Below, piece after piece: positions 1-64,000 of a DNA stretch of 64,000 bases (position 1 is its first letter; every line of letters begins with the position of its first letter). The position numbers were made by a program, and so were the translations under genes. Source of the stretch: Stereum hirsutum FP-91666 SS1 (taxonomy: Eukaryota > Basidiomycota > Agaricomycetes > Russulales > Stereaceae); the NCBI RefSeq assembly GCF_000264905.1, contig NW_006763149.1, positions 197,634-261,633 of the forward strand, read 5' to 3'. The notes beneath the pieces are model-generated. The model did not search any database. It worked only from the letters and a program-made list of their open reading frames with translations, and was not told where the DNA came from.

Positions 1-345
1 TATCCATGAAGGATTCCTGTAGTGTTCACTCGTAGTGTACAGTGAGGACGTGCCCTAAAGGGTCAGCCCAGGATGTATATAAGAACTACCTGTATCGTAG
101 AATAGTTCCCTAACTCGATCTCCTTTGCTTCTCGCCATACTCAGTGTGACCTTGTGTCCTGGTGTATCCAGCCCTAAGCCCACGGTCTCAGTTCACCCAC
201 ATTCTCTCTGGGCTAGTGCCCCTAGGACAAGCGCTCCTAGTATTCACATTCGTACGCCAACACCCTCAGCTACAGGGTTAGGCTTGGTTTGGGTTTGGTT
301 AGGGTTTGGCTATAGGTGACGCCTTAGGTTTAGGACCAGGCTACC
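1..345. other. no gene seen; GT-rich degenerate repeat at 262-345
   Basis: No open frame here resembles a known protein. Around 265-335 the plus strand carries irregular repeats of GGTTTGG and GGTTAGG, faintly resembling the TTAGGG telomere word but too degenerate to call telomeric. Confidence 0.4.
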
Positions 346-543
346 TTAGCAATATAGCTCGGCAATCATCTCTGGTTTAAGTTTGGCATCGAGGATATGG
401 AGCGTAATATCCTTGAGGATGTGTTTCTTGCGGCGGGAGGAGAGGCGCGCACGTTTTGCTGGAGGTGGGCGGGACGGTGTAACGGAGCGTGATGAAGAGG
501 ATGCCGCTTCGTGTGGTTGTGGACCTGGTCTCTTGAAAGGCAT
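346..543 (-). CDS. possible first exon or fragment of a small basic protein
   Basis: A 65-codon frame from a true ATG reads as a basic, Ser/Pro/Arg-rich head (residues 1-38) followed by a helical-looking stretch, KDITLHILDAKLKPEMIAEL. It ends in a stop a few codons later. The composition looks like protein rather than noise, but I recognise no family. It could be the first exon of a longer gene whose remainder is lost or lies beyond an intron I cannot place. Function unknown. Confidence 0.3.
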   Translation of the reverse strand: MPFKRPGPQPHEAASSSSRSVTPSRPPPAKRARLSSRRKKHILKDITLHILDAKLKPEMIAELYC

Positions 544-874
544 ATTTGTTTCAGATTGTCTGAAAGGAATGAGACGACAAGACAGCTCAAGAGCCCCGGA
601 GCGAATTCAGAGAAGAACAGCGGTTGAGGCAGGCGCTCAGATGTGTTGACTGAGTGATGTCATCGAAGAGGGGTATTGCCCATTCTGTGTAAAGCCTGCC
701 GCCTTCAGATGCTCCAAATAGCTCAGACCAGGGATATATGCACTAGAGTAAAGGTATTTGATCAAACAGATATATTCGAAGATACTTGACAGAAACAAGA
801 CGGAGGAAGGAGCAGAAAAAGTACGACTGGAACCAAGAACGCAACTTTACACGTGCTGGGAAAATGACGTCACG

Positions 875-882
875 CGAGCCTC
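875..882. promoter_or_regulatory. palindromic TGACGTCA (CRE/ATF-type) site
   Basis: A perfect 8-bp palindrome TGACGTCA, the classic bZIP (ATF/CREB) site, lies 10 bp upstream of the Impact-like ATG relic at 892. Whether it acts on the relic or on anything else is unknown. Confidence 0.35.
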
Positions 883-885
883 CTT

Positions 886-955
886 CGCAGGATGCAAACC
901 TCCCTCACATCCTTCATTACTGCCTCACACATACCCACAGACCTACAGAATCCAT
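886..955 (+). pseudogene. relic copy of the 5' end of the Impact-domain gene
   Basis: The plus strand around the ATG at 892 closely matches the start of the Impact gene at 3446: both share CAGGATGCAAACCTCCCTC, then an ATCCTTC word, and encode MQTSLxSF followed by a similar T/S-rich, IP-containing stretch. After about 25 codons the match fades and the frame stops. The relic is antisense to the 3' end of the P450. The gene copy lies on the far (5') side of that P450, so the fragment probably arose by local duplication. Confidence 0.45.
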
Positions 956-981
956 CGCCATCGCCATGCAGCTCTCCTTCT

Positions 982-3319
982 TCAAAACCCATCGACCAAA
1001 GACACTTGTAATGGCATCTGATTTCCGTTCTCCATCTCTCCTGCGATCATGGGCATCGTCACCATACAATGCTCTCTGCGAACCTTCCGCGCGCGGTCAG
1101 TCATATCAAAGTTCAAGTTCGTGACCAACTCGAATAGGAAAGTCTGGATTTCGACGACACTGTGATACGTCCAAGTTTTAGCATAAGACGAGAGGATATC
1201 AAAGGCATTCCCGGTGTTTAGCTAGGCTTACGCACGCGAAACGCCAACCAAGGCATGACCTGTAGCCGGAACCAAAAGACATCCTGAAGAAAACCATGTA
1301 GATCAAGATGAATCCATAGATTAGAAGTGGCTCGGGCCAGTCGCGGATGTGCTTACAGATTTGCATACACTCCAACATTCGCGTTCACAGCAGCAGGGTT
1401 AACTGTCTTGTCCAGCCACCTCTCAGGCCTCCAGATGTCTGCATCCTCACCCCAGACGTCTTTGTTACTGCAGCGTTGAAGGCCTATCAGAACATTTCTT
1501 CCCAAAGTACGACAGAATAAACGACATGATAAACAAGATGACGGATACACTTACAAATTGTACGCCGCACCGGAAACGATAATCCGGATACCTTGCGGAA
1601 TTGGCACTTCCTTCACGACTTTTCCCGACGTCGTAGTTATAGGCTTTGTGAGCGGGAGGACATCGTCTTGGGCGGCTTGGCGGAAGAGATGGGGAGCGAC
1701 ATTATCGAAACGGAGTGTTTCCTAGAGACATAATCCAGTCGTCGTCGTCTTCTCCGTCAGTTATAGAGCAATAGGCCTTGCAGATGATAATGATGACCTA
1801 CCTTGATCACAGCATTGAAATACGGCAACCCTTCCATCTCTGACACCGTGACCTCACGACCCTCGGACCCAGCATCTGCCTTTGCCTTTTGCAGTTCTTC
1901 ACGGAGCTGCCTCTGCGCACCTGGGTGCCTCGCGAGTTCGTAGAGAGCCCAGCCGAGAAATGTCGTAGTCGTCTCCTGATCAGCATTCAGGATTGTACTA
2001 TGAGAAGCTCAGGCATTCGTCACAGCCGGACAAGCTGCTAGAAGAACTAACCTTAGTTGAGGAACAAGCTCCTCATCCGTCAGACGCAATTTCCCGTTCT
2101 CTGTGGTGTTTGCTTTGACTTTTCCGTCACCGGAATATTAGGACTAGGACTACAAACATGTCGAGCGCAGAGAGTACATACCAACCAAGCTCAAAACATC
2201 TCTCCCAATATTTCCTTCCTCTAATGCTGCTACCTTCGAAGCGATGAGCTTTCGCGCAATCTCGTTGGACATCTCAAGATTTTTCCTCAAGAATGCCAGC
2301 CCATCAGAGGGAAGGTATGGCATAAGGTCAAGAATTCGAGGCGGAATAAGCGTCGTCAGACCCTGCAATAACACTTTTGAGTCAGACGGCAATCCAAACG
2401 CTTCTGTCCTACATGAGAGGTCACAAAATCAGCGTCACATTTCCGCCGGCACACCAAGGGTACAGGATGGAAGACGAACGTGAGGTGGTGTAACGATTCT
2501 GCGAGTTTGTTTTGCTTTCCATCCAGAGCGCCGAAATTGTATTCGAAGGCTGCTTTGCCGAGAGTATCGAGTGTGGCGCGGCCAAGGACGGTGGGTATGT
2601 CAACGGTTTCTGAACCACTGTCGCTGACTGACAGGGTGTCGCGAAGCTGATGAATCAGCTAGGAGGACATACGAGGATCAGACAATTTTCGTAACGTGCA
2701 GAGAAACGACGACGTACAGTATGCACACTCTCCCTGAAAATGGGCATGAGAGCCCGGCTCTCAGGACTCCCGAAAGCAGGTAGAAGGATGTGGCGTTGGC
2801 GATGGTGGTCCGCCCCTGTAGCCCGTACCAATTTGTTTGAACATGTTATGCTTGATAGGGAAAGACAGTGAACATCAATCACCTTCAGCACCAATCACAC
2901 CCTTTCCGGTGACCGCATTAAATAAGACCCGGATGTCGTATGGCTTCACGAACCGGTACCCTGGTGTCTGCATGATGTATTGGATTGCCTTGGGATCTGA
3001 GATGAGAAGACGGTCTTCCTGTGCAAATAAACAATCAGAAGATGTCGAGACGTAGGACGATGGAGAGTCATGTTCACGTACCCCGAGAGGCGCCTTGAAG
3101 CGAACGATGCCCCCAAACCTATCCTGCCACTTATCCCTTGTAGACTGAGAATTGCCACATATTATCGATATCTGCGGAAGGTGAGTTTGAGAAGACAATG
3201 AATCCTAGACGAAGATATCGCTGATAGTCGTCGTGGAGTTCAAGGCGGTATATACTATTGGACGTGAGGAATGGGGAGGTATGTTCGAAGAGTAGTGCTG
3301 CGAGCGTGTTGGGCGACAT
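982..3319 (-). CDS. cytochrome P450 monooxygenase (multi-exon)
   Basis: A haem-thiolate monooxygenase, presumably ER-anchored, acting with a P450 reductase on an unknown substrate. The exons read in order: an N-terminal part (KWQDRFGG..RFKAPLG), a substrate-recognition region with ISDPKAIQYIMQTPGYRF, the I-helix (NADQETTTTFLGW), the K-helix ETLR (ExxR), the PERF-type motif FRPER-like WRPERW near 1440, and the haem-binding loop MSFGSGYRSCLGWRFA at about 1222-1272 with its Cys ligand. The last exon ends QVSLVDGF and stops at 982-984. At least nine introns of 50-80 nt fit. The first-exon join is uncertain: the in-frame ATG at 3319 follows a hydrophobic stretch that lacks an ATG of its own, and the usual proline-rich hinge is not obvious. 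The I-helix has Asp where the family usually has Gly. It shares a 126-bp divergent promoter with the Impact gene. Confidence 0.85.
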
Positions 3320-3445
3320 GGATGTTCTAAACAACAATAGCGTGACGAAACAGGCCGAAACGCGTCCAGGCTATCGGTTGGCCATTTCAAGCTGTCTGCG
3401 TCGCCACAACTCGCCACACAGTTCTTGCGACAGTTCTTCCACAGG
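3320..3445. promoter_or_regulatory. short divergent promoter between P450 and Impact gene
   Basis: Only 126 bp separate the P450 start (minus) from the Impact gene start (plus), so both must use shared upstream DNA. I see no clear TATA box in it. Confidence 0.4.
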
Positions 3446-4621
3446 ATGCAAACCTCCCTCGAATCCTTCGTCACCTCCTCATATATACCACCGCCCCTAC
3501 CGATACCTCTCGCCACTTCAACTATCATAGAAGACCGGCAATCAACCTTCCAGGCCACCCTCTTTCGCGCTCGCACCGCCACCGAAGCCCGGACAGCAAT
3601 CAACCACCTTCGACGCGTTATTCATCGTTCAAATCCTGCATCGCATGAGATTGCTGCATGGAGGTGCATGGTGCTGAGGCAAGGGAGGACGGGACTGGGA
3701 GAGGATGATTTCATGCTGGTAGAAGGGAGCGAGGATGACAACGAGAAGTGGGCAGGGGCGAAGGTGTTGGGCGTGATGAAGAGTTTGGCGGTCTTGGACA
3801 CTGTTGTCGTTGTTAGTCGATGGTGCGTCTTCTCATTTATCCCATTGATATTTTAACTCGCTCCCAGTGCATGTCTAGAAGCTGACGAAGAACTGGTGCA
3901 ACCCAATCACAGGTACGGCGGCGTCATGCTCGGTCCCGTTCGCTTCACACACATTGAGGATTGCACGCGCCAAGTCTGCAACCAAGTCATCGTCAAAGAC
4001 GAGATTGACGACTCGATCGCAACTCTGACGAATCTCGACTCCACTCTTGCTGCTCTTCGTATCGAATTGGACGCGCTTCGTCAGAGACCTCCCTCGCCAC
4101 CACCGTCCGCACTGCCAGCGGCCCCTGACGATCTATCTACCAGTAATGGTGCTAGTGAACCTGATAAAGAACTCGGAGAATCTACCTGTGTTGAAAAGTC
4201 TCTACCGCCTTGGTTTCAAAACACGCAGCCGGACGCGCATAATCCTCGAAAACGATCCCGCTCCCCGGAGCACCCATCTGATCCTACTCCTGTTACCAAC
4301 ACCAACTCTCACAGCGACGACAATGACGCTCAACTGCACGCATCAAAACGGCTGAAGTCTGCTACCTATGGATCTTCAACCTCTCCTACAGCCCCATCTC
4401 CTCCGAAGCCCGTCCCGTTACCTACGAAAGCTCACGATTACTCTACCCTACTGAAAGATCTCGACGTGAAGAAAGCGAGGAGGCTAATCACTGCTAGGGA
4501 AAACGCAATCAAGAGTGTTAAGACTCTAGTTATGAAGGAGAAAGAAAAGCAGAGGGATGGAGTTGATTTGGGTGGTGGCGGTATGAAGAACGTTGTAGCG
4601 CGGGTAGATGAAGGAGGGTGA
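3446..4621 (+). CDS. Impact/UPF0029-domain protein
   Basis: Two exons (3446-3822 and 3913-4621) join in frame through a 90-nt intron to give 361 residues. Residues about 25-145 form the Impact N-terminal domain: IEDRQSTFQATLFRA, then NPASHEIAAWRC, then VVVVSRWYGGVMLGPVRF, where the last part is split by the intron inside the Trp codon. In yeast and mammals this domain (YIH1/IMPACT) sits behind an RWD domain and restrains GCN2; here no RWD domain is present. The C-terminal half is low-complexity (Pro/Ser/Asp) with a basic KRLKS-type patch and a helical Lys/Arg-rich tail, so nuclear or regulatory use is possible. The role is inferred from the domain only. Confidence 0.85.
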
Positions 4622-5960
4622 ACACACATTGATCACTGGCGGATGAGAATCCGACGGTGGACCACTGCTGGTATGTCGTCTTCAATTGTTTACCGCGCTA
4701 GTTACGCGACTAATCTGGTCTAGTCCTCATCGAAAGATGACTTGGGTGTCTACAAGCTGGCGTGTTTCCTTCGTCGCTCGCTAGGCCTACAAGCTCCATT
4801 CTCGATTTCACGAGTCCGTATAATCGAAGGGCAGGTCAGATCATGAGCTGTGGGATATATAAGCTTCCCGGGTACCAGGAACATCATCATGGCGGCGTCA
4901 CTCAAGCCGGTGCTGCCTCTATTGCCGCCGCACTTCGGTGAGCAGTCGTACACAGCGGTACCGTATATACTATTCTATTCTCATCAACCCGTCATCATCC
5001 CGTGCTCTTCGTTTTGTACCATTTTGATCAGCTTTGTCTCATTTATCATGGCCCGGCACGTTCAGGCTTCGCTTTGTCGGCGTGCCACGCTGAAGTCTTG
5101 TATTATATAAAGCTTTCATGAGTGACTGGGTTAATACATCTTCTGTCAAACAGCTCTCTAGTTCTTCTTCTCCTGACTTCTTCTCCTTCCTACTACCCTA
5201 TATGCACTGGCAGGAGGACCTCGTTCCAGGAGAGCGCCACACGGAGCGTTGGGCCACGATTCGGTTTCACGTGGCGTTGTGTGCGCTCGGACTGCGGAAC
5301 GACCCGAAGATGGGGCCGGATCTCAGACTTCTCATCCGACGGAAACAGAGCTTTGACTGTTCGCCTTTTTGGGACGACTCTTTGTGCTCTTCTGGGCTGA
5401 GCAATACTCGGGGTCCGTCGCACAGCTCCTGTTTCGCTTATCTGATGTAGTGGCTTCTCTGATGGGAACGTTTTTCTTTCTTCCTTATCTGACTGTTGTT
5501 CTCGTTGTAGCACAAACTGACTCGGAAGCACAGCGCGAAACACGTTGATCGAGCCTGGTGGGCGCGCTTCTCTCGGTGGCGCGGACAATATCGTTTTGTT
5601 CTGTTCTTTTTTCTTTTTGTTTCGTGAAACAGATCTTACAGATGGGGCGTACTCGCTAGCCGAAGTGAAAAATAAATCAGGGCCCTGCTTCGAATTTCTC
5701 TTCACCCTTCCATTTTCGTGGCACCACTGAAGACACGCTGGTATCGATGACGCGTTGCACAGGGATCGGTACCCAGGCAACGCTCAAAACGGACGTGCGT
5801 TTAGAGTGCCTGCCTGATGCGACGTCGGTCTGGAACCCTGCGAAACCGCTGGATTCCGCGCTATTGTGCGTCATACGGTTTCGATCGCTTGTTCGTTGAT
5901 CTGTTTGTTCTCGTTTCGTAGTGCCGGAATGATCTGCGATTTTCGCACGGGGCTTCTTCC
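4622..5960. other. no recognisable gene; TATA-like boxes and T-rich intron-like segments
   Basis: A TATATAAG box sits at 4857-4864 and a TATATAAAG-like word near 5104. Two segments look like introns, with long T/C-rich tracts ending TTGTAG (about 5510) and TTCGTAG (about 5921). A 195-codon minus frame (5193-5780) has no family resemblance and low complexity. The stretch may hold non-coding exons upstream of the repeat array, but the sequence does not prove it. Confidence 0.3.
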
Positions 5961-5968
5961 GATTTCTG

Positions 5969-6430
5969 TATATAAGGACTGCGGGGCCTACAGCTTTTCG
6001 ATATCCGGGTTTCCTCTCGACTCCCATCTTCTCCTCCCTCCCTTCCCCCTCTCCCTTTCCTATCCCGCCCTCCCTCAACTTTCTCTCCCGCTCCGTCACT
6101 CACCTCTCTTTAGGTCTCCCTCTAGCCTCCCTTCCTCGACTCTAGCGGCCACTGTTCACAACGGCCTTCGACATCAGGTACGTGTGGCGCAGTCACTGTT
6201 CGCCTCTTCCGCCACTGACACACCTTCTCCCATAGACCCTCAAGTCCAATGATCACCATCTACAACAACGCCACCACGTCTACCACCATCCTATCAATGT
6301 GCGTCCCTTCTACTCTACTATATAGTCGTTGTTGCTGACTCGCTGCCCGTCGCGTCATTCTCTCCCCACCGCCACCGCCGTCATGGATCACCGACGTGTC
6401 AAGACGTTTAGCACGAGCATGCTTGAAGGT
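5969..6430 (+). promoter_or_regulatory. putative promoter and spliced leader of the repeat-array transcript
   Basis: A TATATAAG box (5969-5976) is followed 55 nt later by a long CT-rich tract (about 6010-6120), the usual layout around fungal transcription starts. A good intron follows (GTACGTG at about 6179, CCCATAG at about 6236). A second donor (GTGCGTCCC) follows a short ATG frame beginning at about 6249, and an ATG at 6383 opens a 15-codon frame ending at another donor (about 6429). The set looks like a spliced leader with small upstream frames leading into the array. Confidence 0.4.
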
Positions 6431-6439
6431 GCGTTTTCT

Positions 6440-6710
6440 TTTTCGGTGCTTAGCTGGGCTGGGTATCTATGCTGGGGCTGGGGGCTGGGGGCTTGGGCTG
6501 GGGACTCTGGGCTGGGGACTCCGGGTGTTTTCAGGTCTCTGTGCTGGTTCTTGGGGTCTCTGGGCTGGGGCTCCTAGTGCTAGGGTGCCTGTGCTGGGTC
6601 TTGAGAGCTTAGCTGGGCTGGAAGTTCTGGGCTTAGAGTTCTATGCTCGGGTCTCTGTGCTGGATCTTGGGTCTCTGGGCTGGGTCTGTGGACCTGCTTA
6701 GGCTAGGCGA
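6440..6710 (+). repeat. G-rich tract with irregular GGGCTGGGG / GGGTCTCTGGG words
   Basis: About 270 nt of repeated GGGCTGGGG and GGTCTCTGGGCTGGG words lie just upstream of array unit 1. At 6474-6506 there are several runs of three to five G separated by two or three bases, which fits a G-quadruplex motif on the plus strand. Weaker versions of the same words recur before units 4 and 5 (about 7580-7670 and 7980-8090), so the tract belongs to the higher-order repeat. Confidence 0.55.
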
Positions 6711-6793
6711 CATCGACCTCACGAACGAGCTCAAGCACGACGAACTCACGAGCGAGATCAAGCACGACGACTTACCTCAAGAGCCTCAAGACC

Positions 6794-6940
6794 CCCCTGG
6801 GATAGCGTCGACCTTGCCGTGGTCCAGGGGCTCTATTACCCCAGAGTCCGATCCTCTGGGGGAAGCCAACAGACGCTACTAACAGGTGAGTGGATGGCTT
6901 CTTGTATAAACATACGTAAATTCTGACGCATCACCTACAG
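6794..6940 (+). repeat. array unit 1
   Basis: Hairpin 1 arms are at 6794-6800 and 6824-6830. Hairpin 2 arms are CCCCAGAG (6839-6846) and CTCTGGGG (6854-6861), with both arms altered together relative to other units. The intron is 6886-6940 (55 nt). One T is missing before the donor compared with the other units, which breaks the peptide frame. Confidence 0.75.
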
Positions 6941-7033
6941 TTTGTTTACAGGTGTGTGAGTGCGAGTAAGACGACCTCAAGTGCAAGACGCTCGACGCTC
7001 TGATCAGCGGCATCGTCGTCGTCAACCAAGCGA

Positions 7034-7179
7034 CCCCTGGGAAAGCGTCGACCTTGTCGTGGTCCAGGGGCTCTAGTACCTCAGAGTCCGATCCTCTGAG
7101 GGAAGCCAACAGACGTTTACTAACAGGTGAGTGCATTGACACTTTTGTCTACATATACCTTCTGACCCGTCCTTCATAG
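7034..7179 (+). repeat. array unit 2
   Basis: Hairpin 1 arms are at 7034-7040 and 7064-7070. Hairpin 2 arms are at 7079-7086 and 7094-7101. The intron is 7127-7179 (53 nt) with a CTGAC branch site, and a second acceptor follows at TTCAG. Confidence 0.75.
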
Positions 7180-7304
7180 TTTTACTTCAGATGTGCGAGT
7201 GTGACTGTGAGCAACCAGACTTAAAGTACAAGACGCTCGACGCCCTGATCACCGACATCATCGTCGCCAACCAAGCGACGACATTCCTCAAAAGCCTCAA
7301 GACT

Positions 7305-7456
7305 CCCCTGGGATAGCGTAGACCTTGCCGTGGTCCAGGGGCTCTAGTACCTCAGAGTCCGATCCTCTGAGGGAAGCCAACTGACGCTTACTAACAGGTG
7401 AGTGGGCTCACGCTTTGGTCCACATCCTTTGTTCAATCTGACCCGGTCTTGCGCAG
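7305..7456 (+). repeat. array unit 3
   Basis: Hairpin 1 arms are at 7305-7311 and 7335-7341. Hairpin 2 arms are at 7350-7357 and 7365-7372. The intron is 7398-7456 (59 nt), followed by a second acceptor. Confidence 0.75.
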
Positions 7457-7712
7457 TTTTATTTCAGGGGCGTGAGTGTACTTAAGCTCAAGATGATGGA
7501 CGCTCTGATTATCAACGCTCGGGCACGACGTTGAGTCTGGTCGACGACTCCAATCAAGCATGACAGGCGGCGGCCTCTGGGGCACCTTTGGCTGCGTCTT
7601 TGTCTCTAGGTTGCTGAGTCTTGTGGATCTCCTTTCTAGGCTGCTGGGCAGGGGTTGGTCTTGTCAGAGCTGAGCAACATCGCCACCGGGCTCCAAGTGC
7701 GTCAAGGCCGGC

Positions 7713-7860
7713 CCCCTGGGAGAGCGTCGACCTTGTCGTGGCCCAGGGGCTTAGTACCTCTTCGGAGGGAAGCCAACAGACGTTCGCGTGATAGTTACAC
7801 TGACCGGTGAGTCCCTCCCGCTTTCTTCCACCTACATTTCTTCTGACCCACCCTGTGTAG
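7713..7860 (+). repeat. array unit 4, with hairpin 2 shortened to a UUCG tetraloop
   Basis: Hairpin 1 arms are at 7713-7719 and 7743-7749. Hairpin 2 has lost 11 nt but re-forms as CCTC-TTCG-GAGG (7757-7768). The intron is 7807-7860 (54 nt) with CTGAC. Confidence 0.7.
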
Positions 7861-8173
7861 TTTTACTGTAGATGCGTGAGTGTGGTAAGCTCAAGACGAT
7901 CGACGCCCTGGTCGTCAACACTCGGGCACGACGACGAGTCCGGTCGACAACTCCAATCAAGCACGACATCAAGACTAGGCGGCAGTTTCTGGGGCATCTA
8001 AGGCTTGGTCTGCTGGGTCTCTGAGGCGTCTTGGTCTGGGTCTGCTCGTTCTCTTGGGTGTGGCCTTTATGTCGCTGGGCTTGGGCAAGTCTTGCTAAAG
8101 CTACGCGACTTCGACCTCTCGAACGAGATCAAACACGACGTCGACACCGGGCTCCAACAGCGCCAAAACCGGT

Positions 8174-8319
8174 CCCCTGGGAGAGCGTCGACCTTGTCGT
8201 GGTCCAGGGGCTCTAGTACCTCGGAGTCCGATCCTCTGAGGGAAGCCAATAGACGCTTACTAACATGTGAGTGGAACGGCAGGTCTTCTATGCGCGTACG
8301 CCTTCTGATGCACCTGCAG
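8174..8319 (+). repeat. array unit 5
   Basis: Hairpin 1 arms are at 8174-8180 and 8204-8210. Hairpin 2 arms are CCTCGGAG (8219-8226) and CTCTGAGG (8234-8241), paired with one G-U wobble. The intron is 8267-8319 (53 nt). Confidence 0.75.
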
Positions 8320-8449
8320 CTTTCTTCAGAGTTACCCGAGACGACCGACGGCCTAATAAATATCGACATCGACATTAAATATGGAGGTATAGCTTGTCCA
8401 ACGACATCGATACCGGATCCCCTCGACGAAGGCATCCCCTTGGCTTAAC

Positions 8450-9165
8450 TTAATATTCTCTGGTTATGTCTTCGTCCATCCGATCTCTGCTGACTCTCGC
8501 CTCTAATCTTGGTTTTGGCCCCGCCGGTTTGCTGAGCACCCATATTGTACCCATACATATTCTAATGAGACCCGATCCTAGTGCCGACAGATTTGGCCCA
8601 AATATTGGCAGTATTACACCCCAATATGGACGAGATTAGGTGGTCAACATTGAGGCCCTATCCTTGATAACTGGCTGACTTGGACCAGCTATTTGGGGCC
8701 AAAGGGCGATATATATAGCTAAAACATGGATACCGGACTATCTCTTAGACTGAAGACACAGGCCGATAGTGATATGGGTTAAAAAGACCTTGCAGCTGCA
8801 AAAGTCCTGGTGCCCCGGACGCGCTTCTCACGCTAGCGGAGGTCGCATCCTGGCAAAGTGGACGGAATTATTTTAAATTTCGGGGGCCTATCCCAACCAT
8901 ATCCTCGTGCGGACGGAAAGAACACCAAGGTCCGAGTCGTGTGGATGGAAAGGCCCATAATCTTGGGTCTCGGAGCGGACTTCTATCCTCATAGATATTA
9001 CCTGCCTACTGGCCCTTAATATCCCTCGAGCCTCTCGGCCTGGTAGCCCTTTGTGTCTGGCCTCGCTCAAGCTAGGCTGCGCAAACCTCCGGCAATAATT
9101 CAAGCGCAACCTAGGGAAACCGATATCGATGTGCAAGTATCATTCATACCTGAATCCGATAATCG
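8450..9165. other. no gene seen between array units 5 and 6
   Basis: An insertion-like stretch separates units 5 and 6. It contains an imperfect inverted repeat (8592-8608 against 8685-8703, TTTGGCCC..AAATA) and a TATATATAG word near 8710. Minus-strand frames here have no family resemblance. Confidence 0.35.
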
Positions 9166-9335
9166 ATGGTCCTCAAGAGCCTCAAGTCTCCCCTGGGATA
9201 GCGTCGACCTTGTCGTGGTCCAGGGGCTCTAGTACCTCAGAGCTTTGTCTTTTGAGGGAAGCCAACAGACGCTTATTGGCCGATAAGTAATGAAGCCCAT
9301 ATCGTCCCCATACGTGTGCTAACCATCCTCTACAG
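9166..9335 (+). repeat. array unit 6 (detached, more diverged)
   Basis: It begins with the same lead-in as units 1 and 3 (CCTCAAGAGCCTCAAG). Hairpin 1 is intact (9190-9196 and 9220-9226). The hairpin 2 right arm is TTTTGAGG, still pairing through A-U and G-U. The donor is weakened to GTAATG, and the intron (9287-9335) keeps a CTAAC branch site. Confidence 0.65.
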
Positions 9336-9584
9336 CCTCTTTAGACAAAGGAATAAGTGCCAGATGCTTGGTAGCTACTTAACCTGATGGCAATTGACGG
9401 TCTTTGTCCCGAGGGCGTGTCGCTTCTTATGCTGGAATCTTCGTGCCTGAGTCCATGTGGTGGCCCTGCCTTGAGCCACATACTGGATTTGCTATGCTTT
9501 CCTTTGGCGTGTTTTTCTCGATATTAAATACACTGCGATTCTGAAGCGTCAACTTTCCAGACGCGGTGTTCGTGGCACTGGATA

Positions 9585-9981
9585 CAGTTGATATGCTCAT
9601 ACGGCATACGGTCGGGGCGGGCCGCCGTTTATGCCGTATGAGAAATTATGCCGTATGAGGAATAGATAAGATGGGCACGAATCCAGTCCTTTTCACTTCC
9701 TCAGGATAAATAATGCACATATAAGATCTGTGGGGCAAAATAAAGTGTGACATATGGGAGAGTCTCTCCTTGCGGTGTTTTCTCTTACAATGTGATAGCA
9801 TGAGACCTTCAGCAAATCTGAAAATGCGGGATTCTTGAAGTGGCACTCCAAGGTGTGGGCCACCTGATGTCGAGGCCTGATTGAGATTAGATTTGACCGA
9901 TTTATGCCATATGAGCGTAATTGACGTAAAAATGTAATATTTTATGCCGTATGGGCGTATGCCGTATGAGCGTATCGACTG
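9585..9981. mobile_element. MITE, Tc1/mariner-pogo type, TA target duplication
   Basis: A 397-bp element is bounded by TA on each side. Its terminal inverted repeats begin CAGTTGATATGCTCATACGG at the left and CAGTCGATACGCTCATACGG read inward from the right, with two mismatches in 26 bp. Extra copies of TATGCCGTATGAG lie just inside both ends, as expected for transposase-binding subterminal repeats. There is no transposase-like frame, so it would depend on an element elsewhere. Confidence 0.7.
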
Positions 9982-10402
9982 TACTACGATTCTCAACTGA
10001 TTCTAGCCAACGTAGGTCCTCTCCAATTCCCGATTCGCCAGTTGTGGCTCCCCAACTCCTCGTGATCTTCGTACAAGGCTATCGCACATTTATAAATGTT
10101 GATCTGCCCAATGTTGTCATCTACTTCTGTGTGTAAGTGGAGTGTGGCTTCGAGCAACTCAGGTTGAGGATGTGATAAGTGCCACACGGATAAAGCCGCA
10201 TCTTATCAGATCCGATGGACTTCGGAGCCAGTAAGTCTGAACCGGGCACTTGATCGCATCATCCTCTTTCGAGTCCTCTGCCAACGCCCACCTGCAATCT
10301 ACTTGCGCGACGACCATCTCCGGAACGTTCTTGTAGACCCCGTTTCACTCCTTCATTTCGAAGGAAACGGCTGAACTGGAAGGCGCTGTTCAGGAAATCA
10401 AC

Positions 10403-11377
10403 ATGATGAACTGGTGTAAGAGGACATTTCTCGCGATTGCTTGGGTAGCGACTCTCTCGCATGGTCGTGAGACCAAGGAGGAAGCAGGTACATACTACAT
10501 CACGAATTTATTCGACACTCTACCATATAGACATCTTTGTTAATGAATTGTTTTGAAGCTATGTTGGCTCGGGAACTGCTGGTTTCGTCGCCGAAGCCCA
10601 TCGCCACCATGGCCACAATCTATCCAAATGATCATGCTACGCTACCGGGTTAGCTCAAGGGACAACATCTGTCCTTTAAAATACTAATCGAACGATCTAT
10701 TCTTCCAGGCCAACCTTATGCCATGCAGGAGTATTATGCGCCGTGAGTGTTTCTGCATAATCGGGACTTCGGTCGGCGTCTTGAACTGTCGTCCTTTACA
10801 GGTGCTATTCGAATGGCTCTCTCGCTCTCATATTCCTTCCCATCTCGCGCCACAGTCAGAACATCCTCCACTCCCCGTCTCACGCTGCGTCGATTTCTGT
10901 ATGGTCCGATCCTCCTGCTGCAGCACGAGCTAGGGTCTCTTTGATTGGGAACGTCACGATCCTACCGGACGACGATTCTGATGCGGAGAGGCTGAAACAG
11001 TGCTATCTAAGCCAACATCCCGATGCCCAAGATTGGATTCCTGGAGATGACGAAGGTGCACATCTGGTGCGTCTGTCTAGTATTCTTTGTTCTCCCTCAG
11101 GAGACTTAGGCCCTGATAACGGTATTCAGGCCTACTGGGCTCGTTTCGATCCACACGTACGTCCTATTCCGTCATGTCACTTGCCTCACGTCTGACGCTT
11201 CCATAGAGCGTCTATTTCGTCGGTGGATTTGGAGAGTGCGTGGCTTCAATATGAGTTGTTTGGTGATATTCTGACCTTTCTTTATTCAGTGAACATCTCA
11301 TTGGATACCTTCCTTTGGAATTGTACCAATCCGCGGTACCCTCCTCAGCGACTCTCATGATTCAGAGCGATGCTTGA
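10403..11377 (+). CDS. secreted CREG-like FMN-binding split-barrel protein
   Basis: Seven exons (10403-10487, 10559-10648, 10709-10742, 10802-11066, 11130-11156, 11207-11235, 11290-11377) join cleanly to 205 residues. Residues 1-21 form a signal peptide (WCKRTFLAIAWVATLSHG). The rest is the CREG / pyridoxamine-phosphate-oxidase-like domain: ATIYPNDHATLPGQPYAMQE, then the GNVTIL strand, CYLSQHPDAQDW, AYWARFDPHSVYFVGGFGDE and a GYLPLELY end. Family members bind FMN poorly or not at all and are secreted or lysosomal; no enzyme activity can be asserted. The stop overlaps the convergent MYND gene by 16 bp. Confidence 0.85.
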
Positions 11378-12704
11378 GACGATTTGATGTCCACATACAT
11401 CGCATCGCTACATTCACGAACTTCACGCTCATGACGGAATTGTTGTATCATAATTGACGTACCCTGCAAACACATTCTAAACTTGGCTAGGCATGCACGG
11501 AAGTCATAACTTATGGAAGCACAAAGGAAATGCGTTCGTAGGTCCAAGGTAGACCTGCGATTAGTCAACGTCCCATATTGCCGCATGAGCTGCCAAGCTC
11601 TCATCGCTCTTCCTGTCAAGGTATTCCATGCATCCAAGCACTATGAAGAAAGCGTTCAAAGTGAGTGCAATCCAGATCGTTTTCGTTGTTCTAAATGAGC
11701 TTACCTCGGCCTGCCTGGAGATCACCTCGAAGTGCATCCCCAAATCCGTCCTTCAGCGCCCTCGACAGCACTCTCCCTTGCGATGTGTCCTTCAGTTGCG
11801 CAAAAACGATTCTCTTCTCATGGTGTACCAAGTATCCATTGATTGCCATGACACTCTGGGAGCCGGTGAAAGAGACGATGTCGCTCCAGACGACAAATCG
11901 AATGGTAGGCCCTGGAGGCATCTTTTCCCACGCATGCTTGTGCAGGTCGACAACATTGGCACGGTACTGCTCGTCTTGGACTCTTTCTAGGATGAACCGG
12001 TCGTAATCCGAGTTTGACATGTACCCTGCGCTCCTGAGCTAGGAAGCATCAATGGAACAGTGAATTTCCCGCGCGCTGGAATTCATAAGTCCACGAACCG
12101 CATAAAGCTTTTCTTTCTTCTTGATGGAAGGGCGTCTAACCAAGTCTACGATGAAGCTACCTTGCGGTCAGCATATTCGACATAATCGTGTAGAGGGGCA
12201 TACCAATGCTCCTTCAGATATTCTTCGTGCATATTTGCTATGTCAAGCGCAAACAAAGCCCACGCCTGGATAGAATTCCGCCACACGTCTGCAAACCGAG
12301 TGATAGACTCGATGTTGTCGTTCATCTCTGGTGTCGCGCCAGAGACGAATGGATTTTCGGAACATGTCTTCTTATGTGCTTTCCATGCTACCCTTTGGCA
12401 ATCCGTAGAGCAGTACCTTGCCACCCTTTTGATCGTTCGACATGATAGACCAAAATAGGCCGTGCAACGACGGTCAGCGCCTGTTCCACGAGCTGTGAAA
12501 GCCTCGCCGTATGAGTACGTACTTGCATCTTGAACACTTTCTCAGAGGATATTCGGACCTAGAACCACATTGATAGCACTTGTCGTGGGTGCCTGCACAG
12601 AACTCGAAATATTTTGAACCGCCCTCTGCGGTGTTGTCTAGTAGCATTGCCAGAAGAGTGGGTGGTGATGTGTCTCCTTCGAAGAGTTCTTCTATGTAAT
12701 CCAA
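11362..12704 (-). CDS. MYND-type zinc-finger protein (5' end uncertain)
   Basis: The exons give a MYND finger near the N-terminus: CYQCG, then CSRCKYCSTDCQRVAWKAHKKTC, with all Cys/His ligands, the finger being split by an intron at the Lys codon (donor near 12520). A roughly 200-residue helical region follows without a known catalytic motif. It ends at 11362 with KSSQASL. Many Agaricomycete genomes carry expanded families of such proteins, usually presumed to mediate protein-protein contacts. The first in-frame ATG is at 12647. The frame stays open upstream and fits a further exon to about 12825, but no convincing start was found there, so the true 5' end is unknown. Confidence 0.75.
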
Positions 12705-12829
12705 GCGCTCAGCGAGGTGGTGTTATACTAGCAGCAAGCCTATGACTCACGGAATGTGAAGGCTGATAGTTGGTGTTGGGCAACGGGGCTTCGGAGAGCG
12801 TGACTTTCGCGGCGTCCTAGGGTACAGTA

Positions 12830-13203
12830 GTATGTGATATTTCGATGCTACGTCGGCCGCAGATGTTACAGATACTTGAGAAATAAACACATGAGAATGG
12901 AGTGATACTGACTGTTCAGCTGAAGTCTCAGGCCCCTAAATTCCAAGCAAAACACGCCCAAGTGGAAGTCGCAAATGAAGACGAAGATGGTCAGCGCTAA
13001 GTGGCCCGAACGGCGTTATATGTCGGGACGGGATACTCCGAAGCTGTTCCCCACAGCTTGCGCCACGGTGGCAAACCCAGGTAGACCACTCCGCAGACTG
13101 GGAAGACACACCCACCAAGGAGCTGATCGAGCTGGGCAGAGATTAAGCAATATCTAATACTATGAAGGGTTATACGACCAGGAGAGGCGATGTATATGCA
13201 CGC
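12830..13203. other. gap with no assignable gene
   Basis: It may hold a 5' exon of the MYND gene; no ATG with a usable donor was found. A 60-codon minus frame at 12936-13118 starts at TTG and is not convincing. Confidence 0.3.
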
Positions 13204-15002
13204 CTAACCACCCAAACCCACGAACTTCATCAACCTCTTCCTCAACGTCTCATCAGTGTCCTTCCTACTCGCCTCGTCCTGCGCTTCTGTCCCTTTCTGG
13301 CGCGCCTCTGCATGCTCAACATCCACCTTATCCTTTCTGCCGTGCACGTCCTCGTCTTCCTTGGACTTCGCACTCCTTGACCGATCCTTTTCGACATCAC
13401 TACTGAAACCACTCCCATCCCTAAATGTCTCTGCAAAGGACTTCAAGAACGCCTGAGGCGCGGTCTCGTCCTTTTCCTCCTGGCTGATAGGCCTCTTAAC
13501 ACCCGCATTGGGAATGAGATGCTCCGGCAACGGTTCCTTCGAAACTGCCCTGGCCCTAGCCAGGATCTTTTCCCTCTTCGTCTGTGCGCGGGTAGGTTCT
13601 GAGTTCAAATTTGTAGACTCCGAGATAGGCGTTTCTTGCTTTTCGATTTGAGGCGAGCGGGAGGGAACCGACGGCGTCACGTTGGTGGAATGACGAGCGA
13701 GGCCATCGAGGAGGACATGCAATTTGGCTCGTCGTAAGTTTGAAGTCTGTGGCTCAACCATTGCTCCTGTAGGCTGTGGTCCCTGCTCATCGACCTCGAC
13801 CTGCAGCGGTTCGGCCGGGTCTTCGGTACCTGCCTGCACCTCCGTGTTTGAATCTTTCTCCACAACCTCCGTTGCCTGCGCCCCGATAAGAGCATCCCAT
13901 TTCGCATTCACCCTCATCAGATCTGGCTGAGCAATGTCCGCACTCGTGGTGGAAAAGCCACCCCAGTCGAGCCATGCCCGTCCGAATGCAGCCTTGGTCC
14001 TCATTGAGAGGGTGCGTAAGTGGGGGTCTCTCTGGGCGGTCGCAGGCACGGTGAAATTGGTCGAGGGTACGGAGGCTGAGCAAATTATAAAGATTAGTAC
14101 GTGATAGTACGAAGATGGTAGACGCGAGTAGGGGAAACATACTAGCAGGTTCAAGCCTGATATCAATATCCCTCCAACCCGCTGGTGCCGTTCCCTTAGG
14201 TTCCATCATCTCATCAACATGATCAAGCGGCCTGTCATTCGAGGCCTGTGCGTGCGCTGGGGCGCCAGCAGATCCCGATACAAAGGGCAACAGATCCGCA
14301 AGGCTCACTCCCCCATCTTTCATCTGCACAGGAGGCACGACAGGGACTCTCAATTTGAAGTCGAGTGCGTGCGGTCCTTTTTCGGTACTTGCGGGAGTAC
14401 GCCCGTCAATGCGCTTTGGGCGGGAGGTATTGCCGGCGTCTTCGTGAGGCGGTTCGGAATCAGCGTTGGCTTGTCGAATGAGATCAATGGAGCTTTTATC
14501 CTCGAAGATGACCCATAAACGAAACTGATAGGCCTCTGACCTCTCTGCGTCCTGCGAGAGAAAAGACATAACAATAGGCAACATTCCAGTAAGCTATTAG
14601 ACCTGAAAAGACGTCCTCCCCACCAGTCGAATGTAATGGGATAAGAACAGATGGGCTGACCTTTGAAAACATAACCTCCCTGACCTTGCCATACTTCCTT
14701 TCCAACACCTTCACGATCGCCATCCCTTCGGCCATACTCCCCAGTTGCCTCCATGTCCTCACATGCGCTGTTCTCTCTATCTCATACCTCGCCCTCTTCT
14801 GGCCTGACCGCCCCTGTCCTCTATCATTACCACGATTGAAGTCGAAGTTCCTGATTGGAACAGAAGCGTTGGAGGAGTTCGAGGGTCGGTGGAAAAGCGA
14901 AGTGTCCTCGGTAGGTAGAGTAGTGTTCGTACTGGTGGAGGTGGAGGCAAGACGAGCGCATTGTGTAACCAAGCGCGTACTTGGGCGTGCACGAGTCAAC
15001 AT
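13204..15002 (-). CDS. conserved hypothetical protein, probable mitochondrial matrix
   Basis: Three exons (15002-14661, 14551-14143, 14075-13204) join in frame to 540 residues. The start MLTRARPSTRLVTQCARLAS is Arg/Ser-rich without acidic residues, a typical mitochondrial presequence. Residues about 80-140 (VRTWRQLGSMAEGMAIVKVL, then YGKVREVMF, then FRLWVIFED) have the look of an RRM-like fold. A long charged, disordered C-terminal half follows with an ETLRKRLMKFVG end. I do not recognise a characterised family; an RNA-related mitochondrial role is only a guess. Confidence 0.75.
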
Positions 15003-15726
15003 TTTGGTTTCGAGTACTGTGAAGAGAGTAAACATGTAAGTATACAGCTTGAACATATACCCAAGACAAAAGATGCTCGGAAGTAAAGGATTTCCAGACG
15101 AGTGCATTGCTAACGAATCGAAAAGCGAGCAATCGAAACCAGCACACGGCAAGCACAAATGGAGCTTAAGTAGTTTATCTCTCACCTTACGAGGTTCTGA
15201 CCTGCTGTTCCAAAGTTCTCTGATACTAGAATTCGGTGGACGAAGTGGACTTCAACGAACAGAGTAAGAGACAATATTCCTCGATGGGAGTGACAAACCC
15301 CCAAAGCTAGTTAAAGCCTAGGATATAGATATAATCAAGGTGTTGTAAAGGGGCGAGTCGTTCCGTAGAGATGTGCTTGTCAATGAAGCGCGTCGAGCAA
15401 CAGCGGAGCAGGAGCAAGTCGGGCTAAAATCAAACGCGTCGAATTTCACGCGTTTTGTCCTGATATGGGTCGAATGGGTACGCCTCTACTGTGGCGCTCG
15501 CCACAGAGACCGTGCTGGTATTCGTTCGACAATATGGGCCTGTTCCGAGGCTAGCAGTGAGATTGAGCTTCAGTGATCGGTGCACAATGCAGATATTTCG
15601 GCGAGTCGAGCAAGCTGCTCCGGAAATCTGTTCAGGCCAACATAACAAAATCCAGACAAGGTCCGTCACAGGGTCCAACAGCTTTAATCGTACACTACCC
15701 TTATAAAGTCCTCTCAACCTCAAACT
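15003..15726. other. gap with no assignable gene
   Basis: It lies between the head of the mitochondrial protein and the tail of the reductase-family gene. Frames at 15373-15723 overlap on both strands without family signal. Confidence 0.3.
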
Positions 15727-16957
15727 TCACAGCAAAAACGGGATAACAGCCGTCCTCTCCTTTGGGTAGCTTTCCCCAAACTTCTCGTGATACCACCAAT
15801 GTCCCCTCATCGCCCTCGGCAGCATCAACAATACCTCGGCCAACAAGAATGCCCATGGCGCGCTCACCGAATCCGCGAACGGACCCAACACCCCTCCGAC
15901 AGTCTTCAAATCCCCCTTGATCAAACTCTGCACCACCACTGTCCATGCTGCTGGTCCTAACGATTTGAGAAGGGAAAAGGAAGGTCCTGGTGACGCGGCG
16001 AGTGCGAAGCCAAGCCATTCGACCCATTCGCAGAAATAGTTGGGGTAGGATATGTATTTATAAAGAAGACCGTGAGGGATGGAGTAGTGATGCGTTTGTT
16101 TGGGTTTTGTCGTGCCCTTAGAATCCTCTGTGGGGGAGCGATCCTCTTCCTTGCCTTTGCCTTTAGCGCTGGCTTTACGGCGAAGATTATAGAGGATCTC
16201 GTCGTGGATTATGTTTCCCGCAAATCCTACGATCCACATAGCTATACCGAGCCAAAATCGGGGCGTCGAGAAAGTGCCTGATAGGTAGGAAGCTGTGGAG
16301 GTGGCGGAGAGGTAGGCAGCCATCATGAATCCATTGGGGATGTTGAACACAAACGCAGCCAGCACGACCATAGGGTGAGAAGAGGATCGCGAAGGGCTCC
16401 GGAGCGGTGAAATGAGCGCTCTGTTCGCGTAGTGCGTGAGGAAACAGGCTGCCAGCAATGCCTGTGGCGTCAGGTGGAAATTGTTGGAGGGGACAGGTGC
16501 CTCAAATGGAGTGCGGGAGAACGGATGGAGGGCGAGGGTGGTGAGAAAGGTCAATGGTGAGACTGTCTCCATTACAATCCATGACTTTATGCCATCAATC
16601 GCAAGAATTGAGTTGGGAGTCGCGAAGCGGCCGAAGGGTGCATCGTAGACCAGAGTAAATGGTGCAACAAGGGCGGGCACATAAATGAACCACCGTTTAG
16701 TGACTAAAGACGATGAAGATTTCGTTAGCAAGATTGCTCTAACCGGTAGAACAGTAGATGCAGAAAAAATCGTAGTAGATTAAGAAAACGACAGATGTCT
16801 CCAGAATCCGGACTCGACACCCTCGCGTCTCGGAAGTGCCTCTGTAGTTTGACCTCCGAAATAACAATAGGACCTTTGATAGAATGAAATAACACACACC
16901 GGTGTAGATATGTTGATAATCTATTTCCGTGAGACTGTCCAGAAAAGAGGAGGACAT
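15727..16957 (-). CDS. steroid 5-alpha-reductase-family membrane protein
   Basis: Exon 1 (16957-16900) and exon 2 (16703-15727) join through a 196-nt intron to 344 residues. The N-terminal part has RWFIYVPALVAPFTLVYDAPFG then SWIVMETVSP. The C-terminal catalytic domain has HYSIPHGLLYKYISYPNYF, then CEWVEWLGFALA and a WWYHEKFGESYPKERTAVIP end, the hallmark of the 3-oxo-5-alpha-steroid 4-dehydrogenase C-terminal domain. Several hydrophobic segments indicate an ER membrane enzyme reducing a polyprenol, sterol or enone with NADPH; the substrate cannot be told. An alternative upstream start at 17086 would add about 40 residues. Confidence 0.85.
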
Positions 16958-17089
16958 GCTCGTTCGACTGAAGAGAGCGGTGTGAGGAGACTCAAACATA
17001 CGCACCCACTTTCCACATTCGTGTCCGGCGAATGCCGAAGCGAGTTCTTGTTGAACAGCCACGCCTGAGAGGACTGTGGTATCCATGCA

Positions 17090-17956
17090 TCTTAGTCAAA
17101 ACAGACCTATACATATCATATCACCACTAGACCAGATTAGAAGGTCAGTCATGTCTCATTGAGCTCAAGTCTCGGAAGTATATTCATCTTAATGCGATGC
17201 TCTATGTCTATCTTTCGCCGACCGTCCCCATAATCATCATCTCTGCCAGTTGACTCACTTTGAATGCTTTACTAGAGACGTTACCTGAAGCTTGACATGC
17301 AATCAATATAGTTTCAACCAGGGAACCTGTGTACTATCATAAAACACTATATCATTCCACTTACCCTTCCTAGCAACCGTACTCGATGGAAACTTTGCAT
17401 GACGGTTGTGCTACCCTTGCCATCAAGTTGCAAGGAGATATGTGACTTTGATATCCCTCAGAAGATTTCGAAGAGCGCCCACTGCTGTATCTTGATCACC
17501 AGCGACAACCTCAAGCTACTCATAGTGGCCTTCCTCGCTTGAAACTGCTGAGATTCTCGTTCTACGAATACCGGTCTCCAAGCTGCACAAAACTATCGTC
17601 GCCCACGGTATCAAAAGAACTTGAACTTGAACACGAACATAGAGACTTGGCTTCGAATTCAATCGGCGGCCGAACATGCTCACGTTCCGCTCACCCTCTG
17701 CCTGATGGATTAACCCTCAGGACCCACGGACACCTTGCCAACGTGATGCCATCCATCTTCCGCATCGTAAGCTGTTCTGTATTTGCTTCTGACAATTATA
17801 TTACTCTTACACAGCATAGGCGCTAAAGAAACAAGATATTATGCCTATAAGTAAGCTTTCGTTTCCAGGCATTGCACTTTAATCTTTCTACGTTGCTTCG
17901 TCGTCTAACGCAAGTTCAGCATCCGATCCTGCAGCATCGTTGCGCAATCCAGTTAA
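17090..17956. other. gap with no assignable gene
   Basis: About 870 bp without a supported gene. A 95-codon plus frame (17539-17826) starts at TTG and resembles nothing I know. The last 150 bp probably include the promoter of the DUF4436 gene. Confidence 0.35.
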
Positions 17957-20262
17957 ATGGTACAGTTTGCTTTGGGTAAGAGGATTTCGAGCATCCGAGA
18001 CACTGTCAAGCGAAGTCAAAGAGCGCCGTGGATCTTCGCCTGTTCGGTTGCTATTGTGCTTGCTGTCGTCCTAGGTATTCCTCTCGGATGGAGCCTGCGC
18101 GGTAAAGAGCTCAGTGGTGAAATTTTGACCTACTTCAAGGGGCGAATGGTCAGTCGTCAAATATTCTGCACGGCACTTTATTGCGCGAATCTGATTAATG
18201 CTCACCGTTTTGTAGCTCCAGGCCTCAATCACGCTGGTGTCCGTCGACGCCTCCTCTGGGACTGTCGTCCTTGACTGGTATATATACAACGATACCTGCA
18301 TCCTATATAATCTGAAATCGAACACCACCACGAGCGACCAAAACTGTCCGCCCGTCAACGTGTATTTGGATACGTAAGCGACCACTCTATCCTGGGCTTC
18401 AAGGTATCCTGACCTATCCCTTCCAGAAATCTTTTGTCGTCCTCACATAGCTCAAATACGGATACCGCGTCCAATAACCCACCAAAATCTCCTATCTTTT
18501 TCTACAATGCTACCATGGCCGCTCAGGATCGCTACTTCGCCAGCGAGCCAACTTTCCGTACCGAGCGTGGGTTCAATATTTCATGGCGTCTAGAGTTATG
18601 ACTGACCATTATACGACAGTAAATATGATAACCAGACAGAACACATTGGCCGCTAGTATTGTCAACTATCCGTTTGATAAGTAAGGCTTCTACACTTAGA
18701 GATATCATCAAAACCATTGCTGATCACCTAAACCAGATATGCCGTCTTTCCACTCGTCTATGGCATCACTAACCACACAGACAAGATGGTAGGAGTGTTT
18801 ATCGGGGAACTCACTGGCGTTGCTGTGTGAGTACCTTCCAGTGCAAAGTAAGCGACGAAATATATGCTAACACGTAGAGTTGGCAGAGGATTTCAAGCGC
18901 ATACGGATAGAAATTGGACATGGAGCGACATTTCCGGCAGAACTCAAATATACCTAAAGATCAGCAGGTCTACTGTTGTAAAAGTCTACGCCGTGATCAT
19001 CGTAATGGTCATCTGTACGTCCTCTCTCTTTGCGTTTTTTCCCTCTATACCACCCCCCGTCTTAACGAAGGTGGCGCTTCTTCAGGGCTTATAACACTAT
19101 GCCTGCTGGGCATCATGGTCAAGGGCGTTATCATGGGCCAAGGTCAAAGAGTTGAGATCTTGGTCATACCAGTCTCGGCTTTGTTTGCATTCACCTCTCT
19201 CAGGAGCACAATGCCTGGCGCACCAGGCAGCTTCGGTACGTCTTCTGATCATCAGCCGGTAATCTACGCGTTCGAAACATTTGGTTTTACTTTGTTTAGG
19301 TGCAATCATTGGTATGTGTCTATTCCAGTTAGCCTTCGCCATGACAAGCTAAGTTTAAATGAAACTAGATTTTGTGGGAATTCTACCATCCTTGGTCTTC
19401 CTAGCCTTGACGGTTCGCTCGTCTCTCGCCTTTTGTACGCATCATCACTCAATTTCTCATGCATCTAGTCACTACTCTGCCTCATACCCTTCATCTTGGA
19501 CACCGACCCCGAAAAACCTCGCACACATCATAATAAGGACGCGGAGAAGGCATTGGATAGTGTCATCCACCCCGGTCTCAAGCCCCTGCATGCTGGTCAT
19601 GGGCATTACCATTCCGACTTGTCCTTGAGCGGCTCTACCACGGCCATTGATGATTCACCGGTGCCAGACAGCAGCATAAAACCTAACTCTGGACAGCTTG
19701 ATCATGAACGTACAAATAGCTTCCGAGCAAATTGGACGTCCTCTCATCGCACCCTTGACGAGGCACCTCTTGCGCACCAGAACGCTTCGCATGGCACTAT
19801 TCCTCCACCACCAGGCGCACCGCACGCCATCTACACCACCCACTCGACTGCCAGTAGCGTCAGCTCGATCGCTTCGTTGTCGAAGGTGCCCAACAGCAGA
19901 GCTGAAAGACATGTCGCTTCTGAGGATGCGCCGCCACCCACACCGAGAGGTCAGTGAAATCGATTCTCATGTTAGCTTCAACTGACTACGAGTTTCGGTA
20001 CTGATACTCTTACTCTCCATCAGCACCCGTCCGCGAGTCCTCGTTTTCAGAATCCGCACCCCTACTTTCTGAAGAACATGCCCAAATCTCCGATGCTGAA
20101 CAGGTTTTGGAGAGAAATTCTCTGCCTGGCCTCGTGCGGAGCATGGCCGTTGAACCTACGTCTGATGATATCCGTGATGGTGAGTACTCGAACGATCGCA
20201 GTCTATCGTGCTCCGTCGATGGTATGACTCAATATTCTCGACAGATCGCGCTCCCGATCTGA
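17957..20262 (+). CDS. DUF4436 multi-pass membrane protein
   Basis: About eleven exons can be joined by small introns. The protein has a short basic N-terminus, TM1 (IFACSVAIVLAVVLGIPLGW), a lumenal domain with several N-glycosylation sequons (NDTC, NTTT, NATM), the family marker VNYPFDKYAVF, then three or four more membrane helices. The central block PVSALFAFTSLRSTMPGAPG followed by IIDFVGILPSLVFLAL is characteristic of fungal DUF4436 proteins. The tail is cytosolic, Ser/Pro/His-rich and disordered. No function is established for the family. Exons around 18590-18660 are less certain. The end is either the stop at 20260-20262 or a further exon after a donor near 20179. Confidence 0.8.
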
Positions 20263-20934
20263 GCAGGTTTCCTTAACGTCGCGCAACTTGCGGATGTGAC
20301 TTAGAGCATGTATTGGACCTCCGTGAAACGTATCATCCTCTATATTTATACCGAGGTCAGATGTACGAATGATGACTATCCCGCCAAACCCCAGCGTACG
20401 ATTGCACCTATCACTCTGAACGTATGACGCGAAAAATCCCTTCAAGGTCCCACTAGAAGCGCCTATTCGGCCCATAAGCTGATTAATCTACAGAACATAA
20501 ACTTGTCGCACCCCTTTCCAAGTCAGCAATCTTTCTAACCACATAGGAAAGACCCTCACTTGCTATTACCAAGCAGTACGGGCCATGAAGACCGTGCAAA
20601 CCCCAGCAAAGGTGGTGGTCCTTTCAAGGAGATATCCTCAGATGAGATCGTATAATTTTTTTCTACAGTTTAACTTTGTCAGAAGAGCACCAGGGCGTGG
20701 ATTGTTTGAGCTGTTCTTGCTCGTGGGGCCACTGTTAGTGCCACAGTGCAGATGTGGGAAACAACCGAAATCGCAATATTCTCACCTGCTTCCTGGACCG
20801 GCAGACGCCCAACGTTTTCAGAACGTTCAAGAATGGTCTACCATTTGGTAGCGCTTTACACTATGGCAACTTGCCAAGTCCGTCCCACAAATCGTGATAG
20901 TGACGTGTTTGCGATGCAACGACGTGTTCGCTAC
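20263..20934. other. gap with no assignable gene
   Basis: Short frames on both strands (20203-20475 minus, 20585-20851 plus) lack family signal and good starts. Confidence 0.35.
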
Positions 20935-20940
20935 TATAAA
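20935..20940 (+). promoter_or_regulatory. TATA box of the GFA/CENP-V-type gene
   Basis: TATAAA lies 58 bp upstream of the ATG at 20998. Confidence 0.5.
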
Positions 20941-20997
20941 AGCGCTTGCACTCTTTGATTACTATTGACTTCTACTATCTCCCCCCGACTCTTAATC

Positions 20998-21472
20998 ATG
21001 ACTGTCCACGGTTCCTGCCTCTGCGAAAGCGTAAAGTACGAGATCGAGGGCGACCCTTTCCGATTCAATGTCTGCTATTGTTCCAATTGTGCGAAGGTCA
21101 CTGGGGCAGCGGCTGGCAATACGCTCACATTCAAAGAGGAGGTATGTTCTCTCAGTCTCCTTTGAATGATACCGAACATCCACAACTCAATCACGCTTTC
21201 GCTCTTAGCAAGTCACTTACTCCGAGAATCCCGCTGGGATCATTTCTACGTACGAAGATACCAAGCTCGAGAGCGGAAACACTCTCTTCCGACAATTCTG
21301 TAGCAAATGCGGTTCAACGCTGTTTATCACGGCAAAGAATTATGCTGGCGTTATCATGGTGCCATACGGAGGGGTAGACGACGCACCGGACAGGTGGAAA
21401 CCGACGCATGAAGTGTGGTGTAGGAACAAGAAGGAGTGGTTGCAACAACCAATCCCTGAACAGTCCTATTGA
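20998..21472 (+). CDS. GFA/CENP-V-type zinc protein
   Basis: Two exons (20998-21141, 21209-21472) give 135 residues, the full length of the family. The zinc ligands are all visible: CLCESV near the start, CYCSNC at about residues 30-35 (CxxC type), and FCSKCGS at about 90. These proteins are named after glutathione-dependent formaldehyde-activating enzyme, though most fungal members are of unproven activity. It is likely cytosolic. A TATA box and a short leader precede it. Confidence 0.88.
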
Positions 21473-21764
21473 GGACGGCATGTCGTGAGCCAGTTCATTG
21501 ATATTCTGTTGAAGTGCTCTGGTTACTGATTTACTGAACCATGATGACAGGTTGAATAATATATTATGCATTGTGTCTAGGCTGTAGTGAGCAATGGACG
21601 GGGTTCATATGGTCTAGTACTAGTAGTTAATGTCCTAATTACGCCGCCCTGTGTCCCTGTCATTATGACTCAACCTCATTGTGATCTCCAGAAGCGCACG
21701 AGATATGATACCCATTGTTAAGCCTATGGGTAGACACATTTGTCTCCTACTCGTAGGGTTGACT

Positions 21765-22108
21765 AGGACCCGGGTTTATAGAGGGGGAGGTCGAATACCA
21801 AAATCGATGATTTTCGGGGTTTATTGGGGGATTCCTTATAAGGAAATCCACTGGGGGATGGCGCCTCCGACCTCGACTTTTTTCGGTCGGAAACTGGGGG
21901 ATTGAGGAACCGGAGGCCGGCCGAAGGCCAAAAATGGAATATTAATCCATATTTGGTAGTCCCACTGGGGGATCGGGATCCGACCTTCGCTTCCGGGACC
22001 GAATCCCGCTGGGGGACCATCCTACTAACGTATCCAACCTTCTACCCTCTGGACGGTTCAGAACTGGGGGATTAGTATTCAACCTCCCCCTCTATAGACC
22101 CGGGTCCT
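21765..22108. mobile_element. MITE with 8-bp target duplication (hAT-like), palindromic inside
   Basis: A 344-bp element is flanked by identical GGTTGACT (21757-21764 and 22109-22116). Terminal inverted repeats of about 34 bp begin AGGACCCGGGTTTATAGAGG (left) with two mismatches to the right end. The 8-bp duplication fits the hAT superfamily. Inside, the word CTGGGGGA(T) occurs six times (21824, 21851, 21894, 21965, 22009, 22064), each followed by a small palindrome. No coding capacity. Confidence 0.75.
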
Positions 22109-22116
22109 GGTTGACT

Positions 22117-22548
22117 CCCACCGTAGACCTGTGGCCCAATTGTGGCCCATCGACGATTCAGAATTTCAAACATGATCTCTGTGATGACGTACACATGCCC
22201 CTATTCCGATCACCTTCCATTCGTGTCACGGTGGACTTGTTGTTCTTCTGCTTTAGGCGACCACTGTCAACAAGCAGCGTCAGCCACTCAGCCAGCAAAA
22301 CTTCAGCCCCCTCGATAACTCACTCAAGGTCTCCTTGCCCCACATGCTCTTCCATCTTTTTCTTCAATGCGTGTCATCGGCAATCACTGTCGCAGCAGCG
22401 GCGGGCATGGATACCCGTCAAAGTAACCAAAGGTAATGACAGTCTCGGACTCAGTAAATAATACAAGATTCGCCTGGCATGCTGCCTTATATCTTTGGAG
22501 GAGACGACTTAGCGACCGCCTCGTCTGTATCCTTCCGTCTGCTCTGCA
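22117..22548. other. gap with no assignable gene
   Basis: It probably contains the promoter and leader of the SGNH hydrolase. Frames here lack family signal. Confidence 0.3.
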
Positions 22549-23951
22549 ATGTTTCTGACGGGCTGTCTCGCGTTCGTGGTGTCGTACACACTCGTTCTAC
22601 CTGGTGTCTCTGCTAGTCCGTTCATAGTTCCTCAAGCCCGCGACGACAATGATGGGGTACATCTTGCTGTCAGCCCGAAATGTGGTCCTTTGGGAGGGAC
22701 GCTCGCGGACGTTAACGCGGGAATAGACTTGTCTCAGATCAAAACCATCGTCTCCTTTGGTGTGGGTGTGTTCTTAGTTCTGTACCCTTGTCTTTCTTAA
22801 AACAACTAAACCGCCCGTTCCCTAGGATTCCTATACTGACGGTTCGTTGAGATTTGTGGTCCACGTCTCAAAGGTCGACTCCTCGCTCATCGCGTATACA
22901 GGCGGCAAGCACGATGGCTCCCCGCTGGACCCGCCTGTTCTCATTTATCCTAGTGCCTTTGCCGGTGGAAGATCGACAGACGGACCAATTTGGATAGAGT
23001 GTGTCGCAGATGATATAGGCGCTACGTTCATGGACTATGCGGTTGGCAGACCTTCATTCGTCTGGACTATCCTCATCGTCTCTGATTAAAATACCCAGAT
23101 ATCCAGTGCGGTAGTTAACGTATCCTTGTGGCCTGACAACCCCTACCCTCGAGACTTTCTTCAGCAGGGTATGAACGGTGTCCATCAGCTCCTGTAAAGG
23201 ATAGCTTATGCGCCGTTCCTCGCAGTGTCGCTTTTCTCGAGCCAGGATAACGACCTTGACTCGAACACTACACTGTACACCGTCTTTTTCGGGATCAATG
23301 ACTGGTTAGATTCGTTCAGTGAGTCGCACAATTTCCGGTTTGAACCCGGACGCTAAATCGATTCCACGCTCGTTAGTTGACGGCGATCACCTCCCCGAAG
23401 CTGCTCAAGATCTCCTCAACCAGATCGCCATACTCTCTGGCCCACCCACCAACGGCCGTAACTTCCTCATCACGGACGACTACGGCCGCGGGACCCACGA
23501 GGCCTCCGGAGACGCATGGAAACAACAGATCTTCGACGGAATTTCTGCCTTTCACTCCAACACCTCTGTCGGTGGCGCGAATGTCCCTGCGCCACTCAAC
23601 GTCGCGTTCGCTGACTTCGCCACGATATGGGATGGTGTCTTAGGCCCGGACCCGGGGTATGAGGCGTTTGGGTATACGAGTACGGGGTATTGCGTGTTCA
23701 ACGGGAGTACGACGTATGATCTTTGTTCAGACCCGCCACACACTTTCTATTGGTTTGATGGGTTTGTGATCCTTCGGAACTTCATTTCGTGACCAGGAGC
23801 TGATACGGTGGATCTGATTCATAGGCACCCATCGAATGTGACGCATCGTATCATGGCGGTAAGCGCAGTCGGTATCTCTGAGCGAATTGCATTGCTAATA
23901 TGAACTCAGGACTATGTGGAGGAGGTGCTCAGTAACTGTGTCGTCTCCTGA
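22549..23951 (+). CDS. secreted SGNH/GDSL hydrolase (CE16-like esterase)
   Basis: A signal peptide (FLTGCLAFVVSYTLVLPGVS) is followed by the SGNH blocks: block I FGDSYTDGG with the nucleophile Ser (joined across an intron), block III FFGINDW (GxND), and near the C-terminus WFDG followed by HPSNVTHRIM. About eight exons are joined by 55-80 nt introns. The last exon ends EEVLSNCVVS at 23951. Fungal CE16-like members remove acetyl groups from plant cell-wall oligosaccharides, fitting a saprotroph; the substrate is inferred. With my splice choice the catalytic Asp and His are separated by only one residue instead of two, so the last intron boundary deserves checking. Confidence 0.82.
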
Positions 23952-24200
23952 GCGCAGTAAGTCTGGTTAAATTTCCTTGGGGTGGATGTGTGTTGTATTT
24001 TCTTGGGACTCTTGGGACTTTGCACAATGAATTATTTGTGATTATAGTATTGACGGCACCGCCGAGTTCAAGTCGTAATTCGGTCTCTTGTCATGCGAGG
24101 TAAGGCCACAGGGCAGCCAGTGAGAGAAGACCTCAGCTATCTCATACACCACGGTATTGTTACATCTTGCATTCGAACCCTTCTATACTTTAAAACAGGC

Positions 24201-25292
24201 TCAGGGGGAATCACCATTACGAACCTTCTCTGCAAGGTCAAATCCAGCCGCGAGATGCATGAGACGGGCGTCGACCATGAAGTTCTGTAGCAGCGGGGTG
24301 TCAGGTTCAGCTTCCGGCTATGTCTCGTTCAAGACTCCAGAATATTTGGCCAAGGGCAAGGCTCACCTTCTTCTCATATTCTGCAATTGAAAGCATTTAA
24401 AATCATTGCATGGGTTGCTTTGAAGAAAGCACCCACCTTTCAATTCTTGGTACAACCCACTAAGCGCTACCACGCGTTTCACGATGGATTCTCCCTCCTC
24501 CAGCTTCTGATCTGGGGTCTCAAGTTTGTCCGCTAGTGGAACATCCAGAGTGACGAGCTGCATATTGGTCGTCGTCATTCCTTGAGAGGGTGTTGCATCA
24601 GGGACGTGGTACAAATACACCATAGAAGCAGAGTCTACAAACCTGGGTCAGTGGCCAGAACTGCTGATGACTGCACGACTCCGTGTGCTATATAGCCCGT
24701 CTCTTCTTCAAGTTCGCGAATGGCAGCCTTTTCGCCATCTTCACCTTCGTCGATCAGGCCGGCAGGGAGCTCTAAACGGTTTCCATCACGCTCCAACACG
24801 CTAAAAAAAGGGTGGAGATGTGTCGTACCTACGATGAACTTGTCTAACGGAGGTCTATACTGTTCGATGATGACTGTAGAGAGAGGGAAAGCCTTCGTCT
24901 TTGAATGAATAAGAGCGAGGATCGCTACAGCTATAGAAGCGATGATGGTTATGGTTCGTAACGCTCAGGCAGGTATTGAGAGATAACTCACCATCGACAC
25001 CCGATGAACCTCTGGTCCTCCTCTCTGCAGCTTCCCATACTCTCTAGACATCCAGACGTTCAGATTCAAGTTTCTGTGGCGTCGTTCGCCCCTGAAGGAG
25101 TCCTTACCTTCTTGCCTTCATGATCTTGCCAATGTATCTTCTTCAAGCTCACCCACCTCCACTCATATGCCAATATCAGAAACCGTGGTGTTCAAGTGCC
25201 ATCATGGCATCTACACCGGCGGTGGAGTCTACTCACTTCGCGTCCTTCGTATCCATGTCTTCCGTCGACAAGATCTTCGGTTCCTGAGACAT
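24201..25292 (-). CDS. NUDIX hydrolase, ADP-ribose pyrophosphatase type
   Basis: Read from the ATG at 25292 (MSQEPKILSTEDMDTKDAK) through about six exons. The NUDIX box is complete at about 24776-24710: GLIDEGEDGEKAAIRELEEE followed by TGY. It is preceded by IEQYRPPLDKF, typical of the NUDT5/YSA1 group, and the C-terminal exon reads NFMVDARLMHLAAGFDLAEK and stops at 24201. Such enzymes hydrolyse ADP-ribose to AMP and ribose-5-phosphate in the cytosol or nucleus. The join near 24600 (PGLDSASMVYLYHVP) is well supported by frame. Confidence 0.87.
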
Positions 25293-26215
25293 TTTCCTGG
25301 TATTTAACGTGGAGATGGGACGCTTGTGTAGACGCAGGTGCTGGTTTAGAAGAGTTAGGCGGCGCGCGGTAGCGTTGAACATGCAGAGAGAGGAAGAGAT
25401 CAGAAAGGCGTGACGTCAATCGATTGTTCTGTGTTGGGCCACACTGGCAGCGCTCACTCGTGTGGCACCGATAATTGATAGTTTCTAAATCCTATGAGAC
25501 CTCCGAAACACTTTTCTTTTACCTGAGCAGAGCTATGGGTAAATACTTAGCAGTTCAGTGCCCTAAAGAAGTATTGGGATACGTCGAACGCGTTGTCTGC
25601 TGGTTTGCAATTGCATGCAAAGTCGCCGTCAGGTCAAAAGTTGGTGGCTGTGGCGAAAGAGAGTTCGGCAATTTGATATCGGCAAATTCCCCGTCCGGAC
25701 AACGCCTCGATCACACAACTCAAAAGCTCAACAATCCCATCAACCTCTCATACCTAGCGAAAAACTTGCTCCCCAGTCTCTCGATATTATGTTCGTTCTG
25801 TCCAAGTCTCCAAGCTCTGTCGAAGAACGAGACTCACAGTTTGACCGGCACTGCACTCTTCTCAGGTTGAGTTTCTTCCAGCTCTGCCCAGCTCAAGACG
25901 CCGTCGACCACCTCCAGGAACATTACGGATGATGATGGGCTCTTTTACATACATCTTCGGCCATACCTCATATGACTTGATGAATTGCGGACCTCCCGAG
26001 AAAAGGCGCCTGTTGGCCTGTTTTCGTACACAACCTTAGCCTTGCCTCAGTAGCAGGCGCAGGGAAGCTCCACGTCTCACTGGAACGAGCTCGACTCGTC
26101 CATACACCTCCACACCCTACGCTCACCTTGGGCAAAGGAGAATTTCTCTGTCGGAGTTCGGCTTAGGTCATAAGTCAGGCTCCAAGAGGTGAGTTATGTC
26201 GTCTACGTATCATTA
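25293..26215. other. gap; possible unassigned small minus-strand exons
   Basis: On the minus strand an ATG near 25921 opens MFLEVVDGVLSWAELEE up to a good GTGAGT donor at about 25845. It could be a small gene running to about 25500, but no family or end could be set. Plus frames over the same DNA look like shadows. Confidence 0.25.
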
Positions 26216-26370
26216 GAGAGCGTGAAATCGCCCAAAATCGAAACTCAAAAGCCGAGACTGGAACGGTTGAGACTCCAAACTCAGTGGTGAGCGCTCGTGC
26301 CCGTGGAGCGAAACTCAATCGAGTTTCGCTCCAATCTCCGAGTTTAGATTCTCGCGGATTTCACGCTCTC
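26216..26370. mobile_element. small TA-flanked palindromic MITE
   Basis: A 155-bp unit is flanked by TA, with perfect 14-bp terminal inverted repeats GAGAGCGTGAAATC. Inside, at 26305-26332, lies a perfect 12-bp stem (GGAGCGAAACTC) with a 4-nt loop, and repeated GAAACTC/GAGTTT words. It is non-coding and lies about 230 bp upstream of the TATA box of the F-box gene. Confidence 0.6.
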
Positions 26371-26598
26371 TATTGAAACACGATGGACACGAATTGAATT
26401 GGCCATCAACAGCCGCGAAACAGCGCTGTCATCGCAGCCTCCTGACTATTCCCCTTTCTGTCTTCGATCGCCGAGAGGTATCGGCATCTCTTCTGTGGTC
26501 GCTCTCATTTTTACACCAGCGGCTTAGGCTCTGTGGAGGAATGCCTCGGTCTGGTCTTTCATAGCCATAGTAGGCGCCTCGAGCGATGGTCCGCCCAG

Positions 26599-26606
26599 TA
26601 TATAAA
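26599..26606 (+). promoter_or_regulatory. TATA box of the F-box gene
   Basis: TATATAAA lies 76 bp upstream of the ATG at 26675. Confidence 0.5.
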
Positions 26607-26674
26607 GATGGGCAAATGCCCACCTGTGGTCCAGTCTCACCTCATTTTTTGATCCCTCTGCTGCGAAAAAAACA

Positions 26675-28433
26675 ATGCAGGCCCTTTCCTCCGAAGGCCA
26701 CTGTGGTATGTTCGGTTACCCCTACTTCTATCGTTGACTCACAATAATTCTCACTAATAAGAATCATCCGCCGAAATAGTAGCTATGCGTACCTCAGTCG
26801 ACCTTGGGTCATCTGCCCGAGAACGTGAGCCCGCCCACATGCTTTATCTCTCCACTTGGACTAACCACAGAAATCAGGTTCTCTTCCCGTGGCAACATTG
26901 CCTCCCGAACTCCTTGCCCACATCTTCTCCTTCCACGCCATCGGTTCTGAAGGCGACCGCCTCTACCGTAAAGGTCCCTTACCAACTTGGTTAGCTATTT
27001 CGCAAGTCTGTCGGCGATGGCGCGACGTTGCCCTGAACACTCCCCATCTCTGGACGAACATCCTGCTGTCAAACCGATACTGGACGACTACCATGCTTGC
27101 CCGTTCGAAAACCCTCCCCATATCCATCAATGCCGCCTTCGTCAATCGGCCTTTGCAGGACGCCGTGTCCGAGGCACTCCTCCAAGTCTCGCGCGCACGG
27201 GAGGTTGTATTGTCTTCGGGCATCGTTCAGCGCTTAGTTCTCCCGTTGAGGGACCGACCAGCACAGGTACTCGAAACATTATCCCTCAGCCAAGCTGTCC
27301 TCTCCTGCGCGATGCCAGACGATCTCTTTGCGGGCGAGACGCCGAGGCTCACATCGTTGACGCTGAAGCGCACCGAACTGAGATGGTCGAGCGCGCTGTT
27401 GCGTCCGGCGCTTAGGCACCTCGAGATCTGGGACGTGAGCAAAGATAGCTTACCCACGATGAACCAAGTCCTGGATATGCTCGAGACCATGCACGATCTA
27501 CAGACTCTCATCCTTGTCCGCGCCTTGCCTGGAGGAACCGACGTCGATAATGTCCAGACGCGGCCGGGTGGCTTCACCTTCGAAGACGAACGGGTCATCA
27601 CCCTTCCCGCACTTCGCAAGCTTCATCTCGGTGGAGAAATGTCGCAGTGTACAACACTCATGGCTCACCTTTCCATCCCACCCGATGCCCAGGTAGAACT
27701 CGAATGCACGCCTTCGCCTGATTTTCCGGATCTTCCTCCACCAGTTTCCACACTGGAAGCCGTACTCGCCTCCCATTTCTCACGTCGAAACCAGTATCGC
27801 AACTCACGCATACCCACCTTCCAAAGTCTCTCTTTGGGCGTCACGTCCTCCGATATGGCCTATTTCCACGCCGATACCACCACGCCCTTGGAAGACAACG
27901 GTCACGCATTCAGCGTTACATTCCAATCCGCCTCTGACGTAGCCGGTACTTCGAACGCGAAGCTCTTGCTATCCAGTTTGTGTCGAGTTGTAATCCTGAA
28001 GGACGTCCGGTCTTTGGAGGTTGAAGGTGCGGCCTTCACGGAAGGCGACATCTGGCGCAACTTCTTTGGGTCGATGAAAGACGTCGAACGGTTGTTCGTG
28101 GCCGGAGCTGCCGCGGACGGCTTCCTTCATAGTCTTGCATACATCTCCCCTCCACCACCACACACCACAGAGAATCCGCCGACTGACGCCGTTCTGGCCC
28201 TATCACAACCCGATGCTGAGCCGATTTTGGGCTTATTGGCGCAGTTGAAGCAGGTGGAGTTGGTGGAGGTGGATCTCAGGACGGGAGTGGCATCACGGTT
28301 ATGCGCAGGATTGCGTACGATGCAGGATGTGAGTGGCTTAGAGACGTTGGTCCTCCGGAGCTGCGAAATCTCCCAACCGGATGTCGATGGGTTGCGGCGA
28401 ATTGGATTGGAGATTGACGTTCGCATCGTGTAG
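26675..28433 (+). CDS. F-box protein
   Basis: Exons 26675-26705, 26762-26824 and 26878-28433 join to 549 residues. The F-box is near residues 35-85: LPPELLAHIFSFHA, then WLAISQVCRRWRDVALNTPHLWTNI. The remainder has leucine-rich, LRR-like strands (LTSLTLKRTELRW, LRKLHLGGEM, LETLVLRSCEISQPD). It would be a substrate receptor of an SCF ubiquitin ligase through Skp1; the target is unknown. Such F-box/LRR genes are heavily expanded in Agaricomycetes. The two small 5' exons are inferred from splice sites; without them translation has no ATG before the F-box. Confidence 0.87.
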
Positions 28434-28652
28434 CGCTCGAGGGTCTAGCATGGACTTTCTTATACTCTCTGACACAATTAGCACTATGACATAATAACAC
28501 CTGCATAGTAATTTCTCCATGCCGTGTCTCCATATGAGAAAAGCATTGCCATCTTGTGATCAGAAAAAGCATCATACTTACACTCAAAGAAAATCCAAAT
28601 CCCCAAGTAAATTATCTTGCAGGGTAACATTCCATCCCTCTTTATTTCTCAT

Positions 28653-28784
28653 TCCGATGTGGTGTAACGGCTAACATTGCCGCCTTTCATCGTGGGCGAA
28701 GCTGCGAAGCGGGTGTTCCTCACTCGCAGCTTCGCGTGGGAGTCTAATACGCGGCAGCTCGGGGTTCGATTCCCCGCTTCGGAA
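28653..28784 (+). tRNA. tRNA-Glu (UUC) with a 60-nt intron
   Basis: Acceptor TCCGATG (28653-28659) pairs with CTTCGGA (28777-28783) with one T-T mismatch. The D arm is GTGT..ACAT. The anticodon stem GCCGC/GCGGC encloses a CTTTCA|C loop with anticodon TTC (28686-28688). The T arm has the GGGGTTCGATTCCCC form. The intron, 28690-28749, lies at the canonical place after position 37. It contains a perfect 12-bp stem (28696-28707 with 28724-28735). Confidence 0.88.
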
Positions 28785-29119
28785 CGTCTCCTTATTCTTT
28801 GACGGTGGCATAGTTATAGCAGGTATGGGGTCACGGGTGTCACTTTTTGGAGGTATCTCAGTAGATAGAAATCCAGTCTCGTTATGGCTACCACGTCGAG
28901 TTGGATTCTAGTACTCAGACTTCGAGGACGACGGATTCACGGACAACATGGACAAGGAGCCCTTGACATATTGACACTCTTTTTTGAGTGCTTATTCAAA
29001 CCGTCAAGCCTTTCATCTAAGGATACAGATCCCACATCATATTGCTACACGTACATATGCATCCGTATATCGACCTTCTGAATTGCAATTCTTCCCGCTA
29101 GCCTCTCAAACACAGCACC
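28785..29119. other. gap with no assignable gene
   Basis: It lies between the tRNA and the prolidase stop. Short plus frames (28884-29081) show no family signal. Confidence 0.35.
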
Positions 29120-31248
29120 TCAAAGCTTCCCAGAACAAATACCCTCAACCCACTCAACATCACTCCTCACCGTCGTGAAGTTCTCGTACCCGTCCTTCGT
29201 GACCAAAACGACATCCTCGATCCTGACACCCCCGACGTTTTCGTAGCGCTTCAGCACTTCATGGTCGATATATTGCGAGTCGCGGACAGGAGCGAGTAAA
29301 TGAGGCGAGAAGTATATTCCTGGCTCGACCGTCTGCGGATATCACAAAGATTAGCTCAAAAGGAATGAGAAGGCAAGCGGACTAATTCATACCACGACCA
29401 TACCCTCTTCAAGAGGCAACCTCAGCCTCAAATAAGTATAAAAGCTTTCATGCCCCAACTCCACACCCTTATTATCCACCGTCAGATTCACAGCAGGCTT
29501 GCTCGCGCTCGGCACGTCATGTACGTCCATGCCCAACGAGTGGCCCACGCCATGAGGGAAGAAAGCCGAACTGACGCCCGAGGCGAGGATTGCTTCTTCT
29601 GAATTCCAGGAGCCCGAGCCTGGTGAGTTTGGAGATTTGAAGATGCCGAGGCGCTGGAAGCCCTTGATGAGGGTGCGGTGGCAGAGGAGTTGGATGGCAT
29701 CCCAGTGGAGGGTGGGTTTAAGAGCGTCGAAGGAGACCTGAACGATGGCCGTAGATGAGCAATGTCAACCTCTTATAAGTAGGGTAAGGATGGTCAGTAC
29801 CTTCTGCATCTCGAGAACAAGTTCGTAAATCGCCTTTGCTTCAGGAGTAAACTTGCCACCGTTGCCAACAGGCATGGTTCGAGTGACTGCATGAGATAAT
29901 TTGAGTCTCGAACGAATAGTCCCAGGAGATAATGATGATGTACGTACTGTCGGAAGCGTAGCAATCCCACTCGCAGCCGGCATCGATGAGCAAAACCTGA
30001 GGATTCAGCTCCTTTCCCTTACCATGTGCAAAGTCATTTCGATTCTTATGATCGTGAGGTTTAACCGGTCCCCAAGCGAACTCCTTGTCATTACAACAAT
30101 AATGCAAGGTCGATGCTCGCGTCGACGCAGCCACAATAGGGAGGTAAGCCTGGTGAACCGCGCTGTATTTGACAACACAAAATGTGAGCATTAGCCAGCT
30201 AAAAAGCGACAAACCATACCCTTCACGTCTACACGAAGCCACAAAAATCGCCTCCGCCTCCGCTTCTTTCTCAATCAACCACTCACCAGGTAACAACGGC
30301 CTGTCGACCCCTGCCCCTTTACCCAGTTCAATTCCCCTAACACCGTTCCCCAGGACCCGCATCACGACCTCATGCGCCCTCGAACTAGTCGCATTCGCTT
30401 TCCTGATCCTCTCAATCTCCGACTCGTCCTTCACCAACCTTGCCCTATGCAACGCAGTCAACAAATATCCGTCCGTCACCTGCGCTGTTCCATGCGCAAG
30501 AGTAAGGTACTTCTTTGGCAGTTCTGGGAACTTGGACTCAGGAGGAAGTGTGTGGATAAGTGCGCCGGGGAAAGCACTGAGAGCGTCGATGATCGCTTTT
30601 GGGAAGTCGGTAGTATGGGCGATAGTGTCAGCTTCGAGGTATTCTTTCGCGGCTTTTATGGTCGGTGGCGGAACAGACCACATTACATCTGCAGGTTCGA
30701 TGGGTGGAATGAAGAGGGAGAGGGAATTGGACTCGAGAGAAGCGGAGGTAGTGGTGGCGAGGAGGTAGGACGAAGGGACGGTACATCCGGAGAGGTAGAG
30801 GAAGTTGGATTCCTAGAAATCTATGTCAGCCCCCTTCTATAACATTTACCACCAATCTATGGGCCGTTACGCTCAAGAAGAGGTACCACTCTGTCTCATG
30901 GCCTCAAGGACCCATTCCATCGCCATAAATACATCACACTGAACGCTCACCTGCCTAAACACCATCTCCCGATCCGTATCATTCCTATACGGTGTCACCT
31001 CTCCCGCAAGCAAAATAATTTGTGGCTACACATATTCACATCGTCCCCGTCAAACGCAAGACATTTTATCTCTTAGTTAGTATGAGAGCACGTTCCAACG
31101 ACTGTGGCGCACCTTTGCACGATCAACGGCAGGTAGAAGTTCGACCAACTTCTCGAGCGTCTTCAGAGCATGTTGGCGTGCTTCGCAGACATTTTAGTAT
31201 GCCAACGTATGGGTGTGAATAAAGAAAAGAAGAACCTGGGTAGACCAT
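29120..31248 (-). CDS. Xaa-Pro dipeptidase (prolidase), peptidase M24B
   Basis: It cleaves dipeptides with C-terminal proline in the cytosol, using two metal ions. I choose the start MVYP at 31248, spliced to ARQHALKTLEKLVELLPAVD, which restores the usual family N-terminus. Then come ESNFLYLSGC (N-terminal domain) and the metal ligands in order: two Asp in LLIDAGCEWDCYASDVTRTM, His in FFPHGVGHSLGMDVHD, Glu in TVEPGIYFS and Glu in GGVRIEDVVLV. The stop is at 29120. About eight introns. The first-intron join rests on branch-site and frame logic and is the least certain part. Confidence 0.87.
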
Positions 31249-32050
31249 ATCGCAGAGCAAGATGGATGGTGTTGAATAGGGGTAAAGCTGGTGTGAGAGT
31301 TCACGGGCAGATATATGAAAATCGATTTGTTCTCAGCTAAAATGCTCGTCAGAGTATTTAGATCATACCTTGAATCCAAAGTTCCCTGTGGGCCTAGTGT
31401 ATTGGATCCTTGGGAGAATGCAGGTAATAGTCGGGATGAAGCTGACGCTGAGAGGACTCCGCCCAAGACGAGGCTGGCGGCACTCGGACCGCGCCACGCG
31501 CCACAACAGCGCCATAAAGAAATCACAAGCCTCCACAATTATCCTCGACCTCGAGGGCCGAACAAAGCCCTCATGAGCACCGTTTCAGCTGGCCTCGATG
31601 ACCGTACACACACCGAAACGAAAACGTCCAGAAAAACAATCATTTCATTCCCCTCACCGCACATAAACTCTAAAAGTCCTAGGATCCATGAGCATCCAAT
31701 CATAATACCAGTAATTTGAGACCATAGCTCTCTCGAAGGTATCAGAAAAGGAAGAATCGGTAGTGTATCGTAAAGAGAGAAGAGAGAGAGGGAACAACTA
31801 ATGAGGCCGTCCAAGGATGCAAGACAGAAAAAGCTAAGGGGGGGCCTCGTAGTAAGGAAATCCTACTAAGAGTGGATGGGTGTTTAAATTTTGGGATGTG
31901 GTGTATGGTGATGTTGTCGATGTCGATGTCTGAGTCCGCAGTATGTCTGACAGTCCGTGAATGGTATACACATTGGTTCTTTTTCTTCTTTCTCTTCAGT
32001 TTCTCCCCAGCAACCCACACCCGCCACGACCAGACCAGACCAGACGATAT
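31249..32050. other. gap with no assignable gene
   Basis: It lies between the prolidase start and the GFA1 stop, and presumably holds the prolidase promoter and the GFA1 3' UTR. Low-complexity frames only. Confidence 0.35.
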
Positions 32051-34549
<2,499 letters not shown>

Positions 34550-35586
34550 CGTGAGTTGCAAAGGGTTGTGATTCTAAGGCTAAACACCAACTATCAGCAG
34601 CCCGTTCGCTGTCGTAAACAACGACGACGAGAACAAGACAAACCTGGATGCGACGGGGGAGGGAACGAGGGAATGAAGATGGAAGAGATGAACGCGGGGC
34701 GGTCTAAATAGCAACATGATGCGCTGCTGAAACCCAAACAAGGCCAAAGGCCGTGCGTAGTGCCACTGCCCATCATCGCCACAGCCACGTCGTTCTGTCA
34801 TCTCTTCCCCGTCGTCGACTACTTAGCGACCTCGCACAGCTTATAACAGCCTCGGTCTGTTCCTGCCATTCACCGCTGGAACTTACTCGCTCCTTCTAGC
34901 TGCTCGAATTTAGGCTGCACTATTATTATCGTACGGGTCCTGGTATGTCCACAGAAATAGATAGAACGGTCTGTACGTTCTATTTTACCCTTTGCCTGCG
35001 CAGACCGTTAATGAGAGTGTGTATCTTTACGACAAACTCACCCTCTTCCTCGCGGCGGTCTGAACACGCCGACCTCGATACAACTGCTCAGGTTTTCTCT
35101 ACGGGCGCATCACAGATTGCAACGTTTACATTAGACTGTGGACATATCAGGCTTGTGAAACTCTGGTAGATCCACTAGCTAGCTACGCCCGGTCGAACGA
35201 GTGAGCTGATGCAACCTTTGTCTTCCATCTGGTTACACTGAACCCGCAATTGATCGTTCTCCGACGACCTGATGTTCGGCAGTGTCGCTAGATCTGTGGC
35301 GCATCGATAGATTGGTGTTCGGGTTCTGCGGTCTCTTCACTTCTCTTCATGGGAAGACCTTTTGCCTGTTCACTGGCTTGCGAGGACCTTCTCCATGGGC
35401 TCCTTCTCAGGACTTGGCCGGCGCTGTTTCGTAAAGCAACACACCGGAGACCGAATTCACAAAGGACATGCCTTGTACGCGCTGGATATCCTTGGACTCG
35501 TGATACAAACAATTGAATTCGTGGCAGGCTACATTGGTATTCATGCAGGCATTTGACGACCCCTGCTCTCTTTGCGTCGACTATGA
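34550..35586. other. gap with no assignable gene
   Basis: About 1 kb between the GFA1 start and the glutathione-transferase stop. A 9-bp inverted repeat AACGGTCTG / CAGACCGTT lies around 34967-35012. Small frames (34945-35169 plus, 35288-35650 minus) lack support. Confidence 0.35.
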
Positions 35587-36715
35587 TTACCACTTTACGG
35601 CCTTCAAGGCAGCCTGCACAGGGGTTCGGGCTGCTATCGTCGTATGCCACGCCTGGAATACGATGGAGAATGGAAGTCTAGTCAGCTCACTTGTTATTCA
35701 CGTGCACGGCACTGTGGACACGCACTTTCAAAGCAGGCCACTCATCCAAGTTCGCTGCAATCTGAGCGCGTCCGTATACGTTGACCCTGGAAAAGATCAA
35801 ACAACGACCATACAATGCCCCGGTAAGTCGACGTCGAATAGGTAAACACAGGGAGGAGACGGCGAAATGACTTACGTGCACCAAGTCGACACGTCCAGAA
35901 GAGTGTACTTTCCGCGCCCAGGCCCGACGAGGTAGTCGCGATCCTTCAGACGCGTATCGAGCACTCCATAGAGGCGCTTTACCTCGCTCACATAGCCTAA
36001 ACGGACAATTCAGCCACGGCTGGCAGACTACGAAGATGCCCTTTCGGAAAGGAACTTACGTTCGCGAGCGACAGGGTTTTCCTGCTCAGCGAAGTACGTC
36101 CAGAACATGACTATATGGTGATAATATTCAAAGTTCACCATAATATTCACGATCAGACTTTGCTGATACAGACTGACCTTGCGAGTTCATGGGAACAACG
36201 AAGCTATGCTACATAGACACTTGACATCAGCACCTGACAATCACGACGATATCGTACACCCCAAGGTGGCCCGTGCTGTAAGATGACTTACGACGAAGAA
36301 CATCCACTGCAGCATCTCATTATGTTCCTTTTCCTCCGTCTGCTCGTTGAACGAGAACTTTCCTTCCTTATCATAGTTATGCGCGAGGTAGAGCAGGATC
36401 GCGCCCGTCTCGAACACGTTGAAGTTTCCGCGGGAACGGTCTGTCAGGGCGGGGATGGTGCCGTTCGGGCTGACTTCTATAAACCATGGCTGTTTTTGTT
36501 CTTTCGATTTTAGATCGATGATTTTCAGGCTACATAACATAGATGTAATATATCAGTATATCTGCACAGATCACCATTTGTCGGCGCTTTCACTGTAAGG
36601 ATACTCACTCGTAGTCGGGCGTGCCATACGCCGCCTTTAGCTCCTCGAGAAAAATAGGCACCTTAGCCCCATTTCCGGTGGGTGCGGCGTAAAGGATGAT
36701 AGGCTTCTCGGACAT
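35587..36715 (-). CDS. glutathione S-transferase, Ure2-like
   Basis: The start MSEKPIILYAAPTGNGAKVP at 36715 opens the thioredoxin-like N-domain, with SPNGTIPALTD (the cis-Pro loop) and FETGAILLYLA (glutathione gamma-glutamyl contact). The helical C-domain follows: MFWTYFAEQENPVARER, then LYGVLDTRLKDRDYLVGPG, then DVSTWC, then DEWPALKAWHTTIAARTPVQ. It stops at 35587-35589. Six or more introns of about 50-90 nt; the exons around 36180-36240 are the least certain. It is a cytosolic detoxification or redox enzyme; fungal Ure2p-type GSTs act on glutathione conjugates. Confidence 0.87.
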
Positions 36716-37199
36716 GGTGATGGGAGGGAAGAAAAGTGGATTGCGACATCGCAGCTCGAAAGTCGAAGACCTGAGAGAGATGAAATAGGATCAAATTGAT
36801 TTCGGAAGTTCTGATGGGCCACAGGGGCGCAAAAGGAATTGAAGATTCTGAGGTGGCGAGGTGGCGTGAGATGTCACCTGACTCGGCGCACGAGCGTGTG
36901 GCGACGCCTTTTCAATTTGCAGGCTTTTTCGCGTCCTTCACCAAGTCTCTCCTGCTTCATATTCAACCGTTTTTCGCGGTCAAGGTGCATTATTTCATTG
37001 GCTTGCTGTACACCATATCCAGAGACATCATCTCATACTCTGCTTCCACCGTTTTGCCCTGTGGTCCAAATAATCCTCTACTATTTTCGCAGTGAGTCGG
37101 TATCCAGCACTCTTCCGGACCACTGCAGTTGTAACTTATCAAGCCTTCGATTGGATAGGCATAGTATAGAGGTACTCTCTACGGTGCAGCCTCATTATA
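36716..37199. promoter_or_regulatory. divergent promoter, GST (-) and MAK21 (+)
   Basis: A 484-bp intergenic stretch between two divergent starts, with no gene of its own. No clear TATA box was found. Confidence 0.4.
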
Positions 37200-40100
37200 A
37201 TGGCGCGCTTGCGGAAAGACAAGGGCGAAAAGTCCAAGGTAAGTGGACCTTCCCTGCTTCGCCAATACCTAGTCTCATTCGTCACATCTCCACATCTTCT
37301 CCAGGTCACCTCTCTCCCCGAAAAATCATCTACCAAACCCAAAAACGCTAAAACTACCACGACTTCCAAGTCCAGGTCTTCCAAACCTTCCAAAAAAGAC
37401 GAACTCAAACAAAACGTTCTCGCGCTCGGTGGGACGCTGGACGACATAGAACTTGTGAACGGTTCGGGCTCTGGCGGTGGAGAGTTTAAGGATGACGGAA
37501 AAGTCGATGTGAGTTACTCTTTCAAGGTTTTGTATATGAGAGAATCCGATTTAACCGAGTATAGGCCAGTCTTAAGGGAGACATCTCCAAGTTCATGAAG
37601 GAATTGAATTTTGGAATTTCCTCCATGGAGGCGAACAAACCTGCAACGGTTGAGGCGCCACAAGCGAAGTCGAAGAAGGATCGGAAGGAGAAAAAGGCTG
37701 ATACTAGAACGAAGGGGAAGGGGGTTAAAAATGATGCTGGAAGTCAACAGGTAAAGGTCGAAGGCAAGGAGAAGAAGGACGGTAAGGAGAAGGGCAACAA
37801 GAAGGAGAAAAAGGACAACAAGAAAAAGTCTAAGCCTGCGGAGACCCCAAAGCCCTCTACCTCAAAACCCGCGCCCTCTGAAGCCCCAACACCTGTAGCA
37901 GCAGCAGCCGTCCCTGCCCCTCCAATATCTACCTCTCAATTCCTCCCTCCCAAATCCGCAAAACTCCTCATCCAACCCACTCCAGACTGGTACACAGTCG
38001 CCGCTCCTCTCCCTGCCACATCTACCCCGATCCCCACTCCTACATCCTCCCAAATAGCCTCGCTCACCGAACGCGCTGCTAAACTCCACGGCGCAGAGAT
38101 GGCACAATTTTCCTCGGCGCCACACGCCTCCCTGGTCTCCTCGTCCTCCGATCAGGCTTTCCTCAAAAACATTCTCGCTTCGGGTACGCTGAGCGACAGA
38201 CTCAGTGCACTTACACTCATGGTGCAGAGCTCACCGCTGCATAACATCAGGGGGTTAGAAGTGTTGAAGGGCATGGCCGAGAAGGGCAGAGGAGGCGGGG
38301 CGCCATCGAAAGATGGCCCGAAGGGTAGAGGTGGTGGGAGAGAGGAGAGGTTAAAAGCTGCGAGAGCAATTGTTGATTGGTGGATCGGTGGTGGGGCGCC
38401 GGAACGAAAACTGAAGTAGGTGTTCTCCACTGTGTTATTTTGCGTTGTCCGAGCTGAGTGTGATGAACAGATATTTCCGTGATCAGCCTCTTCTTCATCC
38501 CGGGGTCACAGACCAACATCTTGTCGTTTGGTTTTTCGAGGATTGGTTGAAGAAGTATTTCTTTTCGCTGCTGCAGATCTTGGAGGTAACGTGTCATCTT
38601 CGGGCTCCAACTACAATTGGAACTTAACTAACTCTCTAATCTTCGTCATGATAGGTCCTCTCACTGGACCCCCTGGCCTATGTTCGGACACAGACTCTTA
38701 CCCTTATCTATAACCTCCTCAAAGACAAGCCCGAGCAAGAACACAATCTTCTCCGTCTTCTAGTCAATAAGCTGGTTCGTACTTACACCCTTTGTTTCCT
38801 TTACTCCAGTCTGACCCTCTTGCTCAGGGAGATACCGAAAAATCCGTCTGCTCCCGTGCCTCCTACCACCTTCTCCAACTCCTCCAAGCCCACCCCATCA
38901 TGAAATCCATCGTCATCCGCGAGACCACCGCCCTCATCATGCGTCCCACCGGAGCCGCGGCCACATCCTCGCTCACCAACACTCATAACTCCTCATCATC
39001 GTCCGCAACTGTTGCGAAACCCAAAATACACATCAAATTCGATGACAACAGTGGCACAAAATCATCAGCTTCCGCTCCTCCGGTGAGACCACTGGACAGG
39101 AGTACGTGGAACATGCACGCGCGGTATTATGCCTCGATCACGTTCAACCAGATCGTGTTGAGCACTTCTGACGAGGATAGGAAGGCCGCGCGGGCCTTGA
39201 TGGATGTTTATTTCCAAATGTTCAGGGAGGTCGTCGGAGAGAGGAGTGTGGCGGAAGAAACTCACGTTGACGAGGATGAAGAGGAGGATGCCGGCGAAGA
39301 TGCAGGCGGTAAAGACAGAGGACGGTACAGAGGTAAAAGATTCGACAAGGGAAAGGCGAAGGCGAAGGAAATACAGGGAGCGGCCGGGTTTGCGGAGGTG
39401 CAAGATGAGAACTCGAGGCTCGTGAGCGCAATCTTGACGGGTGTGAACCGGGCGATGCCATTTGCGCGTTTTGGTGGTGCTGATGTCGAGTAAGTATCTC
39501 CCACTCTGGCTTCGGTGTTTCCCCCGTTCTCCTTTGTATGACTAGATCCGAATATTCCTCTTTCCTCCTAGATTCCAACGACACATGGATACCCTCTTCC
39601 TGATCACCCACACCTCAACCTTCAACATCACCCTCCAGGCTCTCACGCTCATTCACCACGTCATATCCTCCGTCGCCACCTCCTCCCAGTCCGAAGCTTC
39701 GACGTCATCCTCCCAAGCGTTGGCAGCACGATACTACCGCACTCTCTACGCCACACTACTCGACCCTCGACTGTACAGTTCCGCGAAGCAGGCCATGTAT
39801 CTGAACCTGGTTTTCAAGAGCTTGAAGAGCGACCCGGACACGGAGCGTGTAAAGGCTTTTGTTAAGAGGTTATGTCAGGTTTTGGCAGGAGGGTTTGGCG
39901 GGACAGAGTTTGTGGCCGGTGGGTTGTGGTTACTGGGCGAGGTAGGCCGTCATGCGCAGATGATCCCCCAAGTATGCTCACTTCTGACCTCTTTGTTTTT
40001 AGCTCTTCGACGGTGTTCCTGGACTAAGAAGTATCATGGAGAAGGTGCCACCACCCTCGATCGCCGAGTGTGAGCAGCAGGAGATGTACGACCCTCGGAA

Positions 40101-41351
40101 ACGAGACCCTCAATACGCTCATGCATCCTCATCGCCCTTATGGGAGCTCGTATGTTCTTTTACATTCCAACTCGACGAAATCACCTCTAATTATCTTTTG
40201 TGGACGTATCCTTCAGACCCCTCTCCTCAACCACGCTCATCCAACTCTCACACTCCTTGCACGGCAACTCCTCGCTCACCAACCACTCACTACCAGTCCA
40301 GATCTTGCCCTTCACACTCTAACACACTTCCTCGACCGGTTTGTCTACAAGAATCCGAAGAAGATCAAACCGAAAGGTTCGAGCGCCATGCAGCCTGCAG
40401 CGGCGCCGGAGGGCGAGGGTGTTAAGCGCGTCCGGGGTGAGGTGCAGGAAGGACCTGTCAACGAGGAAGGTTGGTGGAAGAGAAGTGCAGGAAGTGTCCC
40501 CGCAGATCAGGTATGCATTCATAGCAATTCGTGGATCATTATCTCCTCTTGAGACGGTCATTGATCGACATTGTGTTCTCGTTATGTTGGGTTATGTTAG
40601 CTGTTCTACCATAAGTTCTTCTCGCAGAAACATGAGAAGGAAGTGGCGAAAGCGGCGAAGGCCGATAAGCGGAAGGGTAAACGGGATGGTTCAGATGACG
40701 AGGAGGAGTCCGACCCGGAGCATGCTGTGGCCGAGGATGACGAAGGCGACGACGACGAGATTGATGAGAAGGACGGGGAAGACCAGGAAGAAGATAGCGA
40801 TGCAGAGGAGGCTGAGATATGGAAGGTACGCCGCACATCATGATTTCCTTTCATACGTATGAGATTTAATGCCAACGTTCGTTGTATAGGCCATGAAAGC
40901 GTCAATGCCCAAGGTCGACGACGCTGAGGACGTTGATCTCATGGAAGACAGCGATGAACTCCCCTCAGGTCTTGACATGGATGATAGCGATGATGGCGAC
41001 GGTGTCGAGGACGACGACGACGCCTCTGCAGGCAATTCCCAAAAGGCAGACTCAGAAGAGGAAGATGCCAACGACGACGCATTCTCCCTCGTCGAGGGAT
41101 CAGACGCCGAGGATCTCGTTGACCTTGATGACGACGTACCTCAAGGTCTCATTGAATTCCCTGGAGCTCAAGGACAAGCAGATGCTGAGGAGTGGACAGG
41201 ATTTGGCGGCGATACAGATGTAGGAGGAAAGCGGAAGAGGGGCAGGGAGGACGGTAAGGAGAAGAGGAAGAAGTTGAGGTCGCTGCCAACATTCGCAAGC
41301 TATGAGGATTATGCGAAGATGATCGAGGATGGACCCGAGGATAATGTATGA
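37200..41351 (+). CDS. MAK21: ribosome-biogenesis protein MAK21/NOC1 (CBF domain)
   Basis: Eleven exons give a protein of roughly 1,150-1,200 residues. The order is: a basic Lys-rich N-terminus, an alpha-helical repeat region (SDRLSALTLMVQSSPLHNIR, DPLAYVRTQTLTLIYNLLKD), the CCAAT-binding-factor/MAK21 domain (FFSQKHEKEV region and ARYYRTLYATLLDPRLYSS, KSDPDTERVKAFVKRLCQVL), and a long acidic tail with a basic end (GGKRKRGREDGKEKRKKLRS then YEDYAKMIEDGPEDN). In yeast Mak21/Noc1 forms a complex with Noc2 that escorts early 60S pre-ribosomes in the nucleolus. The last codons could be changed by one more splice (donor at about 41347). Confidence 0.93.
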
Positions 41352-42925
41352 TCGATCCTGATCTACGACTTACCTACCTCCGTCTGGGTAAACCTATCCA
41401 ACTTTTCCTATCGCTGTTTATTCTGCCAGAAAGATTACATTGGGTATCTACAAGTCGCAGCGTGACGATGTGTGCAGTGACTTCCAGGTAACCTCGTAAA
41501 TGATTCGCTTTTAGCTCTCGTGGGCTTCTACAGACTCAGTGTGACATTGCAGTCATTGCTTTGTTCGCCGATTACATCCGTGCGTTCAATCCCTTGTCTT
41601 TCTCCATTCATTCGATATTTCACTAATCCATACGTCAGCAAGTGGCTTGTCACTGTGTGAACAGCGTCGTTCAAATCCCACCACTGTCTACGACTTCCCG
41701 CGACCACCGGCGTTCTATGTAAAGCCGACACGCAGCATTCAAAGGAGCCCTTCGTCGTCACAGCATGCTCGAGCTCCACGCCACGACCAAGATTGAAAGT
41801 GCACATGTTATCTCGAACCATCACAATTTTTTCCTCTGCCGCTTGGCAGCAACCGTGGCAACCACAGTGTAAGCGTTGACGAATGGCGAATCTGTAATAT
41901 CACCGTTTCTCACAAAATTGGGTATGACTGATTTGGGTCGGGTTTTCGTCAGATCAGACAATCAACAGAGGGAGCCTTTTCGGTTTTAGATGCGCTGTCT
42001 CCACCACAGGCAGATTAGACGACATATTGAAGACAAGTCCAATGGGTTCTCTGCTGACCGTGAGATCCCTCACGGTCGATTTTCGAAGGTTTCTGAGGTG
42101 TCGGCATCGTCATATCCAAACGGTCCAGAAACATCTACAAATACTTGGTTGAAAATTGTTTTTGAACCTCTTGAGCCGCCCAATTACAGCTTCTGACAGG
42201 AACCTGACGACTACAATTTCGTCTTCACGGCTGGTCCAGATCTCCCCCACGCCGTGCAGTAGTCTCTGGGCTCTCAGAGACTCACTTCCTTCCACGCAGG
42301 CTACCTTCCAGGGACGGCGTCTGCATAACAACGTATTCAACTTGCGATATTTTTTTCTATGGATTCAGGCCTGATTCAAAGGAATCCCGTCTACATCATC
42401 GGCTGGAGCCGCGGCTGGGTATACATCAAGTCAGATCAAGTCGGACGCAGTGACTTCAATTCATCACATTCCGGCTGGCGTCGATGAGCCTTTTCAGTCT
42501 TCGTATCGCGATTCTATTATATTTTAACGAGGAGAGAACACTTATTTTAACCTACTAAGTTGTTCATTTAGAAGTGTTCAAGCGGAACGTAACTACCTGG
42601 CAGCGGGATTTCATTCACTGCGGATTTTGCGCCATCAAAAATCGATCAGGTCCGAGCCAATTCCGTGAATTGCAATGTCACGAAGGGCGAGAACAATCAA
42701 GGGACTACCGTAAGAGGCAACTATTCAGGGCGACTGACACTCTCGGGCTGACACATGAGGTCCGGGTGTTGCTCTGACAAGCGTCTCCGTTCTCCCTTGA
42801 TTGGAGAGCTCGTTCATACAAATAAGTAGAGCTCGATACTGTGAGTCCCTCTTCACCCCCATCACCTCACTACATCCTCCATCGGCTTGGGACATCCATC
42901 TAACAGACTCCGAACCCGATTGACG
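41352..42925. other. gap with no assignable gene (1.6 kb)
   Basis: The longest apparently gene-free stretch in this half. Small frames (41528-41824 minus, 41990-42374 both strands) have no family signal. An inverted repeat CCGTGAG/CTCACGG lies near 42058-42076. Confidence 0.35.
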
Positions 42926-44835
42926 ATGCAGGACGAACAGCTCCAACATTCGTCTCCTTCATATAGGTCGTTTATACCTCCCAGTCAAGACGCACGGTCT
43001 ATACCGCTTGATCCAGTACCTCCTCTTCATGCTGGCCGTGTCTCTTCGTGTCCACTCCACATTCTAGTGATAGGATGTGGCCTCGGTGGTTTATCTGCTG
43101 CTCACACACTTGCTGCTGCTCATCATAAGGTGACCCTTCTTGAAGCAGCATCAGCCATTGGCGAAGTGGGGGCAGGTATACAAGTGTCGCCGGTGCGCGT
43201 TATATTTGTGCATGATCGTTTCTACATCACGGCTGATATCTCTGGAAATTAGAACGCCACACGTCTTCTCATCCGTTGGGGTCTTGGGACCGCTCTAAAT
43301 TCGTGTGGTGTCAAGCCACAGGCTGTGGTCTTCCGACGATACGAGAGTGGCGAGCGCGTTGGCTACACACGATGGGGGGATTCGATGGACGAGAGCTACG
43401 GTGCTCCCTACTTGCATGTTCATAGGGCGGATTACCACGCCATGCTTCTCAGGCTCACCACGTCCTCCGGCCGTGTGAAGCTCCGTCTGGGGTGTACCGT
43501 CGTCGATTGCAACCCGGATCCGTCTGCATTAAGCGTAACACTGCAGACGGGAGAGATCATCAGAGATATTGATCTGATTATTGGGGCAGACGGGGTCAAG
43601 AGTTTGATTCAAGGCGTCGTGACAGGGAAGAAATCTGACCCAAGGCCCACTGGGGATGCAGCATATAGAGCGATTATACCCTGCGACGTTCTTCGAAGCG
43701 ACCCAGAGTTGAGGCCGTTTGTTGAGACCCCCGAAATGACTGCTTGGATGGCACCTCGTATGTCTTTTCCCTTGCTTCTACGCCACATCTACATTTCTAT
43801 GGAGTCGTATTGTCGGCGATAAACAACCTTGCTCAATGTTCTATTGTAACAGAAAGGCATCTCATGGCGTACTGCATTGTGAGTGCCAGGGAAGTTTGGC
43901 CATAAACCATTTGTATTGACATCACGAATCAAGAGAGGTAAAGAAGAATATAACCTTGTCCTTCTGCACCCAGATGACGGCTCCGTCGAGTCCTGGAATG
44001 AAGAAGGTAGTGCAGACGTAATGAGGGCTGACTTTTCCGATTTTGAACCGAGGTAAGTAAACTCCAGGATGACAGATAGGATGGGCATCTTACTGATTAT
44101 TCTTGTACAGAGTCCAAAAACTTCTCTCCCATGTACAGTCGACGCTTAAATGGCGCCTCATGGACCGTCAAGCGCTGGACACCTGGGTACATCCTCAAGG
44201 CAGAGTGGCTCTTCTAGGAGATTCCTGCCACCCAATGCTCGTAAGCTGTTGACTCATCTGAACGCCCGGTGAAACATGCTTCACAACTTGTTTCGCAGCC
44301 TTACCGGGCACAAGGGGCCGCTATGGCTATCGAGGACGCCGCTGTTCTCGGCTCCCTGTTCTCACACCTGTCCTCCGTGGCGCAAATACCAACCCTTCTG
44401 AAAGCGTATGAAGACATCCGGTACGTCATTCAGTACTTCATCTCGTTTTCGGCGTCTTGATATACGGTTACACCTCTGTCCAGACTTCCCCGCACATCCG
44501 AAGCTCAGCAGGCTTCACGTCTCAACCAGTGGATCTTTCATCTTCCAGATGGACCAGAACAACAAGCTCGAGATGACGCAATGCGGAAAGCCATGGCGCG
44601 AGAACTTAGTATCCCATCCACCCACATACCAACACAGACAGTGATCCAGGAGGCCGACGGTGCCGAAGCAGAAAATCCAAACTCGTGGGCCGATAGGTCG
44701 AAAAGTCTGAGATCTTTCGGGTATGACGCAGAAGCTGAGGTAGATATATGGTGGGATAGATTTGGTGACGAGGTAGAAAAGATCGGAAAGGAGCTCAAGG
44801 ATCAGGGCACAAAAACTCAAAGAGCGATGCTTTGA
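42926..44835 (+). CDS. FAD-dependent monooxygenase (salicylate-hydroxylase-like)
   Basis: About seven exons. After a 45-residue head comes the Rossmann motif VIGCGLGGLSAAHTLAAAHH then KVTLLE (GxGxxG and Glu). The second FAD/NADPH motif is LIIGADGVKS (DG), and the third is VALLGDSCHPMLPYRAQGAA (GD and the isoalloxazine loop). The N-terminal block AIGEVGAGIQVSPNATRLL is typical of class A flavoprotein hydroxylases acting on aromatic acids. The likely role is hydroxylation of an aromatic ring with NAD(P)H; the substrate is unknown. The C-terminus is long and polar (DIWWDRFGDEVEKIG). The short exon joins at 43750-43940 are less certain. Confidence 0.88.
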
Positions 44836-45549
44836 AGGGCTGTGCGGCGGTTGGGACTGCCACAGTCTTATGCTGCGTATTCGGTACAATTATAAATACG
44901 TAGATAGATACTGATTATTTGTGAACGTCACAAAAGAGAAAGAATTACTGCCACTGGCACCTCGTCTTGGTCATTGAGACCATAGGACTTCGTCACGATG
45001 ATGTGCCACTGATGCCAGTGCACTGTAGAAAAAAAAACAGTAATTTAGTCCACTCAATAATCGAGTCAGATTGGCTTGCGGGCAAACGCGCGGCGGAGTT
45101 TATGACCGCCGAATTCAAAAGTTCAATCTCAGCCCCGGCTTCTGCTCAACGTCAATAGCTTCAAGTTAGTAGGTTCGTTCCTGCCTGTCAAGCACAGCAC
45201 CTTTTTGCACAAGTTTCTGGCTGATGATCCATAGAGTCTCCCCTGTTGGTTTCATCGGCGATAAACCGGTCCCGACTGGAATATTTCTGTGTCCTAGACC
45301 GAAGCGCCCGTGATCTTTTCAGAGACAGTACGTGCACTTCACGCCGACCAACGCTGGTCACTGATCAGGGCTGTTCAGGTTGTAACTTGCGACCATATCT
45401 GCTTGCTTCAGGTTATTGTATGAAAGTCGACCCTGTTTGAAACGCTTGGACCTCGCCGAGCCCATTTCTCTTAAGGAAGGGCGTCACCATCCGGTTCTCG
45501 TTATTTTGCCCGACTCCACATAGTAGACCCCCCCCCCTCCTGCCCCATA
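44836..45549. other. gap with no assignable gene
   Basis: It contains a poly-A run near 45030 and a poly-C tract just before the next start (45528-45537). No supported gene. Confidence 0.35.
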
Positions 45550-48198
45550 ATGGGCTCTTCTGCCCCTCCTTTTACAGCTCATATGCACACCACACCTTTT
45601 GAAGAAGCATATGCTCAGCACACGATGGACCCGACAGACGGCACCAGGAACGGGAAACAACAATGTCCATCCCAAAGCTTGACATTCGACTCGTCGCCTC
45701 ATTTCGACGACATGACGTCCGGCGCACCGTCATTCTTCTTTCCATCTGAGAACCCTCCTGGTTTCATTCGGAACCACTCGAGTATATCCCAGCCGTCGAC
45801 TTCCAGCATGGACCAGTCGATGTATTCTTCGATGCAGCATCAGAGTCAGATGTCGCCACAGTATCTCGAAACCCAAATGCAACTCGAGGTACTTCGCGAG
45901 ACGCGTCGCATTCGCGAACTCGAACTTCGCATCGAGTCCGAAAAACGTCAAGCCAATGAAGAGCTGCGGAAACAGAAGGAGGCTGACCTCGCTCTGGAGA
46001 ATCTCAGGATTTTTGGGAGCGGCGGCAGCAGCAGCAGTAGCAACGCACCTGACAGGATCCCTGACATAACGCTTCCTTCACAGTCACCACATCTTTTCGG
46101 CGCGCCCCCATCTTCCCTGCCTGGACAAACTCCTATAGATCCCTTCACTGCCTGGTTTCAATCCGCTATGGATACGTCAACTGAGACCACTTTCCCTTCA
46201 CTATTAACCCCAGAAACATCTATACCTCCTACATTCCACACCTCCACCTCGACTTATTCTCCTCATACCGACTCCAACGAAGCTTCTCCTTCCGCTGATC
46301 CACCTTCCCCACCTTCCCTGCCAGCCTCAGCCCCACTGCAGTCCACGTCCGATCCAAAGACGACGAAGAAGAAAACCTCGACCATCGTCACCGAGGAGTG
46401 TGAAGCTCAATGCTCCCGTTGTTCGAAAGCTATAGCCAAGCTCGTACTTCGTGGGGACCCCACGGAAATGGAAGCGCCCTTCAGGACGGAGTACCAATGC
46501 AGTGACTGTGTCCCCGTTTTCCCCGCGTCGAGCTCGCGCAAGCGGACGAATCAGTTTGAAGATACAACACTTCCCACGGTCTGTGGTGTGTGTTCTAAGA
46601 TAAAGGGACAGGGAGGCTTCGTCTCAATTGATAGAGAGCCGCTGCTATTCTCAGTCGAGGTGTGTCTTTTCGTATGATCTGCGTCCACCTCTTGACCATC
46701 AATGCATATCTCTTGCTTTGTCATCTATCCAGATCGTCTGTCTCTCCTGCTCAGAGAAATATAAACGGTAAGATACGGCTCTCTTCGAACGACTGCTGCT
46801 TGACTGATTCTTCGTAGATGTAGCAACTGTGGCGGGGGAAATCTTCGTACGGGTGTTGGAAAGTGGAGGTGTAAAGAGCTATTTGAGGGAAGCAGGAAGA
46901 CATGCTCGTTGTCCCATGCAAGGTATACCCTTCGCGTTATCTTTCTCGGTATTTATTGTGTAGTGACTATCACCCTAGGCTCGGCGCCAAAGAGATGGAA
47001 CTCGCTGTCTGGGAGTTTCCTCGAGAGGGCGAAGGAAGGGCTGAGTATTCCGCCATTTTGGCAGGTTGCGAAAACCTTTGGAAGGAACACATCTTAGCCA
47101 AGTTGGCCATCCCGGAGGTCGGTTCCTTCGGTTGAGAGTCTGATGATCAGTTTTGTGACATCTATTCCAGGTTCTCGAACATTCAACGGCACTCCAGTCG
47201 TGGCAAGACATACAGGAGAAGATTATTATGCACGGGACAATCGTGAAGGACGTATTAAAATCACAACCAATGACACCAGACCATCACGTATATGTGGCAT
47301 TGACATGGTCAAGAACGCGTTCGAGGAAAGAAAAGCTAAAGCCGAACTGGTCGCGTACATCTGAGGAAAAAACCTCGGAGAGTTGGTTCGAACTTTTTTT
47401 TACCATATCGCACCCACTTGTGATTAACATGATTCCCTTCTCTACTCCAGGATAAGCCCAAATACTCGTCGCTCAAATGTCTTCTATCCCCAGAATTCGG
47501 TGCTCTGTGGGGCGTGGTTTTGCGAATGGAACGTGCGCGGTATGCAACCTTTGATAATTCTTTTACAGACAGCCAATCTCATCTTGTCATCGCGTTGTCT
47601 CTAGAGCGCACTGTCCTGATAGGGACCCTCACACCATTCGACCACGGCGAAGTCGAAGATCGATCGTTGCTCTCGTTGACGTCCGTTCTGTCACGAATAT
47701 TGGAGGATATCCATGCGCATAATGCTGCCTGCACCAATCCCGCAGATGAATGGGCTTCACCAGAACACCTTTGGGTCATTGTATTTTCTCTTTTCTCGGA
47801 TATTATTTGTGACTGACATGATCATTCTATATATTCAGTCTGGCATCAAGGCGAATCCCTATCGTAAGTGCTTTTCTAGACCAATAGAAGGCCTTCTGTC
47901 TGAATATACATATATCGATTCATCCATAGCGCTCCGCGCTCGGCTCATTGAGCTCCTGCAACGAAGAATCGGCTTCCTAACTGTCGATGAATACATTGCC
48001 CAACACCCAGAGACTCAGCGGGCTATGTTCAGTGCAAATAGCGGAAATATCGTTAAGGCCACGGACAAGAGGGTATCCGTCGATGGACATGATACCATGG
48101 AAATCCTCGTGCGACATTTAGGCTCGAGTATATCGATACAAGGTTTGAGAAAGGTCGTGGAGAGGGAGCTATCGAAGAAGTCGAGTGGGGATGTTTGA
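45550..48198 (+). CDS. large fungal protein with coiled coil and Cys clusters, unknown function
   Basis: The first exon (45550 to about 46660) has a disordered Ser/Pro-rich head, a coiled coil at about residues 100-150 (RETRRIRELELRIESEKRQA), and then paired cysteines: CEAQCSRCSK, CSDC, CGVCSKI. The next small exons add CLSCSEKYKRCSNCGGG and GVGKWRCKELF with CSLSHARLG. The Cys spacing suggests one or two zinc ribbons. The C-terminal half (from about 47460) contains FGALWGVVLRMERARYATFD and a helical region ending KKSSGDV; the LWGVV block resembles a GNAT-like strand but catalytic residues are not evident. I know similar Agaricomycete hypothetical proteins but no characterised one. Internal small exons at 46730-47480 are approximate. 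Confidence 0.7.
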
Positions 48199-49479
48199 TT
48201 CTTCACCGGTTGGAATGGAGTTCCGTGGCAATCCATGTCTTTGTTGTAAGTTTTGTGTATATCTTATACATTAAGTAGCTGCCGCTGCCATTCTTTGATT
48301 TATCTATTACTAATGGATCTCAGCTCACGCGACCATACTGACCCTCGAGTAAAACGTTGGAGGTAAATCAAGAGGGCCGGAGAAATATGAAGGTGCGTTT
48401 CTATGTCGTGATGGAGGCACAAGGACAGCCTAGGATCCATATCATCACCGTCAGGACCAAGAGTCCGATGCGGAACAATTGTAAGGAACTGATAAAAACC
48501 ATCGGTCAAACACGTTCCCCTTTCCAATGTGGGCAGAATGATAAAGGATACAGAATTCGGATGTGACTATGAGGACCATGTGCAGTTGCATGTTCGAAAT
48601 GCTTGGGGGCCGGTGGAGGCTGGCTCACCATTCTAGTTCTATTCTGAATCTTTGTGTCGTCCAATATTCAGACGATCGTCGGATCTGTATTGGAACTGCC
48701 TTCACTGCCTTCACTGCCTCTATGATTGGGTTGCTACTACATATCGTCAGCGACACTTCACTCGGCTTCGTTATTTCCCCTTCTCCTGGACTATCACTTC
48801 GACATTAATGGATAATGCCGTGTCCTCAATCTTGTCAATTGACCTGTTTGTGTTGTGCATTAGGTTCTCCGAAGCGCTGCAACGTTGCGCCAGGTTGATA
48901 TTCACCTCCGAGCAGCATCTTTCGGCGTCTCTCGTGGTCTTCACGACGCATGAGTACCGCGTCGCATGTTGTCTTGATGCAAAGCCTAGCTCTTCTCATG
49001 CCTTGACATGTATATTTCAGGCCCGCTCGGACCCCGAGGTGTCTTGTCTGATAACTGCTTCGCCAGTTGAGATGGCGAATTCGACAACATATGGACGTCG
49101 ATATTTACGAGATTAGTTTGTCGAACCCAAGTTACTGTCGTACCTCGATAGTAGTCTTGCGTATAAACCTTTCGCCATTGATCTTGTGATGGTGGCGAAG
49201 GGAATTAGGCTACGTAGGGGACCGTATCACCTGTTGCGCTGCCTGTGCTTCAAGATCTTTCAGAACATGAACGGCATGCTCTACGGCGCTTTTAGTCTGA
49301 TATCATGCGGTCTTGGCATGCTGTTCGTACAAGCCATAGATCGTAAATAAACTCTATGCCGACGGGATGAATCTCGAGGATAGGACTCGATCACCATAGA
49401 TCGCGACCCTGGCTGTATTTGTTGCAGCATCGCTCTTTCTACCGCGTGTAGACCCCAATCTCACCGACTCGGTCATCTG
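48199..49479. other. gap with no assignable gene (1.3 kb)
   Basis: A 154-codon plus frame (48652-49116) has no family resemblance and a hydrophobic, Cys-rich composition unlike its neighbours. A small triple repeat CTGCCTTCA lies near 48700. Confidence 0.35.
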
Positions 49480-49487
49480 TATATAAG
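49480..49487 (+). promoter_or_regulatory. TATA box of the GH43 gene
   Basis: TATATAAG lies 87 bp upstream of the ATG at 49567. Confidence 0.5.
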
Positions 49488-49566
49488 ATGTAGGTCACCT
49501 TCCACTCTTACCTCTTTTTTTTCATCTGACGATTCTGTCAGACATTCAAACTTTTCACGATACACC

Positions 49567-50863
49567 ATGTTCTCCCTCTCCCTTGTCGGGCTGGTCGCAG
49601 TCTCGCTCGTCCCTTCGACCCTCGCGTCTATCTCTGAGGCCATCCCCTCTGACTTCCCCGACCCCAGTATCTTCCTGTGGGACGGCGTTCATTATGCATT
49701 CTCCACGTCCAGCGGCTCGCTGAAAGTTCCTGTCGCTACTTCTACGGACTTCGCTACCTGGACAAAGACCGGCAGTGATGCTCTGCCCACCCTCGGCGCC
49801 TGGAGTGACAACGGCGCAGTGTGGGCTCCCGATGTCGTTCAAATCGTCAGTTGTCCTCCCCGTGCTCTTACCACCACGAAATCATATTGACTATTTTCCA
49901 TGGGCGTGCAGGCGGACGGCAGCTTCGTGATGTACTACGCCGCTTCTCTAGCGGACGGCTCCACGCACTGTGTCGGTGCGGCTAAATCCACCAGTGTCTC
50001 TGGCCCTTACACCGCGGAGGCGAACTATATCGCTTGCCCGTCGAGGTATGTCTGCCACCTCAGTTGCTTATTTGATGCAGTTTCCTCATGATTTATGTCT
50101 CGTTACAGCCAGGGCGGTGCAATCGACCCTGCTGGCTTCGTCGACTCGGACGGCTCTCACTACGTCGTCTATAAAATTGATGGCAACAGCATCGGTCACG
50201 GAGGGTGAGCGTTTAGGTCCATAACTTCAAACGATGCGCCAAATTTCTGATCAATTCAACTTTCCACCTCTCCGTTTCTCGCTTAAATTGGGGCATCCTC
50301 GTACGCCACTTTCGCACGACACGCCACATTTCGCTTTCCTATGTACACAGCAACTGCAACAATGGCGTAGCGTGCGTTCACTTACATTCTGCTGCTCGAT
50401 CGTGATGGTATCTAAATGTCATGGACAATTTCACTGTAACAGCCCACTCGTATCCACCCCCATCATGATCCAGCCACTCGAGTCCGACGGCGTCACACCA
50501 ACCGGCTCCCCCACCCAACTCCTCGACCGCTCCGACGCAGACGGGCCCCTCATCGAAGCCCCCTCCCTGATTAAAGTCTCTGGAATCTACTACCTCTTCT
50601 TCTCGTCCAACTGTTACTCCAGCCAGTGGTACGACGTCACCTGGGCCACCGCCGACAGTCTCCTCGGTCCTTACACCAAGCGCGGACCTCTGCTCCTCAC
50701 TGGAACGCCTTACAGCCAGCTTTACGCTCCGGGAGGGATGGACGTTTCGGTGGATGGACAGAGGATGGTTTTCCATGCTGATCAGTCGACCTCTGGGTAT
50801 AATGGTGTTAGACCTATGTGGACTGCGTATATCACCGTCAGTAATTATCAGGTCACGATCTAG
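49567..50863 (+). CDS. secreted glycoside hydrolase family 43 protein
   Basis: Five exons (49567-49845, 49912-50045, 50109-50204, 50351-50371, 50443-50863; the fourth only 21 nt) join to 316 residues. A signal peptide (FSLSLVGLVAVSLVPSTLAS) is followed by the five-bladed propeller. Family catalytic residues are in place: the base Asp in DFPDPSIF, the pKa-modulating Asp in GGAIDPAGFVDSDG, and the acid Glu in DGPLIEAPSLIK. Family members are arabinanases, arabinofuranosidases and xylosidases acting on plant hemicellulose and pectin; which one cannot be told. A TATA box lies 87 bp upstream. Confidence 0.92.
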
Positions 50864-51559
50864 GAAGAAGTGTTATGAAGAGGGGTCTGGGATGTAAAAG
50901 AATCGGGAGTTGTGGAGGTGGAATTGGGATGGTATAGAAGGGTAGGCTAAGAGGTATCGGAGGTGGCAGATTGGACCGGGTGGCGGAAGCCCAACTGGCA
51001 ACTCGGCAGTATATATGACTATTTATTTTGGGACTTCTTGTGGTATACACTGTTGAATTGAATCGACTTGTCGCGCCATGCAAATCAGTACGCGGTGTCG
51101 AGAGTGTTTCAGCTGAGTGACGGACCCTCGGCAAAGTGGGCCACACATGCGCCACTCCCAGCTATGGCTTAGCCATCGGAAGTGACTGGGGAAACGAAAC
51201 GGTGATAGCAAGAATACAGACATCTGGTTACAAGTATAGTATGTTTTCCGGCAGAAGAAGGATGAATGAAGCCTAGATGCATGTACGTACGTGGCGAGCA
51301 AAGCAACGCTGGACAAGTTCATGAGCGGTGAACCAACATAAGTACAGAAGCGCACACAGGCTAGATAAAAAAAAACTGATATAACAATGGAGAGGATGGA
51401 GGGATGATTGGTGCACAAAGACATAAAGCATGATGGGACAGCATACAACGGACATGGAAGCAGAAGAACCGGAAAAAGAAAAGGAATAAGACGATAGGTT
51501 GAGTGGCGTGGAGTCCGCTAACTCGTGGATGAGCAGCAAGACCGAAGCAGTGAATTCGG
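50864..51559. other. gap with no assignable gene
   Basis: It lies between the convergent ends of the GH43 gene and the Cys-rich gene, and presumably holds both 3' UTRs. Minus frames at 51023-51630 are hydrophobic low-complexity shadows. Confidence 0.35.
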
Positions 51560-52342
51560 TTATGCAGAGGGTTTGTATGGCTTGCCGTAGCAGTCATAGC
51601 ACGTATTCGTCTCACTAAAAGGCCGGCCAACAGGACGAGAAAGGAAGGATGATAGGATCAACGACGCGCCACACACTCGTACCGAGGATCCACACAATGG
51701 ACGCACCTGATTGGAGACTCCAAACAACAATTCTTGCACACAACCCTCCCGCATCCCGGAGTCCACCCGTCCATCTCCCCATCGTACTGCTCGTTCTGCA
51801 CCTTATTCCCATAACCAAACGCGTCTTGCACGACGCTAGGACCGTCCTCGTCGCGAACCTTCCTCCTGCGAGGCGTGACTGACCCCACATTATTGTTACT
51901 CAGACTGAGCGCCATCCGACGTGGAGAAGGCGCGGGTGTAGCAGGTGGTGTCGGTGAATATGTCAGGAGAGGGGTAGGGGGTTGAGAAGGTGGCGCTGCC
52001 GAGCAGGTGCGCGAACATATGGGGCAGGTCGGCGCATTGCACCTGCGAGGCCATGCCGGTCGATGAGCACAAATATTGAAAGAAACATTCGTCAGCAAAA
52101 CCAAACGACGAGGAAGAACGCGTAAGAGAAACGCACCTGGCGCAGATGACGGCGTGGGCCGACTTCGGGCCTGTCAGAGCACGGTGGCACGACGAGCAGG
52201 CGACCGCCTTCAACAATCTGAAGTTGGGGATTTGACCTTCAGACGTCGCGTTCGACGCGTCGGGATCGATGTGTTGGGCTGGGTTGGCGTCCGACGCGAG
52301 GCGGCGTCGTTTGTGGGCTGGCATACGTCCTGGTTCTGTCAT
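51560..52342 (-). CDS. Cys-rich fungal protein, putative zinc-binding, unknown function
   Basis: Three exons. Exon 1 from the ATG at 52342 (alternative ATG at 52324) has a basic head and ACSSCHRAL then VICARC. Exon 2 continues NAPTCPICSRTC, a Pro-rich linker and GCGRVVCKNCCLE. Exon 3 (about 51620 to 51560) is ETNTCYDCYGKPYKPSA. The repeated CxxC pairs suggest two zinc clusters, the second with a RING-like or LIM-like look. A PSPRRM and RRRKV patch could be nuclear targeting. No characterised relative is known to me. Confidence 0.75.
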
Positions 52343-52548
52343 GAGTGGTGGGTGTCAGGTGCAAGGGATTGACTGCCGCGATTCTGTGTTTCGAGAGAAT
52401 ATGAAAAACATCGGCCGGAAGCTGTTCTATGAAGCCAAACACAATGGAGTGTCACGCAACCTGCCTCCTGACTAATCACTTCACCTAACTTCGGCGTTTA
52501 TATCACAAAACTGTGATAAAAAGCAATTGGCTACCACTACTGGCTACG
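52343..52548. other. short spacer; promoter region of the Cys-rich gene
   Basis: No gene seen. A short inverted repeat TATCACA-AAACTG-TGTGATA-like (TATCACAAAACTGTGATA) lies at 52501-52518, upstream of the tRNA-Gly 3' end. Confidence 0.3.
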
Positions 52549-52619
52549 TACACCGGACGGGAGTCGAACCCGTGCCGCTTGCTTGGAAGGCAAGCATGAT
52601 ACCGTTTCACCACCGGTGT
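52549..52619 (-). tRNA. tRNA-Gly (UCC)
   Basis: On the minus strand the acceptor ACACCGG/CCGGTGT, a normal D arm, the anticodon stem CTTGC/GCAAG with loop CTTCCAA (anticodon TCC), and the T arm with GGTTCGA form a complete 71-nt intron-less cloverleaf with discriminator A. Confidence 0.92.
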
Positions 52620-52799
52620 TTGTTTGTACCCTTGACTTTTACTAAGTTACCAATCCATTCGTGGGTCAAGATCCTACTAGACCATGTCCAGGTATTTCTC
52701 AGAAGCAAAAAAACAATAATGCCACCCAATGATACATACGGTCGGACGACTAGATCGTCCGGCTATCGAAAAAGCACTGTATATAATATACATATCAGA

Positions 52800-55659
52800 T
52801 TATGCTTTGGATGTCGGGCTTGATCTATATTCCTCCTTGATCATGTCCGCCAGCTTTTCCGCCGTCGCATAGCATGCCGCAACCTAACAGAATGAGTCGG
52901 GCGCCCAGATAATGAACAGCATCCCCGTCAGACAAATGTACACCTGCAATCCAAAGGTCGACGTACCGGATGTCCCGACACAATCAACGGAAATATCGAC
53001 GCGTCGCAGACTCTGAGACCCTTGACTCCGTATACCCGCAATTTCGCATCGACAACTGTATACAAGCCATAGAAATCAGTACACTTGCCCATACCAGTCA
53101 TATAAAGGGTTTGAAACTAGAGATTGTCGAAACTCACCGCCTCCCTGATCTCTCGGAGCCATTCTGCACGTACTGGCAGGATGGTACAAGGTCTCTACCC
53201 TCTCGAGCACGACCTTCCTGATCTCCTCGTCCGTCTTGAGATGCAGCTGATGGTCCAGGAGAACGTCCTTATCGTCCTGGTCAAGATGCGAGGCCAGCGG
53301 TTCCGTCTGCGCGATTCGGAGACATATCTTCATCCCCCGGACGAGTTTCTCAACATCCTCCGGAGTTTGCAAGTAGCTATATGAGGGATGAACCACCAGG
53401 AACCAACGCACGTCAGCACCATCCGACGACTCGGGACACGGATTGTGTAGAGGAAACAAACGCACTTCGGATTAACACTAGGCAACTCCCACGGATCCTT
53501 CGACTTCAACAACACCTCCCCCCGACTCGTCGGCCTCAACAAACAAGCATGCAGCCCGAACGTATGCATATCGAACCTGATCAGGCCATGCTCCTTATAC
53601 GCCAACGGCGTAGTATACAACTCGAGATCCGGGCCCCTCTCTACCTTCTCTCCTTCTTTCTCCTTCTCCTTCCCCTTACCTTTGCCCTTCTCATCCGCCA
53701 CAGCTACGCCAGCAGAACTATCCACAGCCAGAGGCGGCCCATACACATCCGTCGGGAACACCACGGGGTCGTCCACACGTACGAACGCCGCGGCGTCACC
53801 CAAGTTAGATGTAAGTGGACCGCCGTAGCCGAATGTGTAGAGAAAGAGGGCGCGAATGGCGCTGAAGGCCTCCTTGGGCGTTTTTGGGCGTATGTATTTG
53901 AGCGAGGCGTCGTGCTTGTCTTTGAAGTAGGCGTCGATGACGGGGTGGTCGACTAGGTTTTGGCCGATGGAGGGGATGTCGAGGATGGGAGTTATGTTGT
54001 GGGCTTGGAGATGGGAGGCGGGTCCGAGGCCGGAGAGCATGAGGATCTGGAGGATGTGTTAGTGGAATAACACAGGGAGGATAATTGGTCGAAAGTACGT
54101 GGGGTGTATGGATGGCCCCGGCACTATTATTACTTAAGCATGAGCAGAACAGTTCAACTGCATAACAACTGAACTACGCACGACATAATGACTTCCTTCC
54201 TCACAAAGACCTTATACCTGAATCCCTCTCGCAATTTCCCATACTCAACGCCGATCACCCTCGGCTCTCCTCCCTCAGCCTGAGAAGAGGTGTCGAACAA
54301 GAGTCGAGTGACGTGAGCGTGGATAGCGACGGTGAGGTTCGGCCTGGCGAGTACCTCGGGCGTGAGGTAGGCTGATTCTGCGGACACACGCTGGTGTTTC
54401 TCGTCGATGTATGTCACTAGAGGTCTGCGCGTAAATGACGACCGTAAAACTCGGTATTTTGAGATAGTAGAACGTACTGATCTACAACGCGTGCGTAACG
54501 GTTAGTGAAATTGCAACCAGACTGCGAGAGTTGAGGATGTACTCACTCTGCTGACACCCATCGTGCTCGTTCCCTTATTGAAGTCAGGAGTGAAGGGTAT
54601 ACCGATGCTCATACAAGCCTTGATGAACGACTTTGACGCCGGAGTCGCATAGTTGAAGTATCCGACTCGAACAGGACCGGAACTTCCTCTCGCAGATAAA
54701 TCGACCTCGGGATATCGCTCGTCGCGTTTATACGTTTCTAACTTCTTGAAGTACCTGTATCATTGTCGAGAGGAGATGCGCATGAGGCTATGAGAACTTC
54801 ATGCCAAAGAACTCGAGTTCAACAAACTGTGAGAACTGGCTCCAAGACCAAGAAGGGTCGTCAGTGATTGCCGCCCAGTCGTCGTAGTCTTGAGGCGCGC
54901 CATACTGTGCCCTGCGAGATATTTTCAGCTATTGCAGTCATGATCTGAACGAAGTTATTCAGGCATAAGACGATACGAACATCTGTGCATTGATTTGGGT
55001 GCCTATACGGATCATGATCCGTCGTGTCAGAGCTCCAAATATGGAACCAAACGATCACTTACATCCTCCCAGCAATTTTGCTAGACATCGAGGAGGTGGT
55101 ATGTCAGACTCTACCGAGAAGGCAAGTGGAGAGAATACGAACCACGAGGCCAATATCTCCGTTGACCAGCAGCGTAGATCTGAGGTTCAGTATGAAAGTT
55201 GAAAAGTTTATTCGTGCGGAAGAGTAAGCCGAAGCCCAAAGGCATTCGAGTCAAAGCGAGAGCTTTCCCGCTACATAAAGAAAACGGTGGTCCAATTGAA
55301 CGTCAGGAGGCATTTCTTCCGGGGAGATAGGGGCTATATACCTTCCACCAGCTTCGAGTAAAAGAACCTTGACATTCGGATCCTCACTTAGTCGAGAGAC
55401 GAGGGCGCAGCCAGAAGTACCTAGTGATTCATGTTATAGTTGTCATAAGCCTGGTGAGAACCAGCGAAACTGTACCTCCGCCAACTATGATGAAGTCGTA
55501 GTGTTGTTCGTCCAATTGATGGATGGAAGAAATCAACTTCGACCGTTTGGAATAACGGTAGCGAAGTACGATGACCAGTGCAGCGACGATACCTCCCAGA
55601 CCTGCCAATCGTGCACGAGAAGCGATCCACGCCCTGAGCACATCGAGTAATTTCGCCAT
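52800..55659 (-). CDS. GMC-family FAD oxidoreductase
   Basis: The start MAKLLDVLRAW at 55659 is followed by one membrane segment (LAGLGGIVAALVIVLRY), then the FAD motif DFIIVGGGTSGCALVSRLSE, with the GGG-T codons joined across an intron, and LLLEAGG. Later exons give FNKGTSTMGVSR, YLTPEVLARPNLTVAIHAHV, SGLGPASHLQAHNI with IGQNLVDHP, an inserted Lys/Glu-rich low-complexity loop (about 53640-53700), TLYHPASTCRMAP, and the C-terminal VVDAKLRVYGVKGLRVCDAS with VSGHP joined to VAACYATAEKLADM; the stop is at 52800. The two active-site His regions are present. It is an alcohol or choline-type oxidase or dehydrogenase; an N-terminal anchor in place of a signal peptide argues against a secreted aryl-alcohol oxidase. 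A minus-strand TATATAAAG box lies at 55742-55750. Some of the 10 or so internal joins are approximate. Confidence 0.9.
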
Positions 55660-56358
55660 GGAGCACAGGATCCGACTTGGCTGTAAAGCAGTTGAAGGTC
55701 GCGACAAGAGCACACAGTCGGCGTTTTAGCGGTCAGGCGCCTTTATATAGTAGGGACACAGCAAATGTTAGATGCACGGGGTGCGCGGGTGCGAAAAGGT
55801 TGCCTGAAATCACAGGGTACCATGGTCATCCCTTTGCCTTGGAGGGTCACGGAGCACGGCGTCTCCCAGGTTCGAGAGTTTATATATGTCAAACCGACCT
55901 CGTTCACGAGACGGTCTTCGCTGTTGTAGGAAAGTAGTCCCCACAGCTTATATGACCTTGAATCGTGTGATACGCTCTGAGTCGGAAAACCGAGATACAG
56001 CAGTCGACGGTCGTTGACAGCCGAGCCATAGGGGTGCCGGACACTGATTCGCGATTACGGCAGTGCAAGCACAGGCCGCACTTGCACCAAGTACAGTTGA
56101 AGCGGTTCATCGCTATTAACATTGACCAAAACTAAGAAAAAAACAAACTGACCGAGCAGTTGAGATATATGGGAGTATGGCCACAAACAGACACAAGAGG
56201 AGTGGCCAACCCGAGACTCGGGTTCGGATCCGGCCCAGCGCAGCGGCGTGCGGTCGTCTGAGCTGCCGGGACTCAAGCTTGTATTTCTATACGCTCTCTC
56301 CTTCCCTCCACACACCTCACCCTCTCTCCTCCGCCACGGCTCAGCACCGCGTCTGACG
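55660..56358. promoter_or_regulatory. divergent promoter region, GMC oxidoreductase (-) and epsin (+)
   Basis: It contains the TATATAAAG box for the minus gene (55742-55750) and a CT-rich tract just before the epsin start (about 56290-56335). Frames inside look like shadows. Confidence 0.45.
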
Positions 56359-58206
56359 ATGTCCATACAACACTTTGGCAAGGGCGCGCTTCGCGTGGCC
56401 AAGAATTATACCAAGGGCTACTCTGATGTCCAGGCCAAGGTTCGTGAGGCCACCTCGAACGACCCGTGGGGCCCCTCGGGAACGCAGATGAATGAGATAG
56501 CCCAAATGTCGTACAATCAGTGCGTGTTCTCGCAAGATGTTGCTGTGACATCATGCTAACCTAGATATAACCGCTCGTGCAGGAATGATTTCGTCGAAAT
56601 CATGGAGATGATCGACAAGAGGTTGAATGACAAGGGAAAGAACTGGCGCCACGTCTTCAAGGTACCCTATTTCTCCACTCTTTATTACTTCAACACCCCG
56701 AGCACTACTCAATCGCTGGCCGTATTGCTTGAAACAGTCCTTAACCGTCCTCGATTACCTTCTCCATGCTGGCTCAGAGAATGTCGTCATCTACTTCAGG
56801 GATAATATCTACATTATCAAGACACTCAAGGAATTCCAATATGTGGACGAATACGGAAAGGACCAAGGCGCCAACGTCCGACAAAAGGCCAAAGATATCA
56901 CCAACCTCCTCACTGACGAAGGCAGGCTACGTCAAGAACGTCGTTCACGGGCTAGCATGCGCGACCGTATGCTCGGTGCTCCCGGCGATGACGACGGCCT
57001 CGAGGGTGACGAGAACTCGAGGCGGCGGGCACACAGTAACCCTCCTGCAAGAAAGCGAGACGAAGACGAGCTTACGAAAGCTATCGAGGCGAGCAAGCGA
57101 AGCTTGGCGGAGGAGCAGGCGAGAGGTGCTGAAGACCGGGACTTGGCGGAGGCGATGAGGCTCAGTAAGGAGGAAGAGGAGAGGAGGGCCAGGGCCGCTC
57201 AAGACAGTGGTCCATTATTCGATGACCAGCAGAATGACTTGTACGTCTTGTTCTACCCTGTTGCTCCTCCACCACAAACTGAACCGCGACGTTTGCAGGT
57301 TGGGAAACCAAAACCTGCTCGTGGACCCTAATCCCATACCACAATTCCAGACAGGGCTTCAGCCTCAATTCACTGCAATCCAGCCCCAGTTTACATCGTT
57401 TAATCCATACCAGCAGCAGGCGCAACAGGAGGCAATGCAGGTACGCCTGTTTCTCTCCTACTATCCTTATCCGTCCTGTGTTCTGACGAGATTTGGTTCG
57501 GTCAGGCCGAGTACTTGCGCCAACAGCAAGAGTGGCTTGCACAGCAGCAACAATTGCAGGCTCAGGCCCAGGCGGCTCAGATGGCCCAACAACAGCAAGA
57601 GGAGCTCATGCGCCAGCAACAATACCTCATGATGCAGCAACAGCAACAACAGCAAATGCAGCCTCTTGTGCCACAGCCTACTGCGTTCGGGTATATACAC
57701 TTCCTTCTTTTCAGCTTGATCTTCTATATTTACGTTACCATGAATGCAGCTCGAACAACCCATTTGCTGCCTTCGGTTCTCCCCCGCCTATGCCAAGCAA
57801 CGCATCCTCTCCAGGCCCCGGCGCGGCCCCCAACCCCGTCAACTTCAATCTCGGTTCGACATACGAGAATCACAATACAGGCGCCAACCTTTCGAACAAC
57901 GAACTGCGACCAACTCCCCCACAACCGTCCACATCTGCGCCGCCCGGTGGCGGCAGCCAACGCGGCCCCAGAAAGGCAGATCAGGAGCACGCCCATCTCG
58001 CGAATCTGTTCGCCGCGAGGGAGGACGGTGTGGATACGTTTGGAAATTACGGTCAGCTCAGGTATGGTGGTACCGATGCGGGGAGATTGGTTACGCAGAA
58101 GACTGGGGCGCCGACGGGTGGGTCGTCGTTCAATCCGTTTGCTCAGCAGCAACAACAGCAGCAACACCAACAGCAGGGCAGCGATCAACCGTTTTTCTCG
58201 ATTTGA
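56359..58206 (+). CDS. epsin (ENTH-domain endocytic adaptor)
   Basis: Six exons (56359-56519, 56583-56661, 56738-57240, 57299-57440, 57506-57690, 57750-58206) join to 508 residues. The ENTH domain (about residues 10-140) has VREATSNDPWGPSG, FVEIMEMIDKRLNDKGKNWR and YLLHAGSENVV. Two ubiquitin-interacting motifs follow (DELTKAIEASKRSLAEE; DRDLAEAMRLSKEEEE), then a Gln-rich stretch, and two NPF motifs (NNPFAAFG, FNPFAQ) that bind EH-domain proteins. It ends QPFFSI. It binds PIP2 at the plasma membrane and links ubiquitinated cargo to clathrin. The Gln tracts may vary in length between strains. Confidence 0.94.
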
Positions 58207-59093
58207 GGTTCCTGCGCATTTCCTTGACATCTCTACTCTCGTTCATCTTCCCTTTCTTTCTTTACTCTTTTGTCTTGTCTTATGATCCATTCCTCGCTCT
58301 TAAAGCTACTTAATGTCCCTCTTCGTTTGGCTACCTCTGATTTTGTGTGAAAACCTTGTTCGGAAGTCCAAAGTCTGCCCCTCACTCATTCCTCACATCT
58401 TTCCGCTCTCTTCCCTGACCGGTGACCCTCACTACGCCCAAACCGCTTGCGTTCTATACCATCCGCCATGCATTTTATCTGTGCCATCGATCGTTCCCAT
58501 TCTCCTCCCATTCTGGTTAGGTAGGCTGCCCTCCCGCCGTCCTCCGTCCTTTCACTCTTTTTATTATTCTCGGTCCCCGCTCGCTCGTTCGATGATATCT
58601 TTTTTCCCTAGCCTTATGATTGACAATGTGCTGCTCCCTTGTATGAATTCTCCCCCAGTATTTTCTTCTTCCTTGTATATCGTAACACAGCTCGAATCGG
58701 AGGTGAAGTTATTGTGACAACGGACACGGATGATACTAGTAATATAAGGATCTACGGAATTGTGGTCGTCTGGACTTGGGGCTTGTAGAGGCTTTGACAT
58801 TTGAGCTACAGCGTGTATGTTAGAGTATGAAACTGCAACGATGAAGCACAAATATTCAGGGTTGGGAGGGACTATGGAGCAAGGTCGGTGTGGCGTCCTC
58901 CCACAACCAGGTCCCCGGCCTCGGGAGCAGCCGGGAATGATTCTTACTGGTGCCACGGTGCCACTTAACCGCTTGCGAACTTGATCGTTTTTGAATCGAC
59001 GAGGTGCACATGAAAGCACAAAGGTAATACATATATTCACCCACTCAATCACATCTCTAACAAAATAAACCGGCAGCTCTTGATTGAAAACCC
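58207..59093. other. 3' UTR of epsin and promoter of the PIG-X gene
   Basis: No supported gene; a 178-codon minus frame over 58564-59100 has no family signal and crosses both regions. Confidence 0.4.
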
Positions 59094-59915
59094 ATGGCAC
59101 ATCTCACATCCTCCCTCTCCTCTCACCAAGGCTTCCACACCACCGTATCCACATCCCTCCACATCCCATCCTCCGAGTGGCCCAAACCCCCTCTCACCTC
59201 TCCCGCCTCCTCATGCACCCTGCACCTGAACTTTGAGCTTCCAGAGCACGTCTTCGTAGACCCATACGAGCTGCACCATTATAGCGAATATTATTCGTTC
59301 CGTCTGTATGGGGCTTCGAATTTGGAGGCTCCGGTGTTTGCGGTGAAGGAGAATGCGCCTGTGCTTCTTGTCACGCCTGTGCTAGGCAAAGGAAATAGCA
59401 CTGCGCGAGAAGATGAGGATGTCGAGTTTGATGTTCCCCTGCATTTGCGGTATGGGGTTCCGTCTATAGGCTCCAGCGATTCGGAGGGTGTGGACGACGG
59501 GATGATCACGGTGTCGATCCCATCGCCGACAGCATTTTGGGCATGCGAACGAGAGACTGGTGGTCTGTACTTCCTCGACGCATCGTACTCACTTCGACTC
59601 AGCTCTGACAATCCCTTCACAGATTCAAACTCAGAGCACCTCTCAACCCGTCCCGAGGTCCTTCGGAATTCACCGCTCATCGCCCAATCCTTCCCAGATC
59701 CCTCGACCGCCCTCATCCTCTTCTCGCCCTCTTCCCCTCTACCAATCTCGCTAACAATCCGAATCCCAGTGGGACATATGCAGGATAGAGGGAGTGTGGA
59801 AGCGGTGACAGTGCTCGTGGTGTTGTTTTCGTTTGTTTATGTCGGTTGGAGGGCTTTGCGGACTACGAAACGGTTGGATGAGAGTGTATCTGTGTCGAAG
59901 GCAAAGATGGATTGA
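59094..59915 (+). CDS. PIG-X/PBN1-family GPI mannosyltransferase subunit
   Basis: A single-exon gene of 273 residues, one of the few intron-less genes here. The lumenal domain carries the family marks GFHTTVSTSLH, FELPEHVFVDPYELHHY, FRLYGASNLEAPVF and DVPLHLRYGVPS, and there is one C-terminal membrane helix (AVTVLVVLFSFVYVGW) before a short cytosolic tail. PIG-X/Pbn1 stabilises PIG-M/Gpi14, which adds the first mannose of the GPI anchor in the ER. There is no clear cleavable signal peptide; the first in-frame ATG was used. Confidence 0.87.
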   Translation: MAHLTSSLSSHQGFHTTVSTSLHIPSSEWPKPPLTSPASSCTLHLNFELPEHVFVDPYELHHYSEYYSFRLYGASNLEAPVFAVKENAPVLLVTPVLGKGNSTAREDEDVEFDVPLHLRYGVPSIGSSDSEGVDDGMITVSIPSPTAFWACERETGGLYFLDASYSLRLSSDNPFTDSNSEHLSTRPEVLRNSPLIAQSFPDPSTALILFSPSSPLPISLTIRIPVGHMQDRGSVEAVTVLVVLFSFVYVGWRALRTTKRLDESVSVSKAKMD

Positions 59916-60465
59916 GCTTGATTGTACTGATGTTTTTGGGATGCTTAGTTTTGTGATGTATACCCCAATGATTCTTGCTTGTTAGGTTAGAGCTTGTGTG
60001 GCGTCGGGCCACCCGTATTAAGTATTCCCCGGCTTTGCCAGCTGCATTGTTTTCATATCTCTCGCATAGCTCTCCTGCATATGTATTATCCGATAACTCT
60101 AAACCGAGGCTGATGATGAACATTCTAATTAAATGAGCTCTGTATCGAGGGTGAAGATGATTTCTGTGGCCGAACACGTGCCGAGCCTGCCCTAAACCGG
60201 GCTGGGCCACCGAAAGTGGACCACTTCGGTGACATCAAAATTTTGCCTTGACGCTGTGCTCGACGTCGACAAACAGGCTCTCGCCACCGCCGCCTCCTTT
60301 CCCCTGGCCGGACTGTCTTGTCTGAAACAATTCAAGAGCACTTGTCAATCAATAATCCATCTCCATCTTCAATTTGTGAGTGAGACATAATAAGCCTGCA
60401 AGACCCCTTGACCGCGTACTGACGGTGACATCCCTTCCGTCCTGGACAGTACGCTATAGCCCAGC
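59916..60465. other. gap; promoter and leader of eIF3a
   Basis: No supported gene. A likely leader intron may lie near 60320-60450, but its ends are not certain. Confidence 0.35.
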
Positions 60466-63400
60466 ATGGCGCCCATGACGAAACCCGAGACGGTCCTCAA
60501 GCAGGCAGAGGGCCTTATCTCTGTAGGACAAACCCATGCCGCCCTCCAATCCCTCACGGAGATGTTCTCCTCCAAACGATTCCGTTCGACGCCCCTCACC
60601 TCGCTCGAACCCATCATGATCCGCTTTGTCGAGCTCTGCGTCGACATGCGCAAAGGCCGGACCGCGAAGGAAGGCCTCATGCAATACAAAAACATCGCAC
60701 AAAACACGAGCGTCGGATCCATCGAGGTCGTCATCCAGCGCTTTGTCTCCCTCGCCGACGCGAAGGTCCAGGAGGCGCAGGAGAAGGCGAACAAGGCCGT
60801 CGCGGACGCTACCGTCGATGTCGACGATCTGGAGGCGACAGAGACGCCGGAGAGTATTTTGTTGGGTGCGGTCAGTGGTGATCAGAGCAAGGATCGGACG
60901 GATAGGGCGCTTGTGACGCCGTGGCTCAAGTTTTTGTGGGAGAGCTATAGGACGTCTTTGGAGACTTTGAAGAATAATGCCCGTCTGGAGGGTATCTATC
61001 AGGTGCGTATTTTATTCCTCAGACATGCTTTTTGGAGGCTGTAATCCGTGCCGAGCCACTCTGTGCATGACGCAACCTCTTCCTGTGCTCGGTTGGGTAG
61101 AAATGTGCACCGTCTAATACCAATTTCTAGCAAATCGCCCAACAAGCGTTCAAGTTCTGTCTCAAGCACCAACGCAAGGTCGAGTTCCGCCGCCTATGCG
61201 AGACCCTCCGTCTCCACCTCGCCAACGTTGCCAAATACTCCCATCAGCCCCACTCCATCAACCTTCAAGATCCCGAAATCCTCCAACACCATCTCGACAC
61301 CCGTTTCGCCCAGCTCAATACTTCCGTTGAGCTTGAACTATGGCAAGAAGCTTTCCGCTCTGTAGAAGATGTCCACAATCTCTTGACCATGGCCAAGAAG
61401 GCGCCCCGCCCGTCCATGATGGCCAACTACTACGAGAAGCTGACGAAGATCTTCTTGATGAGCGGAAACGCTCTTTATCACGCCGCTGCCTGGGCGAAAT
61501 ACTACTCCGTCGTGACCTCGATCGGTGGACGCTCGGACGAGGAGATGACGAAGTTGGCCGGTCAGGTTCTGGTCAGTGCGCTCGCGGTGCCCGTCGGGCA
61601 AAAAGCAGAGGAGTTGGGAGCTGTGGAAGGCAAGGGCAAGGTCGCCCGGTTGACTGCGCTCCTAGGTCTTCCCAAGCCTCCTTCGCGCGGTGGTCTCCTT
61701 TCCGATGCTGTAAGTGGAGCTGCATGCCTGTCGTCCTAATTTCAAACCTTTAACCCGCCCACGTAGCTCTCCCGCAATGTCCTCAAACTCTCCCCCGAGT
61801 CCATCCGCTCGCTCTACACCGTCCTCGAAGTGACATTTGACCCCCTCACCCTCTGCACCTCCGTCTCCCCCCTCCTCACCTCCTTAACCGAAGATGAATC
61901 CTACGCGCCCTATCTCCCCCTCCTCCAACGCGCCCTCCTCTCCCGCCTCCTCTCCCAGCTCGCCCAAGTCTACTCCTCCATCAAGATGAGCAAGCTCCTC
62001 GACCTCCTCCAGCCCCTTCGCGAAAGCGCACCGGAAGGCAAGGCGTCGATTTTCGAAGAAGAACAGGTCGAGGCTTATATCATGGGCTGTGCCCGGGTCG
62101 GAGAGCTGAACGTTCGTGTGGACCACGCCGATGGAAGTCTAGAGTTCATCGACCAGGCGTTCCTTGGTGTCGATCCCGGCTCGTCGTCTTCCTCTGCCGA
62201 GAGCACCGTGCAGGATCCTACGTCTACCGTCGTCCGGACCCGTCTCAGTGCCATCGCTCGTACCTTGCACAATTCACTTCTCGTTATTGAGCCGGTACAG
62301 GAGGCGGAGCGTATCACGCCCGAGGAACAACAGGCGAAGGTGGCGGAGCTGGTCGCCGCAGCGCAGACGGAGAGGAAGGCGTTGCAGTTGAGGAGAGCGC
62401 TCGTCGCGAGGAGGAGAGAGTTGTTGAGTGAGTTGAGCGTCAGGAAGGAGAAGGAGGAGGCGAGCAGGAGGGCGGAGACGATGAGGAGGGAGAGAGAGAC
62501 TGAGGAGAAGAGGGCGTTGGAGGAGGTCAGGAAGAGGGAGCTCGAGAGGGCGAGGAAGGAGATTGAGAATATCAGGACGGAGGAGGCGAGGAAGTTGGCG
62601 CAGAGCTTGAAGGAGAGGGGCAACCTCAAGGTTGATATCGATGTGAGTATTATTTCTTCTCTGTCTCACAGTCCAGGGCTTCAACAATGCTAATTGTCAT
62701 TTTGGTCGGATAGGATGTCGAGAACCTCAACACGGACAATCTCATGCGACTCCAGGTCGAGCAATGGGAGAAGGAAAAGAAGGAGCGCGAGGAGCGTCTC
62801 CGCGTCGCCTCCAAACGTATCGATCACATCGAGCGCGCTTACCGCAAGGAAGAACGCCCCATGCTCGCCAAGGACTACGAAGTCCAACAAGAGACCGATC
62901 GCGAGACGTTCGAGGCCATCCAGACGGCTCGGATCGAGAACTCGAAGGTCGTTCACCAGCAGGACCTCGAGACGAAGAAACGGTTGTCGAGGATGATGGA
63001 CGTTTACAATGCTCGCAAGGAGGAAATCCTGTCGAAGAGGGGCGACGAGTTCCAGAAGAAGAGAGCGGCGGCCCAAGCGAAGATCGAGCAGGAGAAGGCG
63101 AAGAGGAAGGAGTACGTGTTGAGGGCGAGGGCGGAGGAGAAGGCCCAGCGCGAGGAGGAGGAGCGGATACAAAGGGAGAGGGAAGAAGAGGAGGCTCATC
63201 TAGAGGCCGGTCAGTATGCTCTCGATATCGACCTTTGCAATTTCACTAATCTTTGCGTTCTACTCTTCCATAGAGCGTCAAGCCGAGGAGGAGCGCCTGC
63301 ACGCAGAGGAAGAGGCTGCCAAGGAGGCCGAAGAGGCCAAGGCTCGCGAGGAAGCCGAAAAAATCGCAGCTGCCCGCAAAAAGCGCGAGGAGGAGCGCGA

Positions 63401-63866
63401 ACGCGATCTCGAAAGGATCCGTCTCCAACAACAGCGCGAGGAAGAGGCAGAAGCTCGTCGTGCCGCCCGTCGTGCCGAACAGTCGCGCCCTTCCCCTGCC
63501 GCTGCCGCCCCCGTCGCCGCCTCTCCCGTCGTTGGTGAGAGCGCATGGAGACGTTCCGCCGCCACATCCACCACCACGGCGCCATCGACTCCCATTCGCG
63601 CTGCTGCTGCAACCCCACCTCGTCCGGAAAGCCCTGCGGCTACCGGTCCTCCGAAATTCCGTGCAGCTGGTGCTGGTGGCGGCGGTGGATGGAGATCAAG
63701 AGAGCAGGCTAAGCTTTCAGGTGGTGGCACCGCTCCTGCGTCGCCCACAAGCGCTGGTCGTCCAGCTTCGCCTGCTCCTGCTAAGGAGGAGCCGGCGAAA
63801 GACGACGACGGGTTCACGCCTGCTAAGCCCGTCTGGAGGCCTTCGAGACTGCGGGGGAAGCAGTAA
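60466..63866 (+). CDS. TIF32: translation initiation factor eIF3 subunit a
   Basis: Five exons (60466-61002, 61131-61709, 61767-62642, 62714-63209, 63274-63866) join exactly to 1,026 residues, normal for fungi. The N-terminal helical PCI region begins with [18 protein letters not shown], then [18 protein letters not shown] and [21 protein letters not shown] long charged spectrin-like coiled coil follows ([16 protein letters not shown]) with [18 protein letters not shown], and an Ala/Pro-rich tail with [16 protein letters not shown]. It is the scaffold of eIF3 on the 40S subunit, binding eIF3b, c and mRNA. Antisense frames over the coiled coil are composition shadows. Confidence 0.96.
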
Positions 63867-64000
63867 GTATGTCGATTGAAGAAACGGTCCGGACATGGGT
63901 GGGGTGCATGATGGACGGGGGCGGGGTCTGGTGCTTTTGTCGTTTTGGGTTCCCGAGCACGTATGTTGTTGTTGGAACATTTGTAGTATGCTTCCCTGTG
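63867..64000. other. eIF3a 3' UTR
   Basis: It runs from the stop of eIF3a to the window edge; nothing else is seen. Confidence 0.4.

Follow-up and report, generated by a model that had tools for sequence, protein, structure and literature searches.

What kind of gene, if any, is built from six tandem copies of one small module, each with two hairpins and an intron behind them? The question is raised by an array in the genome of Stereum hirsutum FP-91666 SS1 (46.0 Mb), lying in a window (the whole stretch of 64,000 nucleotides that was analysed) at positions 197634-261633 of contig C19. The original prediction took the array for a modular spliced non-coding RNA or a new structured repeat, shaped by selection on RNA structure and belonging to no described RNA family. 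All six copies were found at the positions given, with GTGAGT donors at the five places named (Table 1) and with a branch site and two acceptors 9-11 nt apart in each of the six units. The sixth donor, given as GTAATG, is present but weak, and ATAAGT is an alternative to it. The arms of hairpin 1 (CCCCTGG/CCAGGGG) have the same sequence in all six window units, and inspection of the sequence bears out the double compensatory change described in hairpin 2. Three features had escaped notice: hairpin 2 is short in unit 4 (CCTC-TTCG-GAGG) and long in the other five window units; a pseudoknot is formed between the 3' box and the loop of hairpin 1; and the genome contains about 100 copies of the unit.

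Both predicted hairpins exist and correspond to helices P1 and P4; they are not separate, as the pseudoknot joins them. The sequence AGCGTC, in the 5' bulge or loop of hairpin 1, is complementary to GACGCT directly after the GAAGCCAAC box, and this helix is P2. With P2 included, the strand order is P1 P2 P3 P3' P1' P4 P4' P2', as in the HDV ribozyme, which is a nested double pseudoknot. In ribozyme 1, the helices are CCCCTGG/CCAGGGG (P1), AGCGTC/GACGCT (P2) and ACC/GGT (P3). The claim that no described RNA family has this layout therefore falls, because the strand order, the pairing, an invariant cytosine and a loop-E motif are those of the fungal HDV-variant self-cleaving ribozyme as set out in the main text of PMC5640933. 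What stands of the predicted modular RNA is that the units are structured, exon-like, equipped with predicted mini-introns and probably non-coding, while the kind of RNA is a known one.

Table 1. Predicted features of the ribozyme array, in window coordinates
Feature	Position	Strand	Details
TATA box TATATAAG (predicted promoter)	5969..5976	+	~0.8 kb before first ribozyme
HDV-like ribozyme 1	6794..6877	+	predicted cleavage 6793/6794; long P4
Predicted intron 1	6886..6951	+	GTGAGT; acceptors end 6940 and 6951
HDV-like ribozyme 2	7034..7117	+	predicted cleavage 7033/7034; long P4
Predicted intron 2	7127..7190	+	GTGAGT; acceptors end 7179 and 7190
HDV-like ribozyme 3	7305..7388	+	predicted cleavage 7304/7305; sixth P2 pair A.G
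Predicted intron 3	7398..7467	+	GTGAGT; acceptors end 7456 and 7467
HDV-like ribozyme 4	7713..7784	+	predicted cleavage 7712/7713; short P4, UUCG loop
Predicted intron 4	7807..7871	+	GTGAGT; acceptors end 7860 and 7871
HDV-like ribozyme 5	8174..8257	+	predicted cleavage 8173/8174
Predicted intron 5	8267..8329	+	GTGAGT; acceptors end 8319 and 8329
HDV-like ribozyme 6	9190..9273	+	predicted cleavage 9189/9190; P4 partly A-U and G-U pairs
Weak predicted intron 6	9283..9344	+	ATAAGT 9283 or GTAATG 9287; acceptors end 9335 and 9344

Because six window units are thin evidence by themselves, the case rests on 109 units, whose covariation exceeds that of shuffled and slid controls. Searched at the DNA level with a 690-nt query spanning the first three ribozymes, the genome gave 101 matches, and nhmmer, started from the six units, found 114 hits in 13 loci and the window. 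Four hits with missing anchors were dropped, leaving 110 extracted cores, and one with an insertion in L3 was also dropped, leaving 109 segmented units; since all were gathered through ribozyme anchors, the sample favours intact copies. They form 12 arrays of 2-14 units, each array uniform in orientation, plus one solitary copy. Six of the units belong to class B, marked by P3 GGCC/GGCC and L3 TCTYCG, and 103 to class A. The ribozymes are 84 nt (53 units), 73 nt (32), 72 nt (16) or 83 nt (6) long, with lengths of 80 and 75 nt also present. The 110 cores were used to build a covariance model, which gave 126 matches in 212 kb and seven in five further loci, 129 of these 133 scoring above 50 bits, although matches to the 110 model-building sequences arise by construction. 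The genome count is a lower bound, as several matching places were left out of the model search.

Class B queries found more copies on contigs C1, C3, C7, C8, C16 and C22. Class B units were seen at L028:1385-2505, L029:1537-2136, L030:1270-1522 and in L031-L039; on C7 and C8 they form tandem repeats about 510-530 nt apart, and elsewhere pairs and solitary copies. The copy in L031 carries a hairpin-like insert of about 30 nt in J1/2, and other copies have different P4 stems. Arrays at L016:2973-5818 and L020:3626-6629 mix both classes and so link them, the class B units standing in the first two positions and, in L020, in the last as well. Two large arrays, at G000:C10:1254217-1258969 (+) and 1293998-1299830 (-), lie about 40 kb apart in inverted orientation and have a common upstream flank with 84% identity. 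The order of unit types recurs, by eye, between L013, L015, L017, L018 and L019, and we therefore took these loci as paralogues.

Across the 109 units, P2 is paired in 641 of 654 cells. In 5000 shuffles, which ignore the relatedness of the copies, the mean was 625.3 (SD 1.45, maximum 632); with the partner slid, a control that allows for relatedness, only 140-211 cells paired. Among the 98 distinct cores, P2 pairs in 576 cells, the shuffled maximum being 566. Compensatory forms of this helix are AGCGTC/GACGCT, GGCGTT/AACGCC, GGTGTC/GACACC and GACGTC/GACGTC, and a further form, TGCGTC/GACGCA, occurs in the solitary copy L032. Variation of the same sort is found in the other helices: P1 pair 6 is G-C in 87 units, T-A in 18, G-T in three and A-T in one; P3 pair 1 is A-T in 101 and G-C in six; and the P1.1 contact, which pairs in 108 of 109 units, is G-C in 102 and T-A in six. 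In a MAFFT alignment, 97.0% of cells were paired versus 95.1 in shuffles, a count that includes 17 failing cells at P1 pair 6 because one group of rows was shifted by one column; segmentation counts this pair as formed in 109/109. Of the 24 pairs, 11 have changes on both sides, compared with a shuffled mean of 4.4; the cells with such changes number 52, against 11.8 after shuffling, and none of 500 shuffles was as high. By their covariation, the six window units are identified, at the level of sequence, as HDV-like ribozymes sharing a nested double-pseudoknot fold.

The unpaired positions fit the same fold. In J4/2, one position is C in all 109 units, with neighbours that vary (G89/A20; C73/T36), and the C-N is followed by AA in 107; we take C followed by N-A-A to be the catalytic cytosine position of the HDV-like class. 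The nucleotide preceding the predicted cut is T in 90 units, C in 11, A in eight and G in none, and ribozymes of this class disfavour a G just before the cut. The pair at the cleavage site is C-G in 105 of 109 units, and AGTA...GAA, the loop-E motif, stands at the base of P4 in 100. When P2 is read as 6 bp, one extra nucleotide, G in 109/109, lies between P2 and P3; under a 5-bp reading, 96/109 units have C at the position that follows, and the register is ambiguous. P1 has seven of seven pairs in 100 units, P2 at least five of six in 108, P3 three of three in 107, and P4 at least 4 bp in 105. Every feature of the fold was found in 94 units; the other 15, window unit 4 among them, depart in at least one, and some of these may be decayed. 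A form of the original reading, in which the units are exons of a structured long non-coding RNA and the fold would be a non-catalytic scaffold for protein binding, accords with the conserved structure and the exon-like borders. It does not account for the retention of catalytic features (the cytosine, the AA, P1.1 and the avoidance of G before the cut), and we regard it as very improbable.

A nearly sequence-free structural descriptor, which fixes only C-N-A-A and the pairing, recovered five of the six window units plus one extra site at 63640; since it gave 11 matches in 10 shuffled windows, about one match per window is expected by chance. Ribozyme 4 has one broken P3 pair (A.C) and was therefore missed by the strict descriptor. 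In the array loci, descriptor matches are confined to the strand of the array. Comparison with Rfam, suggested in the original prediction, detected no ribozyme at E<=10 within the array and none in the solitary copy L021; the HDV_ribozyme model RF00094 had no match in the genome at E<=1 (86 of 1055 candidates scored), and no Rfam hammerhead matched in the array region. The only Rfam match in the array, a CRISPR repeat with E 3.2, was below its gathering score and was discarded. Six exact pattern matches in viral contigs were ascribed to chance, none having P1 by eye, and single descriptor matches in L023 and L027 were set aside as lying away from the pattern matches in unrelated sequence.

Could the repeats instead be exons of a protein gene? 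An annotated model of 173 aa, STEHIDRAFT_152761, overlies the array on C2, and one frame runs through the ribozyme with no stop in 87 of the 109 units, which is the best point for coding, yet a weak one because the units are related. In that model, however, the same 3' box appears as KPTDAR, SQQTL and EANRR, and so in three frames. In 39 of 109 units, the difference in length from the 84-nt ribozyme is not divisible by 3, and in-frame stops occur in 22, 70 and 89 of 109 units in the three frames. The original prediction had allowed for exons of a known protein gene; the sole database protein matched (one of 25 candidates, E<=0.01) was STEHIDRAFT_152761 itself, with its inconsistent frames. For a gene of the window, the best hits bearing a species name likewise come from Russulales. 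As no single frame is kept across the repeats, we rejected the protein-coding reading and give it almost no credence. A tRNA or tRNA-derived SINE, to which a T-loop-like hairpin 2 could point, was likewise rejected: ARAGORN finds only a tRNA-Gly at 52548 in the window, and the short-form units are without that loop.

The ribozymes are closely followed by predicted splice sites. A donor-like hexamer lies within 40 nt after the ribozyme in 99 of 109 units (94 with GT), compared with 12.5% of random positions in the same loci; the distance is 6 nt in 49 units, 9 nt in 28 and 8 nt in 13. Such a site is present in 97 of 103 class A units, usually 6-9 nt on, but in only 2 of 6 class B units and, within the same 40 nt, in 6 of 18 units at further class B loci, so the coupling of ribozyme and intron is a class A feature. 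A branch site and AG follow 80 of 100 donors in the arrays; among 384 control donors from outside them, 43 are so followed. In 72 of the 80 introns there is a second AG, most often 11-12 nt past the first (for example, 6940/6951 in the window). At the ends of long-form units, such as window 7118-7126, TACTAACAG abuts the donor and looks like a branch site and AG touching the 5' splice site.

Upstream of the first ribozyme, TATATAAG occurs in 9 of 12 arrays, in shared contexts. One context, TTTCTGTATATAAGGACTGCGG, is common to the window and L009, and another, GGTATATAAG followed by a GCCCC-type run, to L013, L015, L017 and L019. With both strands counted, the window holds four occurrences of TATATAAG, including those at 76 and 4856; the one in Table 1 was singled out for its context, the 22-mer TTTCTGTATATAAGGACTGCGG, which L009 has unchanged and L010 nearly so. 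Locus L011 has TATAAAAG only and no TATATAAG, and the upstream DNA retrieved for L012 and L018 (the latter locus partly masked) has no TATA-type box. A conserved leader with short intron-like pieces was seen by eye in four loci. It lies between the TATA box and the first ribozyme (L013:1539-3125, and the same stretch in L015, L017 and L019), and its many short pieces, in which AG abuts GT, are possible recursive splice points. In the window, a G-rich CTGGGCTGGGG-type repeat at 6450-6700 separates leader from first unit, similar text reappears between units (for example, 7560-7660 and 7970-8090), and a short ATACGGCATACG/GCCGTATGAG-type repeat is present several times downstream of the array at 9580-9980, all by eye. 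From sequence, then, TATA promoters and introns are predicted for the arrays; in class A, the distance from ribozyme to donor is usually 6-9 nt.

Since the repeats covary as an HDV-type nested pseudoknot, an RNA transcribed from the array is likely to be self-cutting wherever a repeat is intact. We consider it probable that the six HDV-like ribozymes cut their own transcript 5' of each CCCCTGG, releasing short RNAs. In this process, a Pol II-like, non-coding transcript would be made from the predicted TATA promoter and spliced, and it would be cleaved during transcription just 5' of each intact ribozyme. Each piece would then begin with a ribozyme bearing a 5'-OH, continue across the spliced linker and finish, where the following cut falls, with a 2',3'-cyclic phosphate; with such ends, tRNA ligase could circularise it. 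As the donor emerges right behind the ribozyme, cutting and splicing could compete, and this competition may tune how much precursor survives whole. A bolder reading, which we hold only tentatively and think somewhat less probable than its opposite, is that the arrays are genes of a new kind, ribozyme operons that are driven by a promoter, spliced and self-dicing. Their main-class exons would end in an HDV-like ribozyme beside the donor, so that one transcript would yield different small, possibly circular RNAs under the opposing actions of splicing and self-cleavage. Given that so many ribozymes follow one another after a single predicted promoter, they might instead limit transcription, terminating or destroying the nascent transcript and leaving no products. 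A pure shredder would not need the linker and intron types that recur among arrays (by eye), and no served gene was identified in the partly annotated flanks; such a device seems to us distinctly improbable.

A different origin would make the arrays mostly inert, as tandem remnants of a non-autonomous, retrozyme-like or SINE-like retroelement whose RNA ends were set by the ribozyme. HDV-like ribozymes elsewhere do belong to retroelements, according to the parts cited of PMC4035085 and PMC3774820, and on C1, C3, C7, C8 and C22 of Stereum there are also single ribozymes, pairs, and short tandems with a spacing of about 510-530 nt. Against such an origin, no Pfam reverse transcriptase was found in the 10 window ORFs and 10 locus ORFs scanned, and what several arrays have in common is promoter-like DNA upstream and the order of their units, with no element ends seen. 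The ribozymes are also better conserved (majority fraction 0.951) than the preceding 40 nt (0.707) or the intron (0.725) in 32 units, which were chosen by ribozyme anchors. We therefore judge a retroelement origin unlikely, and self-cutting arrays that release short RNAs are the reading we retain.

Some units carry a sequence that could interfere with folding. In 16 of 109 units, the upstream DNA holds a 10-nt stretch complementary to the P2 strand. In 14 of them this stretch begins 42 nt ahead of the predicted cut and reads TCGACGCTCT (for example, L011:3934-3943); complementary over all 10 nt to the 5' strand region of P2, it could mask that region. Complementarity of at least 8 nt is present in 30 of 109, the shuffled mean longest being 4.8 nt. 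As a general mechanism, an anti-P2 switch was rejected as too patchy across units.

Most genomic HDV-like ribozymes have, to our knowledge, no clear job; that of the R2 retrotransposon sits at the 5' end of an element encoding its own reverse transcriptase. Here, one genome of a culturable wood-decay fungus holds well over 100 copies, mostly exon-like units behind predicted promoters. If this reading is true, the purpose of genomic self-cleaving ribozymes becomes directly testable. The arrays are also a natural case of ribozymes adjoining predicted splice sites, and they add a clade that Rfam's HDV model (RF00094) does not detect. The kind of ribozyme is already known, and tandem ribozyme-exon arrays of such size appear to be new: the titles and abstract starts brought up by searches of open-licence literature included no tandem HDV-like ribozyme exons and no paper on Stereum hirsutum with a ribozyme.

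The closest relatives are the fungal HDV variants of Li & Breaker 2017 (PMC5640933), whose main text reports 230 representatives from 26 species with widely variable gene associations, names as hallmarks a C-G at the cleavage site, a loop-E motif in P4 and an extra P2-P3 nucleotide, mostly C, and describes cleavage by bimolecular constructs of two variants. The Stereum units resemble them in the nested double pseudoknot and in all three hallmarks, with AGTA/GAA as loop E, and differ from them, as described there, in forming exon-like units with up to 14 per array; the words "tandem" and "Stereum" are absent from that main text. Retrozymes of plants and animals, as presented in the parts cited of PMC7761336 and PMC4918200, consist, as the Stereum arrays probably do, of tandem self-cleaving ribozymes that free monomer RNAs, and in retrozymes these monomers circularise. 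Retrozymes are hammerheads, whereas the Stereum ribozymes have an HDV-like fold, and their arrays have many diverged units, predicted TATA promoters and a predicted intron after most units of class A. The HDV-like fold is shared with the R2 retrotransposon ribozyme, which cleaves a co-transcript at the 5' border of the element (PMC3774820, in the part cited). It is shared, too, with the motifs of L1Tc/ingi and SIDER2, the latter bearing two Pr77 motifs in tandem; these lie at the 5' ends of trypanosomatid retroelements, with at most two in tandem described in the cited part of PMC4035085.
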